Shown here piece after piece: positions 1 to 64,000 of a stretch of 64,000 bases of DNA. A program made the position numbers and the translations under genes. The notes beneath the pieces are model-generated. The model was given only the letters and a program-made list of their open reading frames with translations. It ran no database searches and was not told the origin of the DNA. How positions within the stretch are numbered: position 1 is the stretch's first letter; each line of letters starts with the position of its first letter. The stretch comes from Bacteroidetes bacterium GWB2_32_14. GTDB lineage: Bacteria > Bacteroidota > Bacteroidia > Bacteroidales > UBA12077. The DNA lies in assembly GCA_001768235.1 (NCBI GenBank), contig MENK01000028.1, positions 1-64,000 of the forward strand, in the 5' to 3' direction.

Positions 1-27
1 CCATGCTACTAATTTAAAAAAATTTAG

Positions 28-115
28 TTAGCAAAGCTAAAACATACATTACCACCGTCAAAGACGGTGGTTTTTTAGATTCTAATAAAAATGGCACTCG
101 TTTGGAAACGAGCGC
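28..115. repeat. cluster of three short-loop hairpins (REP-like)
   Basis: Three inverted repeats lie close together at the left edge. They are TTAGC-AAA-GCTAA (28-40), ACCACCGTC-AAA-GACGGTGGT followed by six T (51-77), and an imperfect GCaCTCGTTT-GG-AAACGAGcGC (94-115). No coding frame spans them. The middle hairpin followed by T could act as a plus-strand terminator for a gene left of the window. The tight cluster of unlike hairpins looks more like an intergenic REP/BIME-type element. That it belongs to a dispersed family is inference; only one copy is visible here. Confidence 0.5.
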
Positions 116-139
116 CAGTAATATTGATGTAATCCTTTT

Positions 140-970
140 CTATAAATTCTTTTTATTCAACAAATAAGTCGAAATACCTAAAAACACAAGAATATAAATA
201 ACTGCCAATCCTACGTTTAATCCAACACTTAACGGTTCTATTGTTAGCCCCATTTCCTGGAAATCGAGAGCACTGGTTCCCGACGATGTTGTAAATGTTT
301 TTTCCGATGTCATGGTTAAAAACTCAGGCATTGGTGTCAGGTTCGAAATTATTTTTATAGGGAAATATCTTCGGGCATGTGCTTCAAAAATCCACCGGAT
401 GATCGGTTCAATAGGGAAGAAATACAAAATAAACATGATTATCGATAAGGCATTGTTCCTGAACATAATGGTAATAAGCAAACCTAAGCTCATATATCCA
501 AGTGCCTGGATAAAGTAGATTAAAAGTAAATACGATTTACCAAATATAGCTCCCATGCTGTAATCATCGCTGTTTATTAAACCAAAAATCAGGATAGCAA
601 TTAAAACCATAAGAAAAGTATAAACGGCTATCGAGAAAATCAGGATTATTTTCCCCCTGATTAAGTCGTTTCGGCTCAATCCATCAATTACATTTTGTCT
701 GAAAGTACGGAACGAAAATTCATTGCCAACAAGTAATATAACTACAATAGCCAAAAACAGGTTAAACCAGCTTGCCACCCAGGGAAAGAATTCCCAGATA
801 TTTGGAAATTGATACAGTTTTGTAACTGAAAATCCCGGGAAACTAAAATTTACCTGCGAAACAATAAGTACCACTAAAAAGAATAATAAGAAATGAATAA
901 TCATTAAGGTTTTAAATGCCGGGTATGACAAGGCTTTTATCTTTTCAATCTGAAATAATTTGCGTATCAT
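140..970 (-). CDS. ABC-2 type transporter permease
   Basis: Integral membrane subunit of an ABC exporter. It has about six hydrophobic helices (for example LLFFLVVLIVSQV, NLFLAIVVILLVG, IILIFSIAVYTFLMVLIAILIFG and a C-terminal AVIYILVFLGISTYLL), the topology of the ABC-2 permease family. The start was set at the ATG at 970 (MIRKLFQIEK). The longer frame begins with TTG at 1027 and would run 32 bases into the upstream ATPase gene. It lies 25 bases downstream of the ATPase and the two form one unit. The substrate cannot be told from sequence. Related pairs serve in drug or bacteriocin resistance and in lipid or gliding-motility export. Confidence 0.85.
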   Translation of the reverse strand: MIRKLFQIEKIKALSYPAFKTLMIIHFLLFFLVVLIVSQVNFSFPGFSVTKLYQFPNIWEFFPWVASWFNLFLAIVVILLVGNEFSFRTFRQNVIDGLSRNDLIRGKIILIFSIAVYTFLMVLIAILIFGLINSDDYSMGAIFGKSYLLLIYFIQALGYMSLGLLITIMFRNNALSIIMFILYFFPIEPIIRWIFEAHARRYFPIKIISNLTPMPEFLTMTSEKTFTTSSGTSALDFQEMGLTIEPLSVGLNVGLAVIYILVFLGISTYLLNKKNL

Positions 971-995
971 TTTTTCGAATTTTTTAATCTTGTAA

Positions 996-1889
996 TTATT
1001 TAACCAATTCAAGGAATTGTGCTTCAAGGCTTTGTTTCCTGAGCATTATTTTAGATAATACAAATCCCTTTTCGCTACAGAATTTATTTAATTCAACAGG
1101 AGTAAACGGTTTTTTTAAAACAACGGTAATATCATCTTCTATCCTGGAAACACGGGAAACCATTTCGGCAAACTGAAGAAGCGCAAATAACTCATCCTGA
1201 TTTTCTGATTGAACATAAACAATATCTTCTGATGTAAGAAGTTCGCCTACACGTCCATTTGCTATAAGTTCCCCTGATTTTAAAATTGCCACATGCGAGC
1301 AAACTTTTTCTACCTCATCTAAAATATGACTTGCCAGTATTATCGTTTTCCCCTTGCTTGCCTGCGATTGAATAATATTACGAACTTCGGCAAAGCCTTC
1401 AGGGTCAAGCCCGTTTGTTGGCTCATCCAACACCAGCACATCGGGATCGCCAATAAGTACAGATGCTATAGCCATACGTTGTTTCATTCCTAATGATAAA
1501 TTGCCATAATTGGTGTGTTTTCGTTTTAACAGGTTTGCTGTTCCAAGCGCATTGTTAATACTTTCTTCGGAAGCATTTTTTATTTTTGCAGCAATCTGTA
1601 AATTTTCGAACAAGGTAAGGTAAGGATAAAAATTGGGGGTTTCTATCAGTGCTCCTATTCTTTGCCTGGTTTCCTTTTGCAATGGTTTCCCAAACCATTT
1701 AAAATCGCCACCGTTTGCATTAAGAACGCCAAGAATTACAGCAAGAGTCGTGGTTTTTCCGCTACCATTCGGGCCAAGTATTCCATAAACTTCACCTTTG
1801 TTTACTGTAAATGAAATATCCCTGACAGCTTGTAAGCTACCATAGTTCTTGCTTAAATTATTAATTTCCAGTATCTTTTCCACGCTCAT
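996..1889 (-). CDS. ABC transporter ATP-binding protein
   Basis: Cytoplasmic ATPase that drives the permease encoded just downstream. It shows Walker A GPNGSGKTT near residue 40, the Q-loop region, the signature LSLGMKQR, Walker B VLVLDEPTNGLDP and the switch histidine in ASHILDE. The length of 297 residues fits the CcmA/DrrA class, with a C-terminal extension of about 75 residues after the nucleotide-binding domain. The ATG at 1889 is the natural start. The motif set is intact, so it should be active. The transported substrate is unknown. Confidence 0.92.
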   Translation of the reverse strand: MSVEKILEINNLSKNYGSLQAVRDISFTVNKGEVYGILGPNGSGKTTTLAVILGVLNANGGDFKWFGKPLQKETRQRIGALIETPNFYPYLTLFENLQIAAKIKNASEESINNALGTANLLKRKHTNYGNLSLGMKQRMAIASVLIGDPDVLVLDEPTNGLDPEGFAEVRNIIQSQASKGKTIILASHILDEVEKVCSHVAILKSGELIANGRVGELLTSEDIVYVQSENQDELFALLQFAEMVSRVSRIEDDITVVLKKPFTPVELNKFCSEKGFVLSKIMLRKQSLEAQFLELVK

Positions 1890-1913
1890 TTAGTATTTAA
1901 TTATACAAAAACA

Positions 1914-1931
1914 GGATGCATCAATGCATCC
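1914..1931 (-). terminator. hairpin downstream of recQ
   Basis: GGATGCA and TGCATCC form a 7-bp stem with a 4-base loop. On the minus strand the second arm is followed by TGTTTTTG. It lies between the recQ stop and the ABC ATPase start, so it probably ends the recQ transcript. Confidence 0.6.
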
Positions 1932-1974
1932 CATCGAAATTATACAAATTTTGTTATAAATCGATTATTTTTAA

Positions 1975-4170
1975 TTAATTTCCCAGTTCTGAGAAAAACT
2001 TAATACGAACCAGCCTTATTTCTTCTTCTGAATATTGATCTTCGCCAAGCTCTTCAAGTGCTGCATCTATCGATTCTGTCTCGGCTTCTTCCCTGAAATA
2101 CTCGAATATATCTTCCTGTTTATCTTCATCAATCACATTGTTTATATAATAATCGATATTCAACTTGGTTCCTGAATGTACTATTGATTCTATTTCATCG
2201 AGAAGTTCGGACATTTCAATTCCCTTTGCACTGGCAATATCTTCCAGAGACATTTGCCTGTCGATGCTTTGAATGATATATACTTTTAAGCCAGATTTAT
2301 TAACAACCGATTTCACAATCATATCCTGAGGACGAATAATTTCTTTTTCGTCAACATACTTTTTAATCAGTTCGATAAATTCCTTTCCGTATTTCTGTGC
2401 TTTACCAGTACCAACACCAACAATACGTGTCATTTCTTCCTGTGTTATCGGATACTGAATTGCCATATCCTCGAGCGAAGGATCCTGGAATATTACAAAT
2501 GGTGGCAAGTTCAGGTTTTTTGCAACTTTTTTTCTAAGATCCTTGAGTATATTGAACAACTCGGAATCAACAGCCCCGGTTTTCCCGGCTCCAGTTTTTC
2601 CTTCGAAATCGTCATCAGCAGCTTCATAATCATGATCTTTGCTTATCATAAATGTTTCAGGATTATCCATAAAGGCTTTTCCTTTCTGATTTACTTTAAG
2701 CAAACCGTAATTTTCGATGTCTTTATCTACAAAACCTGCAACTAAAGCCTGACGAATAATTGCATTCCAGTATTTGGTATCATGTTCAGAACCTTGTCCG
2801 AAAACTTCAAGTTCGTGATGTTTGTATGATTTTATCGCAGAATTTTTTACTCCGGACAAAACATTCGCTACATGTTCCGATTTGAATTTGTCTTTAACAT
2901 CAATTATTGCCTGCAATGCAAGAACAATATCTTCCATCCCGTCGAACTGTTCTTTTGGATGATTGCAGTTATCGCAATTTTCGCAATTATCTTCTTTATA
3001 CTCTTCGCCAAAATAATGTAAAAGCATCTTGCGCCGACATAGCGAGGACTCGGCATATGCAACAGTTTCCAGCAACAATTGTTTACCTATTTCCTGCTCA
3101 GCCAGTGGTTTGCCTTGCATAAACTTTTCGAGTTTTTGAATATCCTTATAACTATAAAAAGACAAGCAAACACCTTCGCCACCATCTCTTCCGGCACGCC
3201 CGGTTTCCTGGTAATATCCCTCGAGGCTTTTGGGAACATCGTAGTGAATAACAAATCGTACATCTGGTTTATCAATGCCCATACCAAAGGCAATAGTAGC
3301 AACAATAACATCAATATCTTCCATAAGGAATTTATCCTGGTTAAGGCTTCGGGTAGCTGCATCCATTCCTGCATGGTAAGCAAGTGCCTTAATACCATTT
3401 ACCTGTAATGCTTCTGCAACTTCTTCAACCTTCTTGCGACTTAAACAATAGATTATTCCTGATTTACCCGGGTTATTTTTAATGAATTTTATTATCTCTT
3501 TTGTGGCATCAACTTTGGGCCTTACTTCGTAGTACAGATTTTCACGATTGAATGACGACTTAAACACGTTGGCATCCATCATTTCCAGGTTCTTCTGGAT
3601 ATCACTTTGTACTTTAGGTGTTGCTGTTGCTGTAAGAGCCAAAATTGGAGCTTTGCCAATTTTATTAACAATAGGCCTTATTCTGCGGTACTCCGGCCTG
3701 AAATCGTGACCCCATTCCGAAATACAGTGTGCTTCATCAACAGCATAGAATGAGATTTTTATGTTTTTTAAAAAATCAATATTTTCTTCTTTTGTTAATG
3801 ATTCAGGTGCTACATATAACAATTTGGTTTTGCCTTTAATAACATCCTGCTTAACCATCTGCATTTGTGTTTTAGTTAACGATGAGTTTAAAAAATGTGC
3901 TACTCCATCTTCGGTACTGAATCCACGCATAGCATCAACCTGGTTTTTCATTAAAGCAATTAGAGGAGAAATAACTATTGCCGTGCCTTCCATAATTAAC
4001 GATGGTAACTGGTAACATAACGATTTCCCGCCCCCGGTAGGCATTAATACAAACGAATCGTTACCATCAAGCACATTGCGGATAACCACCTCCTGATTAC
4101 CTTTAAAAGAATCAAATCCAAAATATTTTTTTAAATATTCTTTTAAAGAAATATCTGCTCCTACACTCAT
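1975..4170 (-). CDS. recQ: ATP-dependent DNA helicase RecQ
   Basis: 3'-5' DNA helicase of the RecF recombination and replication-restart pathway. Order of parts: helicase motif I (MPTGGGKSLCYQLP, about residue 45), the DEAH box in VDEAHCISEWGHDFRP, motif VI TGRAGRDG, then the zinc-binding CRRKMLLHYFG and CENCDNC region. A winged helix and an HRDC domain (about residues 520-600) follow. After HRDC comes an extra acidic helical tail of about 100 residues, often seen in Bacteroidota RecQ. The ATG at 4170 (MSVGAD) is preferred over an in-frame TTG three codons upstream. The 731 residues are longer than E. coli RecQ (about 610), mainly because of that tail. It is divergent from kdsD. Confidence 0.96.
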   Translation of the reverse strand: MSVGADISLKEYLKKYFGFDSFKGNQEVVIRNVLDGNDSFVLMPTGGGKSLCYQLPSLIMEGTAIVISPLIALMKNQVDAMRGFSTEDGVAHFLNSSLTKTQMQMVKQDVIKGKTKLLYVAPESLTKEENIDFLKNIKISFYAVDEAHCISEWGHDFRPEYRRIRPIVNKIGKAPILALTATATPKVQSDIQKNLEMMDANVFKSSFNRENLYYEVRPKVDATKEIIKFIKNNPGKSGIIYCLSRKKVEEVAEALQVNGIKALAYHAGMDAATRSLNQDKFLMEDIDVIVATIAFGMGIDKPDVRFVIHYDVPKSLEGYYQETGRAGRDGGEGVCLSFYSYKDIQKLEKFMQGKPLAEQEIGKQLLLETVAYAESSLCRRKMLLHYFGEEYKEDNCENCDNCNHPKEQFDGMEDIVLALQAIIDVKDKFKSEHVANVLSGVKNSAIKSYKHHELEVFGQGSEHDTKYWNAIIRQALVAGFVDKDIENYGLLKVNQKGKAFMDNPETFMISKDHDYEAADDDFEGKTGAGKTGAVDSELFNILKDLRKKVAKNLNLPPFVIFQDPSLEDMAIQYPITQEEMTRIVGVGTGKAQKYGKEFIELIKKYVDEKEIIRPQDMIVKSVVNKSGLKVYIIQSIDRQMSLEDIASAKGIEMSELLDEIESIVHSGTKLNIDYYINNVIDEDKQEDIFEYFREEAETESIDAALEELGEDQYSEEEIRLVRIKFFSELGN

Positions 4171-4408
4171 ATCAATCAATAAAATAAAAAATAACTGTTA
4201 ACAAAAATAATATCTTAAAAAAAGTAAAGTTTTTTGATTTGTACAAATAATTTAATGCCTATTTCTAAAATTATGTATTACTGTACACGATATTCCAAAA
4301 TTAAATACATTTGTACATAAATTTACGACAATTTTTTAAAAATGATTTAAATAATCTGTCTAAATTACTGAAAATTGAAAAAACACATTCAAATACAGAT
4401 ATAAATAT

Positions 4409-5365
4409 ATGGATATTAAGAAATTAGCCAAAGACACTATATTACAGGAAGCCGAATCAATTAAAAAGCTTGCAAATTATATTGATGATGATTTTGAAAA
4501 TGTTGTAAAGCTCATATATAAAAGTAAAGGAAGGGTTATAGTAACCGGTATCGGTAAAAGTGCAAATATTGCAAATAAAATTGTTGCAACACTAAACTCT
4601 ACAGGTACTCCTGCAATTTTTATGCATGCAGCTGATGCTATACATGGTGATTTGGGAATTATTCAGGACGATGATGTCGTTATTTGTATTTCAAAAAGCG
4701 GGAATACTCCTGAAATAAAGGTACTTGTACCTCTTATAAAAAACAAGGGAAATAAACTTGTTGGAATGGTTTCGAGTACCGATTCATTCTTAGGTAAAAA
4801 TTCGGATTATGTACTAAAATCTACTGTCGATAAGGAAGCTTGCCCGAATAATCTTGCACCAACATCGAGTACTACAGCCCAATTGGTTATTGGTGATGCT
4901 TTAGCTGTATGCTTGTTAGAATACAGAGGATTTTCGAGCGAAGACTTTGCCAAATTCCACCCGGGTGGTGCATTAGGTAAAAAATTATATATGAGAGTAA
5001 GCGACCTTTACAAAAACAACGAATCTCCAAAAGTTACAATCTCTGAAAATGTAAAAAAAGTTATTATTGAAATCAGTTCGAAAAGACTTGGTGCTACAGC
5101 TGTATTAGACGATTCAGAAACTCTTCTTGGAATAATTACCGATGGAGATATTCGCAGAATGCTTCAGAAAAACGATTCCTTCGAACATCTGACAGCGAAA
5201 GATATTATGTCGAAAAATCCAAAAACTATTGATAAGGATGAGCTTGCCATAAATGCATTTCAGCTTATGGAAAACAACAATATTACTCAACTGATCGTTA
5301 CCAGTAAAAATAAATATCTTGGAATGGTTCATATTCATGATATTTTAAAAGAAGGCATAGTTTAA
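4409..5365 (+). CDS. kdsD: arabinose-5-phosphate isomerase (SIS plus two CBS)
   Basis: Converts D-ribulose 5-phosphate to D-arabinose 5-phosphate, the first committed step towards Kdo for lipopolysaccharide. The N-terminal SIS domain (about residues 30-190) carries VTGIGKSANIANKI and the HAADAIHGDLG segment. Two CBS domains follow (about 200-318), the usual KdsD architecture, and the 318 residues match the family length. tatC begins 9 bases after its stop codon, so the two are probably co-transcribed. Its place among envelope genes (tatC, the DUF5686 protein, lptB) supports the assignment. A capsule-specific paralogue (KpsF/GutQ type) cannot be excluded. Confidence 0.93.
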   Translation: MDIKKLAKDTILQEAESIKKLANYIDDDFENVVKLIYKSKGRVIVTGIGKSANIANKIVATLNSTGTPAIFMHAADAIHGDLGIIQDDDVVICISKSGNTPEIKVLVPLIKNKGNKLVGMVSSTDSFLGKNSDYVLKSTVDKEACPNNLAPTSSTTAQLVIGDALAVCLLEYRGFSSEDFAKFHPGGALGKKLYMRVSDLYKNNESPKVTISENVKKVIIEISSKRLGATAVLDDSETLLGIITDGDIRRMLQKNDSFEHLTAKDIMSKNPKTIDKDELAINAFQLMENNNITQLIVTSKNKYLGMVHIHDILKEGIV

Positions 5366-5374
5366 TTACTCCTA

Positions 5375-6172
5375 ATGACAGACAAAAAACAAGATATGAC
5401 CTTCCTGGAACACCTGGAAGAATTGAGATGGCATTTAATTCGTGCTTTTATATCAATTGTCCTGTTTGCAACCCTGGCATTTGTTTATAAAGATATTATT
5501 TTCGATAAAATTATTTTAGCTCCCAAGAACAGTAACTTCATTACTTATCACTGGTTTTGCAATTTAAGCAACTGGTTAAATGTCCCTGCTTTGTGTTTAA
5601 ACATTGAACCTTTGCAGATAATAAATATAAAACTTACCGGACAATTTACTTCGCATATTAATATTTCCATAGTGGCCGGATTAATCCTTGCCTTTCCTTA
5701 TGTTTTTTGGGAAATCTGGCGATTTATAAAACCCGCTTTTTACGAAAATGAGATGAAACATGCTCGTGGTGCTGTTCTTGTAAGTTCTTTACTCTTCTTA
5801 ACCGGAACACTTTTTGGTTATTTTATAATTGTTCCTTTATCTGTTCAGTTTTTAGGTTCATATAATATCAGCGATCAGGTTTTAAACCAGATTAATTTAA
5901 ACTCGTATATCGGAACTCTGACTTCAATTGTAATGGCAAGTGCAATTACTTTTGAACTACCTGTGGTAATCTTTTTTTTAAGCAAAGCCGGACTGGTAAG
6001 TTCTTCTTTCCTGAAAAGATATCGGAAACATGCTATTGTACTTATTCTTATTGTTGCTGCAATTATTACTCCTCCCGATGTTTTTAGCCAGATTTTAGTC
6101 TCCCTTCCGTTATATGCGCTATATGAAGTAGGAATAATTATTTCGAAAAAAATTGAAAAATCTGCTCGTTGA
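5375..6172 (+). CDS. tatC: Sec-independent protein translocase TatC
   Basis: Core receptor of the twin-arginine translocase in the inner membrane. The N-terminal MTFLEHLEELRWHLIRA motif is diagnostic. Six transmembrane helices follow, with the FxxWxFxxP segment seen as FWEIWRFIKPAFYENE. Between helices 1 and 2 there is an enlarged periplasmic loop of about 50 residues, of the sort found in Bacteroidota TatC. It sits 9 bases after kdsD. No tatA or tatB is visible in the window. Confidence 0.95.
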   Translation: MTDKKQDMTFLEHLEELRWHLIRAFISIVLFATLAFVYKDIIFDKIILAPKNSNFITYHWFCNLSNWLNVPALCLNIEPLQIINIKLTGQFTSHINISIVAGLILAFPYVFWEIWRFIKPAFYENEMKHARGAVLVSSLLFLTGTLFGYFIIVPLSVQFLGSYNISDQVLNQINLNSYIGTLTSIVMASAITFELPVVIFFLSKAGLVSSSFLKRYRKHAIVLILIVAAIITPPDVFSQILVSLPLYALYEVGIIISKKIEKSAR

Positions 6173-6217
6173 TTACAAAATTCAAACTAATTTTAATAAC
6201 CTAAATAAGAAGAAATA

Positions 6218-8683
6218 ATGAACCCCAATTTTTTATATAAAATCATAATTTTCTTCTTGTTGATTATCAATTCATTTGTTTCGCACGCACAAGTAACTAA
6301 AATCAGGGGAAAAGTAATTGATTCGGGAACCAAAGAAAATCTTCCATTTGTAAATATTTCATTTAAAAACAGCTCCATTGGAACAATTACAAATACCGAT
6401 GGCGAATTTTTTATTGAAACCCGTACCCCTACCGATTCAATTTTTATTTCATACGTTGGGTATTACTCACAAACTTTTGCTATTCAAAAGAATAAGTACC
6501 AGGAGTTTCAGATTTCCCTTTCACAAAAAATAACGGAGCTTGATGAAATAGTTATACTCCCCACAGAAAATCCTGCTCATATAATATTGAGAAAAATTAT
6601 TGCAAATAAACATATTCATAATCCTAAAAAATTAGATTCCTACTCCTACGAGCTTTATAATAAAGTTGAAATTGATATCAATAACGTTGATGATGAATTT
6701 AAAAGAAGTCGGTTATTCCGTGAATTTCAGTTTATTTTTGAGTATGTAGATACGAATGCCATTACAGGTAAATCATATCTTCCTGTTTTTATTACAGAAT
6801 CATTTTCAAATTATTATTTCAATCGCCTGCCTCGCGTTGAGCGTGAAATTATTACAGCAACAAAAATTTCGGGTGTGGAAAACGAAAGTTTATCACAATT
6901 CACGGGTAAAATGTACCAGAAAATAAATATTTACGAAAACTTCGAAACGGTTTTTGAACCCGGCTTTGTTAGTCCTATTGCCGACTTTGGTTTGCTTTAT
7001 TACAAATATTACCTTATTGATAGTGCTTATATCGATAACCAGTGGTGTTATCAAATATCATTTATTCCTAAACGAATGCAGGAAAGAACTTTCAGGGGTG
7101 ATTTCTGGGTTCATGATACCACATTTGCTATTAAGAAAATCCAGATGAGAATGGCTAAAGATGTAAATATCAATTACATTAACGATTTTGTTGCCGAATA
7201 CGAGTACGAACAACTGGATGACAGTATTTGGTTTTTAAAACAGGAAAAACTATTCTTTGATTTTAATATCACGAATAAAACTACGGGATTTTTTGGCACC
7301 AAAACAACAAATTACATGAATATCGTTTACAACAGAGAACTTCCGCCCGAGATTCTTAAAATAAACGATAATGTTATTGTGAATGAAAACGCATTAATAA
7401 AAGACAACTCTTTTTGGGAAAAAACAAGACCAGTACCTTTAACTCCCAAAGAAACAGATATTTATGCCATGGTCGATTCTATTCAACAGGTTCCAATCTA
7501 CAAAACCTACGAAAAGATCGTGGGAATGCTTGCAATGTATCATTACGAAATTGGATTATTTGAACTTGGCCCATACTATAAAACATTCAGCTTTAACGAG
7601 ATTGAAGGTAACCGCTTTCGGTTAAGCGCGCGTACAAGCAATAATTTCAGCACTGACCTTATGATTAGTGGATTTGTAGCTTATGGGGAGAAAGATAACC
7701 GGGTTAAGTACGGAGGAGGTATTTTATACATATTCAATAAAAATCCACGTGTAGCTTTTGGTATTGACTATAAAAATGATATGCAACAATTGGGGCAAAG
7801 CCCTTTTGCACTTACCGAAGATAACTTTTTCACTTCCATACTTCGCCGAAATCCAAACTATAAAATATCTCTAGTAAACGATCTGAATACTTATTTCGAA
7901 AAAGAATGGTTCCAGGGATTTTCCAATACAATTACTTTTAACCATAAACGTATTGAAGCTTCTGATTACATCTCTTTTCAGAAAAAAGCCGGAAATGATA
8001 CTCTCTTTTTCGATAATATAAATACTTCTGAACTCACCTTAAATATTCGTCTGGCAAAAAATGAAAAATACCTGAGAGGCGAATTTGAAAGATTTAACCT
8101 GGGAACAGATAAACCTGTTTTGAATATTTTTTTTACTGCCGGGTTAAAAAATGTTTTCCAAAGCCAGTATGAGTATTATAAAATAAGTGCCAACTTATCA
8201 CATAAAGTACCATTGGCTCCATTGGGTTATTTCAAATATATTGTTGATGCCGGGCAGGTTTTTGGGAGTGTTCCGTATCCATTATTAAAACTACACGAGG
8301 GGAACGAAACTTATGCATTCGACAGGTATGCCTTTAACATGATGAATTATTACGAGTTTGCCAGCGACAGGTACATCAGCATTTATGCCGAACATCATTT
8401 CCAGGGATTCTTCTTAAATAAAATTCCATTATTACGAAAACTCGAACTCCGGGAAGTAATATCAGGAAAATGGCTGTATGGCGAATTAAGCGATAAACAT
8501 CAAAATGTAATGTTGTATCCCGAAGGATTATACGAACTTAATAAACCTTATTACGAGGCCAGTGTTGGTATTGAAAATATTTTAAAAATATTTCGAATTG
8601 ATGCCATGTGGCGTTTAAGTTATCTCGACCATGAAAATGTTCAGAAGTTTGGGCTAAGAGCTGCAATTCAAATAGTTTTCTAG
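6218..8683 (+). CDS. DUF5686 family protein with carboxypeptidase-like N-terminal domain
   Basis: Predicted exported outer-membrane protein. A signal peptide (residues 1-24, ending SHAQ) precedes a carboxypeptidase-D regulatory-like beta-sandwich (about 28-110; IRGKVIDSGTKENLPFVNISF). The long remainder matches the Bacteroidota DUF5686 layout, with many aromatic, alternating beta strands and a C-terminal strand ending in IQIVF, as expected for a beta-barrel. The 821 residues are a normal length. The function is not established. The carboxypeptidase-like domain recalls SusC and TonB-dependent receptors, but no plug domain is seen. It follows tatC after 45 bases, and lptB is the next gene. Confidence 0.85.
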   Translation: MNPNFLYKIIIFFLLIINSFVSHAQVTKIRGKVIDSGTKENLPFVNISFKNSSIGTITNTDGEFFIETRTPTDSIFISYVGYYSQTFAIQKNKYQEFQISLSQKITELDEIVILPTENPAHIILRKIIANKHIHNPKKLDSYSYELYNKVEIDINNVDDEFKRSRLFREFQFIFEYVDTNAITGKSYLPVFITESFSNYYFNRLPRVEREIITATKISGVENESLSQFTGKMYQKINIYENFETVFEPGFVSPIADFGLLYYKYYLIDSAYIDNQWCYQISFIPKRMQERTFRGDFWVHDTTFAIKKIQMRMAKDVNINYINDFVAEYEYEQLDDSIWFLKQEKLFFDFNITNKTTGFFGTKTTNYMNIVYNRELPPEILKINDNVIVNENALIKDNSFWEKTRPVPLTPKETDIYAMVDSIQQVPIYKTYEKIVGMLAMYHYEIGLFELGPYYKTFSFNEIEGNRFRLSARTSNNFSTDLMISGFVAYGEKDNRVKYGGGILYIFNKNPRVAFGIDYKNDMQQLGQSPFALTEDNFFTSILRRNPNYKISLVNDLNTYFEKEWFQGFSNTITFNHKRIEASDYISFQKKAGNDTLFFDNINTSELTLNIRLAKNEKYLRGEFERFNLGTDKPVLNIFFTAGLKNVFQSQYEYYKISANLSHKVPLAPLGYFKYIVDAGQVFGSVPYPLLKLHEGNETYAFDRYAFNMMNYYEFASDRYISIYAEHHFQGFFLNKIPLLRKLELREVISGKWLYGELSDKHQNVMLYPEGLYELNKPYYEASVGIENILKIFRIDAMWRLSYLDHENVQKFGLRAAIQIVF

Positions 8684-8783
8684 CTGTTTCGAATTAACGT
8701 TCCGCCCTGAATATCATATATCAGAAGGAATAAAATTGATTTTACCCATTGTTATTGATGTTTTAAGTTGGTATAACTTTTGA

Positions 8784-8818
8784 TTTGGAATTTATGCCCG
8801 AAAAATAATTACATTTGC
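8784..8818 (+). promoter_or_regulatory. Bacteroidota-type promoter before lptB
   Basis: TTTG at 8784-8787, a 22-base spacer and TACATTTGC at 8810-8818 match the phylum's -33/-7 pattern (TTTG, TAnnTTTG). It ends 15 bases before the lptB ATG. Confidence 0.6.
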
Positions 8819-8833
8819 AAAAATTGAGCAAAA

Positions 8834-9574
8834 ATGAATCAGGAACATAAAATAAAACTTCGTGCTGAAGATTTATACAAAAAATATAGATCGAGAACAG
8901 TTGTAAAAGGAGTTTCTGTTGAAGTAAAACAAGGCGAAATAGTTGGTTTACTTGGCCCCAATGGAGCAGGTAAAACAACTACTTTCTATATGATTGTTGG
9001 ATTAGTTACTCCTCTTTCCGGAAAAATATTTCTTGATGATAATGAAATTACTAAAGATCCCGTTTATAAACGAGCGCAAAAAGGAATTGGATATCTTGCT
9101 CAAGAGTCTTCTGTTTTTCGAAAACTAAGTGTTGAAGATAATATTAAAGCCGTTTTAGAAATGTCTGATATTTCGAAAGAAGAACAACACGACAGGCTGG
9201 AAACACTTCTGAATGAATTTGGATTAGTAAAAATCAGGAAAAGTTTAGGCATTCAACTATCTGGCGGTGAACGACGCAGAACTGAAATTGCCCGTGCTTT
9301 AGCTATAAAACCAAAATTTATTTTACTCGACGAACCATTTGCCGGAGTTGACCCAATTGCTGTTGAAGATATTCAGGAAATAGTTTCCCATTTAAAAGAT
9401 AAAAATATAGGCATTCTAATCACCGACCATAATGTTCACGAAACATTATCGATAACCGACAGAGCCTATTTACTCTTTGAAGGAAGCATTCTTAAAGCAG
9501 GTACATCAAAAGAACTTACCGACGATGAACAAGTTCGGAGAGTTTACCTGGGAAAAAATTTCGAGCTCAGGTAA
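8834..9574 (+). CDS. lptB: LPS export ABC transporter ATP-binding protein LptB
   Basis: ATPase of the Lpt system, which extracts lipopolysaccharide from the inner membrane and sends it to the outer leaflet. It has Walker [10 protein letters not shown], signature LSGGERRR, Walker [14 protein letters not shown] and the switch histidine in [23 protein letters not shown] followed by [13 protein letters not shown] is typical of LptB rather than amino-acid transporter ATPases. The 246 residues match the family. The permease partners LptF and LptG are not nearby, as is common in Bacteroidota. The gene has its own promoter. Confidence 0.94.
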
Positions 9575-9915
9575 CAAGTTCCTTTTAAATTTTTTGGGAA
9601 CATTATTCGCCTGTATGCCACTATTCTTCGTCAAAAAATGTGGAAACAAGAATGATCTATTTCTTGCAAATCCAATATCTCCTGCATTCATATTTTGTGA
9701 AGTATCCTGAATTTTTCCTAAACCTGCAAAATAAATATGCTCTTTCGCTATAAATTACATGATTCAAACCAGAACAAATTAATCCTGTCAAATTTAATTT
9801 AAAATCAATATGCATATTATCTCGCTGATTTATAAAAACTTTCACATTTGGAGTATTTTTTTTATAAATAATATGTATAGTATTATTTTTTTACCTATTT
9901 TTGCACCACCTTTTT
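9575..9915. other. intergenic stretch without a convincing gene
   Basis: About 340 AT-rich bases lie between lptB and tRNA-Leu. On the minus strand one frame, starting after a stop near 9760 and running down to about 9600, reads as a plausible short peptide (IYFAGLGKIQ, then NAGDIGFARNR). It runs into the lptB antisense and has no convincing start or partner. It may be the remnant of a lost gene or chance. Nothing else is seen apart from the tRNA promoter element at the right end. Confidence 0.4.
9896..9904 (+). promoter_or_regulatory. -7 element of the tRNA-Leu promoter
   Basis: TATTTTTGC fits TAnnTTTGC exactly, 11 bases before the mature tRNA. No clear TTTG lies at the -33 distance. The bases from TTTTGC to CACC are shared with the tRNA-Glu promoter region. 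Confidence 0.5.
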
Positions 9916-9997
9916 GCGGATGTGGCGTAATTGGTAGCCGCGCTAGACTTAGGATCTAGTGTCGTAAGACGTGGGGGTTCGAGTCCCTTCATCCGCA
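9916..9997 (+). tRNA. tRNA-Leu (anticodon TAG)
   Basis: The acceptor stem GCGGATG pairs with CATCCGC. The anticodon arm is CTAGA-CTTAGGA-TCTAG, giving anticodon TAG. A long variable arm (TGTCGTAAGACGTG) marks a class II leucine tRNA, and the T arm is GGGGG-TTCGAGT-CCCTT. The discriminator base is A and CCA is not encoded. Confidence 0.95.
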
Positions 9998-10081
9998 CTA
10001 AAAAATAAACCGCTGGAGCATTCGAACATTATCGATGGTTTAGCGGTTTTTAAAATTAAAAATCATTCAAAAAAAATACTG

Positions 10082-11449
10082 ATGAACATTACAAAAGAAA
10101 ACATTAACAATGTAAATGCACTCTTGAAAGTTAATGTAACAAAAGACGACTATACTGAAAAAGTAGAAACTCAAATAAAAGAATATAAAAAGAAAGCCCG
10201 GATTGACGGGTTCCGACCGGGGAAAATACCCGAAGGTTTAGTTCGTAAAATGTACGGGAAAGCCATCCTGGTTGACGAAGTCAATAAAATCATGTCCGAT
10301 TCGCTTACAAAATATTTAATCGATGAAAAATTAAATATTCTTGGAGAACCTCTGCCAAGCAGAGAACATCAGAAAACGATTAACTTCGATACCGATACTG
10401 AATTCGAATTTGTTTTCGATATTGCTTTGGCTCCTCAAATTGAAATCAACCTGTCGAAAAAAGATAAAATACCATTTTATGATATTAAGGTAGATGATAA
10501 AATCCTGGATTCTCAAATCGATAATTACTCCCGTCGATTTGGCGAATTTAAAGATGTTGAAGAAGCTACAACCATGGAAATGCTTACAGGTAATTTTATT
10601 CAACTCGACGAAAACAATGCTCCTGTTGAAGCAGGAATCAGTACCGAGCAGGTGAAGATTACCATTGAATATATTAAAGACACTGAAATAAAGAATCTTT
10701 TTGCCGGTAAAAAAGTTGGCGATAAAGTAATTTTTGATTTGCGTAAAGCTTATCCAAGTGATACCGAAATATCATCAATGCTTCGTATCGATAAAGAAAA
10801 AGCTAAAGAATTAACAGGAAATTTTGAATTTGCAATTAACCAGATTCAACGTTTCGAAAAAGCAGAAATAAACCAGGAATTATTCGATAAAGCTTTTGGT
10901 GAAGGAACAATCAAATCAGAAAAAGAATTTAAAGAAAAACTTATAGCTGAAGTAAAAGAGAATTTTATTAAAGAAAGCGATTATCGCTTTATGTTCGACG
11001 CCAAAGATAAACTCGTTAGTAAAATAAACCCTGAGCTTCCTTCAGAATTTCTAAAACGATGGTTGTTAGAAATTAACAAAGGTAAATTTACAGCTGAGCA
11101 AATCGAATTAGAATATCCTGTTTTTGAAGAAGATTTAAAATGGCAATTAATTAAAGACCAAATCATAAGAAACCAGGATATTAAAGTAGATGAGCAGGAA
11201 GTATTAAGTCTTGCAAAAGAAGTTACTGCAGCTCAGTTTATGCAATATGGCTTAAATAATTTACCCGATGAACATCTCGAAAATTATGCCAAAGAAATTC
11301 TGAAAAAAGATAGTGAGCGTAAAAAACTATACGAGAAAAAACTTGAAGATAAAGTTGTTGCTTTTGTTAAAGATTCTGTTAAACTCGATACAAAAGAAAT
11401 TACAACCGACGAGTTTCAGAAACTCTGGTCTGAACAAAAAAGCAAATAA
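10082..11449 (+). CDS. tig: trigger factor
   Basis: Ribosome-associated chaperone and peptidyl-prolyl isomerase that receives nascent chains. The N-terminal ribosome-binding domain contains the signature region KARIDGFRPGKIPEGLVRKMYG (GFRxGKxP, about residues 35-55). A diverged central FKBP-like part (about 150-240) and a helical C-terminal chaperone domain rich in Lys and Glu follow. The start is the ATG at 10082 (MNITKENINN). A longer frame from 9971 would overlap tRNA-Leu and is rejected. The length is 455 residues. The order tig-clpP-clpX is the classic proteostasis cluster. Confidence 0.95.
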   Translation: MNITKENINNVNALLKVNVTKDDYTEKVETQIKEYKKKARIDGFRPGKIPEGLVRKMYGKAILVDEVNKIMSDSLTKYLIDEKLNILGEPLPSREHQKTINFDTDTEFEFVFDIALAPQIEINLSKKDKIPFYDIKVDDKILDSQIDNYSRRFGEFKDVEEATTMEMLTGNFIQLDENNAPVEAGISTEQVKITIEYIKDTEIKNLFAGKKVGDKVIFDLRKAYPSDTEISSMLRIDKEKAKELTGNFEFAINQIQRFEKAEINQELFDKAFGEGTIKSEKEFKEKLIAEVKENFIKESDYRFMFDAKDKLVSKINPELPSEFLKRWLLEINKGKFTAEQIELEYPVFEEDLKWQLIKDQIIRNQDIKVDEQEVLSLAKEVTAAQFMQYGLNNLPDEHLENYAKEILKKDSERKKLYEKKLEDKVVAFVKDSVKLDTKEITTDEFQKLWSEQKSK

Positions 11450-11508
11450 TTTCGTCTTTAATCAAAAATAATTACCTTTATAAGCAACTAATTTAAACTG
11501 GTAAAATT

Positions 11509-12195
11509 ATGTATCCAAAAGACGAATTTAAAAAATACGCAACCAAGCATATCGGGCTAAACAGCTTATCATTGGAGAAATATACTTCTGTTTACAACAA
11601 TTATATATCTCCGACAATTATTGAAGAACGTCAGTTAAACATTGCCCAAATGGATGTGTTTTCCCGGTTAATGATGGATAGAATCATTTTCATGGGAGTT
11701 CCTATTGACGATGATGTGGCTAATATTATACAGGCACAGTTGTTATTTTTAGAATCTGTTGATCCATCAAAAGATATTCAGATTTACATGAATACACCGG
11801 GTGGTGGTGTTCATGCAGGACTAGGTATTTACGACACCATGCAATACATAAGCCCTGATATTGCAACAATTTGTACCGGAATGGCTGCTTCAATGGGAGC
11901 TGTTCTTTTAACTGCCGGCACAAAAGGAAAACGTTCAGCACTAACTCATTCACGTGTTATGATACATCAACCAATGGGTGGTGCGCAAGGCCAGGCTATC
12001 GATATCGAAATTACAACCCGGGAAATTGTAAAACTTAAAAAAGAACTTTACGAAATCATTGCCTCACACACGGGAAATCCTTTTAAGAAAATTGAAAAAG
12101 ATTCCGATCGTGATTACTGGATGACTGCCGAAGAAGCTAAAGCTTATGGAATGATTGACGAAGTTCTGGTACGAAACGGAAATAAAAAGAAATAA
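11509..12195 (+). CDS. clpP: ATP-dependent Clp protease proteolytic subunit
   Basis: Serine protease that forms the double-heptamer chamber fed by ClpX. The catalytic Ser128 lies in GMAASMGAVLL, His153 in HSRVMIHQPMGG, and the Asp follows in the DSDRDYWMTAEEA region. The 228 residues include an N-terminal extension of about 25 residues beyond E. coli ClpP, probably a processed propeptide. It lies 59 bases after tig and is followed by a strong hairpin terminator before clpX. Confidence 0.97.
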   Translation: MYPKDEFKKYATKHIGLNSLSLEKYTSVYNNYISPTIIEERQLNIAQMDVFSRLMMDRIIFMGVPIDDDVANIIQAQLLFLESVDPSKDIQIYMNTPGGGVHAGLGIYDTMQYISPDIATICTGMAASMGAVLLTAGTKGKRSALTHSRVMIHQPMGGAQGQAIDIEITTREIVKLKKELYEIIASHTGNPFKKIEKDSDRDYWMTAEEAKAYGMIDEVLVRNGNKKK

Positions 12196-12232
12196 AAAGA
12201 AATAGTATTTTCTTTATCATATCAAAGAATTA

Positions 12233-12261
12233 ACTGCATTTACCCAAATGCAGTTTTTTTT
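12233..12261 (+). terminator. terminator between clpP and clpX
   Basis: ACTGCATTT and AAATGCAGT form a perfect 9-bp stem with the loop ACCC, followed by eight T. It suggests that clpP and clpX can be transcribed separately. A -7-like TAAATTTGC at 12277-12285 follows it, without a clear -33 TTTG. Confidence 0.85.
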
Positions 12262-12321
12262 TATTGATTTATACAGTAAATTTGCAAAATATATATAATA
12301 AGGTTTTTAAATTTTACTTCA

Positions 12322-13542
12322 ATGGATAAATGTTCGTTTTGCGGGAGAGATAAGAAAGAAACAAACCTTTTAATTGCAGGATTATCAGGTCATATCTGTG
12401 ATCGTTGCATTGATCAGGCACATGAAATTGTTCAGGAAGAACTCCGTAAAAAAGGGAATTTTGATGTAAATCAAATCAAACTATTAAAACCTGTTGAAAT
12501 AAAGACCTTTTTAGATCAATATGTTATTGGTCAGGAAGAAGCTAAACGATTTCTTTCTGTTGCTGTTTACAATCACTACAAACGATTAATGCAAACCAAT
12601 CACAAAGATGAGGAAGACGTAGAAATTGAAAAATCAAATATTATTCTTGTTGGCGAAACAGGTACAGGTAAAACATTATTAGCCAGAACAATTGCAAAAA
12701 TGTTGCATGTTCCCTTTACCATTGTTGATGCTACTGTTTTAACCGAAGCGGGTTACGTTGGTGAAGATATTGAAAGTATTTTAACCAGATTGTTACAAGT
12801 TGCAGACTATAACACCGAGGCTGCCGAAAAAGGCATCGTGTTTATTGATGAAATCGATAAAATTGCCCGCAAAGGAGATAATCCATCAATAACTCGTGAT
12901 GTTTCAGGAGAAGGTGTTCAGCAGGGATTATTGAAATTGCTCGAAGGATCTGTTGTAAATGTTCCACCACAAGGCGGACGTAAGCATCCCGACCAGAAAA
13001 TGATTCCTGTAAATACTAAAAACATATTATTTATCTGTGGTGGTGCATTTGATGGTATTGAACGCAAAATTGGCCAGCGATTAAATACCCAGGTTGTTGG
13101 ATATTCTGCAAGCCGGGAAAAAGATAAAATTGATCGTGAAAATTTATTGCAATACATAGCCCCGCAGGATTTAAAGGCATTTGGTTTAATTCCTGAAATC
13201 ATTGGCCGTTTACCGGTACTAACCTATCTGAATCCATTAGACAGAGAAGCACTACGCAGAATTCTTACCGACCCCAAAAATGCAATTATAAAGCAATATG
13301 AAAAATTGTTTAAAATGGATGGCGTAAAACTAAGCTTCGAAAAAGAAGTTTTAGATTATATTGTAGATAAGGCTATTGAATTTAAATTAGGAGCCCGGGG
13401 ATTACGTTCCATCTGCGAAGCCATCATGATTGATGTTATGTTTGACATCCCGTCATCTGAAGAAAAAACAGTTAAAATTACCCTTGATTACGCTAAAGAA
13501 AAACTAGCTAAAGTAAATATCCAGCGATTAAAAGCTGCTTAG
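12322..13542 (+). CDS. clpX: ATP-dependent Clp protease ATP-binding subunit ClpX
   Basis: AAA+ unfoldase that delivers substrates to ClpP. The N-terminal zinc finger has Cys4, Cys7, Cys26 and Cys29. Walker A is GETGTGKT, Walker B is [11 protein letters not shown], the pore loop GYVGEDIE follows, and the ClpP-binding loop reads [11 protein letters not shown], with the IGF-type tripeptide not obvious in that position. The ClpX signature [12 protein letters not shown] is near the end. The 406 residues match the family. Confidence 0.96.
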
Positions 13543-13589
13543 TTTTTTAATTTTAATAACAAATCCTGAATCACGGTTTACAAAGAGAA

Positions 13590-13614
13590 ACAGTCACTTT
13601 ATGTGGCTGTTTTT
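13590..13614. terminator. terminator between convergent clpX and folA
   Basis: ACAGTCAC and GTGGCTGT form an 8-bp stem with one G-T pair and loop TTTAT, followed by five T on the plus strand. It directly abuts the folA stop and could serve both genes. Confidence 0.75.
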
Positions 13615-14098
13615 ATTTCATTTTATCGAGAATTAGTATTGAAAAAGGGTATTTATTTTTTTCATCCGGTTCAAAATCATGCCGGCTCTTTTCAATCCAT
13701 TCATTCATATTAATTTCCGGGAAAAAAGTGTCGCCATCAAAAACATGATGAACTTTTGTAAGGTATATTCTATCAGCTATTGGTAAGGCCTGTTTATATA
13801 TATTCCCTCCGCCAATAATAAAAATTTCCGATTCGTTTTTCGCGAAATCCAAAGCTTCCTGCAATGAATGTACAACGATACATCCTTCAGCTTTATAGTT
13901 CTTATCCCTTGTAATAATAACATTTGTCCTGTTTGGTAAAGGCTTACCGCACGACTCAAATGTTTTTCGCCCCTGAATTACATAATGCCCCGTTGTTGTT
14001 TCTTTAAAATGTTTTAAATCCTTGGGTAAATGCCAAATCAGATTATTATCTTTTCCAATTACATTATTCTCGGCAACAGCTACAATAATTGAAATCAT
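13613..14098 (-). CDS. folA: dihydrofolate reductase
   Basis: Reduces dihydrofolate to tetrahydrofolate with NADPH, regenerating the cofactor used by ThyA. It shows MISIIVAVAENNVIGKDNNLIWHLPKDLKHFKETT at the N-terminus in family form, with the WHLP motif and the acidic residue that follows. IQGRKTFES and the nucleotide-binding FIIGGGNIYKQAL are also present. The 161 residues are the usual length. It is 35 bases downstream of thyA, the common thyA-folA pair. Confidence 0.95.
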   Translation of the reverse strand: MISIIVAVAENNVIGKDNNLIWHLPKDLKHFKETTTGHYVIQGRKTFESCGKPLPNRTNVIITRDKNYKAEGCIVVHSLQEALDFAKNESEIFIIGGGNIYKQALPIADRIYLTKVHHVFDGDTFFPEINMNEWIEKSRHDFEPDEKNKYPFSILILDKMK

Positions 14099-14133
14099 TA
14101 AACTAATATTAATTTGTAATTCTAAATTCGTAA

Positions 14134-14928
14134 TTAAACAGAAATTGCACCTTTAATATGTGGATGCGGATCGTAATTTTCTAAAGAAAAATCTTCAAAT
14201 GAAAATGAAAAAATATCTTTTTTATCAGGATTTAATTTTAAATCAGGTAATTCTCTTGGTTCTCGTGATAATTGTAATTTAACCTGTTCAATGTGGTTCA
14301 AATAAATATGAGCATCACCTAAGGTATGAATAAACTCATAGGCTTCCAGCCCGGTAGCCTGGGCAACCATTTTTAAGAGTATTGCATACGAAGCAATATT
14401 AAATGGTACACCTATAAAAATATCGGCACTACGTTGGTACAGTTGGCAAGATAGTTTTCCATTTGCAACGTAAAACTGGAATAAAATATGGCAAGGTGGC
14501 AGAGCCATGTTTTTTAAATCAGCTACATTCCAGGCACTTACTAAATGCCGGCGCGAATCAGGATTATTCTTGATTGAATCAATAATCTGCGAAATCTGAT
14601 CAATCGATTTTCCATCAGGTGATGGCCACGAACGCCACTGATATCCATAAATATTGCCCAAATTTCCATTCTTGTCTGCCCATTCATCCCAAATTTTTAC
14701 ACCACGATCATTTAAATATTTAATATTCGTATCCCCGTTTAAGAACCAGAGTAACTCGTATATAATCGATTTCAAATGAAGTTTTTTTGTTGTCAGTAAA
14801 GGAAACCCTTCCTGTAAATTAAACCTCATCTGGTATCCAAAAGTACTCAGGGTACCTGTTCCTGTACGATCTTCTTTTTTTACACCTGTTTTTATAACAT
14901 GATCAAGTAATTCTAGATATTGTCTCAT
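14134..14928 (-). CDS. thyA: thymidylate synthase
   Basis: Methylates dUMP to dTMP using methylene-tetrahydrofolate. It shows the N-terminal [12 protein letters not shown], the catalytic Cys146 in [14 protein letters not shown], the [18 protein letters not shown] nucleotide-binding stretch and the C-terminal [10 protein letters not shown] (Pro-rich end, terminal Val). The 264 residues equal the E. coli enzyme length. It is the first gene of the unit with folA. The gene is divergent from the Rrf2 regulator across 220 bases. Confidence 0.97.
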
Positions 14929-15085
14929 TATCTGTCTTTTTCAATTATCTGTTTTTATGTAAAATTAAGAAAATACCTTAGCGGAACTATCATTATCATC
15001 AGTCTGCAAATTAATTTGAAATGAATTTAATATCAAATCCTTATCAAACAATATATTCAGACAAAAACAATTTTTCAACAATTTG

Positions 15086-15116
15086 TTTGTTAATAAAAAA
15101 CAAATAGTACATTTAC
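15086..15116 (+). promoter_or_regulatory. promoter of the Rrf2 regulator
   Basis: TTTG (15086-15089), an 18-base spacer and TACATTTAC (15108-15116) fit the Bacteroidota pattern with one mismatch. ATTTGTTT and AAACAAAT arms overlap it, a possible autoregulatory inverted repeat, but the composition is simple. Confidence 0.5.
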
Positions 15117-15148
15117 GCATTTAATTACGATAATTACTTAAATTAATT

Positions 15149-15547
15149 ATGTCAAAAATTGTTTCATTATCAGAAGCTGCATCTATTGCCCTTCATGGAT
15201 TAATTCTAATTGCCAGGGAAAAAGAAGGATTAAACGTTATAAAAATAGCTGAACGTACAAATACATCAAAACATCATGTTGCAAAGGTAATGCAACGATT
15301 GGTAAAGGCCGGCTACTTATATTCACAGCGTGGCCCAAGCGGGGGGTTTGTTCTTAAAAAGAAAGCTGAAGATATTAACTTTCTTGATATTTACGAAACC
15401 ATAGAAGGAAATATTGAAATCAATACCTGTCCTATGGATAAGCCTATTTGCCCGTTTGATAAATGTATAATGAATAATGTCACCAATAAAATGACTACTG
15501 AATTCAGAAATTATTTGAAAGAACAAACGATCGACCAGTACCTGTAA
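15149..15547 (+). CDS. Rrf2 family transcriptional regulator
   Basis: DNA-binding regulator of the IscR/NsrR/RsrR family. It has an N-terminal winged helix with IAERTNTSKHHVAKVMQRLVKAGYLYSQRGPSGGF, where the wing carries the RGPSGG signature. Three cysteines (Cys94, Cys101, Cys106; C-x6-C-x4-C) can hold an Fe-S cluster that senses NO or redox state. The 132 residues are usual. It stands first in a cluster with hcp and a YgbA_NO gene, which makes an NsrR-like NO sensor the likeliest role. That is inference from context. Confidence 0.9.
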   Translation: MSKIVSLSEAASIALHGLILIAREKEGLNVIKIAERTNTSKHHVAKVMQRLVKAGYLYSQRGPSGGFVLKKKAEDINFLDIYETIEGNIEINTCPMDKPICPFDKCIMNNVTNKMTTEFRNYLKEQTIDQYL

Positions 15548-15571
15548 TCAATAAATCATAAAAATTCATTC

Positions 15572-15597
15572 TCCCGATATTTTTATCGGGATTTTTT
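15572..15597 (+). terminator. terminator after the Rrf2 gene
   Basis: TCCCGATA and TATCGGGA form an 8-bp stem with loop TTTT and a following T run. It separates the regulator from the downstream hcp genes. Confidence 0.85.
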
Positions 15598-15650
15598 ATT
15601 TCTTCATTTTTTTCATAAAAATTCTTGCAGATTATCAGCAACATAAGCCT

Positions 15651-15672
15651 TTTTATGATATAAATCATAAAA
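15651..15672. promoter_or_regulatory. perfect inverted repeat, FNR/DNR-like operator candidate
   Basis: TTTTATGAT and ATCATAAAA are perfect 9-base arms around a 4-base spacer, ATAA. The core TGAT-N4-ATCA has the spacing and half-sites known for FNR/DNR-type CRP-family regulators (TTGAT-N4-ATCAA). It lies 87 bases before the ferredoxin gene and has no T run, so it is more likely an operator than a terminator. Confidence 0.55.
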
Positions 15673-15759
15673 AATAATTAGGTTAAGAATAAAACTATTT
15701 GTTATTTTGGTATTTGAATACTTTAATTCCTTTTTACGATAAATAAATATCAATACAAT

Positions 15760-16698
15760 ATGAAAAGACAGATTATTCAAATTGACGAAGAAAAATGTAC
15801 GGGATGTGGTTTATGCATTCCTAACTGTCATGAGGGTGCATTACAAATGATCGATGGGAAAGCTCGGCTTATAAGCGATTTAATGTGCGATGGTTTAGGA
15901 TCATGTATTGGGCATTGCCCTGAAGGAGCAATTGAAATTATTGAACGTGAAGCTCAACCCTACGATGAAATTGCCGTGATTAAAGACATGGTTTTAAAAG
16001 GTAAAAATGTAGTCATTGCTCATCTTGCACATTTAAAAGACCATCAGGAATTTGGCTATTTAAAACAAGGAGTTAAATGGATGCAGGAAAACAGAGCAAG
16101 TATTGCCTTTGATATTGATGAAGTCATATCCAGAGTCCATAATGGAACTAAAGTTCAAGAGGAAATAACTTCAGGTTCTTGTGGTTGTGGCGGGCACGAT
16201 GAGCAACCTAACCAAAATCATGTTCATGAACAACATCATCATGGCGGGGGATGCCCCGGTTCCATATCAAAATCATTTAGTCAAACAAAAACAATGCATA
16301 CGATGAGTGATACTCCATCGCAACTAACACATTGGCCTGTTCAAATGCATTTAATAAACCCGGCTGCAGCACATTTCCAAAACTCGGATCTGATATTGGC
16401 TGCCGATTGTGTTGCTTTTTCATTGGGGAATTTTCACTCAAACTTTTTAAAAGGTAAAACTCTGGCTATTGCATGTCCGAAATTAGATTCTAACAAAGAA
16501 GCATATATCGATAAACTCGTTGCCTTAATTGACAAATCTAAAGTAAATACAATAACCGTTATGAAAATGGAAGTGCCATGCTGTGGAGGTATTCTTCAAA
16601 TGGTACAAATTGCTTTACAACATGCTTCACGTAAAGTACCTGTAAAATCAATAACAGTAAGTGTAACCGGGGAAATAATTTCGGAAGACTGGATTTAA
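15760..16698 (+). CDS. 4Fe-4S ferredoxin-domain protein upstream of hcp
   Basis: Probable electron-transfer partner of the hybrid cluster protein. The N-terminus has a classic cluster motif (Cys13, Cys16, Cys19, Cys23; CTGCGLCIPNC). A second, diverged one follows (Cys43, Cys49, Cys53; CDGLGSC then GHCPEGA). The middle has SCGCGGH and a His-rich stretch (HVHEQHHHGGGC), possibly metal-binding. The C-terminal part (about residues 185-312) is a folded domain with VPCCGGI. The 312 residues match ferredoxin proteins that sit before hcp in other anaerobes. It is the Hcr equivalent by position only, since no flavin domain is seen. Confidence 0.82.
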   Translation: MKRQIIQIDEEKCTGCGLCIPNCHEGALQMIDGKARLISDLMCDGLGSCIGHCPEGAIEIIEREAQPYDEIAVIKDMVLKGKNVVIAHLAHLKDHQEFGYLKQGVKWMQENRASIAFDIDEVISRVHNGTKVQEEITSGSCGCGGHDEQPNQNHVHEQHHHGGGCPGSISKSFSQTKTMHTMSDTPSQLTHWPVQMHLINPAAAHFQNSDLILAADCVAFSLGNFHSNFLKGKTLAIACPKLDSNKEAYIDKLVALIDKSKVNTITVMKMEVPCCGGILQMVQIALQHASRKVPVKSITVSVTGEIISEDWI

Positions 16699-16801
16699 TA
16701 CTAAAAAATTCGTAAATTGCTATTATTCATACATATAGTGATTCTAAGAACAAATTACTAATTCAAATTTTTATTAAATAATAACTTAAAAATTAAATAC
16801 A

Positions 16802-18457
16802 ATGAGTATGTTTTGTTATCAGTGTCAGGAAACTGCAAAAGGAACAGGCTGCACCATTCAGGGTGTTTGTGGTAAAAAAGACGATGTTGCCAATATGCAG
16901 GATCTTTTGATGTTTGTATTAAAGGGTATTTCCTTTTATACTAAAACTGCAAGAGATAAAGGAATTGAGTATGATGAAAAAATCAACAAATTCGTTTTTG
17001 ATGGTTTATTTGCAACCATAACCAATGCAAATTTCAGTAAGCAAGTATTTATCGACAGAGTTACTAAAGGTTTAGAAATCCGAAACAATTTACGCAAAAA
17101 GCTTGAAGATGCCGGGGTAAACATTGAAATTTTAAAACCTCATTCGTCGGCAATCTGGAATGGTAATCCAGAAACTTATGAAGAAAAAGCAAAATTAGTA
17201 GGAGTTTTAGCAACTGAAAATGAAGATGTACGTTCGTTGCGTGAATTGATTACTTATGGATTGAAAGGTTTGGCAGCTTATACCGAGCATGCATTCAACT
17301 TAGGCTACGAAAACAAAGATTTGTACAAATTTATGCAGGATGCTTTAGTTGCTACAACCGATAATTCGTTAACAGCCGATCAATTAGTCGCTTTAACTTT
17401 GCAAACAGGTAAGTATGGAGTTGAAGCAATGGCCCTGCTTGATAAAGCTAACACTTCGTCTTATGGAAACCCTGAAATCACTAAAGTAAATATTGGGGTT
17501 CGTAACAATCCCGGCATTCTTATCAGCGGGCACGACCTGAAAGACATGGAAGAGTTGTTAAAGCAAACCGAGGGAACGGGTGTTGATGTATATACTCATA
17601 GCGAAATGTTACCTGCAAACTACTATCCTGCTTTTAAAAAATATAAGCATTTCGTGGGCAACTATGGAAACTCCTGGTGGAAACAAAAAGAAGAATTCGA
17701 AACGTTTAACGGGCCAATACTTTTTACAACCAATTGTTTGGTACCACCTAAAAAAGATGCCGGATATTATAACAAAGTTTATACAACAGGTGCAGCAGGA
17801 TTCGATGGGTTCCCGCATATTGCTGACAGGGTAAATGGAAAACCTAAAGATTTTTCAAAAATTATTGAACATGCAAAAAAATGCTCTGCTCCTGTTGAAA
17901 TTGAAAAAGGAGAAATCATTGGTGGATTTGCCCACAACCAGGTAATTCAATTAGCCGATAAAGTTGTAGCTGCTGTTAAATCAGGTGCAATTAAAAAATT
18001 CTTTGTAATGGCAGGTTGCGATGGACGAATGAAAGACAGAGATTACTATACCGAATTTGCAGATAAATTACCAAAAGATACTGTAATTCTTACTGCAGGT
18101 TGTGCTAAATACAGATATAACAAATTACAACTAGGTGATATCGGGGGCATTCCACGAGTTTTAGATGCCGGACAATGCAACGACAGTTACTCATTGGCCG
18201 TTATTGCACTTAAATTAAAAGAAGTATTCCAAAAAAACGATATCAACGAGTTGCCTATCGCGTATAATATTGCATGGTACGAACAAAAAGCAGTAATCGT
18301 ATTGTTAGCATTATTATATCTTGGAGTAAAAAATATCCATTTAGGCCCCACATTACCAGGCTTCTTATCACCTAATGTTGCTAAAGTTTTGATCGAAACA
18401 TTTGGTATTGCAGGAATTGGAACTGTTGATGATGATATAAAACTTTTTATGAATTAA
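16802..18457 (+). CDS. hcp: hybrid cluster protein (Hcp, hydroxylamine/NO reductase)
   Basis: Fe-S enzyme that reduces NO to N2O, and hydroxylamine in vitro, protecting cells from nitrosative stress. The N-terminal cysteines Cys5, Cys8, Cys17 and Cys23 (C-x2-C-x8-C-x5-C) are the spacing of Hcps from anaerobes rather than the enterobacterial type. Hybrid-cluster ligand regions appear as [27 protein letters not shown] and [10 protein letters not shown], then EQKAV. The 551 residues match the family. It follows the ferredoxin gene after about 100 bases. The motif set is intact, so activity is expected. Confidence 0.96.
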
Positions 18458-18473
18458 TTTTAAACAATAAATA

Positions 18474-18565
18474 CTTGGTGAGCCTTTGTGAAGTACTTCG
18501 TGCAACTTCGTGGTTTATTTTATTTACCACAATGGACTCAAAGGCTGCCACGAAGATTCACCAAG
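18474..18565. repeat. imperfect inverted-repeat element (MITE-like)
   Basis: The left arm starts CTTGGTGAGCCTTTGTG and includes CTTCGTGG. The right arm includes CCACGAAG and ends TTCACCAAG. Reading the right arm in reverse complement gives CTTGGTGAATCTTCGTGG, a close relative of the left arm. The unit is about 92 bases, lies between hcp and the first cupin, and has no coding capacity. Similar CACGAAG-type palindromic elements occur scattered in bacterial genomes. Membership in such a family is inferred. Confidence 0.55.
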
Positions 18566-18596
18566 AATCTATTTAATTATTTATGAACGATACAAT

Positions 18597-18935
18597 ATGA
18601 AAACAATAAAATACACCGATGCCGAAGCGCGTCAGAATCCACATGGTATTGATGCCAGAAATCTTTACGATGGGGAACATGCCATCGTAACACATATTCT
18701 GTTAAACCCCGGGGAACAATTAAAAAAACATGTTACTCCTGTAGATGCCATTTTTTATGTTTTGGAAGGTACTGGAATTGTTGAAATTGGTGATGAACAG
18801 CTTGAAGTTACAAAAGATACTTTAATTGATAGTCCTGCAAAAATCCCACATTGCTGGTACAATAAAAGCAACAACATATTGAGAGTATTAGTAACAAAAG
18901 TTCCAAGACCTCAGGGCCAAACAAAATTGCTGTAA
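18597..18935 (+). CDS. cupin domain protein (first of two)
   Basis: Small single-domain beta-barrel of 112 residues. Cupin features are LLNPGEQLKKHVTP, the FYVLEGTGIVEIGDE turn and a second motif IPHCWYN. Only one histidine stands in motif 1, so a metal site, if any, is reduced. The start is the ATG at 18597 (MKTIKYTDAE). A longer frame from 18510 would read through the inverted-repeat element. It is related to the second cupin 370 bases downstream. The substrate is unknown. Its position in the NO-stress cluster suggests a stress-linked role. Confidence 0.82.
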   Translation: MKTIKYTDAEARQNPHGIDARNLYDGEHAIVTHILLNPGEQLKKHVTPVDAIFYVLEGTGIVEIGDEQLEVTKDTLIDSPAKIPHCWYNKSNNILRVLVTKVPRPQGQTKLL

Positions 18936-18960
18936 GTTTGTTTTTTAAAAAACACTTTAA

Positions 18961-19299
18961 ATGGGAAAAAGAATTGAAAGGGAAAAACGGGTAGTAAAAT
19001 TAATGATTCAAAAATATTGCTCTAATTTTCATAATTCTGAAATATTGTGTGCAGAATGTGCTGATTTATTGAATTATTCAGTAAAGCATTTGCTTGCATG
19101 TCCTTTTGCCGAAAATAAACCAGCATGTTCAGCATGTACAATTCATTGCTACAGTAAAAGTTACAAAAACAGAATCAGGCAGGTAATGCGTTTCTCCGGG
19201 CCTAAAATGATTTTTGAGCATCCTAAAGATACTATTTACTATTTTTTTGATAAACTGAGATATCGTGTTAATTCTGTTCCAAAAAACGAAATAATTTAA
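18961..19299 (+). CDS. nitrous oxide-stimulated promoter family protein (YgbA_NO)
   Basis: Small Cys-rich protein of 112 residues, matching the YgbA_NO family named after the NO-induced E. coli ygbA. It shows the RIEREKRVVKLMIQKYC start, LCAECADLLNYSVKHL, CPFAENKPACSACTIHCY and RQVMRFSGPKMIFEHP, a conserved C-terminal block. The five or more paired cysteines suggest metal or Fe-S binding. The biochemical function is not established, but members are found in NO regulons, in keeping with hcp upstream. The next gene starts 1 base after its stop codon. Confidence 0.85.
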   Translation: MGKRIEREKRVVKLMIQKYCSNFHNSEILCAECADLLNYSVKHLLACPFAENKPACSACTIHCYSKSYKNRIRQVMRFSGPKMIFEHPKDTIYYFFDKLRYRVNSVPKNEII

Positions 19300-19300
19300 A

Positions 19301-19606
19301 ATGAAAATTCAAAACCTGAAGAATTCACCAAGAGTACCTTTTAACCTGGAAGGATATATTTTACATTCTGAGAAACCTGTAGAACTTGTACATTTGCTTT
19401 TGAAACCCGGAGATGCACTGGAAAAACATAAAAACCCATTTGATGTTATCTTTTTTGTAATTGAGGGAAGTGGAATACTGGCCATCAATGGAGATAATCT
19501 CAACATTCATTCTAACGATGTAATAAAAGTAACTTCAGATAAATTGCGTGCCTGGGAAAATAATTCCACCCAGGATTTAAAGCTATTAGTTATTAAACTT
19601 ATCTGA
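19301..19606 (+). CDS. cupin domain protein (second of two)
   Basis: Single cupin fold of 101 residues: LLKPGDALEKHKNPFDVIFFVIEGSGILAINGDN. It parallels the first cupin line for line (PGxxLxKHxxPxDxIFxVxEGxGI) but is diverged elsewhere and lacks the IPH of motif 2. It starts directly after the YgbA_NO stop codon, so the two are translationally close. The flanking pair of related cupins around ygbA suggests an old duplication. The ligand is unknown. Confidence 0.8.
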   Translation: MKIQNLKNSPRVPFNLEGYILHSEKPVELVHLLLKPGDALEKHKNPFDVIFFVIEGSGILAINGDNLNIHSNDVIKVTSDKLRAWENNSTQDLKLLVIKLI

Positions 19607-19666
19607 TTCGATTTTGACAAGAAAGAACAAACTGCTATCTTTCTAAAAAAATTAAACGTTCAAATC

Positions 19667-20584
19667 ATGTTCAAAACAATATCTGGAATATTAGTATTAT
19701 TAATACTTACAGGATTATTCGCCTGCAAACCGAACAAGAAAGAATTTAATCAGGATGATTATATTAAATCTGTTCAGGAGTGGAAACAAAAAAGATTGGA
19801 AAATCTGAAATCTGAAAATGGCTGGTTAAACCTTGTGGGATTGTATTGGTTAAAAGATGGGCAAAACCCTTTTGGAAGTAACGATGCAAATAATATTATT
19901 TTCCCTGAAAAAGCACCTGGATTTATTGGTACAATAATTCTTTATAAAGGTTATCTTAGTGTTTCCATAAACGATGATGTTGAAGTTTTTATCAATGATT
20001 CTCTATTAAAAGAACACGATATTTATACAGATAACGACAATAACACAACCCGGTTTAAAATGGGTTCATTTAGATGGCATATTATAAAACGTGGCGACAG
20101 GTATGGTATTCGTTTACGCGATTTAGAAAGTCCCCTGATTAATCAAATTACCGAAATCCCATCGTTCCCGGTTGATTTAAACTGGAGAATTGAAGCATCT
20201 TTTGAACGATTCGAACAACCCAAAGATATTGCTATCCCAAATGTTTTAGGTGATACCAATTATGAAAAATGTTATGGAGTAATTAAATTTAAAGTGGGAG
20301 AAACCGGGTATTCCTTAATGCCAACAGGAGATGGAATAAACGAAGATTTCTTTGTGATTTTTGCTGATGAAACAAGCGCGGAAGAAACATATGGCGCCGG
20401 AAGGTTTTTATCGGTTGAAAAACCTGATGAAAATGGCAAAATGTATATTGATTTTAATAAAGCTACAAACCCTCCCTGTGCTTTTACCGAATTTGCAACC
20501 TGCCCTTTACCCCCGAAAGAAAATATATTAAAAGTGAAAATACTTGCAGGAGAGAAAGTGGGAGAACATATAGGCAAACATTAA
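19667..20584 (+). CDS. DUF1684 family lipoprotein
   Basis: Predicted lipoprotein with signal LLILTGLFAC (lipidated Cys20). The body is the DUF1684 domain: NGWLNLVGLYWLKDGQNPFGS, RDLESP, YGAGRFL, then the conserved DFNKATNPPCAFTEFATCPLPP with ENILKVKILAGEK at the end. The 305 residues are usual. The function of the family is unknown. It is the last plus-strand gene before a convergent minus-strand block and ends in a shared terminator. Confidence 0.88.
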   Translation: MFKTISGILVLLILTGLFACKPNKKEFNQDDYIKSVQEWKQKRLENLKSENGWLNLVGLYWLKDGQNPFGSNDANNIIFPEKAPGFIGTIILYKGYLSVSINDDVEVFINDSLLKEHDIYTDNDNNTTRFKMGSFRWHIIKRGDRYGIRLRDLESPLINQITEIPSFPVDLNWRIEASFERFEQPKDIAIPNVLGDTNYEKCYGVIKFKVGETGYSLMPTGDGINEDFFVIFADETSAEETYGAGRFLSVEKPDENGKMYIDFNKATNPPCAFTEFATCPLPPKENILKVKILAGEKVGEHIGKH

Positions 20585-20589
20585 ACAGA

Positions 20590-20612
20590 AAAGGCAGATA
20601 AATGCTGCCTTT
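20590..20612. terminator. shared terminator, convergent genes
   Basis: AAAGGCAG and CTGCCTTT form an 8-bp stem with a 7-base loop. It reaches into the stop codon of the minus-strand saccharopine dehydrogenase gene and follows the DUF1684 gene by a few bases. Confidence 0.65.
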
Positions 20613-21735
20613 ATTCTTTAATGAGTTTATACTCTACGCCTCTTTCTTTCAGGTAATCAAGTATAAATTTGAAATTCTTTTCGTCAACACCAATATATTC
20701 AGGTGGGCATATTCCTTTTTGTTTTATCATCCCTTTGGCGAATAAATTGGCTATTGCAGTGCATGTATAACCTGTAGTTCTTGCCATTGATGTTGTATCT
20801 GTTTCCTTATCGTATTTGTCAAATAAATCGTAAGTATATTTTATTTCTTCACCTTTTTCGTCTCCCTTAATAATAACGCGCATCATTGTAAAATCTTCTT
20901 CATCTTTTTTAAGTTCCCAAACAGGGAAAAGAAGTTTTGCTGTCACATCTATTGGCCGGATAAGATACCCGTCAACAAGAATTTCTTTATCAGAGAAGAA
21001 CCCTGTTTCCTTTAATACTTTAATATACTCTATCGTTCCAGGATAACGGAGAGTTTTTTCTATCATGTTTGGAATCTTAATCGTTTTAAGCATTGTTCTT
21101 AATCCATCCGAGTTCCATGCTTCGAGCGACCCTATTGGTTCAAAATGCTTCAGCTCTGCTTCAGAAAGCGCTTCACGTTCAACCAATTCGCCATGTAAAA
21201 TATATCGGGCATAACCAATATATTCTTCCAAAACATCTATTGGCGAAAAAACAGCCTTGTATTCATAGGGCCACTCCCGTTTAAATGGCAATCCCCCACC
21301 ATAACATTTGTAGCTGTTAACCTTCATGTTTGCATTATGATAACCAAGAATAATATTACCCATTCCGGGAGATACGCCAGCATCAATAATAGCAGTCACA
21401 TTTTGTTTTTTTGCTAACTCATCCAATTCAAAAGGATCTTGCCTGAAAAATGAAATATCAATAATATCTTTGCCTGCTAAAATTGCTTGTTTTACACATT
21501 CATAACCCATATAACCAGGGAGGGAACCAATAATAAGATCAACGTTTTTTACAACGTCCTGAAATTCTTCCTTGTCGGAAAGATCTGCAATTATTGTTTT
21601 TATTTGGGGATATTTTTGAAGTTTTTCGAGGTTAGAAGGATTTATATCGATTGATGTTACATCGAAAGATTTTGCAAGGTCTATGGCAATGGCTTTACCA
21701 ACAAGTCCTGCTCCTAAAACTGCAATTTTTTTCAT
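20611..21735 (-). CDS. saccharopine dehydrogenase family oxidoreductase
   Basis: NAD(P)-dependent oxidoreductase with an N-terminal Rossmann motif VLGAGLVGKAIAIDLA. ADLSDKEEF, GSLPGYMGYECV, and DAGVSPGMGNIILGY in the middle are conserved in saccharopine reductase and lysine 6-dehydrogenase-type enzymes. The C-terminal half includes YTCTAIANLFAKGMIKQKGICPPEYIG, the usual end of the substrate domain. The 374 residues fit the lysine 6-dehydrogenase-like class better than full saccharopine dehydrogenase. The substrate is uncertain; lysine, saccharopine or carboxynorspermidine are possible. Confidence 0.8.
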   Translation of the reverse strand: MKKIAVLGAGLVGKAIAIDLAKSFDVTSIDINPSNLEKLQKYPQIKTIIADLSDKEEFQDVVKNVDLIIGSLPGYMGYECVKQAILAGKDIIDISFFRQDPFELDELAKKQNVTAIIDAGVSPGMGNIILGYHNANMKVNSYKCYGGGLPFKREWPYEYKAVFSPIDVLEEYIGYARYILHGELVEREALSEAELKHFEPIGSLEAWNSDGLRTMLKTIKIPNMIEKTLRYPGTIEYIKVLKETGFFSDKEILVDGYLIRPIDVTAKLLFPVWELKKDEEDFTMMRVIIKGDEKGEEIKYTYDLFDKYDKETDTTSMARTTGYTCTAIANLFAKGMIKQKGICPPEYIGVDEKNFKFILDYLKERGVEYKLIKE

Positions 21736-21791
21736 ATAAAAATGATTTGTAATTTATAATTTCAATATCTCGTATTCCGCAGAATAAATAC

Positions 21792-22403
21792 TTATTTATT
21801 TTTCTTCCTGCGATTTATTTCATCCCGGATACGTGATGCTCTTTCGTATTCTTCATTTCTTACCGCTTCTTCGAGCAGATGCTCAAGCACATCGGTTTCT
21901 GTATTTTTAAACTCATCACTTATTGGAGTAGCTTGGGTTTTTTCAGGTTTTGTTTTTTCGGATGTTTTAAAATAATCTTTATCATCACTTACAATATCAA
22001 TAACGATTCCGGATTTACTCAAAATTTCTTCAGTAGTATAAATAGGGCACTTAAATCGTAAAGCCAAAGCTATTGCATCAGAAGTACGGGCATCAATTGA
22101 AATGTCTTTACCTCCATTGTTACAAATAAGTTGTGAATAAAAAACACCCTCTTCCAACCTGTAAATATTTACCTCTGTTAAAGCAATACCAAACGACATA
22201 GCAAAATTTAAGAATAAATCATGTGTCAATGGCCTGGGTGGTTTTAACCCCTCGAGTTGTATAGCTATTGCCTGGGCTTCAAATCCTCCAATGATGATTG
22301 GTATTCGTCGTTCCCCGTGTTCTTCAGTTAAAACAAGAGCATAAGCCCCGGTTTGGGTCTGACTATATGAAATTCCTAATACGTTTAATTTTATCTTGAT
22401 CAT
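21792..22403 (-). CDS. bifunctional nuclease family protein (DUF151 plus UVR)
   Basis: The N-terminal DUF151 domain (about residues 1-130) shows LNVLGISYSQTQTGAYALVL, RRIPIIIGGFEAQAIAI and DARTSDAIALALRFKCPIY, all family hallmarks. A linker rich in Lys, Thr and Pro leads to a C-terminal UVR motif (LLEEAVRNEEYERASRIRDEI), a UvrB/UvrC-interaction helix pair. The DUF151 plus UVR arrangement is common in Bacteroidota. DUF151 proteins have reported nuclease activity. The start was placed at the ATG at 22403 rather than a TTG at 22421. Confidence 0.87.
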   Translation of the reverse strand: MIKIKLNVLGISYSQTQTGAYALVLTEEHGERRIPIIIGGFEAQAIAIQLEGLKPPRPLTHDLFLNFAMSFGIALTEVNIYRLEEGVFYSQLICNNGGKDISIDARTSDAIALALRFKCPIYTTEEILSKSGIVIDIVSDDKDYFKTSEKTKPEKTQATPISDEFKNTETDVLEHLLEEAVRNEEYERASRIRDEINRRKKNK

Positions 22404-22624
22404 ATTTTTTTCGAAAACCAAATTTATACAAATGTAACCAAATCAATTATTAATTTTATGATTTATTAATCAAAAAAGTATCGTTCACACACATCCTTTT
22501 ATAATGATAATTACAATATAATTTATGAAGATGTTTGCTTTGAATTAAACATAAAATCGGTCGCCTGGGTTTTATAAAATAAAAAGATTATATTTATCTT
22601 AGCATTATAAATATTTACAATGAG

Positions 22625-23191
22625 ATGCAAAAAGTAAAAAACAACTTCATAGAATCCCTCGAAATTTTAAATCAATTTATTTCCGACGAAAATAATTTTA
22701 TAACTATTGAGTCTGCCGGTAAACTAATGGTTGAATCAATCGAATCCGGGGGAAAGATCATTTCCTGTGGTAACGGGGGTTCAATGGCTGATGCAATGCA
22801 TTTTGCCGAAGAATTAACCGGAAGGTTTCGGGACAACCGCAAAGCTATTGCAGCGATTTCAATTTCAGATCCAACGCATATTTCATGTACTGCAAACGAC
22901 TTTGGTTATGATTTTGTTTTTTCGAGATACATAGAAGCTATTGGCTCCAAAGCTGATATTTTACTTGCAATTAGTACCAGTGGGAATTCAAAAAATGTAA
23001 TTCTTGCTGCTGAAGCCGCTCATAAAAAAGGGATGAAAGTAATAGCCCTTACAGGAAAAGATGGTGGAAAACTGGCACCATTATGCGATATTGAAATCAG
23101 GGCACCTTTTTCAAAATACGCCGACAGGGTTCAGGAAATACATATTAAAATCATTCATTCTTTAATTGATTATATTGAAAATAATATTTAA
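22625..23191 (+). CDS. gmhA: phosphoheptose isomerase (sedoheptulose 7-phosphate isomerase)
   Basis: Converts sedoheptulose 7-phosphate to D-glycero-manno-heptose 7-phosphate for the LPS inner core. A SIS-domain protein of 188 residues with [49 protein letters not shown] and [17 protein letters not shown], and the conserved [15 protein letters not shown] end. All are classic GmhA features. It pairs functionally with kdsD and lptB earlier in the window. The next gene starts 14 bases later. Confidence 0.93.
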
Positions 23192-23205
23192 AATTTCTTT
23201 TCAAA

Positions 23206-24744
23206 ATGTTAGTAAAAACCTTTGGAAGTGCTGTTCATGGTATTAATGCAACAACAATTACCATTGAAGTTAGTGTTTCGCAGGGAGTAAATTTTTATCT
23301 TGTAGGGTTACCCGACAGTGCAGTAAAAGAAAGCCAACAAAGAATTGATTCTGCATTAAGAACCCATGGATATAAAATCCCGGGTAAAAAAATTGTTATC
23401 AACATGGCTCCGGCTGATATTCGAAAAGAAGGATCTGCTTATGATCTTCCACTGGCTATAGGTGTTTTAGCTGCATCGGAACTTATGAAATACGGCACGT
23501 TAGGCGATTATCTGATAATGGGAGAACTTTCACTTGACGGGAGTGTGCAAAAAATTAAAGGAATTTTACCTATTGCCATTCAGGCAAGAAAAGAAGGATT
23601 TAAAGGATTTATCCTGCCCAGGGCAAATGCCCGCGAAGCAGCTGTAGTTAATAACTTAGATATTTATGGTGTGGAAAATATTAAAGAAGTTATTGATTTT
23701 TTTAATGGTGAGCATGAATTAGAAAAAACTATAATCGATACCCGTGAAGAGTTTCTTGCAAATGTAAATAACTACGATATTGATTTTGCAGATGTTCGTG
23801 GCCAGGAAAATGTTAAACGGGCACTGGAAATTGCTGCTGCAGGAGGGCATAATATTATCATGATTGGCCCGCCGGGAGCAGGAAAAACAATGCTTTCAAA
23901 ACGATTGCCTACTATTATTCCTCCTTTAACATTGCATGAAGCGTTAGAAACAACTAAAATACACTCTGTAGCAGGGAAAATTGATACCGAAACATCGCTG
24001 ATGACAAAACGGCCTTTCAGGTCGCCCCATCACACAATTTCCGATGTGGCACTGGTTGGAGGAGGGGGATTCCCTCAACCCGGAGAAATTTCATTAGCCC
24101 ATAATGGAGTATTGTTCTTAGATGAACTACCCGAATTTCAACGCTCCGTTTTGGAAGTTATGCGTCAACCTCTCGAAGACAGGGTTATCACTATTAGTCG
24201 TGCAAAATTTACTGTCGAATACCCCGCGAGTTTTATGCTGGTAGCTTCAATGAACCCATGCCCCTGTGGGTACTATAATCATCCCGAAAAAGAATGTGTA
24301 TGCGCACCCGGGAGTATTCAACGCTATTTGAATAAAATTTCCGGGCCATTATTAGATAGAATCGATATACATGTTGAAGTTGTTCCTGTTTCGTACGATA
24401 AGCTTTCGGAAATAAAACCTGCCGAAAGTAGCTCTCATATTCGTGAAAGGGTAATTTTTGCCCGCGAAATACAATCGAAACGATTTGAAAATGCCGAAAA
24501 TATATATTGTAACGCACAGATGTCGTCGAAACAAATAAGAGAATACTGTACCATCGACTCTGCCGGACAATTACTACTCAAAAAAGCAATGGAGAAACTG
24601 GGCCTGTCAGCTCGTGCTTACGATCGAATCTTAAAAGTTTCCAGAACAATTGCCGACCTGGAAAATAAAGAAAACATTCAGGCTTATCATTTGGCGGAAG
24701 CAATTCAATACCGAAGCCTTGACAGAAGCGGATGGGGAAATTAA
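23206..24744 (+). CDS. YifB family Mg chelatase-like AAA ATPase (ComM-like)
   Basis: ComM-class helicase, known in naturally competent bacteria to promote branch migration during recombination of incoming DNA. The N-terminal Lon-protease-like domain (residues 1-180, [13 protein letters not shown]) is followed by a AAA+ Mg-chelatase ATPase: Walker [43 protein letters not shown] with the Walker B, and zinc-like [17 protein letters not shown]-terminal Mg-chelatase-like helical lid ends it. The 512 residues match YifB. The actual competence role here is not shown. Confidence 0.92.
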
Positions 24745-25013
24745 AAGCATCAAAATTACTTTGCAACCTTCAGAATACATTTTAAAAACTTCTTCACCTG
24801 TAGCAAATGTAAATAACATTTCCGTTATTTTTTTAAAAAAGTTGATTCATAGAACAATTAATTAAAAAATGTGTTGTACAACAGAATTTATTAACCTAAT
24901 TTTGATTTCAATATGTAAAAAGCAACATATATGCATAGGCGTTTTTGTAACATCTGAGCTTTTCTGGTTAGAAAGATTGTGATTAATAATAATAACTAAT
25001 TAAATTTAAAAAA

Positions 25014-27293
25014 ATGGAAGGTATTTTTTGGTTTATTCCTTTTGCATCAGTTTTAGCACTGGTTTTCGCATGGTTCTTCTTTAAGAACATGATGAAAAAC
25101 TCCGAGGGAACAGATAAAATGAAACAAATTGCACAATACGTAAGAGAAGGTGCAATGGCTTATTTAAAGAGGCAATATAAAGTTGTAGGATTAGTATTTA
25201 TTATACTTTTCTTTATACTTTTAGCACTTGCTTATTTCGGAGTACAAAATCCTTTTGTTCCTGTAGCCTTTTTAACAGGAGGTATTTTTTCTGGATTATG
25301 CGGTTATCTTGGAATGAAAACTGCAACCTATGCTTCTGCAAGAACGGCTCAAGGAGCGTCAATATCTTTAAATAAAGGTTTAAAAATTGCATTTAGAAGC
25401 GGTGCTGTTATGGGATTGGTGGTAGTTGGTTTTGGATTACTAGATATCAGCATATGGTGGTTGATTCTTAATAAACTGGTTTATACAGCCGAGCATATGC
25501 AAAGCGGATTACATTTTCTTGGCTTAACATTTGTACATCCCGGAACAACAGATCATACCAAACTCGTTGAAATTACTGCCACTATGCTTACCTTTGGTAT
25601 GGGTGCATCAACTCAGGCTTTATTTGCACGTGTAGGCGGGGGAATATTCACGAAAGCTGCTGATGTAGGGGCCGATTTAGTTGGAAAAGTTGAAGCAGGT
25701 ATTCCTGAAGACGACCCTCGAAACCCCGCTACTATTGCTGATAATGTAGGTGATAATGTAGGTGATGTTGCAGGTATGGGAGCCGACCTTTACGAATCTT
25801 ATGCAGGTTCAATATTAGCTACCGCCGCACTTGGCGCCGCACTTCCTCTGGTTGCAGGGTTCGATCCTGTAAAAGCTGTTATTGCTCCTATGATTGTTGC
25901 TGCTATTGGTATTGTATTGTCAATTATTGGAATATTTATGGTTCGCACAAAAGAAACAGCAACCCAGAAAAATCTTCTGAATGCTTTACTTTTAGGTACA
26001 GGTGGCAGCTCTGCACTAATATTAATTGGAGTTGCCGTATTGGCTTATTTTGAATGGATAACATGGGGTATTTTCGGATCGGTTGTATCAGGATTGGTTG
26101 CCGGTGTAATTATTGGCCAGGGTACCGAATATTTTACATCAGATGAATACGAACCTACAAAAAGTATTGCAAGACAAACACAACAGGGCCCTGCTACTAC
26201 TATTATTGAAGGTATAGCAGTTGGAATGTATTCAACATGGATTCCAGTGGTTACGATTGTTGCTGGTATTATTGCAGCATATGGTTTTGCCGGAGGATTC
26301 TCTAACTTTTCCATGGGTGTTTATGGCATTGGTTTTGCCGCAGTTGGCATGTTATCTACTTTAGGTATTACTTTAGCTACTGACGCATTTGGCCCAATCG
26401 CCGACAATGCCGGGGGAAATGCTGAAATGTCGGAATTACCAAAAGAAGTTCGCGAACGTACTGATGCACTTGATATGCTTGGAAATACAACTGCTGCAAC
26501 AGGTAAGGGATTTGCCATAGGTTCCGCGGCTTTAACTGCAATGGCTTTGTTAGCCGCTTACATGGAAGAAATTAAATTATGGTTAGGTAAAATTGCAGGC
26601 GAAGGGTTTAAACAGGTTGGGGATGTTTTATTTTACAATGAGAATCTCCCAATTGTTGAAACAGGGCAAAGAGCAATAAAAATTGCATCAATAACTATTA
26701 AAGATCTTATTGATGTTTATGATTTATCAATATTTAACCCTATGCTTTTGGGTGGATTATTTCTTGGTTCAATGATGGCATTTGTTTTTAGTGCTATGAC
26801 AATGAAGGCTGTAGGCCGTGCAGCTGGTGCTATGGTTGATGAAGTTCGTCGTCAATTCAAAGATATACCAGGAATTTTAGAAGGAAAAGCTACTCCCGAA
26901 TATGCAAAATGTGTTGAAATATCAACCCGTGGAGCACAAAGAGAAATGCTTGTTCCTGCTTTAATGGCTATTGCAGTTCCAATTCTTGCAGGTATTTTCC
27001 TTGGAGTCGCCGGAGTTGTTGGATTATTAGCCGGAGGTTTAGTTTCAGGATTTACTTTAGCCAGCATGTTAAATAATGCTGGTGGTGCATGGGATAATGC
27101 AAAAAAATATATTGAAAAAGGGCATTATGGAGGTAAAAAAAGCGATGCTCATAAAGCAGGTGTCGTTGGGGATACCGTTGGGGATCCTTTTAAAGATACT
27201 TCCGGCCCGTCATTAAATATTTTAATTAAACTTATGGCTATGGTTTCTGTAGTTATGGCAGGTTTAACTGTTACCTTTGGTATTTTTGCTTAA
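25014..27293 (+). CDS. hppA: membrane-bound cation-translocating pyrophosphatase
   Basis: Integral pump that couples pyrophosphate hydrolysis to Na+ or H+ export. The sequence has 15-16 transmembrane helices and the PPi-binding loops [22 protein letters not shown] and [22 protein letters not shown], then [14 protein letters not shown] and [19 protein letters not shown]. The motif NTTAATGKG carries Ala where K+-independent pumps carry Lys, so it should be of the K+-dependent group, many of which pump Na+. Ion choice cannot be settled by eye. The 759 residues are slightly long because of a loop of about 40 residues (around 525-560). A strong terminator follows. Confidence 0.95.
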
Positions 27294-27317
27294 TAAAAAT
27301 ATTACTCAATTTAAAAA

Positions 27318-27346
27318 GAGTTGGTAAAAAACACCAACTCTTTTTT
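27318..27346 (+). terminator. terminator of hppA
   Basis: GAGTTGGT and ACCAACTC form an 8-bp stem with a 7-base A-rich loop, flanked by A run and T run of five to six bases each. Confidence 0.88.
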
Positions 27347-27421
27347 ATTGAAATAAATTTCACAGTTACATCTATTCTTGTTAAATTTATAGATTGATTT
27401 ACAAATTTTATACTTACAACT

Positions 27422-27664
27422 ATGGGTAAAGGAGATAAAAAAACCAAGAGAGGTAAAATCGTAATTGGTTCATATGGCGTCCGACGCCCCAGGAAAAAGA
27501 AAACTATATCAGCTGCAAAGCCAAAAGCTAAAGTTGAAACAAAAGTCAAATCCGACACAAAGCCAAAAACAGAAGCTAAAGTAAAAACTGCAACAAAACC
27601 AAAAGCAGAAGTTAAAGAAACTCCTAAAGCAAAAAAAACTACCAAAAAGAAGGTTGACGAATAG
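27422..27664 (+). CDS. 30S ribosomal protein THX
   Basis: Small basic protein of 80 residues. The first 28 residues, MGKGDKKTKRGKIVIGSYG then VRRPRKKK, match the THX (bS31-like) proteins of Bacteroidota, which bind in the head of the 30S subunit. The rest is a low-complexity tail of alternating Lys, Ala, Thr, Glu and Pro, probably disordered. Such tails vary among relatives. The stop codon lies inside a hairpin shared with the convergent TPR gene. Confidence 0.88.
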   Translation: MGKGDKKTKRGKIVIGSYGVRRPRKKKTISAAKPKAKVETKVKSDTKPKTEAKVKTATKPKAEVKETPKAKKTTKKKVDE

Positions 27665-27676
27665 TCAACCTTCTTT
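27646..27676. terminator. bidirectional terminator overlapping two stop codons
   Basis: AAAGAAGGTTGAC and GTCAACCTTCTTT form a perfect 13-bp stem with loop GAATA. The hairpin includes the end of the THX frame and its right arm reaches the stop of the minus-strand TPR gene. A and T runs flank it, so it can act in both directions. Confidence 0.9.
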
Positions 27677-28988
27677 ATTTTGCACTCTCAAAAAAAAGTT
27701 CCTCTGTTAAAATCTGTATTCTTTGTTTTGCAATTTCCTGGTATTGACTATTTATTGCATTATTCCCCGATACACCAAGTGAGTCTGTTCGTATTTCTTT
27801 GAGCATTGTTAAGTAACCATCGTAATAATTCATTGCAAGTTTTTTATTAGATAAATAATTATCATACAACTGAGCCATTTTAAATGATAACAAAGGTTCT
27901 GCCTGATACTTATAAGCAAGTTTAAGATATTCAAGAGATTTCTGATAGTTCTCGCGTAGCAATTCAATATTAGCTAATTCGGAAAAAACAGAAGCCATTT
28001 CCCCGGGAGGAGAGGAAAGTAAATTTTCTGTCAGCAGCAGAAACCGTATTCCCTCAGAGTGTTCACCTGACCTGCCAAGAGCGGATCCTAAATAAAAAGT
28101 TATTTCTGTATCCTTATCATCTTTATCAAAAGCAATCTTTAATGCATGAATTGCATTAGTAAAGTCTTTGTTTTCAAAATAGGCCAATCCCTGGTACTTA
28201 AAATTAAAAAGCAAAGAATCCCCATTTGAAATGAGTTCATTAAACCCATCAATGGAAAGGCCGAATTCACGATTTAAGTAATATGAATATGCCAGAACTC
28301 TTTTTAAGGAAACATCTTGTGAGTAAATTTCCAATCCTTTTTTACAAATAGAAATAGCATTTGTAAAAAGCCTTTCAGAATTTAAAATATTTGCCAATAC
28401 TCCATACGTACTTTGATCGTATGGATTTAACTCCAAAGCCTTACCATAGTATAATATTGCTGGTGTTTTTATATTTATTTGATTAAAACAATAGGCTATA
28501 AGTTTATAATTATAAAAGTTCCCGGGATCAAGTATAATTGCTTTTTGGTAATAATGAATGGCTGATCCATACTCTCTCTTTTTCCTGAAAATATTAGCCA
28601 ATTTTGTAATTGGAATAATATTTAACGTATCTAAAAGATATTGATCGTAATAAATATTTATTGCATCTTCATCCTTTCCAAGAATCTCATAAATATCAGC
28701 TAAAGCATTCTGATACGAGGGATTAAGTGTATCTAATTGATTGGCTTTTAAGTATGCTTTTTCGGCATTAAAAAAATTATATTTCGACTGATACGCCGTA
28801 CCCAAATAATAATATAAATCACTCGATGTCGAATCTATCCCGATAAAGTGTTTAGCAGCGATAATTGCTGAATCATATTGAGCAGTTCGAATTTTATATT
28901 CAATATCTTCAACCGGATCGATGTTTTGTGAAAATATTCGACACGATAATGCTAACACGAGTATAACTACAATTGTTTTTTTCATCAT
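27675..28988 (-). CDS. exported tetratricopeptide repeat protein
   Basis: Signal peptide (residues 1-20, IVVILVLALSCRIFSQN) followed by about ten TPR units across residues 30-430. Typical motifs are AYQSKYNFFNAEKAYLKANQLDTLNP and AIHYYQKAIILDPGNFYNYKLIAY. It is probably periplasmic and mediates protein-protein contact. The partner is unknown. The 437 residues have no enzymatic domain. The start codon is followed by a second Met, so the exact start is uncertain by one residue. Confidence 0.85.
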   Translation of the reverse strand: MMKKTIVVILVLALSCRIFSQNIDPVEDIEYKIRTAQYDSAIIAAKHFIGIDSTSSDLYYYLGTAYQSKYNFFNAEKAYLKANQLDTLNPSYQNALADIYEILGKDEDAINIYYDQYLLDTLNIIPITKLANIFRKKREYGSAIHYYQKAIILDPGNFYNYKLIAYCFNQINIKTPAILYYGKALELNPYDQSTYGVLANILNSERLFTNAISICKKGLEIYSQDVSLKRVLAYSYYLNREFGLSIDGFNELISNGDSLLFNFKYQGLAYFENKDFTNAIHALKIAFDKDDKDTEITFYLGSALGRSGEHSEGIRFLLLTENLLSSPPGEMASVFSELANIELLRENYQKSLEYLKLAYKYQAEPLLSFKMAQLYDNYLSNKKLAMNYYDGYLTMLKEIRTDSLGVSGNNAINSQYQEIAKQRIQILTEELFFESAK

Positions 28989-29158
28989 TTCAAAAGCTAA
29001 TAATCAATATTAATATGTGGTTTTTAAATATAAAAAAAATCTTAAAATTACAACAGGGTAGTTTTAATACAAAAACAAGTTTTTGTATTTTTATTTTTTT
29101 TGATACATATCTGATAAAATAATTCTAAATTTATTGCATACAAATTTATTTGCAAGCT

Positions 29159-29674
29159 ATGAAAAAAAATCTTTTAATCCTTTTAATGCTGGTCGCATTT
29201 TTAAATGGATTTGCACAGGAATTGAATACTGTTGTATTTGATGAAAAATCCAATCAGGAAATTCTCATTGGATTTTGCAACATAGAAGGTTTTACCTCAG
29301 GTTCTTTTAATAATTGGTTTCAAACAGAATACGACAACTACATCATTGATTCAGAAACGCTGGGTCAAATAAATGCAGAGATGTTCGACTCTCTGGAAAT
29401 AACAATTGTACTTGGAACATGGTGCAGCGATAGCCAAAGAGAGTTTCCCCGGTTTTATAAAATTCTGGAGTACCTGAACTTCTCTTTCGATTATTTAACA
29501 ATTATTGCTGTTAACAGAGAAAAAAAGGCGGAAGATACTCATGCAGACAGATTAAATATTGAACTTGTGCCTACAATTATATTCTATAACCAAGAAAAAG
29601 AAATTGGACGAATTATTGAGTCCCCGGAAATTAGTTTGGAGAAAGATATGCAAAAAATCTTGTCAAAATTATAA
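29159..29674 (+). CDS. thioredoxin family protein, exported
   Basis: 171-residue protein with a signal peptide (residues 1-18, LLMLVAFLNGFAQ) and a thioredoxin fold. The active-site equivalent is GTWCSDSQREFPRF, with only one cysteine (C-S-D-S rather than C-x-x-C). Strand DYLTIIAVNREKK and the cis-Pro loop LVPTIIFYN, then EIGRIIESP, complete the fold. Classical dithiol oxidoreductase activity is unlikely; a monothiol or binding role is possible. The ATG at 29159 is preferred to the TTG at 29150. Confidence 0.82.
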   Translation: MKKNLLILLMLVAFLNGFAQELNTVVFDEKSNQEILIGFCNIEGFTSGSFNNWFQTEYDNYIIDSETLGQINAEMFDSLEITIVLGTWCSDSQREFPRFYKILEYLNFSFDYLTIIAVNREKKAEDTHADRLNIELVPTIIFYNQEKEIGRIIESPEISLEKDMQKILSKL

Positions 29675-29741
29675 TTCTATGCAGCAATCTTAAAGTTCCC
29701 ACGTCATTATTTAAAACCGGTATAATTAAAATATTCGAGTC

Positions 29742-30263
29742 ATGGAAGAAGTAAAAACACCAAAAATAAACCAGGGGTTAGGTATTGCAGGTTTTGTTCT
29801 GGCAATAATTGCAATATTAACAGCCTTTATTCCTGTAGTTGGAATAGGAGCAATTGTTCCTGCTGTTCTGGCTATTGTATTTACATCTATAGCCATATCA
29901 AAATCTTTAAAAACAGATCATTTAAGAGGGTTAATAATTGCAGGTTTAATAATCTCAATTGTTGCTTTTTTTATCTCTGTATCACAAATCTACATTGGAG
30001 TTAAATTAAATTCTCTTGGTAAAAAAACAGATAAGATTGAAGCTTTTAGCAAAGAACTTCAAAAAGGGCTTGATGATGAGTTTTCGGATAAAGAAATGGA
30101 AGAACTTGAAAAAGTAATGGATGATTTAGAAGGGCAAATAGAAAAAATAAGTGATGAAAATGCCGAAGAAATTGGCCGTGCAGCCGGAAAAGCTTTAAAA
30201 GAGTTTACCAAAGAAATTAAAAAAGCTAAAGAAGAATTGAAGGACTCTACAAACAAGGAGTAG
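29742..30263 (+). CDS. DUF4190-like membrane protein
   Basis: The 173-residue protein has two hydrophobic segments near the N-terminus (LGIAGFVLAIIAILTAFIP and LIIAGLIISIVAFFISV) in the arrangement of DUF4190 proteins. A charged helical tail (about 95-173), rich in Glu and Lys, probably forms a coiled coil on the cytoplasmic side. There are no catalytic motifs. The function is unknown. It ends 18 bases from the convergent CBS gene, and I see no hairpin between them. Confidence 0.7.
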   Translation: MEEVKTPKINQGLGIAGFVLAIIAILTAFIPVVGIGAIVPAVLAIVFTSIAISKSLKTDHLRGLIIAGLIISIVAFFISVSQIYIGVKLNSLGKKTDKIEAFSKELQKGLDDEFSDKEMEELEKVMDDLEGQIEKISDENAEEIGRAAGKALKEFTKEIKKAKEELKDSTNKE

Positions 30264-30281
30264 ATTTTCTAATAACTACAC

Positions 30282-30989
30282 TTAATCCACCTGCATGTAG
30301 CTGGCAATATCTTTCAATACTATTATTCCTGTCATTAGCTCATTGGCCAGCCCGTTTGGAGTTATAATTAATGCGTCGAAATACCAATTTACAGGAGGTT
30401 TTTGAAATGATTTCTTATACATTTCGGCGGCTTCATATATGGGGGTATTTTCTGAAATGAGACCAAAATTCTTATTCCGATCAGCATTTAAAAGTACGTC
30501 AGCTATTGATACCTGCGATAGTGAAACATTCTCTTTCCTGGCAAGCCATGCTGCTATATGATTACCATTTAAAACATCAACAATTTCTCCGTTTTGTATA
30601 ACCGGAATTTGAGATATTTTAAAATCATGAATAAAATTCAATGCTTTCGACAATTTATCATCAGAAAAGCACTGATAAACCTGTTTTTTGAATTTAGCTA
30701 CCTTTTCAGGATATTGAATCTCTTTCACAATAAAATCGAATCTTTCCAAAATATCATCTATGGGTTCGGCTATGATTTTGCCATTAATACGAGTATTATG
30801 AACCAATACATTACGTAAATCGCCAAACATATATAAATCTCTTTTAAACCGTTTAATTATACCATTATTATATGATGTGTTTCGAACCAAATCGCGATAG
30901 GACATATAATTGCTGTTATTATACTTATCCTGTAAATATTTTTCAAAGAGATTGAATTTATTTAAAAAAACTTCTGAGTTTATTAACAT
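30282..30989 (-). CDS. CBS domain protein with HEPN-like N-terminus
   Basis: The C-terminal half (about residues 90-235) holds two CBS-type repeats (FKISQIPVIQNGEIVDVL; GIIVLKDIASYM), which usually bind adenine nucleotides. The N-terminal half is all-helical. It contains DLRNVLVHN, with Arg59 and His64 in the R-x4-H spacing of HEPN nucleases and nucleotidyltransferase partners. The HEPN assignment is my inference from that motif and the helical context. It starts 7 bases after the stop of the upstream alcohol dehydrogenase-like gene. The function is unknown; nucleotide-regulated RNA cleavage is one idea. Confidence 0.65.
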   Translation of the reverse strand: MLINSEVFLNKFNLFEKYLQDKYNNSNYMSYRDLVRNTSYNNGIIKRFKRDLYMFGDLRNVLVHNTRINGKIIAEPIDDILERFDFIVKEIQYPEKVAKFKKQVYQCFSDDKLSKALNFIHDFKISQIPVIQNGEIVDVLNGNHIAAWLARKENVSLSQVSIADVLLNADRNKNFGLISENTPIYEAAEMYKKSFQKPPVNWYFDALIITPNGLANELMTGIIVLKDIASYMQVD

Positions 30990-30996
30990 AACAGTC

Positions 30997-31941
30997 TTAA
31001 TTAATTACCACCACATTTTTACCTTTGTTATGGCCTGTTTGCGCGTAATCATGAGCAGCTGAAATATTGCTTAAATTAAATATTTCATCAATTTCAACTT
31101 TTAGTTTTCCTTGTGCAATCCACATACTAATTTGTTCCAGATCGTTATTGTTGTGTTTCATTAACAACGTTTTTACTTTTTTACCCTTGGTAAATATCTG
31201 TAATAATTTATGAAACAATATTTTAGGGCGAGGTAAGGTATTGATATAAATTCCACCATTCTTAAGAAGATGCTTGCATTTTAAAAATGAGTAATTACCG
31301 GCAATGTCGAAAAAAACATCTACTTTTTCTTTTATTTTCAGAAGGTCGGTTTTAGTGTAATCAATAAACCGAACCGGTTCAAAACTTTCAACAAATGACT
31401 GATTCCTGTTGCTGGCTACAGCAATTACTTTTGCTTCAAATAGTTTTGCTATTTGTATTGCTATATGCCCCACTCCGCCTGATGCTCCATTAATCAGAAT
31501 TGTTTGTCCCGGTTTAAGTTTTGCCTTATCACGAAGAGCTTGCAATACAGTGAGAGAAACCATGGGGAAAGCAGCGGCATGTTCAAACCTGATATTGCGT
31601 GGAGCTAAGGCAAAACATTTTTCTGTTCCTACTGCATATTCAGCCAATGCCCCGCCATATTTATTATCAAGAACTCCAAAAACAATATCGCCGGGTTTAA
31701 ATTTTGAAGCATTTGAACCCGTTTGAACAACTTCGGCACACACATCGTATCCTAAAATAATCGGAAACGGAGAACCCAGTATAAAACGATGGTTTCCTTT
31801 TCTCTGTTTCCAATCAATCGGGTTTATACCAGATGCATATACTCTAACCAATACCTGATTATTCTTAGGCGTCGGGGTTTCAATATCATCAATTTCAAAT
31901 ACATCGGGAGTTCCAAATTTTCGAATTACTGCAGCTTTCAT
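30997..31941 (-). CDS. zinc-independent alcohol dehydrogenase / quinone oxidoreductase
   Basis: MDR-superfamily NADP(H) oxidoreductase. The N-terminal GroES-like fold shows VRVYASGINPIDWKQRKG and FPIILGYDVCAEVVQTG. The Rossmann motif is ILINGASGGVGHIAIQIAK. The catalytic and structural zinc cysteines are absent, which places it with quinone reductases. The 314 residues are usual. It is upstream of the CBS gene with 7 bases between. The physiological substrate is unknown. Confidence 0.9.
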   Translation of the reverse strand: MKAAVIRKFGTPDVFEIDDIETPTPKNNQVLVRVYASGINPIDWKQRKGNHRFILGSPFPIILGYDVCAEVVQTGSNASKFKPGDIVFGVLDNKYGGALAEYAVGTEKCFALAPRNIRFEHAAAFPMVSLTVLQALRDKAKLKPGQTILINGASGGVGHIAIQIAKLFEAKVIAVASNRNQSFVESFEPVRFIDYTKTDLLKIKEKVDVFFDIAGNYSFLKCKHLLKNGGIYINTLPRPKILFHKLLQIFTKGKKVKTLLMKHNNNDLEQISMWIAQGKLKVEIDEIFNLSNISAAHDYAQTGHNKGKNVVVIN

Positions 31942-32096
31942 AGCGATTAAATTTTGTATGGTAAATATAAGTTAAATTTTACCACCTAAATATATTAATA
32001 GATCATTCCTCATTAACAAAATTTTATCAAAAAAAAATTAGCACTTTTAATATTTTTTGTGTTATTTTATATTTCATGTCTGGATAAGCCAAATTT

Positions 32097-33200
32097 ATGG
32101 ATATTAATACCACTTTCTGGTTTTATGATAGAATTAAAACCGATAATTTATGTTTACTCTATAATGGTATTATTAGCGATGACATTACCAATAAGTTAAT
32201 CGAACTAAGCGAATTTAATATAAGCAATGTCGAAGGCTTATCAAAAATGAAAAAAAAGGCATCATTTCTTATGGCCGAATGCTTTCAGAATATTATCAGG
32301 CATGGCGAAATGATTACCGACCTTGAAAAACATCATAACAATAGTTTTTTTCTTACCCGAAACTGGAATGATATTTACTGTATTGCATCTGGGAACCTTG
32401 TTGTAAAAAAGAACATCCACAACATTGAGAACCAGATGAAAACAGTAAACAGTTTAAATAAAGATGAATTAAAAGAGCTTTATTTGCAGGTGCTTGAACA
32501 CAATGAAATTTCAGGAAAAGGTGGTGCCGGGTTAGGATTAATAGAAATGGCCCGTAAGTCGGGTCATAAAATCCAGTTTGTATTTGAAAAATTTGACGAG
32601 TCAATGTCCTATTTTTATAATCAGATATTATTGCATCCTGATGATTCAAATAAAGAATTATCAATTAATCATGCGCCAATTTCTGATGCAATTTCTTTTC
32701 ATAAAAAAATGCAGGAAGAAAGTATTCTGGTTGTTCAAAAAGGTGATTTTGCACAGGAATCAATTTTACCTGTATTAAAAATTGTTGACAACAACCTGAA
32801 AAGTGTTTTTAAAAACTCATCATCGAAGAAAAAAATATTTCATATTATTGTTGAGCTATTGCAAAATATAAGTAAACACGGGTGGAAAGATCAGAAAATA
32901 AGTGAAGGTATTATTCTGCTCGGGAAATCCGAATCAAACTATACAATTAATACGGGTAATTTTATAGAAAACGATAAGGTGGATGCCCTTAGAGAACGCC
33001 TTCAAAATTTAAATGATTTAAGTAAAGACCAACTTAAAGATTTATATTTTTCAAAATTAAAAGAACGATATATCCCCGAGATGAAAGGAGCCGGCATAGG
33101 TTTAATCGATATTGCCCGGAGAATTACTTCTCCGCTGGTTTACAATTTTACAAAAATAGATGCCCGGAAATCCTTTGTAACAATTCATATTGTAGCCTAA
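32097..33200 (+). CDS. tandem-duplicated SiaB-like protein kinase
   Basis: Two GHKL-type SiaB-like domains stand head to tail. Domain 1 (about 1-185) has the N box ECFQNIIRHGE (Asn65) and GGAGLGLIEMARKSG. Domain 2 (about 195-367) repeats it as ELLQNISKHGW (Asn257) and GAGIGLIDIARR. Both keep the residues for ATP and Mg binding. SiaB-type kinases phosphorylate the small protein SiaC, which is encoded 10 bases downstream. Usual SiaB proteins have one such domain of about 180 residues, so this is a fusion by duplication. Membership is by motif and context; no biochemical test is visible. Confidence 0.8.
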   Translation: MDINTTFWFYDRIKTDNLCLLYNGIISDDITNKLIELSEFNISNVEGLSKMKKKASFLMAECFQNIIRHGEMITDLEKHHNNSFFLTRNWNDIYCIASGNLVVKKNIHNIENQMKTVNSLNKDELKELYLQVLEHNEISGKGGAGLGLIEMARKSGHKIQFVFEKFDESMSYFYNQILLHPDDSNKELSINHAPISDAISFHKKMQEESILVVQKGDFAQESILPVLKIVDNNLKSVFKNSSSKKKIFHIIVELLQNISKHGWKDQKISEGIILLGKSESNYTINTGNFIENDKVDALRERLQNLNDLSKDQLKDLYFSKLKERYIPEMKGAGIGLIDIARRITSPLVYNFTKIDARKSFVTIHIVA

Positions 33201-33210
33201 TAAACCAGAT

Positions 33211-33591
33211 ATGCCCGATAAATTCTTTTTTGAAGGAACAGAAGATAAACCCCAAATTAATTTTGACCCGCGAAATAATCTTTTTGAAATAACGGGAAAT
33301 TCATTTCCTGAAGAATCAACAAATTTTTATATTCCCGTGTTACACTGGCTCGATAATTATACTAAAAATCCAAATGAGTCCACTCATTTAATTTGCAAGA
33401 TTGAATATCTAAATTCATTATCGGCGAAATTTATTTTTGAATTGTTCTTAATACTCCAAAAAATAACATCCACGGGAAAAACTGTTCGTGTTTCCTGGTA
33501 TTATAACCCAAACGATGATTTTATAGAGGAAAAAGGTGCTGAATTTAAATCAGCCCTGGAAATTCCATTCAACCTAATACCATTGAATTAA
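33211..33591 (+). CDS. SiaC family regulatory phosphoprotein (DUF1987)
   Basis: Small (126 residues) STAS-like protein of the DUF1987/SiaC family: INFDPRNNLFEITGNSFPE, FYIPVLHWLDNYTKNPN, then IEYLNSLSAKFIFELFLIL. Ser69 or Ser71 in the NSLSAK loop occupies the region that is phosphorylated in SiaC proteins. In Pseudomonas aeruginosa, phosphorylation by SiaB and dephosphorylation by SiaA control the partner diguanylate cyclase SiaD. No GGDEF gene is near here. It is co-transcribed with the double SiaB gene. Confidence 0.87.
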   Translation: MPDKFFFEGTEDKPQINFDPRNNLFEITGNSFPEESTNFYIPVLHWLDNYTKNPNESTHLICKIEYLNSLSAKFIFELFLILQKITSTGKTVRVSWYYNPNDDFIEEKGAEFKSALEIPFNLIPLN

Positions 33592-33602
33592 TTATCGTTT
33601 TT

Positions 33603-33824
33603 TTATTTGTAACTTACAAAAAAGCGTTTTCGAATAAAACATACCAGGCCTGCAGGGATTAAACAAATCACAGTACTAATTGGGGTAAACGTACAATGTG
33701 CTTTGTATCCTAACATACAGTTTTTGCTGGCTCCTTCAACAGGTATTATAGTGGTTACGGCCATAATTGCAAAAAATATTGTTATTGATAATAACCACCA
33801 ATAACCGCGTTTTCGAATCTTCAT
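33603..33824 (-). CDS. small membrane protein, unknown function
   Basis: 73 residues with two hydrophobic segments (WWLLSITIFFAIMAVTTII and ISTVICLIPAGLVCFI) joined by a short loop with KNCMLGYKAHCTFTP. Basic residues at both ends suggest cytoplasmic termini. The three cysteines near the loop could form a disulphide or bind metal. It was not recognised. It lies between siaC, which is convergent with an 11-base gap, and the nucleoid-associated gene. The ATG start and membrane profile support a real gene. Confidence 0.6.
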   Translation of the reverse strand: MKIRKRGYWWLLSITIFFAIMAVTTIIPVEGASKNCMLGYKAHCTFTPISTVICLIPAGLVCFIRKRFFVSYK

Positions 33825-33842
33825 ATATTCGTTTTTAAATGT

Positions 33843-34886
33843 TTAGTTTTCTTCTTTAAAATATACCTGGTAATATTGTAACCCCGATTTATCATCATAT
33901 CCTTTCACAATAAAATCACGATTTCCATGAACATAAATATGAAAATTTCTATCGAGTTTAATCACGCTTTTTAATATTCGCGATTGTTTTTTAACCGCGT
34001 TATCAGAAATTTCAAATTCTGATGGAAGTTGAAAATCATTCTCCGACTCGTAATTCACTTTAAATTTATTAAAAGAATCAATTATTTCAGGCTGTTCAAA
34101 AATTTTTTCTGCAAACTCTCCCATTTCAAAATTATCATTTTCTTTGAAGAATTTTTTCGACTTGTTTAACATGTCTGCCTGATCAGCTTTAGATATCTGA
34201 TATTCGTCGGGGAGTTTATTCACAACAAATTCTTTATACATTTTAATTACCTGCCCGGTTTTGTAATAATCGTCTTCGCGCTGTTTTACTTTTAAAAAAT
34301 CATCAATCCAGTATCGGGCATCTTCACCCTTGCTCAATTTGTCAACCGATGAAACTATAAATCCTTTTTCTTTTTCGGTATTTATAATTAAACAACCCTT
34401 GTCTAATTTTTTAATATCAATCCCCTGTTCGCTTTCAATAGTAAAATTTTCACCTTTCGGATAAACCTTTAGAAACGTGTCTCGTGTTTCCGATTTAAAC
34501 AACCCTATTGCATCAACTACTTCATAGTTAAATTCTATCATTTTAAAATAAACGATATAAAATTCTCCCCCGTTTATATTTGGATGTGTTGAATTTTCGT
34601 ACAGATGTTTTGCCAGATTTACAGACTGTTCATAAAAAGTATCGGGATTGGAAAATATTTTAGAAGCATAATGATATACCTCATTTAGGTTTAAATCTGT
34701 TTCATGATAGAAATTATAAAATTCTTCCGATTTAAATGGGGTAAGAAAATACCTGACCAATAAATCTTTAATTTCAGTATTCAGAGTCAATGTATTTTTC
34801 GAAAACCGGATATTTTCATCCTGATGTTTTTTACCTATTTTATGTAAAACCAGCTTATCGATAACACAATCTGTTAGTTTGAGCAT
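33843..34886 (-). CDS. nucleoid-associated protein (NdpA/YejK family)
   Basis: Family of DNA-binding nucleoid proteins with an N-terminal domain starting LTDCVIDKLVLHKIGKK. HLYENSTHPNINGGEFYIVYF follows, and then the diagnostic DFLKVKQREDDYYKT region (residues about 200-215). The 347 residues match. In other bacteria YejK/NdpA binds chromosomal DNA, but its role is poorly defined. It is the first of three minus-strand genes whose order relates to no known pathway. Confidence 0.85.
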   Translation of the reverse strand: MLKLTDCVIDKLVLHKIGKKHQDENIRFSKNTLTLNTEIKDLLVRYFLTPFKSEEFYNFYHETDLNLNEVYHYASKIFSNPDTFYEQSVNLAKHLYENSTHPNINGGEFYIVYFKMIEFNYEVVDAIGLFKSETRDTFLKVYPKGENFTIESEQGIDIKKLDKGCLIINTEKEKGFIVSSVDKLSKGEDARYWIDDFLKVKQREDDYYKTGQVIKMYKEFVVNKLPDEYQISKADQADMLNKSKKFFKENDNFEMGEFAEKIFEQPEIIDSFNKFKVNYESENDFQLPSEFEISDNAVKKQSRILKSVIKLDRNFHIYVHGNRDFIVKGYDDKSGLQYYQVYFKEEN

Positions 34887-34908
34887 AATATTCTTTCAAT
34901 TACATTAA

Positions 34909-35346
34909 TTATTTAACTTTCCATTTCCCCTTAATCCACCCAAAAGCCCATACGGCAAAATAGTATAACCACCACCATATAAAATTTGCTTTCTTCAGAT
35001 TTTCTTTAAATAGCTTATCTGTTTCTTTTCGGGTAATATCTATTTCTTTTTTATACTGATAAAGAACATCGTGAAACATTGATGCGTAATAAGTTATTGG
35101 TTTGCATGTTTCGAAAACAAGCATTCCGTCTGGTGTTCCACAAGTAAACTGAAGAAAGTTAAATTTGGGAGAACACCCGTCCCAGGCATATCCTAATCCA
35201 TTCGAACCTTTTACAGTAATTGTCCCATCGGCTTCAACCTTTAACCAATCGCTTTCAAAAACTCTCCCGTAAATACCTGTTTTTATCGATGTATCTTCGG
35301 TGTGTACAAATTTATAAACCTTTCTCATTGATTTTGAGCGTATCAT
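34909..35346 (-). CDS. DUF1353 family protein
   Basis: 145 residues with the DUF1353 pattern: GLGYAWDGCSPKF, then SMFHDVLYQYKKEIDITRKETDKLFKENL and an aromatic, hydrophobic C-terminal helix (FIWWWLYYFAVWAFGWIKG). The family is best known from phage proteins of unknown role, and the HD-like SMFHD stretch may bind metal. Two ATG codons are possible at 35346 and 35328. The surrounding genes are chromosomal, so this is not taken as a prophage. Confidence 0.65.
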   Translation of the reverse strand: MIRSKSMRKVYKFVHTEDTSIKTGIYGRVFESDWLKVEADGTITVKGSNGLGYAWDGCSPKFNFLQFTCGTPDGMLVFETCKPITYYASMFHDVLYQYKKEIDITRKETDKLFKENLKKANFIWWWLYYFAVWAFGWIKGKWKVK

Positions 35347-35400
35347 AACAACTTTAAATTTGTTCTTAAAGATAAAACGATTTGACGTATTGATAAAATA

Positions 35401-35426
35401 AAAATCCGGTATTTAAACCGGATTTT
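35401..35426 (-). terminator. terminator of the MBL-fold hydrolase gene
   Basis: AAAATCCGGT and ACCGGATTTT form a perfect 10-bp stem with loop ATTTAA. It sits between the stop of the MBL gene and the DUF1353 gene, both on the minus strand, and A tracts on the plus strand give the U run. Confidence 0.8.
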
Positions 35427-35446
35427 ATTACCAGGAGCCATTGTAA

Positions 35447-36280
35447 TTATATTAATTTGAATGTTTCTTTTACTCTCACTCCTTTTCCTGTTTGCTGAAC
35501 AGTACAACACTCATTATACAAATCGTGCTGAAAAAACAAAGTGTAATTATTTTTTACAGCTTCATTTAAAAAATCTTCTTTCTCCTGCAACATATCCATA
35601 GGGCGAACATCATAAGCCATATTCCAGACTAATGGGATATGTGCTGTAGAAGGAATAAGGTCGGCAACAAAGACAACTGTTTTTTTACCAGTATTAATAA
35701 ATGGAATGATCTGCCCAACAGTATGTCCGTTGTATAACCGCAGGTTAATACCGGGATATAATTCCATATCTTTTTCAACAAATTTTAATTTACCGCTTTC
35801 CATCATTGGAATAATATTCTCTTTTAGAAAAGCTGCTCCTTCCTGTTTATTTGGGTTCATTGCCCACTCCCAATGAGGTTTGCTAACCCAATATGTGGCA
35901 TTTTTAAAAGTAAGTTCATATCCTGAACGATCGGAATTGAATTTTACCCCGCCACCACAATGATCTGCATGCAGATGAGTTAAAATTACATCTGTTACAT
36001 CGTTAAAAGTATATCCGTGTTTCTTAAATGCTCCTTCTAATCCGTCACCACCGTTTAAGTAAACATGGCTAAAGTATTTTTCATCTTGCTTATCGCCATA
36101 GCCATTATCGATTAAAACAACTCTTTCACCGGTATCGATAAGTAATGAACGTAAAGCCCAGTTACAAAGGTTATTTTCATCGGCAGGGTATTTTGTTTGC
36201 CACATTACTTTTGGTACAACGCCAAACATAGCACCACCATCAATTTTAAAATTTGTTATATGTATAGGAAAAAGTTTCAT
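35447..36280 (-). CDS. MBL-fold metallo-hydrolase
   Basis: Metallo-beta-lactamase fold hydrolase with the metal-binding HxHxDH motif in ILTHLHADHCGG, a following His in NGHTVGQIIPF, Asp in VFVADLIPS and the late His in FFQHDLYNE. The 277 residues fit quorum-quenching lactonase-like or other small MBL hydrolases. There is no signal peptide, so it is cytoplasmic. The substrate cannot be told. It is divergent from the Mur ligase gene. Confidence 0.85.
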   Translation of the reverse strand: MKLFPIHITNFKIDGGAMFGVVPKVMWQTKYPADENNLCNWALRSLLIDTGERVVLIDNGYGDKQDEKYFSHVYLNGGDGLEGAFKKHGYTFNDVTDVILTHLHADHCGGGVKFNSDRSGYELTFKNATYWVSKPHWEWAMNPNKQEGAAFLKENIIPMMESGKLKFVEKDMELYPGINLRLYNGHTVGQIIPFINTGKKTVVFVADLIPSTAHIPLVWNMAYDVRPMDMLQEKEDFLNEAVKNNYTLFFQHDLYNECCTVQQTGKGVRVKETFKLI

Positions 36281-36379
36281 ATATAAATGATTATAGGTAA
36301 ATACTAAAAGATGAAGCGATATAATTATTTACTAAAATTAGTATCTTCACAGCAAAATTACTATTACAAATATAATATA

Positions 36380-37741
36380 ATGAAAGTTCATTTTATAGCT
36401 ATCGGTGGAAGCGCCATGCACAACCTGGCAATAGCCCTTCATAAAAAAGGATATATTGTAACTGGTTCCGATGATGAGATTTTTGAATCCTCGCGAAGCA
36501 ACCTTGAAAAATATGGTATTCTGCCTGATAAAATCGGCTGGTTTCCTGAAAAAATTTCTTCAGATATTGATGCTATTATTCTGGGAATGCATGCCCGAAA
36601 TGAAAATACCGAATTAATTCGGGCCAGGGAATTAAACCTGAAAATTTATTCATATCCGGAATATTTGTATGAACAAACAAAGAATAAAACCCGGGTTGTT
36701 ATCGGTGGCAGCCATGGCAAAACTACCATTACTTCCATGATTATGCATGTTTTAAATTATCATGGAAAATCTTTTGATTACATGGTAGGTGCCCAGGTTG
36801 AAGGATTTGAAACCATGGTGAATTTATCAGAAGCAGCACCTGTAGCAATTTTCGAAGGCGATGAGTATCTTTCATCACCAATCGATCCCCGCCCCAAGTT
36901 TCATTTATATAAACCAAACATTGCATTACTAAGCGGAATAGCCTGGGACCACATGAATGTTTTTCCAACTTTCGAAAATTACCAAGAACAGTTTAGCCAG
37001 TTTATTGAAAAGATTGAAAAAGGCGGAGAGCTTTTTTATTATAAAAATGATTTTGTGTTAAACGAAATTGTTAATAAATCGAACAGCACGATTAAAAAAA
37101 CTGCTTACGATGTTCATCCATTTATCAAAAAAAAGGATAAAACTTTTTTAGTTTATAATGAAACGGAGATTCCTTTAGAAATCTTTGGTGACCATAATCT
37201 TCAGAATATTAATGGTGCAAAGTTAGTTTGCAATAAAATATCAATTTCGGATGATGAATTCTATGAAGCAATATCTCATTTTAAAGGGGCATCGAAACGA
37301 TTGGAATTACTAGCTGAAAATGCTACATCCAAAATCTTCAGAGATTTTGCCCATTCTCCTTCAAAACTTAAAGCAACCGTAAATGCTGTAAAAAATCAAT
37401 TTGATGAAAAAGAACTTATTGCAATCATGGAATTACATACATTTAGTAGTTTAAATGCAAAATTCTTAAATGAATACAATGGCACAATGGATTTGGCAGA
37501 TATTCCTGTTGTTTACTACAATCCCGAAGTAATAGAACATAAAAAACTACATCCAATTCATATCGATCAGGTTAAAAAATCATTCAACAACCCGAAATTG
37601 AATGTCTATACAAATCAAAAAGAACTAATCTCATATATTGAACAGGTTCAATTAAAAAATAAGATATTACTTTTTATGAGCAGTGGTAATTTTTCAGGAA
37701 TAGATTTAATCGAATTTTCAAAGAAACTGATATCTCGGTAG
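36380..37741 (+). CDS. Mur ligase family protein (Mpl-like)
   Basis: ATP-dependent amide ligase of the MurC/Mpl group, which attaches recovered murein tripeptide, or L-Ala, to UDP-MurNAc. The N-terminus is a Rossmann motif IAIGGSAMHNLAIALHKKGYIVTGSDDEI. The ATP loop is VIGGSHGKTTITSMI, and the DEYLSSP and FGDHNLQNINGA segments follow. The AHSPSKLKATVNAV C-terminal block is typical. The 453 residues and overall pattern fit Mpl (recycling) slightly better than MurC. The start is the ATG at 36380. Confidence 0.83.
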   Translation: MKVHFIAIGGSAMHNLAIALHKKGYIVTGSDDEIFESSRSNLEKYGILPDKIGWFPEKISSDIDAIILGMHARNENTELIRARELNLKIYSYPEYLYEQTKNKTRVVIGGSHGKTTITSMIMHVLNYHGKSFDYMVGAQVEGFETMVNLSEAAPVAIFEGDEYLSSPIDPRPKFHLYKPNIALLSGIAWDHMNVFPTFENYQEQFSQFIEKIEKGGELFYYKNDFVLNEIVNKSNSTIKKTAYDVHPFIKKKDKTFLVYNETEIPLEIFGDHNLQNINGAKLVCNKISISDDEFYEAISHFKGASKRLELLAENATSKIFRDFAHSPSKLKATVNAVKNQFDEKELIAIMELHTFSSLNAKFLNEYNGTMDLADIPVVYYNPEVIEHKKLHPIHIDQVKKSFNNPKLNVYTNQKELISYIEQVQLKNKILLFMSSGNFSGIDLIEFSKKLISR

Positions 37742-37848
37742 AAGATGAATCCTGATATTAGAATAATTTACATATTAAGTAACAGAATAGCACTAATTCA
37801 TACTAAATATTGAAGGTGAAATTTTTTAAAATAAATTTTCTAAAAATA

Positions 37849-37880
37849 TTTGCAGAAAATAAAAAATCATTTACTTTTGC
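37849..37880 (+). promoter_or_regulatory. promoter of tRNA-Glu
   Basis: TTTG (37849-37852), a 19-base spacer and TACTTTTGC (37872-37880) fit the Bacteroidota consensus fully. The mature tRNA begins 25 bases later. The bases after the -7 box (CACCACC) match the tRNA-Leu promoter. Confidence 0.75.
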
Positions 37881-37905
37881 ACCACCAAGTTTTTGACTTG
37901 AATTT

Positions 37906-37977
37906 GGTCCGTTCGTCTAGGGGTTAGGACGTCAGGTTTTCATCCTGGTAACAGGGGTTCGATTCCCCTACGGACTA
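37906..37977 (+). tRNA. tRNA-Glu (anticodon TTC)
   Basis: The acceptor stem GGTCCGT pairs with ACGGACT, with one G-T pair at the end. The D arm begins GTCTAGGGGTTAGGAC. The anticodon arm is TCAGG-TTTTCAT-CCTGG with anticodon TTC, and the T arm is AGGGG-TTCGATT-CCCCT. The discriminator base is A and CCA is not encoded. Confidence 0.94.
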
Positions 37978-38010
37978 CAAAATTAAAAATGAATATAGGA
38001 GAAGAGAATT

Positions 38011-38262
38011 ATGGCAAACCATAAGTCAGCAGAAAAAAGAGTAAGACACAGCGATGTTACAACCTTACATAATAAATATTATGCAAGAACAACTCGTAAT
38101 ATGATTAAAAAATTACGCGCTACTACCGAAAAAGCTGAAGCTACAGAAATGTTGCCAAAAGTTACCGCTATGCTTGATAAATTAGCAAAGAAAAATATTA
38201 TTCATAAAAATAAAGCTTCTAATTTAAAGTCAAGCTTAACTTTATTGGTTAATAAATTATAA
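38011..38262 (+). CDS. rpsT: 30S ribosomal protein S20
   Basis: Primary 16S rRNA-binding protein of 83 residues. It starts ANHKSAEKRVRHSDVTTLHNKYYARTTR in the pattern of S20, is very rich in Lys and Ala, and is fully helical. A Shine-Dalgarno-like AGGAG lies about 15 bases before the ATG, unusual for this phylum. It follows tRNA-Glu by 33 bases and ends in a strong terminator, so it may share the tRNA promoter. Confidence 0.95.
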   Translation: MANHKSAEKRVRHSDVTTLHNKYYARTTRNMIKKLRATTEKAEATEMLPKVTAMLDKLAKKNIIHKNKASNLKSSLTLLVNKL

Positions 38263-38283
38263 TTTATACAATATAATCAAGAG

Positions 38284-38313
38284 GCCTTTCTTCAAATGAA
38301 GAAAGGCTTTTTT
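38284..38313 (+). terminator. terminator of rpsT
   Basis: GCCTTTCTTC and GAAGAAAGGC form a perfect 10-bp stem with loop AAAT and six T. Confidence 0.93.
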
Positions 38314-38359
38314 GTATTCAATATTTTATACCTTTACTTCTTCAATAAATTAGAACTAA

Positions 38360-38941
38360 ATGATTTCAAAAGTTTGTGTTTTCTGTGCTTCAAGCCATAA
38401 GGTTGACCAAAAATATTTCGACATAGCTGAACGAACGGCAAATGTACTTGTTGAGAATAACATAACTACAGTATATGGTGGTGGTGCGGTAGGTTTAATG
38501 GGTAAACTTGCTGATTCAGTTATAGAAAAAAATGGAGAAATTATTGGGATAATCCCATCGTTTATGATGGATGTGGAATGGGGGCATAAAAATGTTTCAG
38601 AGCTTATTGTTGTGACGGATATGCACGAACGCAAAAAGCGCTTAATTGAAGGCGTAGATGCAATAGTAATTTTACCCGGAGGTTCTGGTACTCTTGAAGA
38701 AACAATGGAGGTAATTACTTTAAAACGACTCGGGAAATTTACCAAACCTATTGTGTTTGTGAATACAGATGATTTTTACAACAACTTATTCACACTTTTC
38801 GATAAAATGATTGAAGAAAAATTCATGCGCGAAGAACATCGTGATATGTGGGTTTCTGTTAAAGCCCCCGAAGACATCATTTCTGCAATAAGTTCATCAC
38901 CCGTTTGGGACGAATCGGCAATAAATATTGCTGCTGTTTAA
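38360..38941 (+). CDS. LOG family protein (cytokinin riboside 5'-monophosphate phosphoribohydrolase-like)
   Basis: Nucleotide-binding hydrolase of 193 residues. It starts with VCVFCASSHKVDQKYFDIA, then VYGGGAVGLMGKLADSV, the NMP-binding loop ILPGGSGTLEETMEV (PGGxGTxxE), and KPIVFVNTDDFYNNLF. LOG enzymes release a base from nucleoside 5'-monophosphates; bacterial members often act on AMP. The physiological role here is unknown. A shared hairpin separates it from the convergent sensor gene. Confidence 0.92.
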   Translation: MISKVCVFCASSHKVDQKYFDIAERTANVLVENNITTVYGGGAVGLMGKLADSVIEKNGEIIGIIPSFMMDVEWGHKNVSELIVVTDMHERKKRLIEGVDAIVILPGGSGTLEETMEVITLKRLGKFTKPIVFVNTDDFYNNLFTLFDKMIEEKFMREEHRDMWVSVKAPEDIISAISSSPVWDESAINIAAV

Positions 38942-38961
38942 AGTTAATTTTCAGCAAAAAA

Positions 38962-38995
38962 ATTAGCCTTCAATAATTTGATGCTGAAGGCTAAT
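38962..38995. terminator. shared hairpin, convergent genes
   Basis: ATTAGCCTTCA and TGAAGGCTAAT form an 11-bp stem with a 12-base loop, between the LOG gene and the minus-strand sensor gene. AT-rich flanks on both sides fit a bidirectional terminator. Confidence 0.7.
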
Positions 38996-39015
38996 CTATA
39001 TAAATAACAAAAAAA

Positions 39016-42000
39016 TTAAAATCCTCTCCCGATAACTACAATATCGTCAACCTGTTCGTAATTACTCATCCATTGAACAATGTAATTTTCAAGTTCTTTA
39101 CCCTGTTCTTTCATTGGAACATGTTGATAGCTTAATATCAGGTCTTTCATATTTTTCTTTCGCAACTTACGTCCATCATCCCCTCCAAACTGATCGGCAT
39201 AACCATCAGAAAAGATATAAAAACTGTCCCCTTTTTCGATTTTTATTTCGTGATTTGTAAATTTTTTATTCTCAATCACATTTGTCATTCCAATTGGAAA
39301 ACGATCAGCTTTAATCTCTTCAAGTTCACCATTTCTTATATGAAACAATGGATTATATGCCCCCGCGTATTCAAGAACTTGTGTATCCCTGTTGTAACAC
39401 ATTAAAGCTAAATCCATACCATCATTAACGACTCGTTCGCCTTTAACATCTTTCTGGTGAAGAGCATTAATGATTTCAATATCAAGGCGATCAAGTATTT
39501 CTGCCGGTTTTAATATGTCGTATTCACGAACAATTTTTGTAAGCATACTGTGCCCCAGAATTGCCAGAAATGCTCCAGGTACCCCGTGCCCGGTACAATC
39601 AACAGCTGCAATCATTTCTTTGTTGCCAACTGTTTCGAGCCAGTAAAAATCTCCACTTACAATATCTTTTGGCCTGTACAAAACAAATGTATTTTCATAA
39701 GGAATTTCCGGAGGTAAAACCGCTGTTTGTATTCGTTTGGCATACCTTATACTATCTGTAATATCCTTATTCTTTTTCTCAATTTCTATACTTTTCTGAA
39801 CAACCTCGGCAGTCCTTTCAGCAACTTTCTCTTCAAGTATTCTTTTTTCTTTTACAAGATTTTGTTCACGAACTTTAATGTACGACATAATTCCAATAAA
39901 ACCCAGAATTATTACAGCTGTAATAAACCACCATGTTTTATAAAACGGGGGCGATATTATAAATGTGTACGTTACAGGCTCTTCATTCCAGACTCCCGAA
40001 CTATTCTTTGCTTTTACTTTAAAAGTATATTTATCTGGGGCTAATGATGAATAATTCACCATGGTTTGATCGGTAACCGGCCTCCATTCCCGATCTGCAG
40101 GATCGAGCATAATCTGGTATTTTACAGCTTCGGGATTAATTAAACAGATGCTATTGTAATCAAAAATTATTGAATTTTCGCGATAACTCAATTTCTGATC
40201 AGGTTTCATCAAACGATCTTTTAAGTTCACCCTTAGCCGTGCAATGTGAGTTAAAGGTTCTTTCGGGGAATCTATTTCCATTTTGGGCTGATATTTTACA
40301 ACTCCTTTTACAGTACCAAACCATAGATTCCCATCACTATCCCTGTAGGTTGCATTTTTCTTTGCTTCAATTCCGGTAAACCCACTTTTTTCTGTATATG
40401 TATGAATATTCCCTTTTGAATCAATTTTATTCATTCCCTGGCTGGTTCCCACATATATATTGTTTTCATTGTCAATATTTAACTGAGTAATTAAATTTGA
40501 CAGTAACCCATCGTTTTGAGTAATGGTTCTTAAAACTTTACTTCCATCAAAAACAAAGATTCCCTTATTGTTTGTTCCAATCCAAATATTACCATCTTTA
40601 TCTTCCACCATACATTCAGGGGTAAGCAGCCCTTCAATGTCAACTTGTTTTATTAAAGTATCCTGAATAAAATTTAGTCCTTCGTTAACTACACCAACCC
40701 AAACTTTATCTTTTGAATCAACATAAACAGAAGAAATTTCGTTTCCACTTAATCCATTAATCTGTGTAAGAATGGTGCTTTTATCATTGTTAATATCATA
40801 ATAAACCAGTCCGTCAATAGTTCCTACCCACAATTGATTTTGCCTGTCAATATCCAAGGCAGTAACTATTAAACTGTGTATATACCTGTTAACAACCATA
40901 TTATAAACAAACCTGCCGGTTGAGAAATCGTACATATTTACACCGTTATCGTTTGTTCCGACCCATAGATTTCCATCTCTGTCATTTTTTAAAAACCGAA
41001 TCTGATTTCCTACAGAGTTCTTTTCCTGATTATAATATGTAAATTTTTTACCTGTATCTTTTGCTGACGGATTATAAACACTAAGTCCTTTATTGGATCC
41101 AAACCAGAAGTTTTTTTGTTTGTCTTCAATAACGGCCCATATTTGTTGGTCGGCCAATCCATCAGAAGTGCTATATGTTATAAACTTTTCCCCTTTAAAT
41201 ACGGCAAGCCCATGTTCGTTTGTTCCAATAAGGATATTTCCTTCAACATCTTCACTTATGCAAAAAACCTTAGGATCGTTAAGTCCATTAATACTATTAA
41301 AGGTTTTATAGGTATCACCTGAAAATTTTGTTACACCTCCGCCCCAGGTTCCCGCCCATATATTTCCTTTACTATCTTCTGTAATTGTACTTATCCAATT
41401 ATTGGCAAGGCCATCACGAGAATCGTAAATAATAAACCTGTTCTCTTTTAAAATATATCTGTATAAACCTCCATGGAATGTTCCAAACCAGATGTCTCCT
41501 TTTTTATCCTGAAGCATTACCGTTGTTGGAAAGTATGATGTTAATCCTTTTGGGAAATAATTTGTAAACGAATTGTCTGACTTGTTATATTTCTTAATAC
41601 CTACATCTGTTACAAAGAAAAGAGTGTCTCCAAAAGCGATTGTGCTGGCTACTACTCTGTCACTTAACCGTTTGCCCTTATATTGTTCGTATGTAAGTTT
41701 TGCCAAATCCAATTCATACGGGTTATCTATTCTTATGAGCCCATCTCCATATGTTGTTACCCACAAATGATTCTCCGAGTCTTCAATAAAACCGGTTACT
41801 TCTCCTTTAATAATAGAACTTAAAGGATGTATGTTAATTTTATCATTTAAAACAAAAGAAATACCTCCCGACTTATGTCCCATCCAAATAGTACCTTTTG
41901 AATCTTTAAACAGAGATTTTACGCCTCCTTCGGCAAGGCCATCCTCAGTAGTATAGTTTATAAAAGTAACTCCATCAAATTTTGTAACACCACTTTCAGT

Positions 42001-42204
42001 TCCAATCCATAAATAACCTTGATTTTCCTGAATTACACTATAAACTTTAGATTGGGCTAATCCTTCTTTTACACTATAATAGTCGAAATAATATGTTTGA
42101 CCTGTAACACTATTCGTGTAAAGAAAAAATACTGTATAAAAAAAAGTTATTCGCTTAATTAAGCGAATAACTTTTTTTATTCTCTGATTATGAACAATAT
42201 CCAT
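39016..42204 (-). CDS. two-component-regulator propeller sensor with SpoIIE phosphatase output
   Basis: Membrane signalling protein of 1062 residues. Residues 1-36 form a signal peptide or anchor. About a dozen propeller repeats follow (pattern GYLWIGTESGVTKFDG; GNIWAGTWGGGVTKF), a periplasmic sensor of two 7-bladed beta-propellers. A Y_Y_Y domain (about 685-745, YTFKVKAKNSSGVWNEEP) precedes one transmembrane helix (about 752-780), then a coiled coil. The C-terminus is a SpoIIE PP2C-type phosphatase: IVSGDFYW, AAVDCTGHGVPGAFLA, with DDIVVIGRGF at the end. The usual histidine-kinase output is replaced by a phosphatase. It is 12 bases downstream of the caspase gene. Confidence 0.88.
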   Translation of the reverse strand: MDIVHNQRIKKVIRLIKRITFFYTVFFLYTNSVTGQTYYFDYYSVKEGLAQSKVYSVIQENQGYLWIGTESGVTKFDGVTFINYTTEDGLAEGGVKSLFKDSKGTIWMGHKSGGISFVLNDKINIHPLSSIIKGEVTGFIEDSENHLWVTTYGDGLIRIDNPYELDLAKLTYEQYKGKRLSDRVVASTIAFGDTLFFVTDVGIKKYNKSDNSFTNYFPKGLTSYFPTTVMLQDKKGDIWFGTFHGGLYRYILKENRFIIYDSRDGLANNWISTITEDSKGNIWAGTWGGGVTKFSGDTYKTFNSINGLNDPKVFCISEDVEGNILIGTNEHGLAVFKGEKFITYSTSDGLADQQIWAVIEDKQKNFWFGSNKGLSVYNPSAKDTGKKFTYYNQEKNSVGNQIRFLKNDRDGNLWVGTNDNGVNMYDFSTGRFVYNMVVNRYIHSLIVTALDIDRQNQLWVGTIDGLVYYDINNDKSTILTQINGLSGNEISSVYVDSKDKVWVGVVNEGLNFIQDTLIKQVDIEGLLTPECMVEDKDGNIWIGTNNKGIFVFDGSKVLRTITQNDGLLSNLITQLNIDNENNIYVGTSQGMNKIDSKGNIHTYTEKSGFTGIEAKKNATYRDSDGNLWFGTVKGVVKYQPKMEIDSPKEPLTHIARLRVNLKDRLMKPDQKLSYRENSIIFDYNSICLINPEAVKYQIMLDPADREWRPVTDQTMVNYSSLAPDKYTFKVKAKNSSGVWNEEPVTYTFIISPPFYKTWWFITAVIILGFIGIMSYIKVREQNLVKEKRILEEKVAERTAEVVQKSIEIEKKNKDITDSIRYAKRIQTAVLPPEIPYENTFVLYRPKDIVSGDFYWLETVGNKEMIAAVDCTGHGVPGAFLAILGHSMLTKIVREYDILKPAEILDRLDIEIINALHQKDVKGERVVNDGMDLALMCYNRDTQVLEYAGAYNPLFHIRNGELEEIKADRFPIGMTNVIENKKFTNHEIKIEKGDSFYIFSDGYADQFGGDDGRKLRKKNMKDLILSYQHVPMKEQGKELENYIVQWMSNYEQVDDIVVIGRGF

Positions 42205-42216
42205 ATTGCGAGTTTT

Positions 42217-44580
42217 TTATTTGTCTTTTGATATAAAGAAGAATGTACCTCCTTCATCAGCTAACCCGTCAATCTTACCAAATTGTGGTTTTTGAGTTCC
42301 ACTTTTTGCAACTGCCACGGTTACTTTTGAAACAATATTTTCAATGGGTAAACAAGCATTTGGGTTATTCATCAATGAATTTGCAAATGTTCTTGTAAAT
42401 TGTGAATTGTCAACAGCTAATTCATATCCTGCAGAAGAAAATACCTGAGATGATTTAAATTTTGTAGCTTCCCAATCGCCGCAATCTCTTTCATTTAAAG
42501 CCGATCGCATAGCCTGGTAAAAAGTAGGCCCTGATTCACAGGCATCAGTGATAACCAAAGTATGAGTTACAAATTGTGAATACGACTGTAATGCTGCTTT
42601 TAATGAGTTGATATTAAAATAGGTGAATTCATCATCACGTTTAGCATCAGTTGGAACCCAGTAGCCAGTTTCATTAATAAACTTCCCATGACCAGCATAC
42701 CAAACTAAAAGCGAATTAACCTGGTTGCTTCTAACCAAATCACGTAATTCAATAGAGAAAAATTTCTCCATTTGTTCTTTAGTCATATTCTGTTTATGAA
42801 CAATGTTATGTACTTTATAGTTTGCTAAAGCAGCTTTCATCATGCTAACATCTTTTACGGGACCATCAAGACTGGCAAATGTTTCATAATTTGAATTTTC
42901 AATAAATATAACCCAGGTTTTGCCCATTGGATTTTCCTGCGAAATTTCCAGTGCTTCGCGGTTGATTTTAAATTCCTGGGTCGTTATATTTCCATAAATA
43001 TCTTCTGCGGTAACAACAAATTTATTTTTATTAGCTATATCAATAGTTGCAAAAAACTCGGGGTTTTTAGTATCAACTGAATAACTAGCATTCATATCTT
43101 CAACAGAAATCGCTTTAATTAAATTTTCATCAGCAATACGTCCTTCAACATAAAGTTTACGATTGTCAACCGACATGTAGATTTCCCCGGATGTTGAAGC
43201 AAACGGGGCAATTAATGTAATTTGAGGAGGATTGATTTCAGTTCTGTTTAACGTGTAAGTTGTTGCTAAAACATTATTGTAAACATCGGCAACAGCAACA
43301 GATATCATTTCTTTTCCTGTAACATCAACTATTATTTCAAATTCGTTTTCAGCGGCACCTTCAATAAATTTTACATCTGCACCTTCAACTTTTGCATACT
43401 GAATCTTGCTTGCGTCTTTAATTATTCCTTTTAATGTTGCAGTAGTTGCATTTTCAATTACATTGATTATGTTCCCATCGCGTTGCAATGGTTGTGTAAA
43501 AACCAGGTTTGGCTTATTGCTTTCCCTGTTAAGTTCATATAATCTATTATTTACAACTTCTAAGCGTTCTTTTGCTTCTGCGCTGTTATCATCTGTTAAT
43601 GATGAATACATTTTATAATCAGCAATGGCTTTTTCATATTGGGTAATTTCTTCGAATGATTTCGCCCTGTTAAAATAGGCTACTGCATTTTTTGAATTTA
43701 GTGAAATAACTTTACTAAAATCATTAATTGCGTCCTGATGCTTATTAAACTCCTGTGAATATAAGCCCCGGGTAAAAAATACTTTTTCATCAGATGGCGA
43801 AAAGATTATAATTTTTGATAAATCGTCAATAGCTTTTGTATAATCAATTTTCTCACGGTAAACATTGCTTCGAATCCATAGTGCTTCTTTACTTTTCTGA
43901 TCAATTGCCAGAGCTTTATTGCAGGTTGAAAGTGACTCGTCATACTTTTTGGCTTTTAATAAAACATCGGCCAGAGAGATATATGCTTCAAGAACGGTTG
44001 GTGATTTTTCAATAGATTTCTTGAAAAATGTTTCAGAAACATTGTAATTACCCAGTTTATCGTTAATATAACCGTGCCAGTAAAAATTCCTGGCATCTTG
44101 TTCTAATGCAAGTACAGCATCACTTTCTTTAAGCGCTTTATCATATTCTTTTAACTCGATATAAGAATCTCTCTTTAATTTAAATGCCTTGATGTGTTTT
44201 TTATCCAGGGTTGTTGCTTTTGAAAGCATTGATATGGCTTCGTTGTATTCTTTTAGTTCGAAATACAAACGACCCGAGTTGTAAAAGCATGAAGCGTTTT
44301 TTTCGTCAAATGATGTCGCTCTTTTGTAATCACTTGCAGCTTCTGACAAATTACCTGTTTTTTCGTAGGCCTCTGCTCTCGCAATATATGCATCAGTAAA
44401 TTCAGGTTTCTCTTCAATTTGTTTCGTGTATTGAATAATTGCATCCTGATAATTACCTGAAGCTGCAAAATCTTTACCTGTAGTATAAAGTTTTGGACTA
44501 CATTCTACAAATGAAATCAAAACAATTAACAATGGAGTAAAGATTAATGTTCGTTTAAATTTTAAAGTTCCCATATTCAT
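42217..44580 (-). CDS. TPR-caspase (peptidase C14) lipoprotein-like protein
   Basis: Multidomain protein of 787 residues. A hydrophobic N-terminal segment (FTPLLIVLISFVECSP) is probably an anchor. About nine TPRs follow (residues 30-340, for example AIIQYTKQIEEKPEFTDAYIARAEAYEKTG), then Ig-like beta-sandwich modules (about 360-560). The C-terminal caspase-like domain holds catalytic His631 in VWYAGHGKFI and Cys681 in ITDACESGPTF, 50 residues apart as in metacaspases. The ATG at 44580 was chosen. A TTG frame 20 codons longer would overlap a -7-like TAAATTTGAC (44636-44645). The target is unknown. It is operonic with the SpoIIE sensor. Confidence 0.82.
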   Translation of the reverse strand: MNMGTLKFKRTLIFTPLLIVLISFVECSPKLYTTGKDFAASGNYQDAIIQYTKQIEEKPEFTDAYIARAEAYEKTGNLSEAASDYKRATSFDEKNASCFYNSGRLYFELKEYNEAISMLSKATTLDKKHIKAFKLKRDSYIELKEYDKALKESDAVLALEQDARNFYWHGYINDKLGNYNVSETFFKKSIEKSPTVLEAYISLADVLLKAKKYDESLSTCNKALAIDQKSKEALWIRSNVYREKIDYTKAIDDLSKIIIFSPSDEKVFFTRGLYSQEFNKHQDAINDFSKVISLNSKNAVAYFNRAKSFEEITQYEKAIADYKMYSSLTDDNSAEAKERLEVVNNRLYELNRESNKPNLVFTQPLQRDGNIINVIENATTATLKGIIKDASKIQYAKVEGADVKFIEGAAENEFEIIVDVTGKEMISVAVADVYNNVLATTYTLNRTEINPPQITLIAPFASTSGEIYMSVDNRKLYVEGRIADENLIKAISVEDMNASYSVDTKNPEFFATIDIANKNKFVVTAEDIYGNITTQEFKINREALEISQENPMGKTWVIFIENSNYETFASLDGPVKDVSMMKAALANYKVHNIVHKQNMTKEQMEKFFSIELRDLVRSNQVNSLLVWYAGHGKFINETGYWVPTDAKRDDEFTYFNINSLKAALQSYSQFVTHTLVITDACESGPTFYQAMRSALNERDCGDWEATKFKSSQVFSSAGYELAVDNSQFTRTFANSLMNNPNACLPIENIVSKVTVAVAKSGTQKPQFGKIDGLADEGGTFFFISKDK

Positions 44581-44689
44581 TGATTTTTTAATATTATTCC
44601 TTAGGGTTTCTACTCTTTTTAAATAGATTTTACAAGTCAAATTTACAAAAGCTTTTAACTTTTAAAAAATTTATCTTATTCTGTTTCTT

Positions 44690-45775
44690 TCAATCGACTA
44701 AATATACTTTATTTTTTATTATAATTAACTTACTATTACCAATATATTCTTCATAAAATATATTTTTTTTAATTTGAGGAGCTTGAATTCCTGAGCCGAA
44801 AATTTTATCACCAATAAATACTCTGGCTTCATCCCATAAATTTCGATCAATAAAAAAATTCAAGACTTTTGCCCCGCCTTCAATTATTACTGATTGAATA
44901 TTTCGTTTAATCAATAATAAAAATAACTGATTTGTAAAATCAGAAGAGTAATCTACAAATTCAATACCAACATTTTTTGACAGGTTGTTTCTTATTGAAT
45001 TTCCTTGCAATTTATCTGCAACAACTAACGTTTCGGCTTCATTGTTAAATACAGTGTATTTTGCTGAAAGTTTCAATTCCCGATCCAGGATAATACGAAC
45101 AGGGTTTTTCCCAGTCCAATTTCTTGATGTAAGCTTGGGATTATCATGTATAACCGTATTTGTGCCAACCAAAATTGCATCTTCTTCGGTTCTCCATTTG
45201 TGTACAACGGTTTTTGCCAGTTCGTTGGTTATCCAGGTTGGTTCAATCTCTTTTTTATTTTTTTTATCGATATCGATAAACCCATCCGGTGTTTCAGCCC
45301 ATTTTAAAATAATATAAGGCCGTTTCTTTTCGTGAAAAGTAAAAAATCGTTTATTTAGCTTACGCGATTCGTTTTCTAAAATACCGGTTACTACATTGCA
45401 TCCTGCGTTTTTTAGGATTTCAATCCCTTTACCTGAAACATGTGCAGCTGTATCTATTGAACCAATTACTACATTAGGAATACCTAAACCGGCAATCAGG
45501 TTCGCACAGGGAGGTGTTTTTCCATAATGTGCACAGGGCTCCAGATTCACATATAAAGTGGAATATTTTAATAAATCTTTATTTTTTACAGACTGTATTG
45601 CATTTACTTCAGCATGTGATTCACCCTGTTTTTTATGATATCCTTCTCCAATTATTTTATTGTTATATACTATAACCGATCCAACTATCGGGTTTGGCGA
45701 TGTATTACCAAACCCGTTTTTTGCCAGTTCAAGACACCGTTGCATATATTTTTCGTGCTGCATACAATCGTTCAT
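44690..45775 (-). CDS. ribD: riboflavin biosynthesis protein RibD
   Basis: Bifunctional enzyme: pyrimidine deaminase and reductase of riboflavin synthesis, cytosolic. The N-terminal deaminase (1-150) holds HAEVNAI and NLEPCAHYGKTPPCANLI (zinc ligands). The C-terminal reductase (about 155-361) has RPYIILKWAETPDG and GIEFVDYSSD, with SVIIEGGAKVLNFFID as an NADPH-binding signature. The 361 residues match. Its start codon is only 21 bases from that of prmC on the other strand, so promoter elements must lie within the other gene. Confidence 0.95.
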   Translation of the reverse strand: MNDCMQHEKYMQRCLELAKNGFGNTSPNPIVGSVIVYNNKIIGEGYHKKQGESHAEVNAIQSVKNKDLLKYSTLYVNLEPCAHYGKTPPCANLIAGLGIPNVVIGSIDTAAHVSGKGIEILKNAGCNVVTGILENESRKLNKRFFTFHEKKRPYIILKWAETPDGFIDIDKKNKKEIEPTWITNELAKTVVHKWRTEEDAILVGTNTVIHDNPKLTSRNWTGKNPVRIILDRELKLSAKYTVFNNEAETLVVADKLQGNSIRNNLSKNVGIEFVDYSSDFTNQLFLLLIKRNIQSVIIEGGAKVLNFFIDRNLWDEARVFIGDKIFGSGIQAPQIKKNIFYEEYIGNSKLIIIKNKVYLVD

Positions 45776-45796
45776 AATTTTTTTTACATTTGGGAA

Positions 45797-46657
45797 ATGA
45801 GCCCGAATAATAGCATAAAGAAAATAATTTTGAATGTAAAATCCGAATTAAAAGGAATTTATCCGATAACCGAAATCGATAGTTTTATTTATATTATTTT
45901 CGAGAACCTGCTTAATTATTCACGAACACAGCTAATTATCGATCAGGAAAGAATTATCGAATCAAAAATTCTTGAAAAAATTAATTCTATAGTATCCGAA
46001 TTAAAAACCTGCAAACCTATTCAATACATTATTGGCAAAACAGAATTTTACAATCTCCTTTTTTTTGCAAATGCCGGGGTTTTAATTCCACGCCCCGAAA
46101 CTGAAGAACTTGTACAATGGGTTATTTCTGAAAATAAGAATAGCTTCTATAAAATTTTAGATATTGGTTCAGGCAGTGGTTGTATTTCTGTTTCTCTGGC
46201 AAAAAACATGCCTGGATCGGTTGTTTATGCAACAGATATCTCAAAAGATGCTTTGGAATTAACTCGCAAAAACAGTAAATTAAACCATGTTGAACTTCAA
46301 ATTTTACAATTTGATATCCTGAAAAACACGAATTCATTAAACGAAAAGTTTGACATTATTATAAGTAATCCCCCTTACGTTACTGAAGCTGAAAAAGAAA
46401 AAATGCACCGGAATGTTCTGGAATTTGAACCTCACCTCGCATTATTTGTTCCAGATACTGACCCTTTACTTTTTTACAGGCATATTGCTGATTTTGCATT
46501 AACTCATTTAAATAAAAATGGAAAAATCTATCTGGAAATAAACGAACAATTTGGAAAAGATATTTCTAAATTGTTAGAAGAAAAAAAGTTTAGAGAAATA
46601 TGTATTAAAAAGGATTTAAATGGAAAAGATCGAATGATAAAATGCCTGTTAACGTAA
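45797..46657 (+). CDS. prmC: peptide chain release factor N5-glutamine methyltransferase
   Basis: Methylates the glutamine of the GGQ motif in release factors RF1 and RF2. It contains IPRPETEELVQWVI, the SAM-binding ILDIGSGSGCISVSLAKNMPG and the NPPY motif in IIISNPPYVTEAEKEKM, all diagnostic for the HemK/PrmC family. The true start is the ATG at 45797 (MSPNNSIKK), since the longer frame runs through the ribD antisense. The 286 residues match. Its substrate RF2 is encoded 1.4 kb downstream. Confidence 0.94.
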   Translation: MSPNNSIKKIILNVKSELKGIYPITEIDSFIYIIFENLLNYSRTQLIIDQERIIESKILEKINSIVSELKTCKPIQYIIGKTEFYNLLFFANAGVLIPRPETEELVQWVISENKNSFYKILDIGSGSGCISVSLAKNMPGSVVYATDISKDALELTRKNSKLNHVELQILQFDILKNTNSLNEKFDIIISNPPYVTEAEKEKMHRNVLEFEPHLALFVPDTDPLLFYRHIADFALTHLNKNGKIYLEINEQFGKDISKLLEEKKFREICIKKDLNGKDRMIKCLLT

Positions 46658-46664
46658 TTCTTGA

Positions 46665-47159
46665 ATGCCGTATAAACAAAAAAATATAACAAAAGAATCA
46701 GCTCTTGCCAGGGCACAATATTTATGTGCTCAACAGGAAAAATGCGAATACGATATAAGAACATCGCTTTTGAAGTGGGGTACAAGAGATTCTGAAATAA
46801 ATACAATTATTCAGTCTTTGATTAAAGAAAAATTTATTGATGATTTACGATATGCCATAGCTTTTGTTAAAGATAAATCGGCAATAAACAAGTGGGGAAA
46901 ACATAAAATTGAATTTGCACTAAAACAAAAAAGAATAAACGAAAAAAATATTCAGTTAGCTTTAAAAGAAGTTAATGAAATACAACAGGAACGTTCGCTT
47001 GAAAAAGAATTAATTAAAAAATTAAAATCACTTAAAGATCAAGATGAATACATTTTAAGGTCAAAACTTATCCGGTTTGGCCTTTCGAAAGGATTTGAAA
47101 ATGGCAAGGTATTTGATATGGTAAAAAAAGTACTTGATACACATTCTTTAAAAAATTAA
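46665..47159 (+). CDS. recX: regulatory protein RecX
   Basis: Modulator that caps RecA filaments. The 164 residues contain three helical repeats of the RecX type: ARAQYLCAQQEKCEYDIRTSLLKWG, FIDDLRYAIAFVKDKSAINKWGKHKIEFALKQK and ELIKKLKSLKDQDEYILRSKLIRFGLSKGF. The start is 7 bases after the prmC stop codon, so the two are co-transcribed. RecA itself is not in the window. Confidence 0.9.
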   Translation: MPYKQKNITKESALARAQYLCAQQEKCEYDIRTSLLKWGTRDSEINTIIQSLIKEKFIDDLRYAIAFVKDKSAINKWGKHKIEFALKQKRINEKNIQLALKEVNEIQQERSLEKELIKKLKSLKDQDEYILRSKLIRFGLSKGFENGKVFDMVKKVLDTHSLKN

Positions 47160-47322
47160 AAATCGTGGATTTGTACCAAAGAATTAATTATTTTTACAAT
47201 TGTAGGCTTTATTCATTAAACAAATAATTAAAAATCAAAAAACATATTGATAATAAAAACAATAAGAATCTCAATTTATAAACATAGAACATTAATTATT
47301 CATTCAATTAAAATCAAAAATT

Positions 47323-47916
47323 ATGAAAAACAGAGTTTACAAACCATTTGGTTTATTATTAGCAGGTGCTGTTGTAATGAGCAGCATGTTTACCAGTTGT
47401 AAGTCGAGCAAAGAAGTTTCTAATGTTAAAAACGAAACTGAAATCGAAGTATTTTGTTCAGGAGATCAATACAGAAGCGACAAAAGCAACTTCCGCGCTA
47501 ACTCAATTGGAGAAAGTTCTGACCAGGTAACTGCACGCAAAAAAGCAATGAGTAATGCAAAAGCAGATTTAGCAGGTCTAATTCAAACTGTTATTAAAGG
47601 CACAACCGACAACTATGTAAATTCAAGAGAATTTAACAACGTTGAAGAAGTTGAAGAACGATTCGAATCATTAACCCGCGAAGTTTTAAATCAACAATTG
47701 AATAACATTAAAGTTCTTTGTGAAAAACAAACCGTTACAAAAGAAGGACGTTACAAAACTTACATTGCCATTGAAATGAGCGTTGATGCTTTGGAAGAAG
47801 CTTTAAACAACAAACTTTCGAAAGATGCCCGACTAAAAGTTGATTATGATTACGAGAAATACAAAGAAACTTTCGAAAAAGAAATGGAAAAACTTGAAAA
47901 TAGTGGTGGATACTAA
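47323..47916 (+). CDS. LPP20-like lipoprotein
   Basis: 197 residues with a lipoprotein signal (VVMSSMFTSC, lipidated Cys26). The body resembles LPP20-type lipoproteins: EVFCSGDQYRSDK, ARKKAMSNAKADLAGLIQTVIKG, TKEGRYKTYIAIEM. The C-terminal tail is charged and helical (YEKYKETFEKEMEKLENSG). LPP20 proteins are surface or periplasmic and of unknown function. It ends in a perfect terminator and is flanked by intergenic regions, so it is probably monocistronic. Confidence 0.8.
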   Translation: MKNRVYKPFGLLLAGAVVMSSMFTSCKSSKEVSNVKNETEIEVFCSGDQYRSDKSNFRANSIGESSDQVTARKKAMSNAKADLAGLIQTVIKGTTDNYVNSREFNNVEEVEERFESLTREVLNQQLNNIKVLCEKQTVTKEGRYKTYIAIEMSVDALEEALNNKLSKDARLKVDYDYEKYKETFEKEMEKLENSGGY

Positions 47917-47939
47917 TATTTAATTTACTATTCATTTGA

Positions 47940-47963
47940 GGGAACCTGCAGGTTCCCTTTTTT
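47940..47963 (+). terminator. terminator of the LPP20-like gene
   Basis: GGGAACC and GGTTCCC form a 7-bp stem with loop TGCA (itself palindromic), followed by six T. Confidence 0.92.
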
Positions 47964-47981
47964 ATTATTCTGTTTTATATC

Positions 47982-48013
47982 TTTGGCTATGATAGCATAA
48001 TTGCTAATTTTGT
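47982..48013 (+). promoter_or_regulatory. promoter of prfB
   Basis: TTTG (47982-47985), a 19-base spacer and TAATTTTG (48005-48012) fit the Bacteroidota consensus. It lies 15 bases before the prfB ATG. Confidence 0.75.
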
Positions 48014-48027
48014 TAAAAAAACAAACT

Positions 48028-49117
48028 ATGATTTCTAACGAACAATATAAAGATTTAGAAAAGCGACGAGACGCGCTGAGGAGGCATCTTTGACATCGAA
48101 AATAAGCTTATCCGTATCGAAGAGGAAGAACAAAAAACCCAGGCTCCCGGTTTCTGGAATAACCCATCAGAAGCAGAAAAACAATTAAAACTTATTTCCG
48201 GAATAAAGGAATGGACAACATATTTTAAAGAAATTGAAACACAAGTAAATGAATTAAAATTGGCTATTGATTTTTATAAAGAAGGTGGTATTGATGAGTC
48301 AGAAGTTGAAAGCCAGTATAAATCGCTCATAAAACTAATTGAAAATTTAGAACTAAAAAACATGCTCCGAAACGAAGAAGATAAACTTGGAGCATATCTT
48401 CAAATAAATCCAGGGGCAGGAGGAACCGAGAGCCACGATTGGGCTGAAATGCTCATGAGAATGTATATCCGCTGGGGAGAACGTAACAACTATAAAGTTA
48501 AAGAAGTTTATTACCAGGCAGGTGATGAAGCCGGAATTAATACTGTTACCCTTGAGTTTACAGGTGATTATGCTTATGGATACTTAAAAAGCGAAAATGG
48601 TGTACACCGGTTAGTTCGGCTTTCTCCTTTCGATTCAAATAACCGGCGCCATACTTCTTTTGCATCGGTATATGTTTCGCCAGTTGTAGATGAAACCATT
48701 GAAATTATTATTAATCCTGCCGACATTGAATTTGAAACTTACCGTTCGAGTGGTGCAGGCGGACAAAATGTAAATAAAGTAGAAACAGCTGTTCGATTAA
48801 AACACCTGCCCACAGGAATTGTTATCGAGAACCAGGAAACCCGCTCCCAGTTAAATAATAAAGAAAATGCTTTGCGATTGCTAAAATCCCAGTTATATGA
48901 AATGGAGCTTCGCAAACAACAAGAAGAAAGAGCAAAAATTGAAGGGGCTAAGAAAAAAATTGAATGGGGATCGCAAATTCGTAATTACGTCCTTCATCCA
49001 TATAAATTAGCAAAAGATGTTCGTACCGGATTTGAAACGGGAAATGTTCAGGACGTTCTTGATGGAAATCTTGATGGATTCATAAAGGCTTTTTTAATGG
49101 AGTTTGCCGGAAAATAA
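48028..49117 (+). CDS. prfB: peptide chain release factor 2, programmed +1 frameshift
   Basis: Recognises UGA and UAA stop codons and releases the peptide. The gene is read in two frames. A leader of 21 codons from the ATG at 48028 meets an in-frame TGA at 48091. Before it stands AGGAGG (Shine-Dalgarno-like, 48079-48084) and the slip sequence CTT-TGA-C (48088-48094). A +1 shift at CTT joins the main frame from 48092 ([15 protein letters not shown]), giving 362 residues. This is the classic RF2 autoregulation: low RF2 favours shifting. The main frame contains [20 protein letters not shown] and the GGQ in [14 protein letters not shown]. All elements are intact. Confidence 0.96.
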
Positions 49118-49168
49118 TCATCGAATAGATACTTTCACAAAAATTAAATTTTTTAAATAATAACCCGT

Positions 49169-50815
49169 ATGAAAAATATTTGCTGTTTAATCTTAGCTTC
49201 ATTCTTCTCTTTTTTAATTCTTTCCTGCAATCCAAAGGCTGATTACAAAAATGCAGAAGAAACTATAAATGGTAACGATATTACCCGTATTGTAAAAGAA
49301 TTCGGATCAGATGCTTTTCAAGGCAGAAAACCATTTACAGCAGGTGAAGACAGTGCAGTTAACTTTTTAATTCGCGAATACAAACGAATTGGCCTTGAGC
49401 CTGCAAATAACGGAAGTTATCTGCAGGAAGTTCCAATGGTTGAAATTACAGATTTGCCTGATGACAAAATGATTATCAATGTAAATAAACAGTCTTTGGA
49501 ATTATTGTATAAAACTGATTTTGTAGCTTTTTCGAAGCAGTTGGTAAATGAAATCAATCTTGAAAATTCTGAAATAGTTTTTGCTGGATATGGAATTGTT
49601 GCTCCAGAATACAACTGGAATGATTATGAAGGTATCGATGTAAAAGGGAAAACAATTGTTGTTTTTGTAAACGACCCAAGTTTTGGAACAAATCAGGAAG
49701 ATTTCTTTAAAGGCAATGCAATGACCTATTATGGACGCTGGACTTATAAATACGAAGAAGCTGCACGACAAGGTGCAAAAGGGATTTTAATTGTACACGA
49801 AACAGAGCCTGCTGGTTATCCCTGGAGTGTTGTATTAAATGGAGCAACTATTCCAAAGTTATATCTTCAGCCAGAAGATAATTACATGTCGATGTGTGCT
49901 GTTGAAGGATGGATAACATTAGATGCTGCAAAAAAATTATTTTCACTTGCCGGATACGATCTAAATGAACTTAAAGAACAAGCAAAGAAAAAAGGTTTTA
50001 AGCCTTTTCTTTTAAATGCCCAACTTAATTTTTCAATGCATTCCGATCATCGCTTTGCAACATCTAAAAACGTGCTTGGTATTTTACCCGGAACTGATCG
50101 TGCTGATGAAATTATTGTCTATTCATCGCATTGGGATCATTTAGGTATAGGTACTACATTGAATGGGGATTCAATATATAACGGGGCAGTCGATAACGGG
50201 ACAACAACAGCATGGATGCTCGAAATAGCCGAAGCATTTACGAACTTAAAAAACAGGCCGTCGCGATCTATTCTAATTTTCTCCCCTACATCGGAAGAGC
50301 AGGGCTTATTAGGTTCGGAATATTATGCCGAACATCCGGTTTTCCCATTGAATAAAACAGTTGCAAATATTAACAACGACCTTATGCTTCCTTATGGGAG
50401 GCATAAAGATATAATGATAACCGGTTACGGGCAATCAGAACTTGATGACTATTTAAAAAAGATTGCACCTGAATATGATCGATATATTATGCCCGATCCT
50501 AACCCACATACAGGGATGTATTATCGTGCCGATCATTTTAGCTTTGCAAAGGTTGGTGTTCCTGCTTTATTTGCACGTGGGAACTGCGATAGCAGAGAAC
50601 ATGGGAAAGAATGTGCCCTGAAAATGGAGAAAGATTGGCTTACTCATTTCTACCATAAGCCGGCAGATCAATACGATTCTTCAACATGGGATTTAAGCGG
50701 AATTGTTGACGATGCTAAAATATTATTTCGCTTAGGATTCGAACTGGCAAATGATACTGTTTTTCCAAAATGGAAAGATGGTTCGGAATTTAAAGAATTA
50801 AGAAAACAGCAATAA
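49169..50815 (+). CDS. M28 family peptidase lipoprotein
   Basis: Zinc aminopeptidase-like protein of 548 residues with a lipoprotein signal (LILSC, Cys20). It has an inserted PA domain (about 130-280, GTNQEDFFKGNAMTYYGRWTYKYE). M28 metal ligands occur in YSSHWDHLG, NGAVDNGTTTAWML, SPTSEEQGLLGSEYY and NINNDLMLPYGR, with YYRADHFSFAKVGVPALF near the end. Probably a periplasmic or surface aminopeptidase for peptide scavenging. Upstream of it lies prfB, but no functional link is evident. A hairpin with AT flanks follows. Confidence 0.92.
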   Translation: MKNICCLILASFFSFLILSCNPKADYKNAEETINGNDITRIVKEFGSDAFQGRKPFTAGEDSAVNFLIREYKRIGLEPANNGSYLQEVPMVEITDLPDDKMIINVNKQSLELLYKTDFVAFSKQLVNEINLENSEIVFAGYGIVAPEYNWNDYEGIDVKGKTIVVFVNDPSFGTNQEDFFKGNAMTYYGRWTYKYEEAARQGAKGILIVHETEPAGYPWSVVLNGATIPKLYLQPEDNYMSMCAVEGWITLDAAKKLFSLAGYDLNELKEQAKKKGFKPFLLNAQLNFSMHSDHRFATSKNVLGILPGTDRADEIIVYSSHWDHLGIGTTLNGDSIYNGAVDNGTTTAWMLEIAEAFTNLKNRPSRSILIFSPTSEEQGLLGSEYYAEHPVFPLNKTVANINNDLMLPYGRHKDIMITGYGQSELDDYLKKIAPEYDRYIMPDPNPHTGMYYRADHFSFAKVGVPALFARGNCDSREHGKECALKMEKDWLTHFYHKPADQYDSSTWDLSGIVDDAKILFRLGFELANDTVFPKWKDGSEFKELRKQQ

Positions 50816-50850
50816 GTATGTATTTTTATGCAAATAATATTGGCTAAAAC

Positions 50851-50881
50851 AAAAACGAACGATATTAATCCGTTCGTTTTT
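50851..50881. terminator. terminator after the M28 gene
   Basis: AAAAACGAACG and CGTTCGTTTTT form an 11-bp stem with a 9-base loop. It sits between the M28 gene and the minus-strand tRNA-Ala and can serve both directions. Confidence 0.82.
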
Positions 50882-50902
50882 GTTGATTATATTAAAGTCC
50901 CG

Positions 50903-50976
50903 TGGAGCATAACGGAATCGAACCGTCGACCTCTTGACTGCCAGTCAAACGCTCTAGCCAACTGAGCTAATGCCCC
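50903..50976 (-). tRNA. tRNA-Ala (anticodon GGC)
   Basis: On the minus strand GGGGCAT pairs with ATGCTCC in the acceptor stem (one G-T pair). The D arm is GCTCAGTTGGCTAGAGC. The anticodon arm is TTTGA-CTGGCAG-TCAAG with anticodon GGC, and the T arm is GACGG-TTCGATT-CCGTT. CCA is not encoded. The length is 74 bases. Confidence 0.92.
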
Positions 50977-51000
50977 GAGTAAATCTTATTTTTAAAAACA

Positions 51001-51053
51001 CCAGCCAAACACTATGGCCAAACGGATTCTACCAACAAGCAGGTAATACCCCG
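51001..51053 (-). pseudogene. decayed 5' half of a tRNA-Ala-like gene
   Basis: On the minus strand this stretch repeats the 5' flank and first half of the adjacent tRNA-Ala. The shared flank is AAGATTTA, then CGGGG-ATTA-C, and GTTTG-CTGG at the anticodon-arm end. The middle is diverged and carries insertions, and there is no T arm. It lies directly upstream of the intact tRNA, behind a -7-like GTATTTTCGC, and looks like a broken tandem duplicate. Confidence 0.6.
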
Positions 51054-51245
51054 TTTAAATCTTTGCGAAAATACATTTTTTTTATTAAAATCAGAATTTA
51101 TTTTTAACCCGGGTTTTAAAATAATACAATAAATATCACGTTTTATAAATTAAAGAGATTAATTACTGTCATACTAAAACATACCCGATTAAAAAACATA
51201 AAAATAAATTGAGTATAAATAATTCAAAAAAACTTTAAAAAAAGT

Positions 51246-51278
51246 TTTGAAAAACAGTTTAATATTGATTATTTTTAG
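51246..51278 (+). promoter_or_regulatory. promoter of the TonB gene
   Basis: TTTG (51246-51249), a 20-base spacer and TATTTTTAG (51270-51278), one mismatch from TAnnTTTGC at the variable end. It ends 20 bases before the ATG. Confidence 0.55.
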
Positions 51279-51298
51279 GCACTCAAAAAACAAACTAT

Positions 51299-51982
51299 AT
51301 GGAAGTTAAAAAAACAGATAAGGCAAATTTGGAGAAATCAAGAGGTGTTTTTCTTCAAATAGGTTATGTAGTAGCCCTTGGTGCTGTATTACTTGCTTTT
51401 GAATGGACATCAAAACCTGCAGATTTAGGTGATCTGGGTAAGCTTGATAACATGGACCTTGAGGAAGAAATAATTCCTATTACACGACAATTAAATGAAC
51501 CCCCTCCACCCCCTCCACCAGTTCAAAATACAGAGGTAATCAACATTGTTCAGGATAATGTCGAGATTAATGATGAATTAATACTTGACGATACCGAATC
51601 TGACGAGGCAACTCAAGTTGAAATCGTTGAGTTTGCAGAAGAAGAAGAAACTGTTGAAGAACAAGAAATATTCTTGGTGGTAGAGGATATGCCAACATTT
51701 CAGGGTCAAAACAAAGATGCTTTTCGTATTTACATTCAGCAGAACCTGAAATATCCGGTTATTGCACAAGAGAATGGTATCAGCGGAAGAGTTTTCGTAT
51801 CTTTTGTTGTTGACAGAGATGGTTCTATTTCTAATGTTCAGGTTGTACGTGGTGTTGACCCTGCTCTTGATAAAGAAGCTGTTCGGGTTATTAAATCATC
51901 CCCAAAATGGGAACCTGGAAAACAAAGAGGACGCGCAGTTAGAGTATCATTTACATTCCCTATCGTATTCCAGCTACAATAA
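51299..51982 (+). CDS. energy transducer TonB family protein
   Basis: Transmits proton-motive force to outer-membrane TonB-dependent receptors. 227 residues: one N-terminal transmembrane helix (VFLQIGYVVALGAVLLAFEW), a Pro stretch (PPPPPPPV), and an acidic Glu/Asp-rich spacer (about 85-135). The C-terminal TonB domain (about 140-227) has ISGRVFVSFVVDRDGSISNVQVVRG and KEAVRVIKSSPKWEPGKQRG. A short, acidic spacer replaces the usual long Pro-Lys region. ExbB and ExbD are not in the window, and it is convergent with ruvC. Confidence 0.93.
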   Translation: MEVKKTDKANLEKSRGVFLQIGYVVALGAVLLAFEWTSKPADLGDLGKLDNMDLEEEIIPITRQLNEPPPPPPPVQNTEVINIVQDNVEINDELILDDTESDEATQVEIVEFAEEEETVEEQEIFLVVEDMPTFQGQNKDAFRIYIQQNLKYPVIAQENGISGRVFVSFVVDRDGSISNVQVVRGVDPALDKEAVRVIKSSPKWEPGKQRGRAVRVSFTFPIVFQLQ

Positions 51983-52002
51983 ATTTACAGCAAAGAAAGA
52001 AT

Positions 52003-52038
52003 AAAAAAATAACCGATTTTTCAATCGGTTATTTTTTT
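52003..52038. terminator. shared terminator of tonB and ruvC
   Basis: A 16-bp perfect stem from seven A plus TAACCGATT, with loop TTTC, and seven T at the other end. It covers the stop codon of the minus-strand ruvC and is bidirectional. Confidence 0.9.
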
Positions 52039-52604
52039 ATTCTTCCAGGATTTTGATTCATAAAATCTTTCCAGCTTTTAAATTCATTTTTACCCACAGG
52101 AGAATTTGTTTGATAAAAATGACACAAGGCTGCGGCGAGGCCATCTGTAGCATCTAAATCGGATGGCAGCTCCTTAATTTTAAGCAAACTTTTAAGTAAT
52201 AAAGCAACCTGTTCTTTTGAAGCATTCCCCCTTCCTGTTATCGACATTTTAATTTTACGCGGTGCATACTCGAATATCGGGAGCGAGCGTGAAAGAGCAG
52301 CTGATATTGCCACCCCCTGGGCCCTGCCTAACTTTAACATGGACTGAACATTCTTGCCGAAAAAAGGAGCTTCAATAGCCAGTTCATCAGGATGGTATTG
52401 ATCAATCAGGCCTGTAACACGTTCGAAAATATGTTTCAACTTAATATAGTGATCGTCGAATTTACGAAGTTCAATAACACCAAGAACAATAAGTGAAACA
52501 TTATTTCCCCGGGCATGAATCAACCCATATCCCATAATCGTTGTACCCGGGTCAATCCCTAAAATGATTCTTTCAACCGGTTTATCAGAATGCGTTAAGC
52601 TCAT
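52029..52604 (-). CDS. ruvC: Holliday junction resolvase RuvC
   Basis: Endonuclease that cuts Holliday junctions within the RuvABC resolvasome. The catalytic acids are in [13 protein letters not shown] (first Asp), [11 protein letters not shown] (Glu), and [13 protein letters not shown] (late Asp), with [15 protein letters not shown] as the DNA-binding helix. The 191 residues match. The ATG at 52604 lies 20 bases inside the end of the upstream S41 gene, so translation is coupled. It is the last gene of the minus-strand unit. Confidence 0.95.
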
Positions 52605-53865
52605 CTTTTAATGTTCTTATTTCCCTTACAGGCTGCCTTTTAATTGTTGATTTCGATTTTTTACTTGAAAAACTGCCATACCTGATATGGTATAAGGCTT
52701 CTGCTAAAGAACTCTCATCGGGATCACCAAAATCGCGGGTTAAATCATCATCGGCATAAGCATTGGCTTCCAGTCCGTCGTAATATTCACCGTATCCGGC
52801 ACTATTAATTATTTTAAAGGTTATCGGAACATACACATAATCTGAAAGATTACTTTCAAAAGAATACATACCCACGGGTTTTCCATAAGTATCATCACCA
52901 ACGATAAAAATATCAAGATATGGATCTAAGCCATTTATTATTGCCTCGCTTGCAGATGCTGACCCTTTTGTAGTTATGAAATATACTTTTTCGAATCGAA
53001 GTGAATTGCTGTTTAATTCAAAATTATAACTGTAATTCTCTGAAGTTAAATCGTTGTTGTGTATGTATGTTAAAAACAACTGGTTATTCAACCTGTCGGG
53101 AATTATCAGCGATGCCAGGTGTTCAACCACACTCATAAGTCCTCCTCCATTGTATCTTAAATCTATTACCAAGTCGGTTATATTTTGAGCCTGGAAATAA
53201 CTAAAAGCACTTGTAAGCTCATCAATCGACGGATTAATAAAACTTTCAAATACAAGATAGCCGACTTTCTTTGTATCAACAGAAATAACACTTTTATGAA
53301 GAACGGTATTCATTGTAATCAGCTCTTTGCTAAAAGACTGGGTTACTATTTCACCTGCCAGTGACTCAAATTCAAAATTATTGGTTATGCCAATATCAGA
53401 AGAACCAAGCAAACTGCTTATGTTGGAATTTATATCAACAGGTGTACCATTTATTTTATTTACAATCCAGCCTCTTGTTATACCTGCATTGTAAAAACTT
53501 GATGTTTGAAACACATACGAAATTCTCATTTTATTATTCGAATCAAAGGCATAACTAAATCCATGTCCTACATACGTCCCTTCATCATAAAACTGGCTTT
53601 GTTCAGCTTTTGTACTAATATAACTCCACTTATCCCGGGGTGTATATCGAAGAGCTTCGAGCAGGTCCTGCGGATTTGAATAATCACCTGCATCAACATT
53701 TGGGAAAGAATCATTCCATAAATAATAGTGATCCATTATATTATGGAGTTCTCCTACAGGACTGTCGGCAACAGGGAAAATCTTTTGTTTTTCGCACGAA
53801 TTGAATATTCCAATTGATGATACCAGGATCATCAAAATCAAAAAATTAATTTTATATGTTTTCAT
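52585..53865 (-). CDS. S41 family peptidase lipoprotein
   Basis: Carboxy-terminal processing protease-like enzyme of 426 residues. The signal ends at a lipobox (SIGIFNSC, Cys24). A PDZ-like region (about 100-180, [20 protein letters not shown]) is followed by the peptidase core with [21 protein letters not shown]. The catalytic Ser lies in [17 protein letters not shown], with the Lys in [13 protein letters not shown]. All are intact. It starts 2 bases from the EamA stop. It overlaps ruvC by 20 bases. The function is unknown; the outer-membrane lipid anchor suggests periplasmic proteolysis. Confidence 0.9.
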
Positions 53866-53867
53866 TC

Positions 53868-54746
53868 TTAATTATTTTTTCTGTTTTGAATAATTATTCC
53901 TATGATTATTAGAATCAGCCCAAATATAGTTGTAAAATATATTCTTTCGTGCAAAATTAAATGAATAAAAAGCAATGAAAAAAAGGGAGTAAGATAAACC
54001 AGGTTCCCTATTTTATCTGTTCTTCCTGCTAACTGCAATGCTTTTAGCCACAGAACAAAAGTTATGCCCATTTCGAAAAATCCTATATAAATTGAAGCAA
54101 AAATTCCACTTTTAGTAAAACTGTCAAAGGCATTCTTGTAGATAGACAGGAACGATATGAATATAAAAGCGAATACAAAGTTCAGAAAAAGTTTGATTAC
54201 CTCGTCACGTTTATCTTTAATATTAAATAACCAGAAAAGCGACCAAACAATTGAACTTCCCAATGCAAGAAGAACGCCTAAAGGATTTGAAAGTTTAAAA
54301 TTAAACAAATCTCCCTCAGATGATATTATGAAAACACCGGCAAAGCTAATGATAAGGGCTAAAAAGCTTTTAAATTTGAGCGTTTGTTTAAGTAGTGGTA
54401 TTGATAACAGAACCAGTGTAATAGGCCAGATAAAATTTAAAGGTTGTGCTATTTGAGCCGGGAGTAATGAATATGCTTTAAATAAAACAGTATAATATAA
54501 AAAGGGATTTAAAAAACCTACAAACGCCGAATTTAAATAATCTTTAAGAGTTTGTTTTTTCAGGTACTGTAATTTATCCTGGTATGCAAGTATAACAAGC
54601 AAAATTAATACTGCAGTAAGAATAGAGAAAAAAAGTAATTGAATATAGTTCGTATATTTTAATCCGATTTTAAAAGCCGATGCAGAAGTTCCCCAGAAGA
54701 GAATTGTTAATCCTGCAAAAAAAATAGATTTCTTCTGGTCTTTCAT
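53868..54746 (-). CDS. EamA/DMT family transporter
   Basis: Inner-membrane permease of the drug/metabolite transporter superfamily with ten transmembrane helices and two EamA repeats. Motifs: GLTILFWGTSASAFKIGLKY at the start, LPAQIAQPLNFIWPI at the end of repeat 1, and LVYLTPFFSLLFIHLILHERI near the end of repeat 2. The 292 residues match. The substrate is unknown. It belongs to a minus-strand unit with an upstream lipoprotein and downstream S41 and ruvC genes, all within 5 bases or overlapping. Confidence 0.9.
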   Translation of the reverse strand: MKDQKKSIFFAGLTILFWGTSASAFKIGLKYTNYIQLLFFSILTAVLILLVILAYQDKLQYLKKQTLKDYLNSAFVGFLNPFLYYTVLFKAYSLLPAQIAQPLNFIWPITLVLLSIPLLKQTLKFKSFLALIISFAGVFIISSEGDLFNFKLSNPLGVLLALGSSIVWSLFWLFNIKDKRDEVIKLFLNFVFAFIFISFLSIYKNAFDSFTKSGIFASIYIGFFEMGITFVLWLKALQLAGRTDKIGNLVYLTPFFSLLFIHLILHERIYFTTIFGLILIIIGIIIQNRKNN

Positions 54747-54751
54747 CCGGT

Positions 54752-55270
54752 TTAATTTTTATGAGAAGCAAGAATAAAAGTATCACCTAAAAATTTATAT
54801 ATCTCATCAATGGATTCATTCATTAAAACAATACTTGAGTCTGTCCGTGTTTTTAAAAGTTTAAGAATTTCCTTTTCATTGTTTATTTCATCTTTCATCG
54901 ACGGGGTTAACTCACCCGTTTCAATAATTTCTTCTTTTAGTGAAACAAGAATGTCACGGGTAAATAATATTTCTTTATGTGAGTACTGGTAAATATTTTT
55001 AATTCGTTTTGTGCTTTCATTTAATAAATTATAAAAGAATATTGAATCCTTAATATTTATACGGCCTTGTGAAATAGTATTTTTTAATTCTTTCCCGGAA
55101 ATAGCGTAAATACTATCAAGAAACTGAATATTGTACTTAGTAACAGACTTCATTAAACTGTCTGTTTTTGAAATAAGCCTGTCAATTTCTTTGGTGTCAA
55201 CCCTTTCAGGGGAACAAGATATACTCATTAAAAATAAAAAACTAAATAAAAACATCCCGAATAATCTCAT
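54752..55270 (-). CDS. small helical lipoprotein, unknown function
   Basis: 172 residues. The lipoprotein signal ends LMSISC (Cys19). The remainder is predominantly helical and charged (SLKEEIIETGELTPSMKDEINNEKEIL), probably a coiled-coil rod. No domain was recognised. It is the first gene of the lipoprotein-EamA-S41-ruvC unit, 5 bases before EamA. A periplasmic or outer-membrane structural role is possible. Confidence 0.7.
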   Translation of the reverse strand: MRLFGMFLFSFLFLMSISCSPERVDTKEIDRLISKTDSLMKSVTKYNIQFLDSIYAISGKELKNTISQGRINIKDSIFFYNLLNESTKRIKNIYQYSHKEILFTRDILVSLKEEIIETGELTPSMKDEINNEKEILKLLKTRTDSSIVLMNESIDEIYKFLGDTFILASHKN

Positions 55271-55328
55271 AGCAATTTTTTATACCCGAATAATACGAAT
55301 TAATTTCTGATTTTAAAAAACATGAAAA

Positions 55329-55355
55329 CAAAAAAGAGTGTTTGCTTAACACTCT
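55329..55355 (-). terminator. terminator of serS
   Basis: AGAGTGTT and AACACTCT form an 8-bp stem with loop TGCTT. A plus-strand A run at 55329-55335 gives the U run on the minus strand. Confidence 0.82.
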
Positions 55356-55380
55356 CCTTTCATATCAATTCAGTTTTTAT

Positions 55381-56655
55381 TTAGTCTATTCTATCGAACC
55401 CTGTAAATTTCCTAAGTACTTCAGGTATAATTATTCCCTGGTTTGTTTGATTGTTCTCCAGAAGAGCAGCAACAATACGAGGTAAAGCCAGAGCACTTCC
55501 GTTTAACGTGTGAACCAAGGTTGTTTTCTTATCATTTTCATCTTTATACCTAAGCTTTAACCGATTTGCCTGGTATGATTCAAAATTAGAAACAGAGCTT
55601 ACTTCAAGCCATTTATCCTGTGCTGCTGAATATACTTCGAAATCATATGTCAGGGCAGATGTAAAACTCATATCCCCGCCACATAATTGTAAAATACGGT
55701 ACGGGAGGTTTAAGGATTTAACAAGGTTTTCAACATGGTTTACCATTTCTTCAAGAGCCTGGTATGATTTCTCGGGATGTTGAATCTGAACGATTTCTAC
55801 TTTATCAAACTGATGCAAGCGGTTTAATCCGCGAACATCTTTTCCATACGATCCTGCTTCGCGTCTGAAACATGGTGTATAAGCGGTCATTTTAACCGGA
55901 AAATCGTTTACTGATAAAATAACATCCCTGTAAATATTGGTAACAGGAACTTCTGCTGTTGGAATAAGATACAAGTTATCAATTCCCACGTGATACATCT
56001 GGCCTTCCTTATCGGGTAATTGACCGGTTCCAAAACCGGAATCTTCGTTAACTAAAATTGGAGGTAAATATTCGGTATAACCTGCAAGTATGGCTTCTTC
56101 AAGAAAGAAATTGATTAATGCCCGTTGTAATTTCGCACCTTTTCCCTTATAAACAGGAAAACCGCTTCCGGTAAGTTTATTTCCAAGTTCAAAATCAATA
56201 ATATCGTATTTTTTTGCCAAATCCCAGTGTGCTAAAGCATTTTCAGGTAATTGTGGAATACTTCCTCCCGAGCGGATTTCTTTATTATCATCGGCTCCTT
56301 TTCCTGCAGGAACAGATTTGTGAGGAAGGTTTGGTAATTGAACTAAGATGCTATTGAGTTGTTTTTCAATTGAAGCAAGCTCATCACCTTGAATTTTTAC
56401 AGTATTCTTTATTTCAGCATTTTTATTTTTTAACTCATTTGCTTCTGTTTGCTTTCCATTCTTAAACAATTCACCAATTTCTTTAGCCAGCTTATTTAAT
56501 TCAGCCTGATTTGAATCCATGCTGTTCTGGGTTGATCTTCTTTTCTGATCAAGCTCTAAAATTTGGTTAATCAGGTTTTCGGCTTTAAAATTTTTAACAG
56601 CCAACCGTTCAATTACATATTCTTTATTCTCCTGTAATACTTTAAGTGTAAGCAT
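55381..56655 (-). CDS. serS: seryl-tRNA synthetase
   Basis: Charges tRNA-Ser and tRNA-Sec with serine. The N-terminal long antiparallel coiled coil (about 1-110, which grips the tRNA variable arm) is rich in Lys and Glu. The class II core has motif 2 in TPCFRREAGSYGKDVRGLNRLHQF and motif 3 in LNGSALALPRIVAALLENNQ. The 424 residues are normal. It is downstream of rpmA, separated by a terminator, and has its own terminator behind it. Confidence 0.97.
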   Translation of the reverse strand: MLTLKVLQENKEYVIERLAVKNFKAENLINQILELDQKRRSTQNSMDSNQAELNKLAKEIGELFKNGKQTEANELKNKNAEIKNTVKIQGDELASIEKQLNSILVQLPNLPHKSVPAGKGADDNKEIRSGGSIPQLPENALAHWDLAKKYDIIDFELGNKLTGSGFPVYKGKGAKLQRALINFFLEEAILAGYTEYLPPILVNEDSGFGTGQLPDKEGQMYHVGIDNLYLIPTAEVPVTNIYRDVILSVNDFPVKMTAYTPCFRREAGSYGKDVRGLNRLHQFDKVEIVQIQHPEKSYQALEEMVNHVENLVKSLNLPYRILQLCGGDMSFTSALTYDFEVYSAAQDKWLEVSSVSNFESYQANRLKLRYKDENDKKTTLVHTLNGSALALPRIVAALLENNQTNQGIIIPEVLRKFTGFDRID

Positions 56656-56698
56656 AATACCGCGATAGTTAAAAAGACGAAAAATAATAAAATAAAAA

Positions 56699-56740
56699 AT
56701 CTCCTGTGATTTTACTTAGAACAAAGCAAAAACAGGAGAT
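56699..56740 (-). terminator. terminator of rpmA
   Basis: ATCTCCTGT and ACAGGAGAT form a 9-bp stem with a loop of about 24 bases between rpmA and serS; the A run left of it gives the minus-strand U run. The loop is long, so efficiency may be modest. Confidence 0.65.
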
Positions 56741-56761
56741 AAAAAAAACTTTTAAATTCGT

Positions 56762-57022
56762 TTAATTTTCAAAAGGAATAACAGAAACAAACGATTTATT
56801 ATCCTGTTTTCTTTTGAATTCAATAGTTCCGTCAATCAAAGCAAAAAGGGTATGATCTTTACCAATACCAACATTTAAGCCTGGATGATGTTTAGTACCT
56901 CTCTGACGAACAATAATATTACCAGCTTTAGCAGCTTGTCCGCCAAATAGTTTAACGCCTAATCGTTTACTTTCTGATTCGCGACCGTTACGTGAACTAC
57001 CAGCTCCTTTCTTATGTGCCAT
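56762..57022 (-). CDS. rpmA: 50S ribosomal protein L27
   Basis: Binds near the peptidyl-transferase centre. Its 86 residues start [24 protein letters not shown] and include [22 protein letters not shown] and [15 protein letters not shown], all classic. There is no N-terminal cleavable extension of the Firmicutes kind. It is 19 bases downstream of rplU, the standard pairing. Confidence 0.97.
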
Positions 57023-57041
57023 TTGATTTTAGTATTTTTAA

Positions 57042-57353
57042 TTATGCAATAATTTCTTCAATCTGAATTCGGGTAAAGCTTTGACGGTGACCGTTTTTCT
57101 TTTGATACCCTTTTCTTCTTTTCTTTTTGAAAACAATGACTTTATCACCTTTATCGTGTGATAAAATTTTCGCGGAAACTTTTGCGCCTTTCACGGTAGG
57201 TGTTCCTACTTTTACCTTTCCGTCATTATCTAGCAACAGTACATTTTCGAACTCAACAGTTGTTCCTTCTTCACCTTCTAAACGGTGAACAAATACTTTA
57301 CTGTCTTTTTCTACTTTAAACTGCTGGCCTGCTATATCTACAATTGCGTACAT
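57042..57353 (-). CDS. rplU: 50S ribosomal protein L21
   Basis: 103 residues beginning [20 protein letters not shown] and including [41 protein letters not shown], in family form. The start is the ATG at 57353, not the frame extension to 57383, because a well-formed promoter ends at 57393. It heads the rplU-rpmA unit. Confidence 0.96.
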
Positions 57354-57392
57354 TGATAATAATTTTAACAGTTTCTTATACAATTTGGGATT

Positions 57393-57424
57393 GCAAAAAT
57401 ATAAAAGTTTATCTGATTAACAAA
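57393..57424 (-). promoter_or_regulatory. promoter of rplU-rpmA
   Basis: On the minus strand TTTG (57424-57421), a 19-base spacer and TATTTTTGC (57401-57393) match the Bacteroidota consensus exactly. Confidence 0.85.
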
Positions 57425-57607
57425 GATTTGCTATTAATAATTTTGTTTTAGATTGATTTCTCTTTAAAATCACTGCAAATATATGGTAAAAAAGATTTTA
57501 CAAGAACAAAATAAAATTTTTACATCAAATAAATCGAAGAAGGATAAATACAAAATTTAATTTTAGGGAAAATATTAAATACATTTGCAGAATTAATACT
57601 GATAGAT

Positions 57608-57892
57608 ATGGCACTAAAATTTTTTCATACTCCAAAGAGCAAGCAATTCAACTATAAACCACGTTATTATGATGAACGAAAAGAAGAGCTTGAGAACAGA
57701 ATAAATCAAATAAAAAAAGAAATGGGAAAAGAAGATTTATCTGACAGTGAAAAGCCTTATACTTCAAATATTAAAGGGCAAATACGAAGATCCGGAAAAC
57801 GAACGAAAGTATCAAAAGATAAATCGAATTTGCGCCTGATTTTAATAATTGTAATCTTGTTTGCTTTAATTTATTTCTTTTTTCTCCGTTAA
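57608..57892 (+). CDS. small membrane-anchored protein, unknown function
   Basis: 94 residues. The N-terminal half is basic and helical (YDERKEELENRINQIKKEMGKED); a Lys-rich linker leads to a C-terminal transmembrane helix (LRLILIIVILFALIYFFFLR). A tail-anchored topology is suggested. It is followed by mutL after 14 bases, so it is probably co-transcribed. No family was recognised, although short proteins like this are common before mutL in Bacteroidota. Confidence 0.72.
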   Translation: MALKFFHTPKSKQFNYKPRYYDERKEELENRINQIKKEMGKEDLSDSEKPYTSNIKGQIRRSGKRTKVSKDKSNLRLILIIVILFALIYFFFLR

Positions 57893-57906
57893 TCGAATAA
57901 TATCCA

Positions 57907-59751
57907 ATGGCCGATATAATACAGCTTTTACCCGATTCAGTTGCAAACCAGATTGCAGCCGGTGAAGTAATTCAACGGCCGGCATCGGTAGTAAAAGAGT
58001 TGGTCGAAAACTCTATTGATGCAAAAGCTACATCAATTACAATAAATATTAAAGATTCCGGCAGAACACTTGTGCAAATAATCGACAATGGCACGGGTAT
58101 GTCTGAAACAGATGCCCGCTTATCATTCGAAAGACATTCAACATCAAAAATAAAAAAAGCTGAAGATCTTTTTGCCATAACCACGATGGGTTTCCGGGGT
58201 GAAGCTCTGGCTTCGATTGCTGCCGTGGCAAGTGTCGAATTAAAAACAAAACTTGCAGATAGCGATATCGGAACACAAATTATTATTGAAGGATCGAGGG
58301 TGTTAAGCCAGGAACCTGTAATCTGCGCAACGGGAACAAACTTTGCCGTTAAAAATTTATTTTTCAATATTCCGGCACGCCGTAAATTTTTAAAATCAAA
58401 TGCCACCGAATTTGGGCATATTATTTCCGAGTTCGAACGGATTGCACTGGCAAATTCATCTGTTGAATTTAAATTATACCATAACGATTCAGAAATTTTT
58501 ATTTTATCCCGTTCGAATATTCGTCAACGGATTATTTCGGTATTTGGTAAAAGGATAAATCAAAACCTTGTACCCATAGAAGCAGAAACAAGCATTATTA
58601 AAGTTAAAGGATTTATTGGCAAACCTGAAAACGCACGAAAGCGTTCGGGCGAGCAGTTTTTTTTTATAAACAACCGGTTCATGCGTAATCCCTATTTACA
58701 TAAAGCAATTACTGACGCGTATAAAAATATTTTACCGCCAGAAGTTGTTCCTTCGTACTTTTTATATTTAGAAGCTGCCCCGGATACCATTGATGTAAAC
58801 ATACATCCGACAAAAACAGAAATTAAATTTGAAGATCAGCAAGCAGTTTGGCAAATTTTACATGCAACTGTTAAACAATCGCTGGGAAAAAACAATATAG
58901 TCCCATCAATTGATTTTGATTTGGAACACAATTTTGAAATTCCTGTACTTACAAGAAATACTGAAATTGTGAATCCCAAAATCGATGTCAATCCCATGTT
59001 TAACCCATTTGATGAAAAGCAAACATCAGCAGGAAACAACCGAAAAAGCCCGGCAATATCCCTTGAAAAAGAAAACCTGGCAAACTGGGAAAAACTATAC
59101 GACGGATTCGAAAATGAAAAGAATCTTCCTGATGATTTTTCTTTTCCCTCACAACCGGAAACTCAACAAACACTTACCGACAACTCGTTTAGCGACAGGT
59201 ATTTCCAGTTCAAAGGTAAATATATACTTACTCCGGTAAAATCGGGCCTTATGGTTATTGACCAAAAACGTGCCCATGAACGGATTTTATTCGAGAAATT
59301 TATGCTCTCGCTTGAATCGAATTCTGTTATTTCACAACGCAACTTATTTCCAAAAACAATTGAACTCGATAAAAAGGCGCATGCACTTTTAATGGAAATT
59401 AAAGATGATATTAAAACACTTGGTTTTGATATAAAAGACATTGGAGAAAACTCAATAATAGTAAACGGGTTACCAGCAGATTCAATAAACCAGGAACCCG
59501 AACAAATCATAGATATTTTTTTAAACGAATTCCAGAATGGCGAAATTGATGCTAAAAGCAGGGTAAAAGAAAAAATTGCTCAATCGTTGGCAAAAGCTTC
59601 GGCTATAAGTAGCAACCAATCACTAACTACAGAAGAAATGCAGGAAATTGTTGATCTGCTTTTTGCATGCTCGATGCCTAATTTTTCACCTTTCGGGAAA
59701 AAAATTATATCCATAATTAAAACAGAAGAGATAGAAAAACGTTTTAGCTAA
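57907..59751 (+). CDS. mutL: DNA mismatch repair protein MutL
   Basis: Links MutS to downstream repair. The N-terminal GHKL ATPase (1-330) has IAAGEVIQRPASVVKELVENSIDA, IIDNGTGM, and TMGFRGEALASIAAVA. The C-terminal dimerisation domain (about 420-614) carries DQKRAHERILFEKF where the endonuclease motif DQHA-x2-E-x4-E is expected. His is replaced by Lys, and the late CPHGRP-type motif reads SMPNFSPFGKK. Latent nicking activity is therefore in doubt. The 614 residues are usual. The order of the small gene, mutL and the rhomboids resembles related genomes. Confidence 0.95.
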   Translation: MADIIQLLPDSVANQIAAGEVIQRPASVVKELVENSIDAKATSITINIKDSGRTLVQIIDNGTGMSETDARLSFERHSTSKIKKAEDLFAITTMGFRGEALASIAAVASVELKTKLADSDIGTQIIIEGSRVLSQEPVICATGTNFAVKNLFFNIPARRKFLKSNATEFGHIISEFERIALANSSVEFKLYHNDSEIFILSRSNIRQRIISVFGKRINQNLVPIEAETSIIKVKGFIGKPENARKRSGEQFFFINNRFMRNPYLHKAITDAYKNILPPEVVPSYFLYLEAAPDTIDVNIHPTKTEIKFEDQQAVWQILHATVKQSLGKNNIVPSIDFDLEHNFEIPVLTRNTEIVNPKIDVNPMFNPFDEKQTSAGNNRKSPAISLEKENLANWEKLYDGFENEKNLPDDFSFPSQPETQQTLTDNSFSDRYFQFKGKYILTPVKSGLMVIDQKRAHERILFEKFMLSLESNSVISQRNLFPKTIELDKKAHALLMEIKDDIKTLGFDIKDIGENSIIVNGLPADSINQEPEQIIDIFLNEFQNGEIDAKSRVKEKIAQSLAKASAISSNQSLTTEEMQEIVDLLFACSMPNFSPFGKKIISIIKTEEIEKRFS

Positions 59752-59769
59752 TAATAAAAAATACAGACA

Positions 59770-60594
59770 ATGAACTTTACGCGATCATCAGGATTAAGCA
59801 ATATACCACCAGTAGTAAAGAACCTGATATTTCTAAATATAATCATGCTTCTTGCTACCTGGGTTTTGGGTAACACATTTGATATTGATTTAAATAATAT
59901 TTTGGGGCTTCATTATTTTAAATCGGATTATTTTGAACCATACCAGATTGTAACACACATGTTTATGCATGGTGGATTAATGCACCTGTTTTTTAATATG
60001 TTTGCATTATGGATGTTTGGCCGTGTTTTAGAAACGGTATGGGGCAGTAAACGGTTTTTTATTTATTTTATAGTTACCGGATTAGGTGCTGCAGCCTTAC
60101 ATACATTTGTTATTCATTTGCAAATGCAAAGTATAATGCATGATGTTACCGCATACCTTAATTCTCCTTCGCCCGATGCTTATGCCATGTTAATTAAAGA
60201 ACATTTCCCTGAATATTACTCACAAATTTATAAAGGAGTGCTCGATAACTGGTACACAAACCCTGACAATACACAATCATTAGCAATATCGCAGCAATAT
60301 ATTTCCGAGTTAATCAAGATGAAAATGGATATCCCGACAGTAGGAGCATCAGGAGCTGTGTTTGGAGTACTGCTTGCTTTTGGTATGTTGTTTCCCAATA
60401 CTCAATTGATGTTGCTTTTTCCGCCAATACCCATTAAAGCAAAATATTTTGTTATCATGTATGGCGGATTAGAATTATGGCTGGGATTAACACAACCAGG
60501 AAGTAATATTGCACATTTTGCTCATCTCGGAGGTATGCTGTTTGGCTTTATTCTTGTTAAATACTGGAATACAAAACGGACTAATTTTTATTAG
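59770..60594 (+). CDS. rhomboid family intramembrane serine protease
   Basis: Six-helix membrane protease of 274 residues. The catalytic Ser is in VGASGAVFGVLLAFG and the His in HFAHLGGMLFG. The first helices include MHGGLMHLFFNMFALWMFGRVLE. Between helices 3 and 4 there is a large extra segment of about 70 residues (QSIMHDVTAYLNSPSP to ISQQYISELIKMK), not present in the short bacterial rhomboids. It starts 18 bases after mutL, and a second rhomboid follows. Confidence 0.93.
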   Translation: MNFTRSSGLSNIPPVVKNLIFLNIIMLLATWVLGNTFDIDLNNILGLHYFKSDYFEPYQIVTHMFMHGGLMHLFFNMFALWMFGRVLETVWGSKRFFIYFIVTGLGAAALHTFVIHLQMQSIMHDVTAYLNSPSPDAYAMLIKEHFPEYYSQIYKGVLDNWYTNPDNTQSLAISQQYISELIKMKMDIPTVGASGAVFGVLLAFGMLFPNTQLMLLFPPIPIKAKYFVIMYGGLELWLGLTQPGSNIAHFAHLGGMLFGFILVKYWNTKRTNFY

Positions 60595-60725
60595 AATTTC
60601 ATTGCCTAAAATGAGCTAAAAGGGACTAAATCTAGGAGCAATAATGAGTTTGAAGAGCATTAAAAAAAGATAAACTTTACGTATTTTAGGTATTTAAAGT
60701 CTCATTCAATTAATAAATAGAGAAT

Positions 60726-61601
60726 ATGAGCATTGCAGATGAAATAAAACAATCGTTTAAAAGCGGCAGTTCCCTTACAAAATTAATTTATATCAATCTT
60801 GCTGTTTTTTTAGTAGTTAAGTTGATTGCTGTTTTTTATTTTTTACTTTCAGTCGAAAATAGTTTTTCTCTTGTAAGCTGGCTTGCAGTTCCAGCCGATT
60901 TATCGAATCTTGCATATAAACCCTGGACTGTTTTCAGCTATATGTTCTTGCACCAGGATTTTCTGCATATTCTTTTTAACATGTTATGGTTGTATTGGTT
61001 TGGGCAGATATTTCTTCATTATTTCGACAATAAAAAATTATTGAGTGTCTATCTTGTTGGAGGCTTGGCTGGTGCATTTGTATATATTCTCACATTTAAT
61101 ATTTTCCCGGTATTTGCTGATATTTTACCTGTATCCTATGCCTTAGGAGCTTCGGCATCGGTTATTGCAATTGTCATTGCGGTATCGGTTTATGCTCCAA
61201 ATCATACTATTTATCTATTGTTTTTTGGCCCTGTTAAACTGAAATATATCGCATTAGCTACAATTATTATTGATGTTATAAGCATTGCATCAACAAACGC
61301 GGGAGGACACCTGGCACACTTGGGGGGTGCGCTGTTCGGGTATTTTTATATTATGCAATTTAAAAAGGGAAGAAACATAACCAGGTTATTCGATAGATTC
61401 ATGGATTTTATTTTTTCAATTTTCAAACCACGTCCAAAAATTAAAGTAACATACAAACGCCCTGTAGATGATTTTGAGTATAATAAATCAAAAGCTCAGA
61501 AACAAGCAGAAATTGATAAAATTCTCGACAAGATTGCCAAATCGGGTTACGAAAGTCTTTCAAAACAAGAAAAAGAAACCCTTTTTAAAAACAGTAAGTA
61601 A
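60726..61601 (+). CDS. second rhomboid family protease
   Basis: 291 residues, six transmembrane helices. It shows FLHQDFLHILFNMLWLYWFGQIF, then the catalytic Ser in YALGASASVIAIVIAV and the His in GGHLAHLGGALFGY. The active-site motif is GxSA rather than GxSG, which is seen in some rhomboids. It lacks the insertion of the first rhomboid but has a basic C-terminal tail of about 80 residues, rich in Lys. The tandem pair suggests different substrates or an old duplication. Confidence 0.9.
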   Translation: MSIADEIKQSFKSGSSLTKLIYINLAVFLVVKLIAVFYFLLSVENSFSLVSWLAVPADLSNLAYKPWTVFSYMFLHQDFLHILFNMLWLYWFGQIFLHYFDNKKLLSVYLVGGLAGAFVYILTFNIFPVFADILPVSYALGASASVIAIVIAVSVYAPNHTIYLLFFGPVKLKYIALATIIIDVISIASTNAGGHLAHLGGALFGYFYIMQFKKGRNITRLFDRFMDFIFSIFKPRPKIKVTYKRPVDDFEYNKSKAQKQAEIDKILDKIAKSGYESLSKQEKETLFKNSK

Positions 61602-61732
61602 TATTACCCTAATTAGCTAAACAATTACATTCAATTTTTTGTATTAAAAATGAATTTGGAGTTTATACATCAGAAATTTCTTGAAAAATTAAATCCTTTG
61701 ATATAATTTAGATTAACCAAATAAATAAAGTT

Positions 61733-62812
61733 TTGAAAAATCTAATTTACAAAATCCTTAAATATCTGAATATAGTCTTTGCCACAGCCCTTTTACTGGC
61801 ATACGTTTCTGTTCATATAAATCCTGATTTTTTTTGGTTTCTTGCATTCTTTGGTTTAGCCTACCCCGTTATTATTGTAATTAATTTTCTTTTTGTCATC
61901 TTCTGGATAACAAGAATAAACAAGCTTTTTCTTGTTTCGTTGATTTCAATTTTAATTGGATGGAACCACCTGAATTCGTTTATTCAAATTCCCTTAAAAA
62001 AAAATGCTCTAAATACAACGAGTTCATTTACAATACTTTCTTACAACGTTCGATTATTTAATCTTTACAACTGGAATAACGACACGAAAACATCGGATAA
62101 GATTTTTGATTTTATAAATGCCGACACTATTGATATTGTTTGTTTTCAGGAATTTTTTACAGATACAGACAAGCTAACCGAAAGTCAAATTAGAAACAAA
62201 TTAAATAAGAGGTATCATTCTCATATTGCATACTCGTACAGTAACAGAAAATACAATTACGGAATAGCAACCTATAGCAAATACCCCATAGTAAATAAAG
62301 GATTAATAAAATTTAACAATACATCGAACATTAGTATTTATACCGATATTCTCATTGGGACAGATACTATAAGGGTTTTTAACAATCACCTTCAATCGAT
62401 CCGTTTCAACAAAAAAAATTACTCGTTTATTACCAATACAGATGGCGAAGAACCAATAAAAGAAATCAAAGATATTTCATCAAGATTAAAAGATGCTTTT
62501 ATAAAACGATCGCAGCAGGCAGAAATTCTTTCCATTCATATTAAAAATTCACCTTACCCTGTTTTTGTTTGTGGTGATTTTAACGATACCCCCGTTTCGT
62601 ACACGTATCAAAAAATCAGCGATGGTTTAAATGATGCTTTTCGGGAATCCGGAAAAGGCATTGGAAACACGTATCTTGGTAAATTCCCTTCGTACCGGAT
62701 TGATTATATTTTATTTAGCAAAAATATTGAATGTACCCGGTTTATTATTCCCGAGATTGTTTTGTCGGATCATTACCCTGTTTTAGGTAGTTTTTTACTA
62801 CAAGACAAATAA
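61733..62812 (+). CDS. endonuclease/exonuclease/phosphatase family protein, TTG start
   Basis: 359-residue membrane-anchored EEP-fold enzyme. It begins with two or three hydrophobic helices (YLNIVFATALLLAYVSVHIN; FFGLAYPVIIVINFLFVIFWI). The EEP domain follows: ILSYNVRLFN, CFQEFFTD, VCGDFNDTPVSYTY and LSDHYPVLGSFLL, with all metal and catalytic residues. The start is TTG at 61733. No ATG or GTG lies near, and the N-terminal helices are typical of the family, so TTG is required. The substrate is unknown. It follows the rhomboids and ends 7 bases from the convergent dehydratase. Confidence 0.88.
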   Translation: MKNLIYKILKYLNIVFATALLLAYVSVHINPDFFWFLAFFGLAYPVIIVINFLFVIFWITRINKLFLVSLISILIGWNHLNSFIQIPLKKNALNTTSSFTILSYNVRLFNLYNWNNDTKTSDKIFDFINADTIDIVCFQEFFTDTDKLTESQIRNKLNKRYHSHIAYSYSNRKYNYGIATYSKYPIVNKGLIKFNNTSNISIYTDILIGTDTIRVFNNHLQSIRFNKKNYSFITNTDGEEPIKEIKDISSRLKDAFIKRSQQAEILSIHIKNSPYPVFVCGDFNDTPVSYTYQKISDGLNDAFRESGKGIGNTYLGKFPSYRIDYILFSKNIECTRFIIPEIVLSDHYPVLGSFLLQDK

Positions 62813-62819
62813 AAATAAT

Positions 62820-63770
62820 TTAAAACGGTAAGTGATTTAAGTCAACATTTCCCCCGGACAAAATGATTCCCACTTTTTTACCTTTAAATAAAGAGATATT
62901 TTCAATAACAGATGCTAATGGAACGGCTGATGATGGTTCAATAATAATTTTCATTCGTTCCCAAATCAATCGCATTGCCCGAACAATGGTTTCTTCTTTT
63001 GCTGTAATAATATCATCAACATGTTGTTGAATAATGGGGAACGTAATTGAGCCAAGCGATGTTAATAAACCGTCGGCTATTGTATTTGGTTTTACGGCCG
63101 GTGCTATTGTTCCCTGTTTAAATGACCGGTAAGCATCATCAGCATTAAGCGGCTCTGCTGCAAAAACTTTTATCCCGGGATTTACTGATTTTGTAGTAAC
63201 AGCAGTACCACTTAACAATCCCCCTCCGCCAACAGGAGCAATAACTATATCGAGAAACGGATAATCTTCCAATAACTCCAATGCTGCTGTTCCCTGCCCG
63301 CAAATAACATTGAAATTATTGTACGGGTGAATAAATGCAGCCCCGGTTTCTTTTTGTACTTTCTCCAATGTCTCTTCACGTGCTTCGAGAGTAGGTTCAC
63401 AAAAAGTGATTTTTGCTCCATATCCTTCAACCGCTATCTTTTTAATTTCAGGAGCATTTTTAGGCATTACAATATAAGCAGGGATTCCCCTTTTTTGCGC
63501 TGCAAGACTCAATGCCGCCGCATGATTTCCCGATGAATGGGTTGCAACACCTTTTTCAGCTTCAGAATCAGATAGTAATCGTACTGCATTTGTTGCTCCC
63601 CTGTATTTAAATGCCCCTATTTTCTGAAAATTTTCACATTTAAAATAAAAATCAATACCAAACATTTCATTCAGTGCAGATGAAGTTAAAACAGGGGTTC
63701 GGTTAATATATGATTTTATTCGGGTATGAGCTTCTTTAATATTTTCGAGAGTTGGATAAACCGGATTCAT
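62820..63770 (-). CDS. threonine/serine dehydratase-like PLP enzyme
   Basis: Fold-type II PLP enzyme of 316 residues. PLP-binding Lys55 is in GAFKYRGATNAVR, with THSSGNHAAALSLAAQKRG as the substrate loop and GGGGLLSGTAVTTK as the phosphate-binding loop. There is no C-terminal ACT regulatory domain, so it resembles catabolic threonine dehydratase, serine racemase or hydroxyaspartate ammonia-lyase rather than IlvA of isoleucine synthesis. The exact substrate is uncertain. It is convergent with the EEP gene. Confidence 0.88.
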   Translation of the reverse strand: MNPVYPTLENIKEAHTRIKSYINRTPVLTSSALNEMFGIDFYFKCENFQKIGAFKYRGATNAVRLLSDSEAEKGVATHSSGNHAAALSLAAQKRGIPAYIVMPKNAPEIKKIAVEGYGAKITFCEPTLEAREETLEKVQKETGAAFIHPYNNFNVICGQGTAALELLEDYPFLDIVIAPVGGGGLLSGTAVTTKSVNPGIKVFAAEPLNADDAYRSFKQGTIAPAVKPNTIADGLLTSLGSITFPIIQQHVDDIITAKEETIVRAMRLIWERMKIIIEPSSAVPLASVIENISLFKGKKVGIILSGGNVDLNHLPF

Positions 63771-63799
63771 AGCAAATAGATTTCTGCTAATTTATGCAA

Positions 63800-64000
63800 T
63801 CATTCTGTTTTAACCTTAACTTCTTTATTTTTTTTAAAGGCTTCGAAATTTCTTAGTATATGCGAATAAATAATATATTCACTCGTGTTCAAAATAAACG
63901 TGTCAGAAAAATTACAAGAATCCATAAACTCCCTGAGTTCTTCGCCATCAAGTCCGGTAATATTTTTTACTATTTCGCGATTAAATTTCGATTCAATTTC
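63800..64000 (-). CDS. C-terminal end of an unidentified gene (cut by the window)
   Basis: The frame is open from the right edge to a stop at 63800-63802 and gives 66 residues: EIVKNITGLDGEELREFMDSC, then FSDTFILNTSEYIIYSHILRNFEAFKK, ending KVKTE. The segment looks like a helical C-terminus. I could not assign a family. The rest lies outside the window. It is followed by the dehydratase gene on the same strand after 29 bases, so the two may be co-transcribed. Confidence 0.6.
   Translation of the reverse strand, partial: EIESKFNREIVKNITGLDGEELREFMDSCNFSDTFILNTSEYIIYSHILRNFEAFKKNKEVKVKTE

Follow-up and report, generated by a model that had tools for sequence, protein, structure and literature searches.

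The genome of Bacteroidetes bacterium GWB2_32_14 encodes a caspase-TPR protein and, directly downstream, a sensor phosphatase of the propeller/Y_Y_Y/SpoIIE type (Table 1), and the pairing of these two genes is real, as it recurs in nearly all homologous loci that can be read. The opening codons of the downstream gene hold a terminator-like hairpin, so the two genes probably form a single unit of which the second half is specially throttled. The best reading, to which we assign a probability of about one half, is a single operon with a translation-sensitive attenuator in front of the phosphatase. All coordinates refer to the window, which is the whole 64,000-nucleotide stretch of DNA that was analysed.

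Table 1. Features of the caspase-TPR/SpoIIE gene pair in the window
Feature	Position	Strand	Description
TAnnTTTG box (TAAATTTG)	44638-44645	minus	71 nt upstream of caspase ATG
Caspase-TPR gene	42217-44574	minus	Signal sequence, TPR array, beta-strand region, C-terminal caspase domain
Spacer, caspase stop to phosphatase ATG	42205-42216	minus	12 nt
Propeller/Y_Y_Y/SpoIIE sensor phosphatase gene	39016-42204	minus	Signal peptide, Reg_prop array, Y_Y_Y, TM, SpoIIE/PP2C
Phosphatase ORF ATG	42202-42204	minus	Hairpin start 28 nt downstream
RNA hairpin, U-tract and a few flanking bases	42130-42182	minus	Inside phosphatase signal-peptide codons (first 25 codons)
Hairpin core stem GTTATTCGC/GCGAATAAC	42146-42171	minus	Followed by T8

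The caspase ORF comprises 785 aa counted from ATG 44574, and its Pfam matches are TPRs and a Peptidase_C14 domain (residues 554-765; E=3.6e-16; 60 bits against a cut-off of 21.4), while the beta-strand region at about 356-540 probably consists of two sandwich domains. The N-terminus reads as a signal sequence, and the genus has a cysteine at a lipobox-like place (e.g. LAGC in L015); the product is thus probably periplasmic. The catalytic dyad is formed by His629 and Cys679, which are the residues given as His631 and Cys681 in the first-pass annotation, a numbering that fits the in-frame ATG at 44580. In the unselected set of 80 caspase proteins (79 loci and the window), the histidine is found in 75 and the cysteine in 76, with gaps at the dyad in four proteins that are an artefact of ORF reading, as YAGHG and DACESG are present in all four on direct inspection; L146 has a local frame slip across YAGHG and keeps the cysteine. 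Both residues are invariant in the 58 sequences of alignment A5, which was drawn from loci having the catalytic histidine. An alignment lacking both catalytic residues, named at first pass as grounds for rejection, is thus not what is seen. Judged by the Pfam match and the dyad, the domain is a C14 peptidase domain. It is also predicted to have the caspase fold, as the model of the domain alone (58 sequences; pLDDT 76.3, pTM 0.81) matches MALT1 and caspases in Foldseek with a best E of 1.4e-9; this model is better than that of the whole protein, which has low confidence over the caspase domain. A sequence search against the PDB gave no match at 0.01.

The sensor phosphatase (1062 aa) contains a Reg_prop beta-propeller array (E=3.8e-54), a Y_Y_Y domain (residues 690-750) and a SpoIIE domain (residues 864-1058; E=8.3e-19) according to Pfam, together with a signal peptide and a TM segment at about 755-777, both read from the sequence. 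This is the architecture described at first pass, as are the 12-base gap to the caspase gene and the lack of a fused histidine kinase, no histidine-kinase family being among the Pfam matches of the sensor. The motifs SGDFYW, DCTGHG, FSDG and DD, which we take to be metal-binding, are invariant in 16 SpoIIE-gene sequences, and the protein is assigned from its SpoIIE domain and conserved aspartates to the SpoIIE/PP2C phosphatases. The SpoIIE domain is placed after the TM segment, with the propeller on the opposite side of the membrane. With a signal sequence on the caspase and the SpoIIE domain beyond the TM segment, the two catalytic domains appear to reside in different compartments. The caspase and the propeller probably share the periplasm, and for this reason the caspase is probably not the target of the phosphatase.

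In 77 named homologous loci the sequence can be read beyond the caspase stop, and in 76 of them the SpoIIE gene lies directly downstream of the caspase gene (as regards this count, L148 is without the caspase C-terminus, and the sequences of L157 and L161 end 22 and 11 nt past it). Of 393 genomes drawn from across the order, 41 have the SpoIIE ortholog, and every one of these also matches the caspase query, partial matches included (G292 and G358 without the caspase domain, G062 and G305 with the caspase domain only), and the two genes are adjacent in 37 of the 41 (38 rows, two of them from G378). Exceptions of several kinds occur: both genes are present and unlinked in G059 and G061, the SpoIIE gene of G066 adjoins a caspase without TPRs, and L151 and G148 have the caspase and no SpoIIE gene. 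As a phylum-wide draw of 395 genomes contained orthologs of either gene in the own genome only, at the thresholds used, the pair seems to occur mostly within the order Bacteroidales; the titles among the 80 named loci include four Flavobacteriales, two Chlorobiota and one Chitinophaga. No third gene of the system emerged, other clusters reaching at most 36 of 61 loci.

A TAnnTTTG box, presumably the -7 element of Bacteroidota promoters, is located 52-71 nt upstream of the caspase gene in 17/17 same-genus loci (window included), and is absent from the 250 nt before the caspase stop and from the spacer in all of them (0/17). Outside the genus, the box precedes the caspase in 49 of 55 loci against 6.0 in shuffles, and the SpoIIE gene in 9 of 55 against 4.5 (55 of 60 loci used, with the ATG chosen by closeness to the length expected). 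In L172-L174, L178 and L183, a clade whose spacers are long, the spacer contains a promoter box as well. For the caspase TAnnTTTG boxes, no accompanying -33 box was matched at the expected distance. The first-pass annotation had held that a promoter or a terminator between the genes would speak against a single unit; its expectation stands as to the promoter, the genus having no such box before SpoIIE, and fails as to the terminator, as there is a terminator-like hairpin at the junction.

This hairpin was found by reading the sequence and by folding, and a stock terminator scan did not report it, perhaps because the stem runs into A/T runs. In the window it begins 40 nt past the caspase stop, and the surrounding stretch of 111 nt has a folding z of -6.39. 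It has the structure of a terminator, with a stable stem directly before a U-tract, and its setting is that of an attenuator, as the stretch in front of and through the putative terminator would be translated. A junction hairpin of dG<=-9 occurs in 62 of 77 junctions against 3.5 expected (45 of 60 against 3.2 outside the genus), and one of -9 or better is missing in the other 15, with -3.8 in L186, which alone among the records is not titled as a MAG. The hairpin lies inside the phosphatase ORF, with an in-frame ATG upstream and the frame open through the stem, in 54 of these 62, and begins 26-30 nt after the ATG in 41 of the 54, where five junctions had several in-frame ATGs and the one nearest 28 nt was taken. 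Eight hairpins have no in-frame ATG upstream, and those of L197, L198, L205 and L212 precede the ATG and resemble an ordinary intergenic terminator. The position of the ATG relative to the caspase stop varies among hairpin-bearing junctions between 4 nt ahead of it and 283 nt beyond it (distances for L192, L194, L203 and L211 are off by some nt through ORF overrun, about 40 in L194, whose value of -31 is an artefact of this kind). As a control, a hairpin of <=-10 with a U-tract was present in 21 of 65 SpoIIE ORFs (12 of the 77 being missed by the ORF rule) and in 0 of 797 other ORFs, which include caspase genes. A hairpin of -9 or better, lacking a U-tract, is also present near the start of three of seven paralogous sensor genes (L055, L060 and L061); by eye, the SpoIIE genes of G059 and G061 (unlinked) and of G066 show none in their opening codons. 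In 18 of the 20 genomes of the genus, the own one included, a covariance model scores highest at this junction, the exceptions being G004, with a contig break at the junction, and G014, without the genes; off-junction matches exist, the best being L133:778-828 at 40.9 bits. A DNA operator palindrome is ruled out, as the loop length varies (5 or 8 within the genus) and the stem sequence differs between genera, and so is a widespread repeat, as the exact pattern occurs at one place in the own genome.

Two-sided changes are found in 12 of the 13 stem pairs (87 two-sided cells; 0/500 shuffles), with alignments A3 and A4 containing only junctions picked for a hairpin; A4 is A3 (54 rows) minus 19, namely 15 same-genus rows and L159, L168, L189 and L190, which did not align in register. 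The stem codons are invariant in 8 of 9 columns, where 0.72 is expected, against 24 of 364 elsewhere in the gene, as counted in the 13 of 17 same-genus sequences of full length and in columns with a single amino acid only. These comparisons indicate that the hairpin is under nucleotide-level selection.

In the single-operon reading, both genes would be transcribed as one unit from the promoter upstream of the caspase, giving a caspase-TPR protein in the periplasm and a sensor that spans the membrane, with the propeller in the same compartment and the SpoIIE phosphatase facing the cytoplasm. The terminator-like hairpin would restrict how much RNA polymerase passes into the phosphatase gene. At about +28 it would lie just past the reach of an initiating ribosome, so that a ribosome elongating from the phosphatase ATG would unfold it, and a transcript left untranslated would stop there. 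Such gating would keep the phosphatase at a fraction of the caspase level, in proportion to translation of its own start. The most likely targets of the phosphatase would be STAS proteins, as part of a partner switch of the RsbW type, and the caspase or its cleavage products may be part of the signal read by the propeller. The protein shares with SpoIIE/RsbU-type PP2C phosphatases of such switches the SpoIIE domain and the conserved aspartates, and the genome encodes a stand-alone RsbW-like protein, with a frame of 133 aa, as well as STAS proteins with frames of 109-128 aa (contigs C8, C4 and C24). The input here, however, is a predicted periplasmic propeller, and the window's contig (C28) has no kinase or STAS match, hence no partner-switch gene neighbour. 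The combination of a terminator in signal-peptide codons, transcription only after the gene's own translation and a periplasmic caspase feeding a propeller-SpoIIE sensor is put forward tentatively, its chances being put well short of even. With the same reserve, the terminator-in-signal-peptide design would be new and the caspase/propeller-SpoIIE signalling pair previously undescribed.

The strongest competitor, rather unlikely though far from negligible, is a partial terminator that works constantly, without regulation, and simply keeps the ratio of phosphatase to caspase low. It would account for the same hairpin, covariation and codon evidence, and it is favoured in that neither regulatory codons nor a ligand-binding domain were seen and no Rfam family exceeded its gathering score between 41900 and 44800 (the top match has 28.1 bits where 90 are required). 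However, the distance of about 28 nt from the ATG is kept even where the ATG lies 67-283 nt past the caspase stop, and a plain terminator requires neither translation nor a fixed spacing from the ATG.

We consider it unlikely that the hairpin acts post-transcriptionally, either slowing translation of the signal peptide or being the processed, protected 3' end of the caspase message. Its location just past the initiating ribosome and overlapping the signal peptide would suit such a role. The U-tract is also partly confounded, because it overlaps hydrophobic codons that are U-rich anyway: a run of 7 T in 8 occurs in 33 of 34 N-termini here and also in 88 of 242 other signal-like N-termini, the hairpin finder itself having required a T-tract. 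A strong stem directly followed by a T-rich run (T fraction of 0.71-1.00 in the six columns counted from where the stem ends) is nevertheless the usual terminator pattern, and anchoring to the phosphatase ATG argues against a caspase 3' end.

The near-invariant pairing would also suit a module for regulated proteolysis or cell fate in which the phosphatase output regulates the caspase, as the first-pass annotation had supposed. This direction of control is improbable, as the catalytic domains are predicted to lie across the inner membrane from each other, and no link to cell death was found that would speak for a cell-fate role.

Joint inheritance of a whole block as the mere cause of adjacency is very improbable. 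The pair does have usual flanks, with RibD upstream in 32 of 49 loci and LOG downstream in 26 of 50, and synteny around it is near-complete within the genus. However, it is intact with neither neighbour in 11 of the 41 loci in which both flanks are readable, and in G014, of the same genus, both genes are missing from the same, otherwise intact site; the co-occurrence in 41/41 genomes also speaks against it, although counts over related genomes include shared ancestry. The coupling, which had been proposed from adjacency and was to be checked in relatives, is strongly supported by the gene pairing there, the two genes being anything but rarely adjacent.

Least probable of all is that the palindrome is an accident of selection on the signal peptide as protein (K[IV]IR...RIIFF). 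K-[VI]-I-R does recur in many of the N-termini, but the codons are invariant beyond what the amino acids demand (8 of 9 against 0.72 expected), so that this reading is already hard to hold for the genus, and a second stem class (L185 and L196) keeps KVIR by other codons while its second arm changes from RITF to LMTL to match.

Comparison with published systems draws on parts of the sources named. Escherichia coli terminators placed no further than 100 bp into a coding region are described there as efficient, one having been tested 30 bp after the AUG, and termination as maximal with the stop codon more than about 27 nt away (PMC4824070). As proposed here, a translating ribosome can keep the terminator from forming in the pil1 leader of Streptococcus gallolyticus (PMC3894217), and the E. 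coli trp and pyrBI leaders are likewise translation-dependent attenuators (pyrBI in PMC4824070). In pil1 and trp, as described, the hairpin is controlled by a short separate leader-peptide gene, whereas here it lies in the signal-peptide codons of the structural gene, and its distance from the start codon hardly varies. Terminators near the coding start (PMC4824070) and 3' ends inside ORFs (PMC7815308) resemble the junction hairpin in location, but those described in these parts are artificial constructs or single E. coli sites, whereas the junction hairpin is conserved with covariation in many genomes. Bacterial metacaspases and orthocaspases of family C14 share the His-Cys dyad and TPRs with this caspase, and their N-terminal membrane or signal segments and operon neighbours have been surveyed; in the main text of that survey 'SpoIIE' has 0 occurrences and no propeller-SpoIIE pairing is seen (PMC3501461). 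Literature searches on caspase with SpoIIE and propeller with SpoIIE gave no description of the pair, and no report of a pathway for such bacterial caspases was found in the literature searched.

What began as a guess from adjacency is now a well-supported two-gene system of uncultured Bacteroidales, in which a covarying terminator-like element is hidden in coding sequence and spread over many genera. Translation-gated transcription in Bacteroidota thereby becomes directly testable.

The first-pass annotation described a caspase-TPR gene followed on the same strand by a propeller-SpoIIE sensor gene, which is correct; the two lie 12 nt apart. The caspase protein contains TPRs and a C14 caspase domain and the sensor protein contains Reg_prop, Y_Y_Y and SpoIIE domains (Pfam). 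The caspase residues His629 (within YAGHG) and Cys679 (within DACESG) are present, and both are found in 79 of 80 caspase proteins, where the sole protein without both catalytic residues, L146, is locally out of frame. MALT1 and animal caspases match the predicted structure of the caspase domain, and a model of the whole protein, which is poor across that domain, shows TPR helices ending near residue 348 and beta strands over residues 356-540. In the neighbourhood (window 45635-45775), the longest ORFs give RibD and PrmC as divergent genes whose 5' ends overlap.

Coordinates of the caspase and sensor genes in the window
Feature	Position	Strand	Product length
Caspase gene	44574-42217	minus	785 aa
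Sensor gene	42204-39016	minus	1062 aa

At an ortholog cut of 700 bits, both genes are found in 21 of 59 close genomes and neither in 38 (own genome counted), but adjacency inside the genus proves little, since the whole region is syntenic there. Of 393 genomes drawn from across the order, 50 match the caspase query at 1e-60 (some matches partial) and 41 the SpoIIE query at 1e-180. All 41 lie among the 50, and 37 of the 41 have the two genes side by side on one strand. Two genomes (G059 and G061) carry both genes unlinked, and the 1.5 kb upstream of their SpoIIE genes contains no caspase; in two others (G282 and G404) the genes are on different contigs, the G282 copies at contig ends. RibD is the next upstream gene in only 32/49 loci and LOG the next downstream gene in 26/50 (window and other genera included), and in 11 of 41 loci neither adjoins and the pair is intact. 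The caspase is kept without the sensor at locus L151 and in genome G148. The coupling, previously drawn from adjacency, is real: the SpoIIE gene comes next in 76 of the 77 loci readable past the caspase stop (80 named loci drawn), and in the same-genus genome G014 a gap of about 10 nt separates the LOG match from the RibD match, both pair genes being absent.

Short caspase-only matches (L118 in G062, L131 in G066 and G378:C106:5884-6606), with open frames of 264-273 aa and without TPRs, adjoin SpoIIE orthologs or add another caspase to the same run; a GC-rich hairpin, read by eye, is also present at the G062 junction. The own genome (G000) has 16 sensor-protein matches, six with places listed, and two more caspase-domain genes on contigs C17 and C24, where no sensor match has a listed place.

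The junction carries the most interesting feature of the locus, a conserved RNA element for which no description was found in open-licence papers or Rfam. Within the first 25 SpoIIE codons, GTTATTCGC and GCGAATAAC, separated by 8 nt, form a hairpin followed by T8. The window and 17 relatives from the same genus share the core stem; its sole changes produce G-U pairs, and the loop, at 5 or 8 nt, leaves the reading frame intact. A hairpin of -9 kcal/mol or lower adjoining a T-tract is present at 62/77 junctions (3.5 expected by shuffling), and at 45/60 outside the genus (3.2 expected). In 54 of the 62 it follows an in-frame ATG, at a distance of 20-38 nt (26-30 nt in 41/54; at five junctions with several in-frame ATGs, the distance is from the ATG closest to 28 nt). 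As this distance is steady although the position of the SpoIIE ATG varies from 4 nt ahead of the caspase stop to 283 nt past it, the element is anchored to the SpoIIE start codon rather than to the end of the caspase gene.

At that place, a hairpin of -10 or lower with a U-tract occurs in 21/65 SpoIIE ORFs and 0/797 other ORFs of the same loci; at -12 or lower, with the U-tract not required, the counts are 39/65 and 25/797. Among seven paralogous sensor genes, three carry a near-start hairpin of -9 or lower, in no case accompanied by a U-tract. A covariance model finds its best match at this junction in 18/20 same-genus genomes, with weaker matches elsewhere too. Strong matches (47.3 and 43.4 bits) also occur at G054:C145:10531-10581 and G055:C67:81808-81858, in genomes that lack close orthologs of the pair, and a palindromic terminator-like hairpin where two convergent ORFs end (window 51994-52048) is matched on both strands (30.4 and 28.3 bits).

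Among 35 in-register sequences, two-sided changes occur in 12 of 13 pairs (87 cells, reached in 0/500 shuffles), the signal being lost when partners are slid, and the full 54-sequence set, in which 4 rows are out of register, shows the same pattern. Both sets were chosen for the hairpin, which makes the paired-cell share high by construction; two-sided changes are less open to this bias. There are two main stem classes, ..TTATTCG../..CGAATAA.. and ..GTCATCAGG../..CCTGATGAC... In 13 full-length same-genus genes, 8/9 stem columns with invariant residues use a single codon, as against 24/364 elsewhere and 0.72 columns expected for these amino acids. Hydrophobic codons partly explain the U-tract; a 7-of-8 T run is found in 33/34 sequences here versus 88/242 other signal-like N-termini.

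The box TAnnTTTG, which we take to be the -7 element of Bacteroidota promoters, lies upstream of the caspase, at a distance of 52-71 nt, in 17/17 same-genus loci and is absent from the 250 nt before the caspase stop and the spacer (0/17). In other genera, 49/55 loci have it in the 150 nt ahead of the caspase (6.0 expected by shuffling), and 9/55 have it near the junction (4.5 expected). No -33 box was matched at the expected spacing from the caspase boxes. The position of the box upstream of the caspase, not at the junction, therefore points to a single putative promoter serving both genes. A long-spacer clade may have a second promoter; in L172, L173, L174, L178 and L183, the ATG lies 79-283 nt after the caspase stop with TAnnTTTG in the spacer, and the hairpin is still 26 nt past the SpoIIE ATG.

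In the window, the hairpin starts 40 nt past the caspase stop. An E. coli study (PMC4824070) describes terminators that work efficiently when placed in the first 100 bp of a coding region, one terminator tested 30 bp past an AUG, and repression of near-stop-codon terminators, up to about 27 nt, by ribosomes close behind the polymerase; work on the pil1 operon describes a terminator opened by a ribosome on a leader peptide, with mutant support (PMC3894217). By analogy, we infer that the hairpin may gate the polymerase according to sensor translation, in that most polymerases would be halted there unless a ribosome is already elongating from the sensor start.

The caspase carries a secretion signal and, in the window's genus, a lipobox-like cysteine, which is absent at the equivalent place in the L022 and L023 caspases, while in the sensor the propeller precedes the TM segment. 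As read from these sequences, the caspase and the propeller should both face the periplasm, with the SpoIIE domain cytoplasmic. RsbW-like and STAS proteins are the usual partners of SpoIIE-type phosphatases, and the own genome encodes stand-alone members of both, none of them on the window's contig. Control of the caspase by the phosphatase output, as earlier proposed for a regulated proteolysis or cell-fate module, is unlikely, as the predicted compartments differ. Because of this predicted arrangement, the caspase would be better placed within the input than as a target of the phosphatase.
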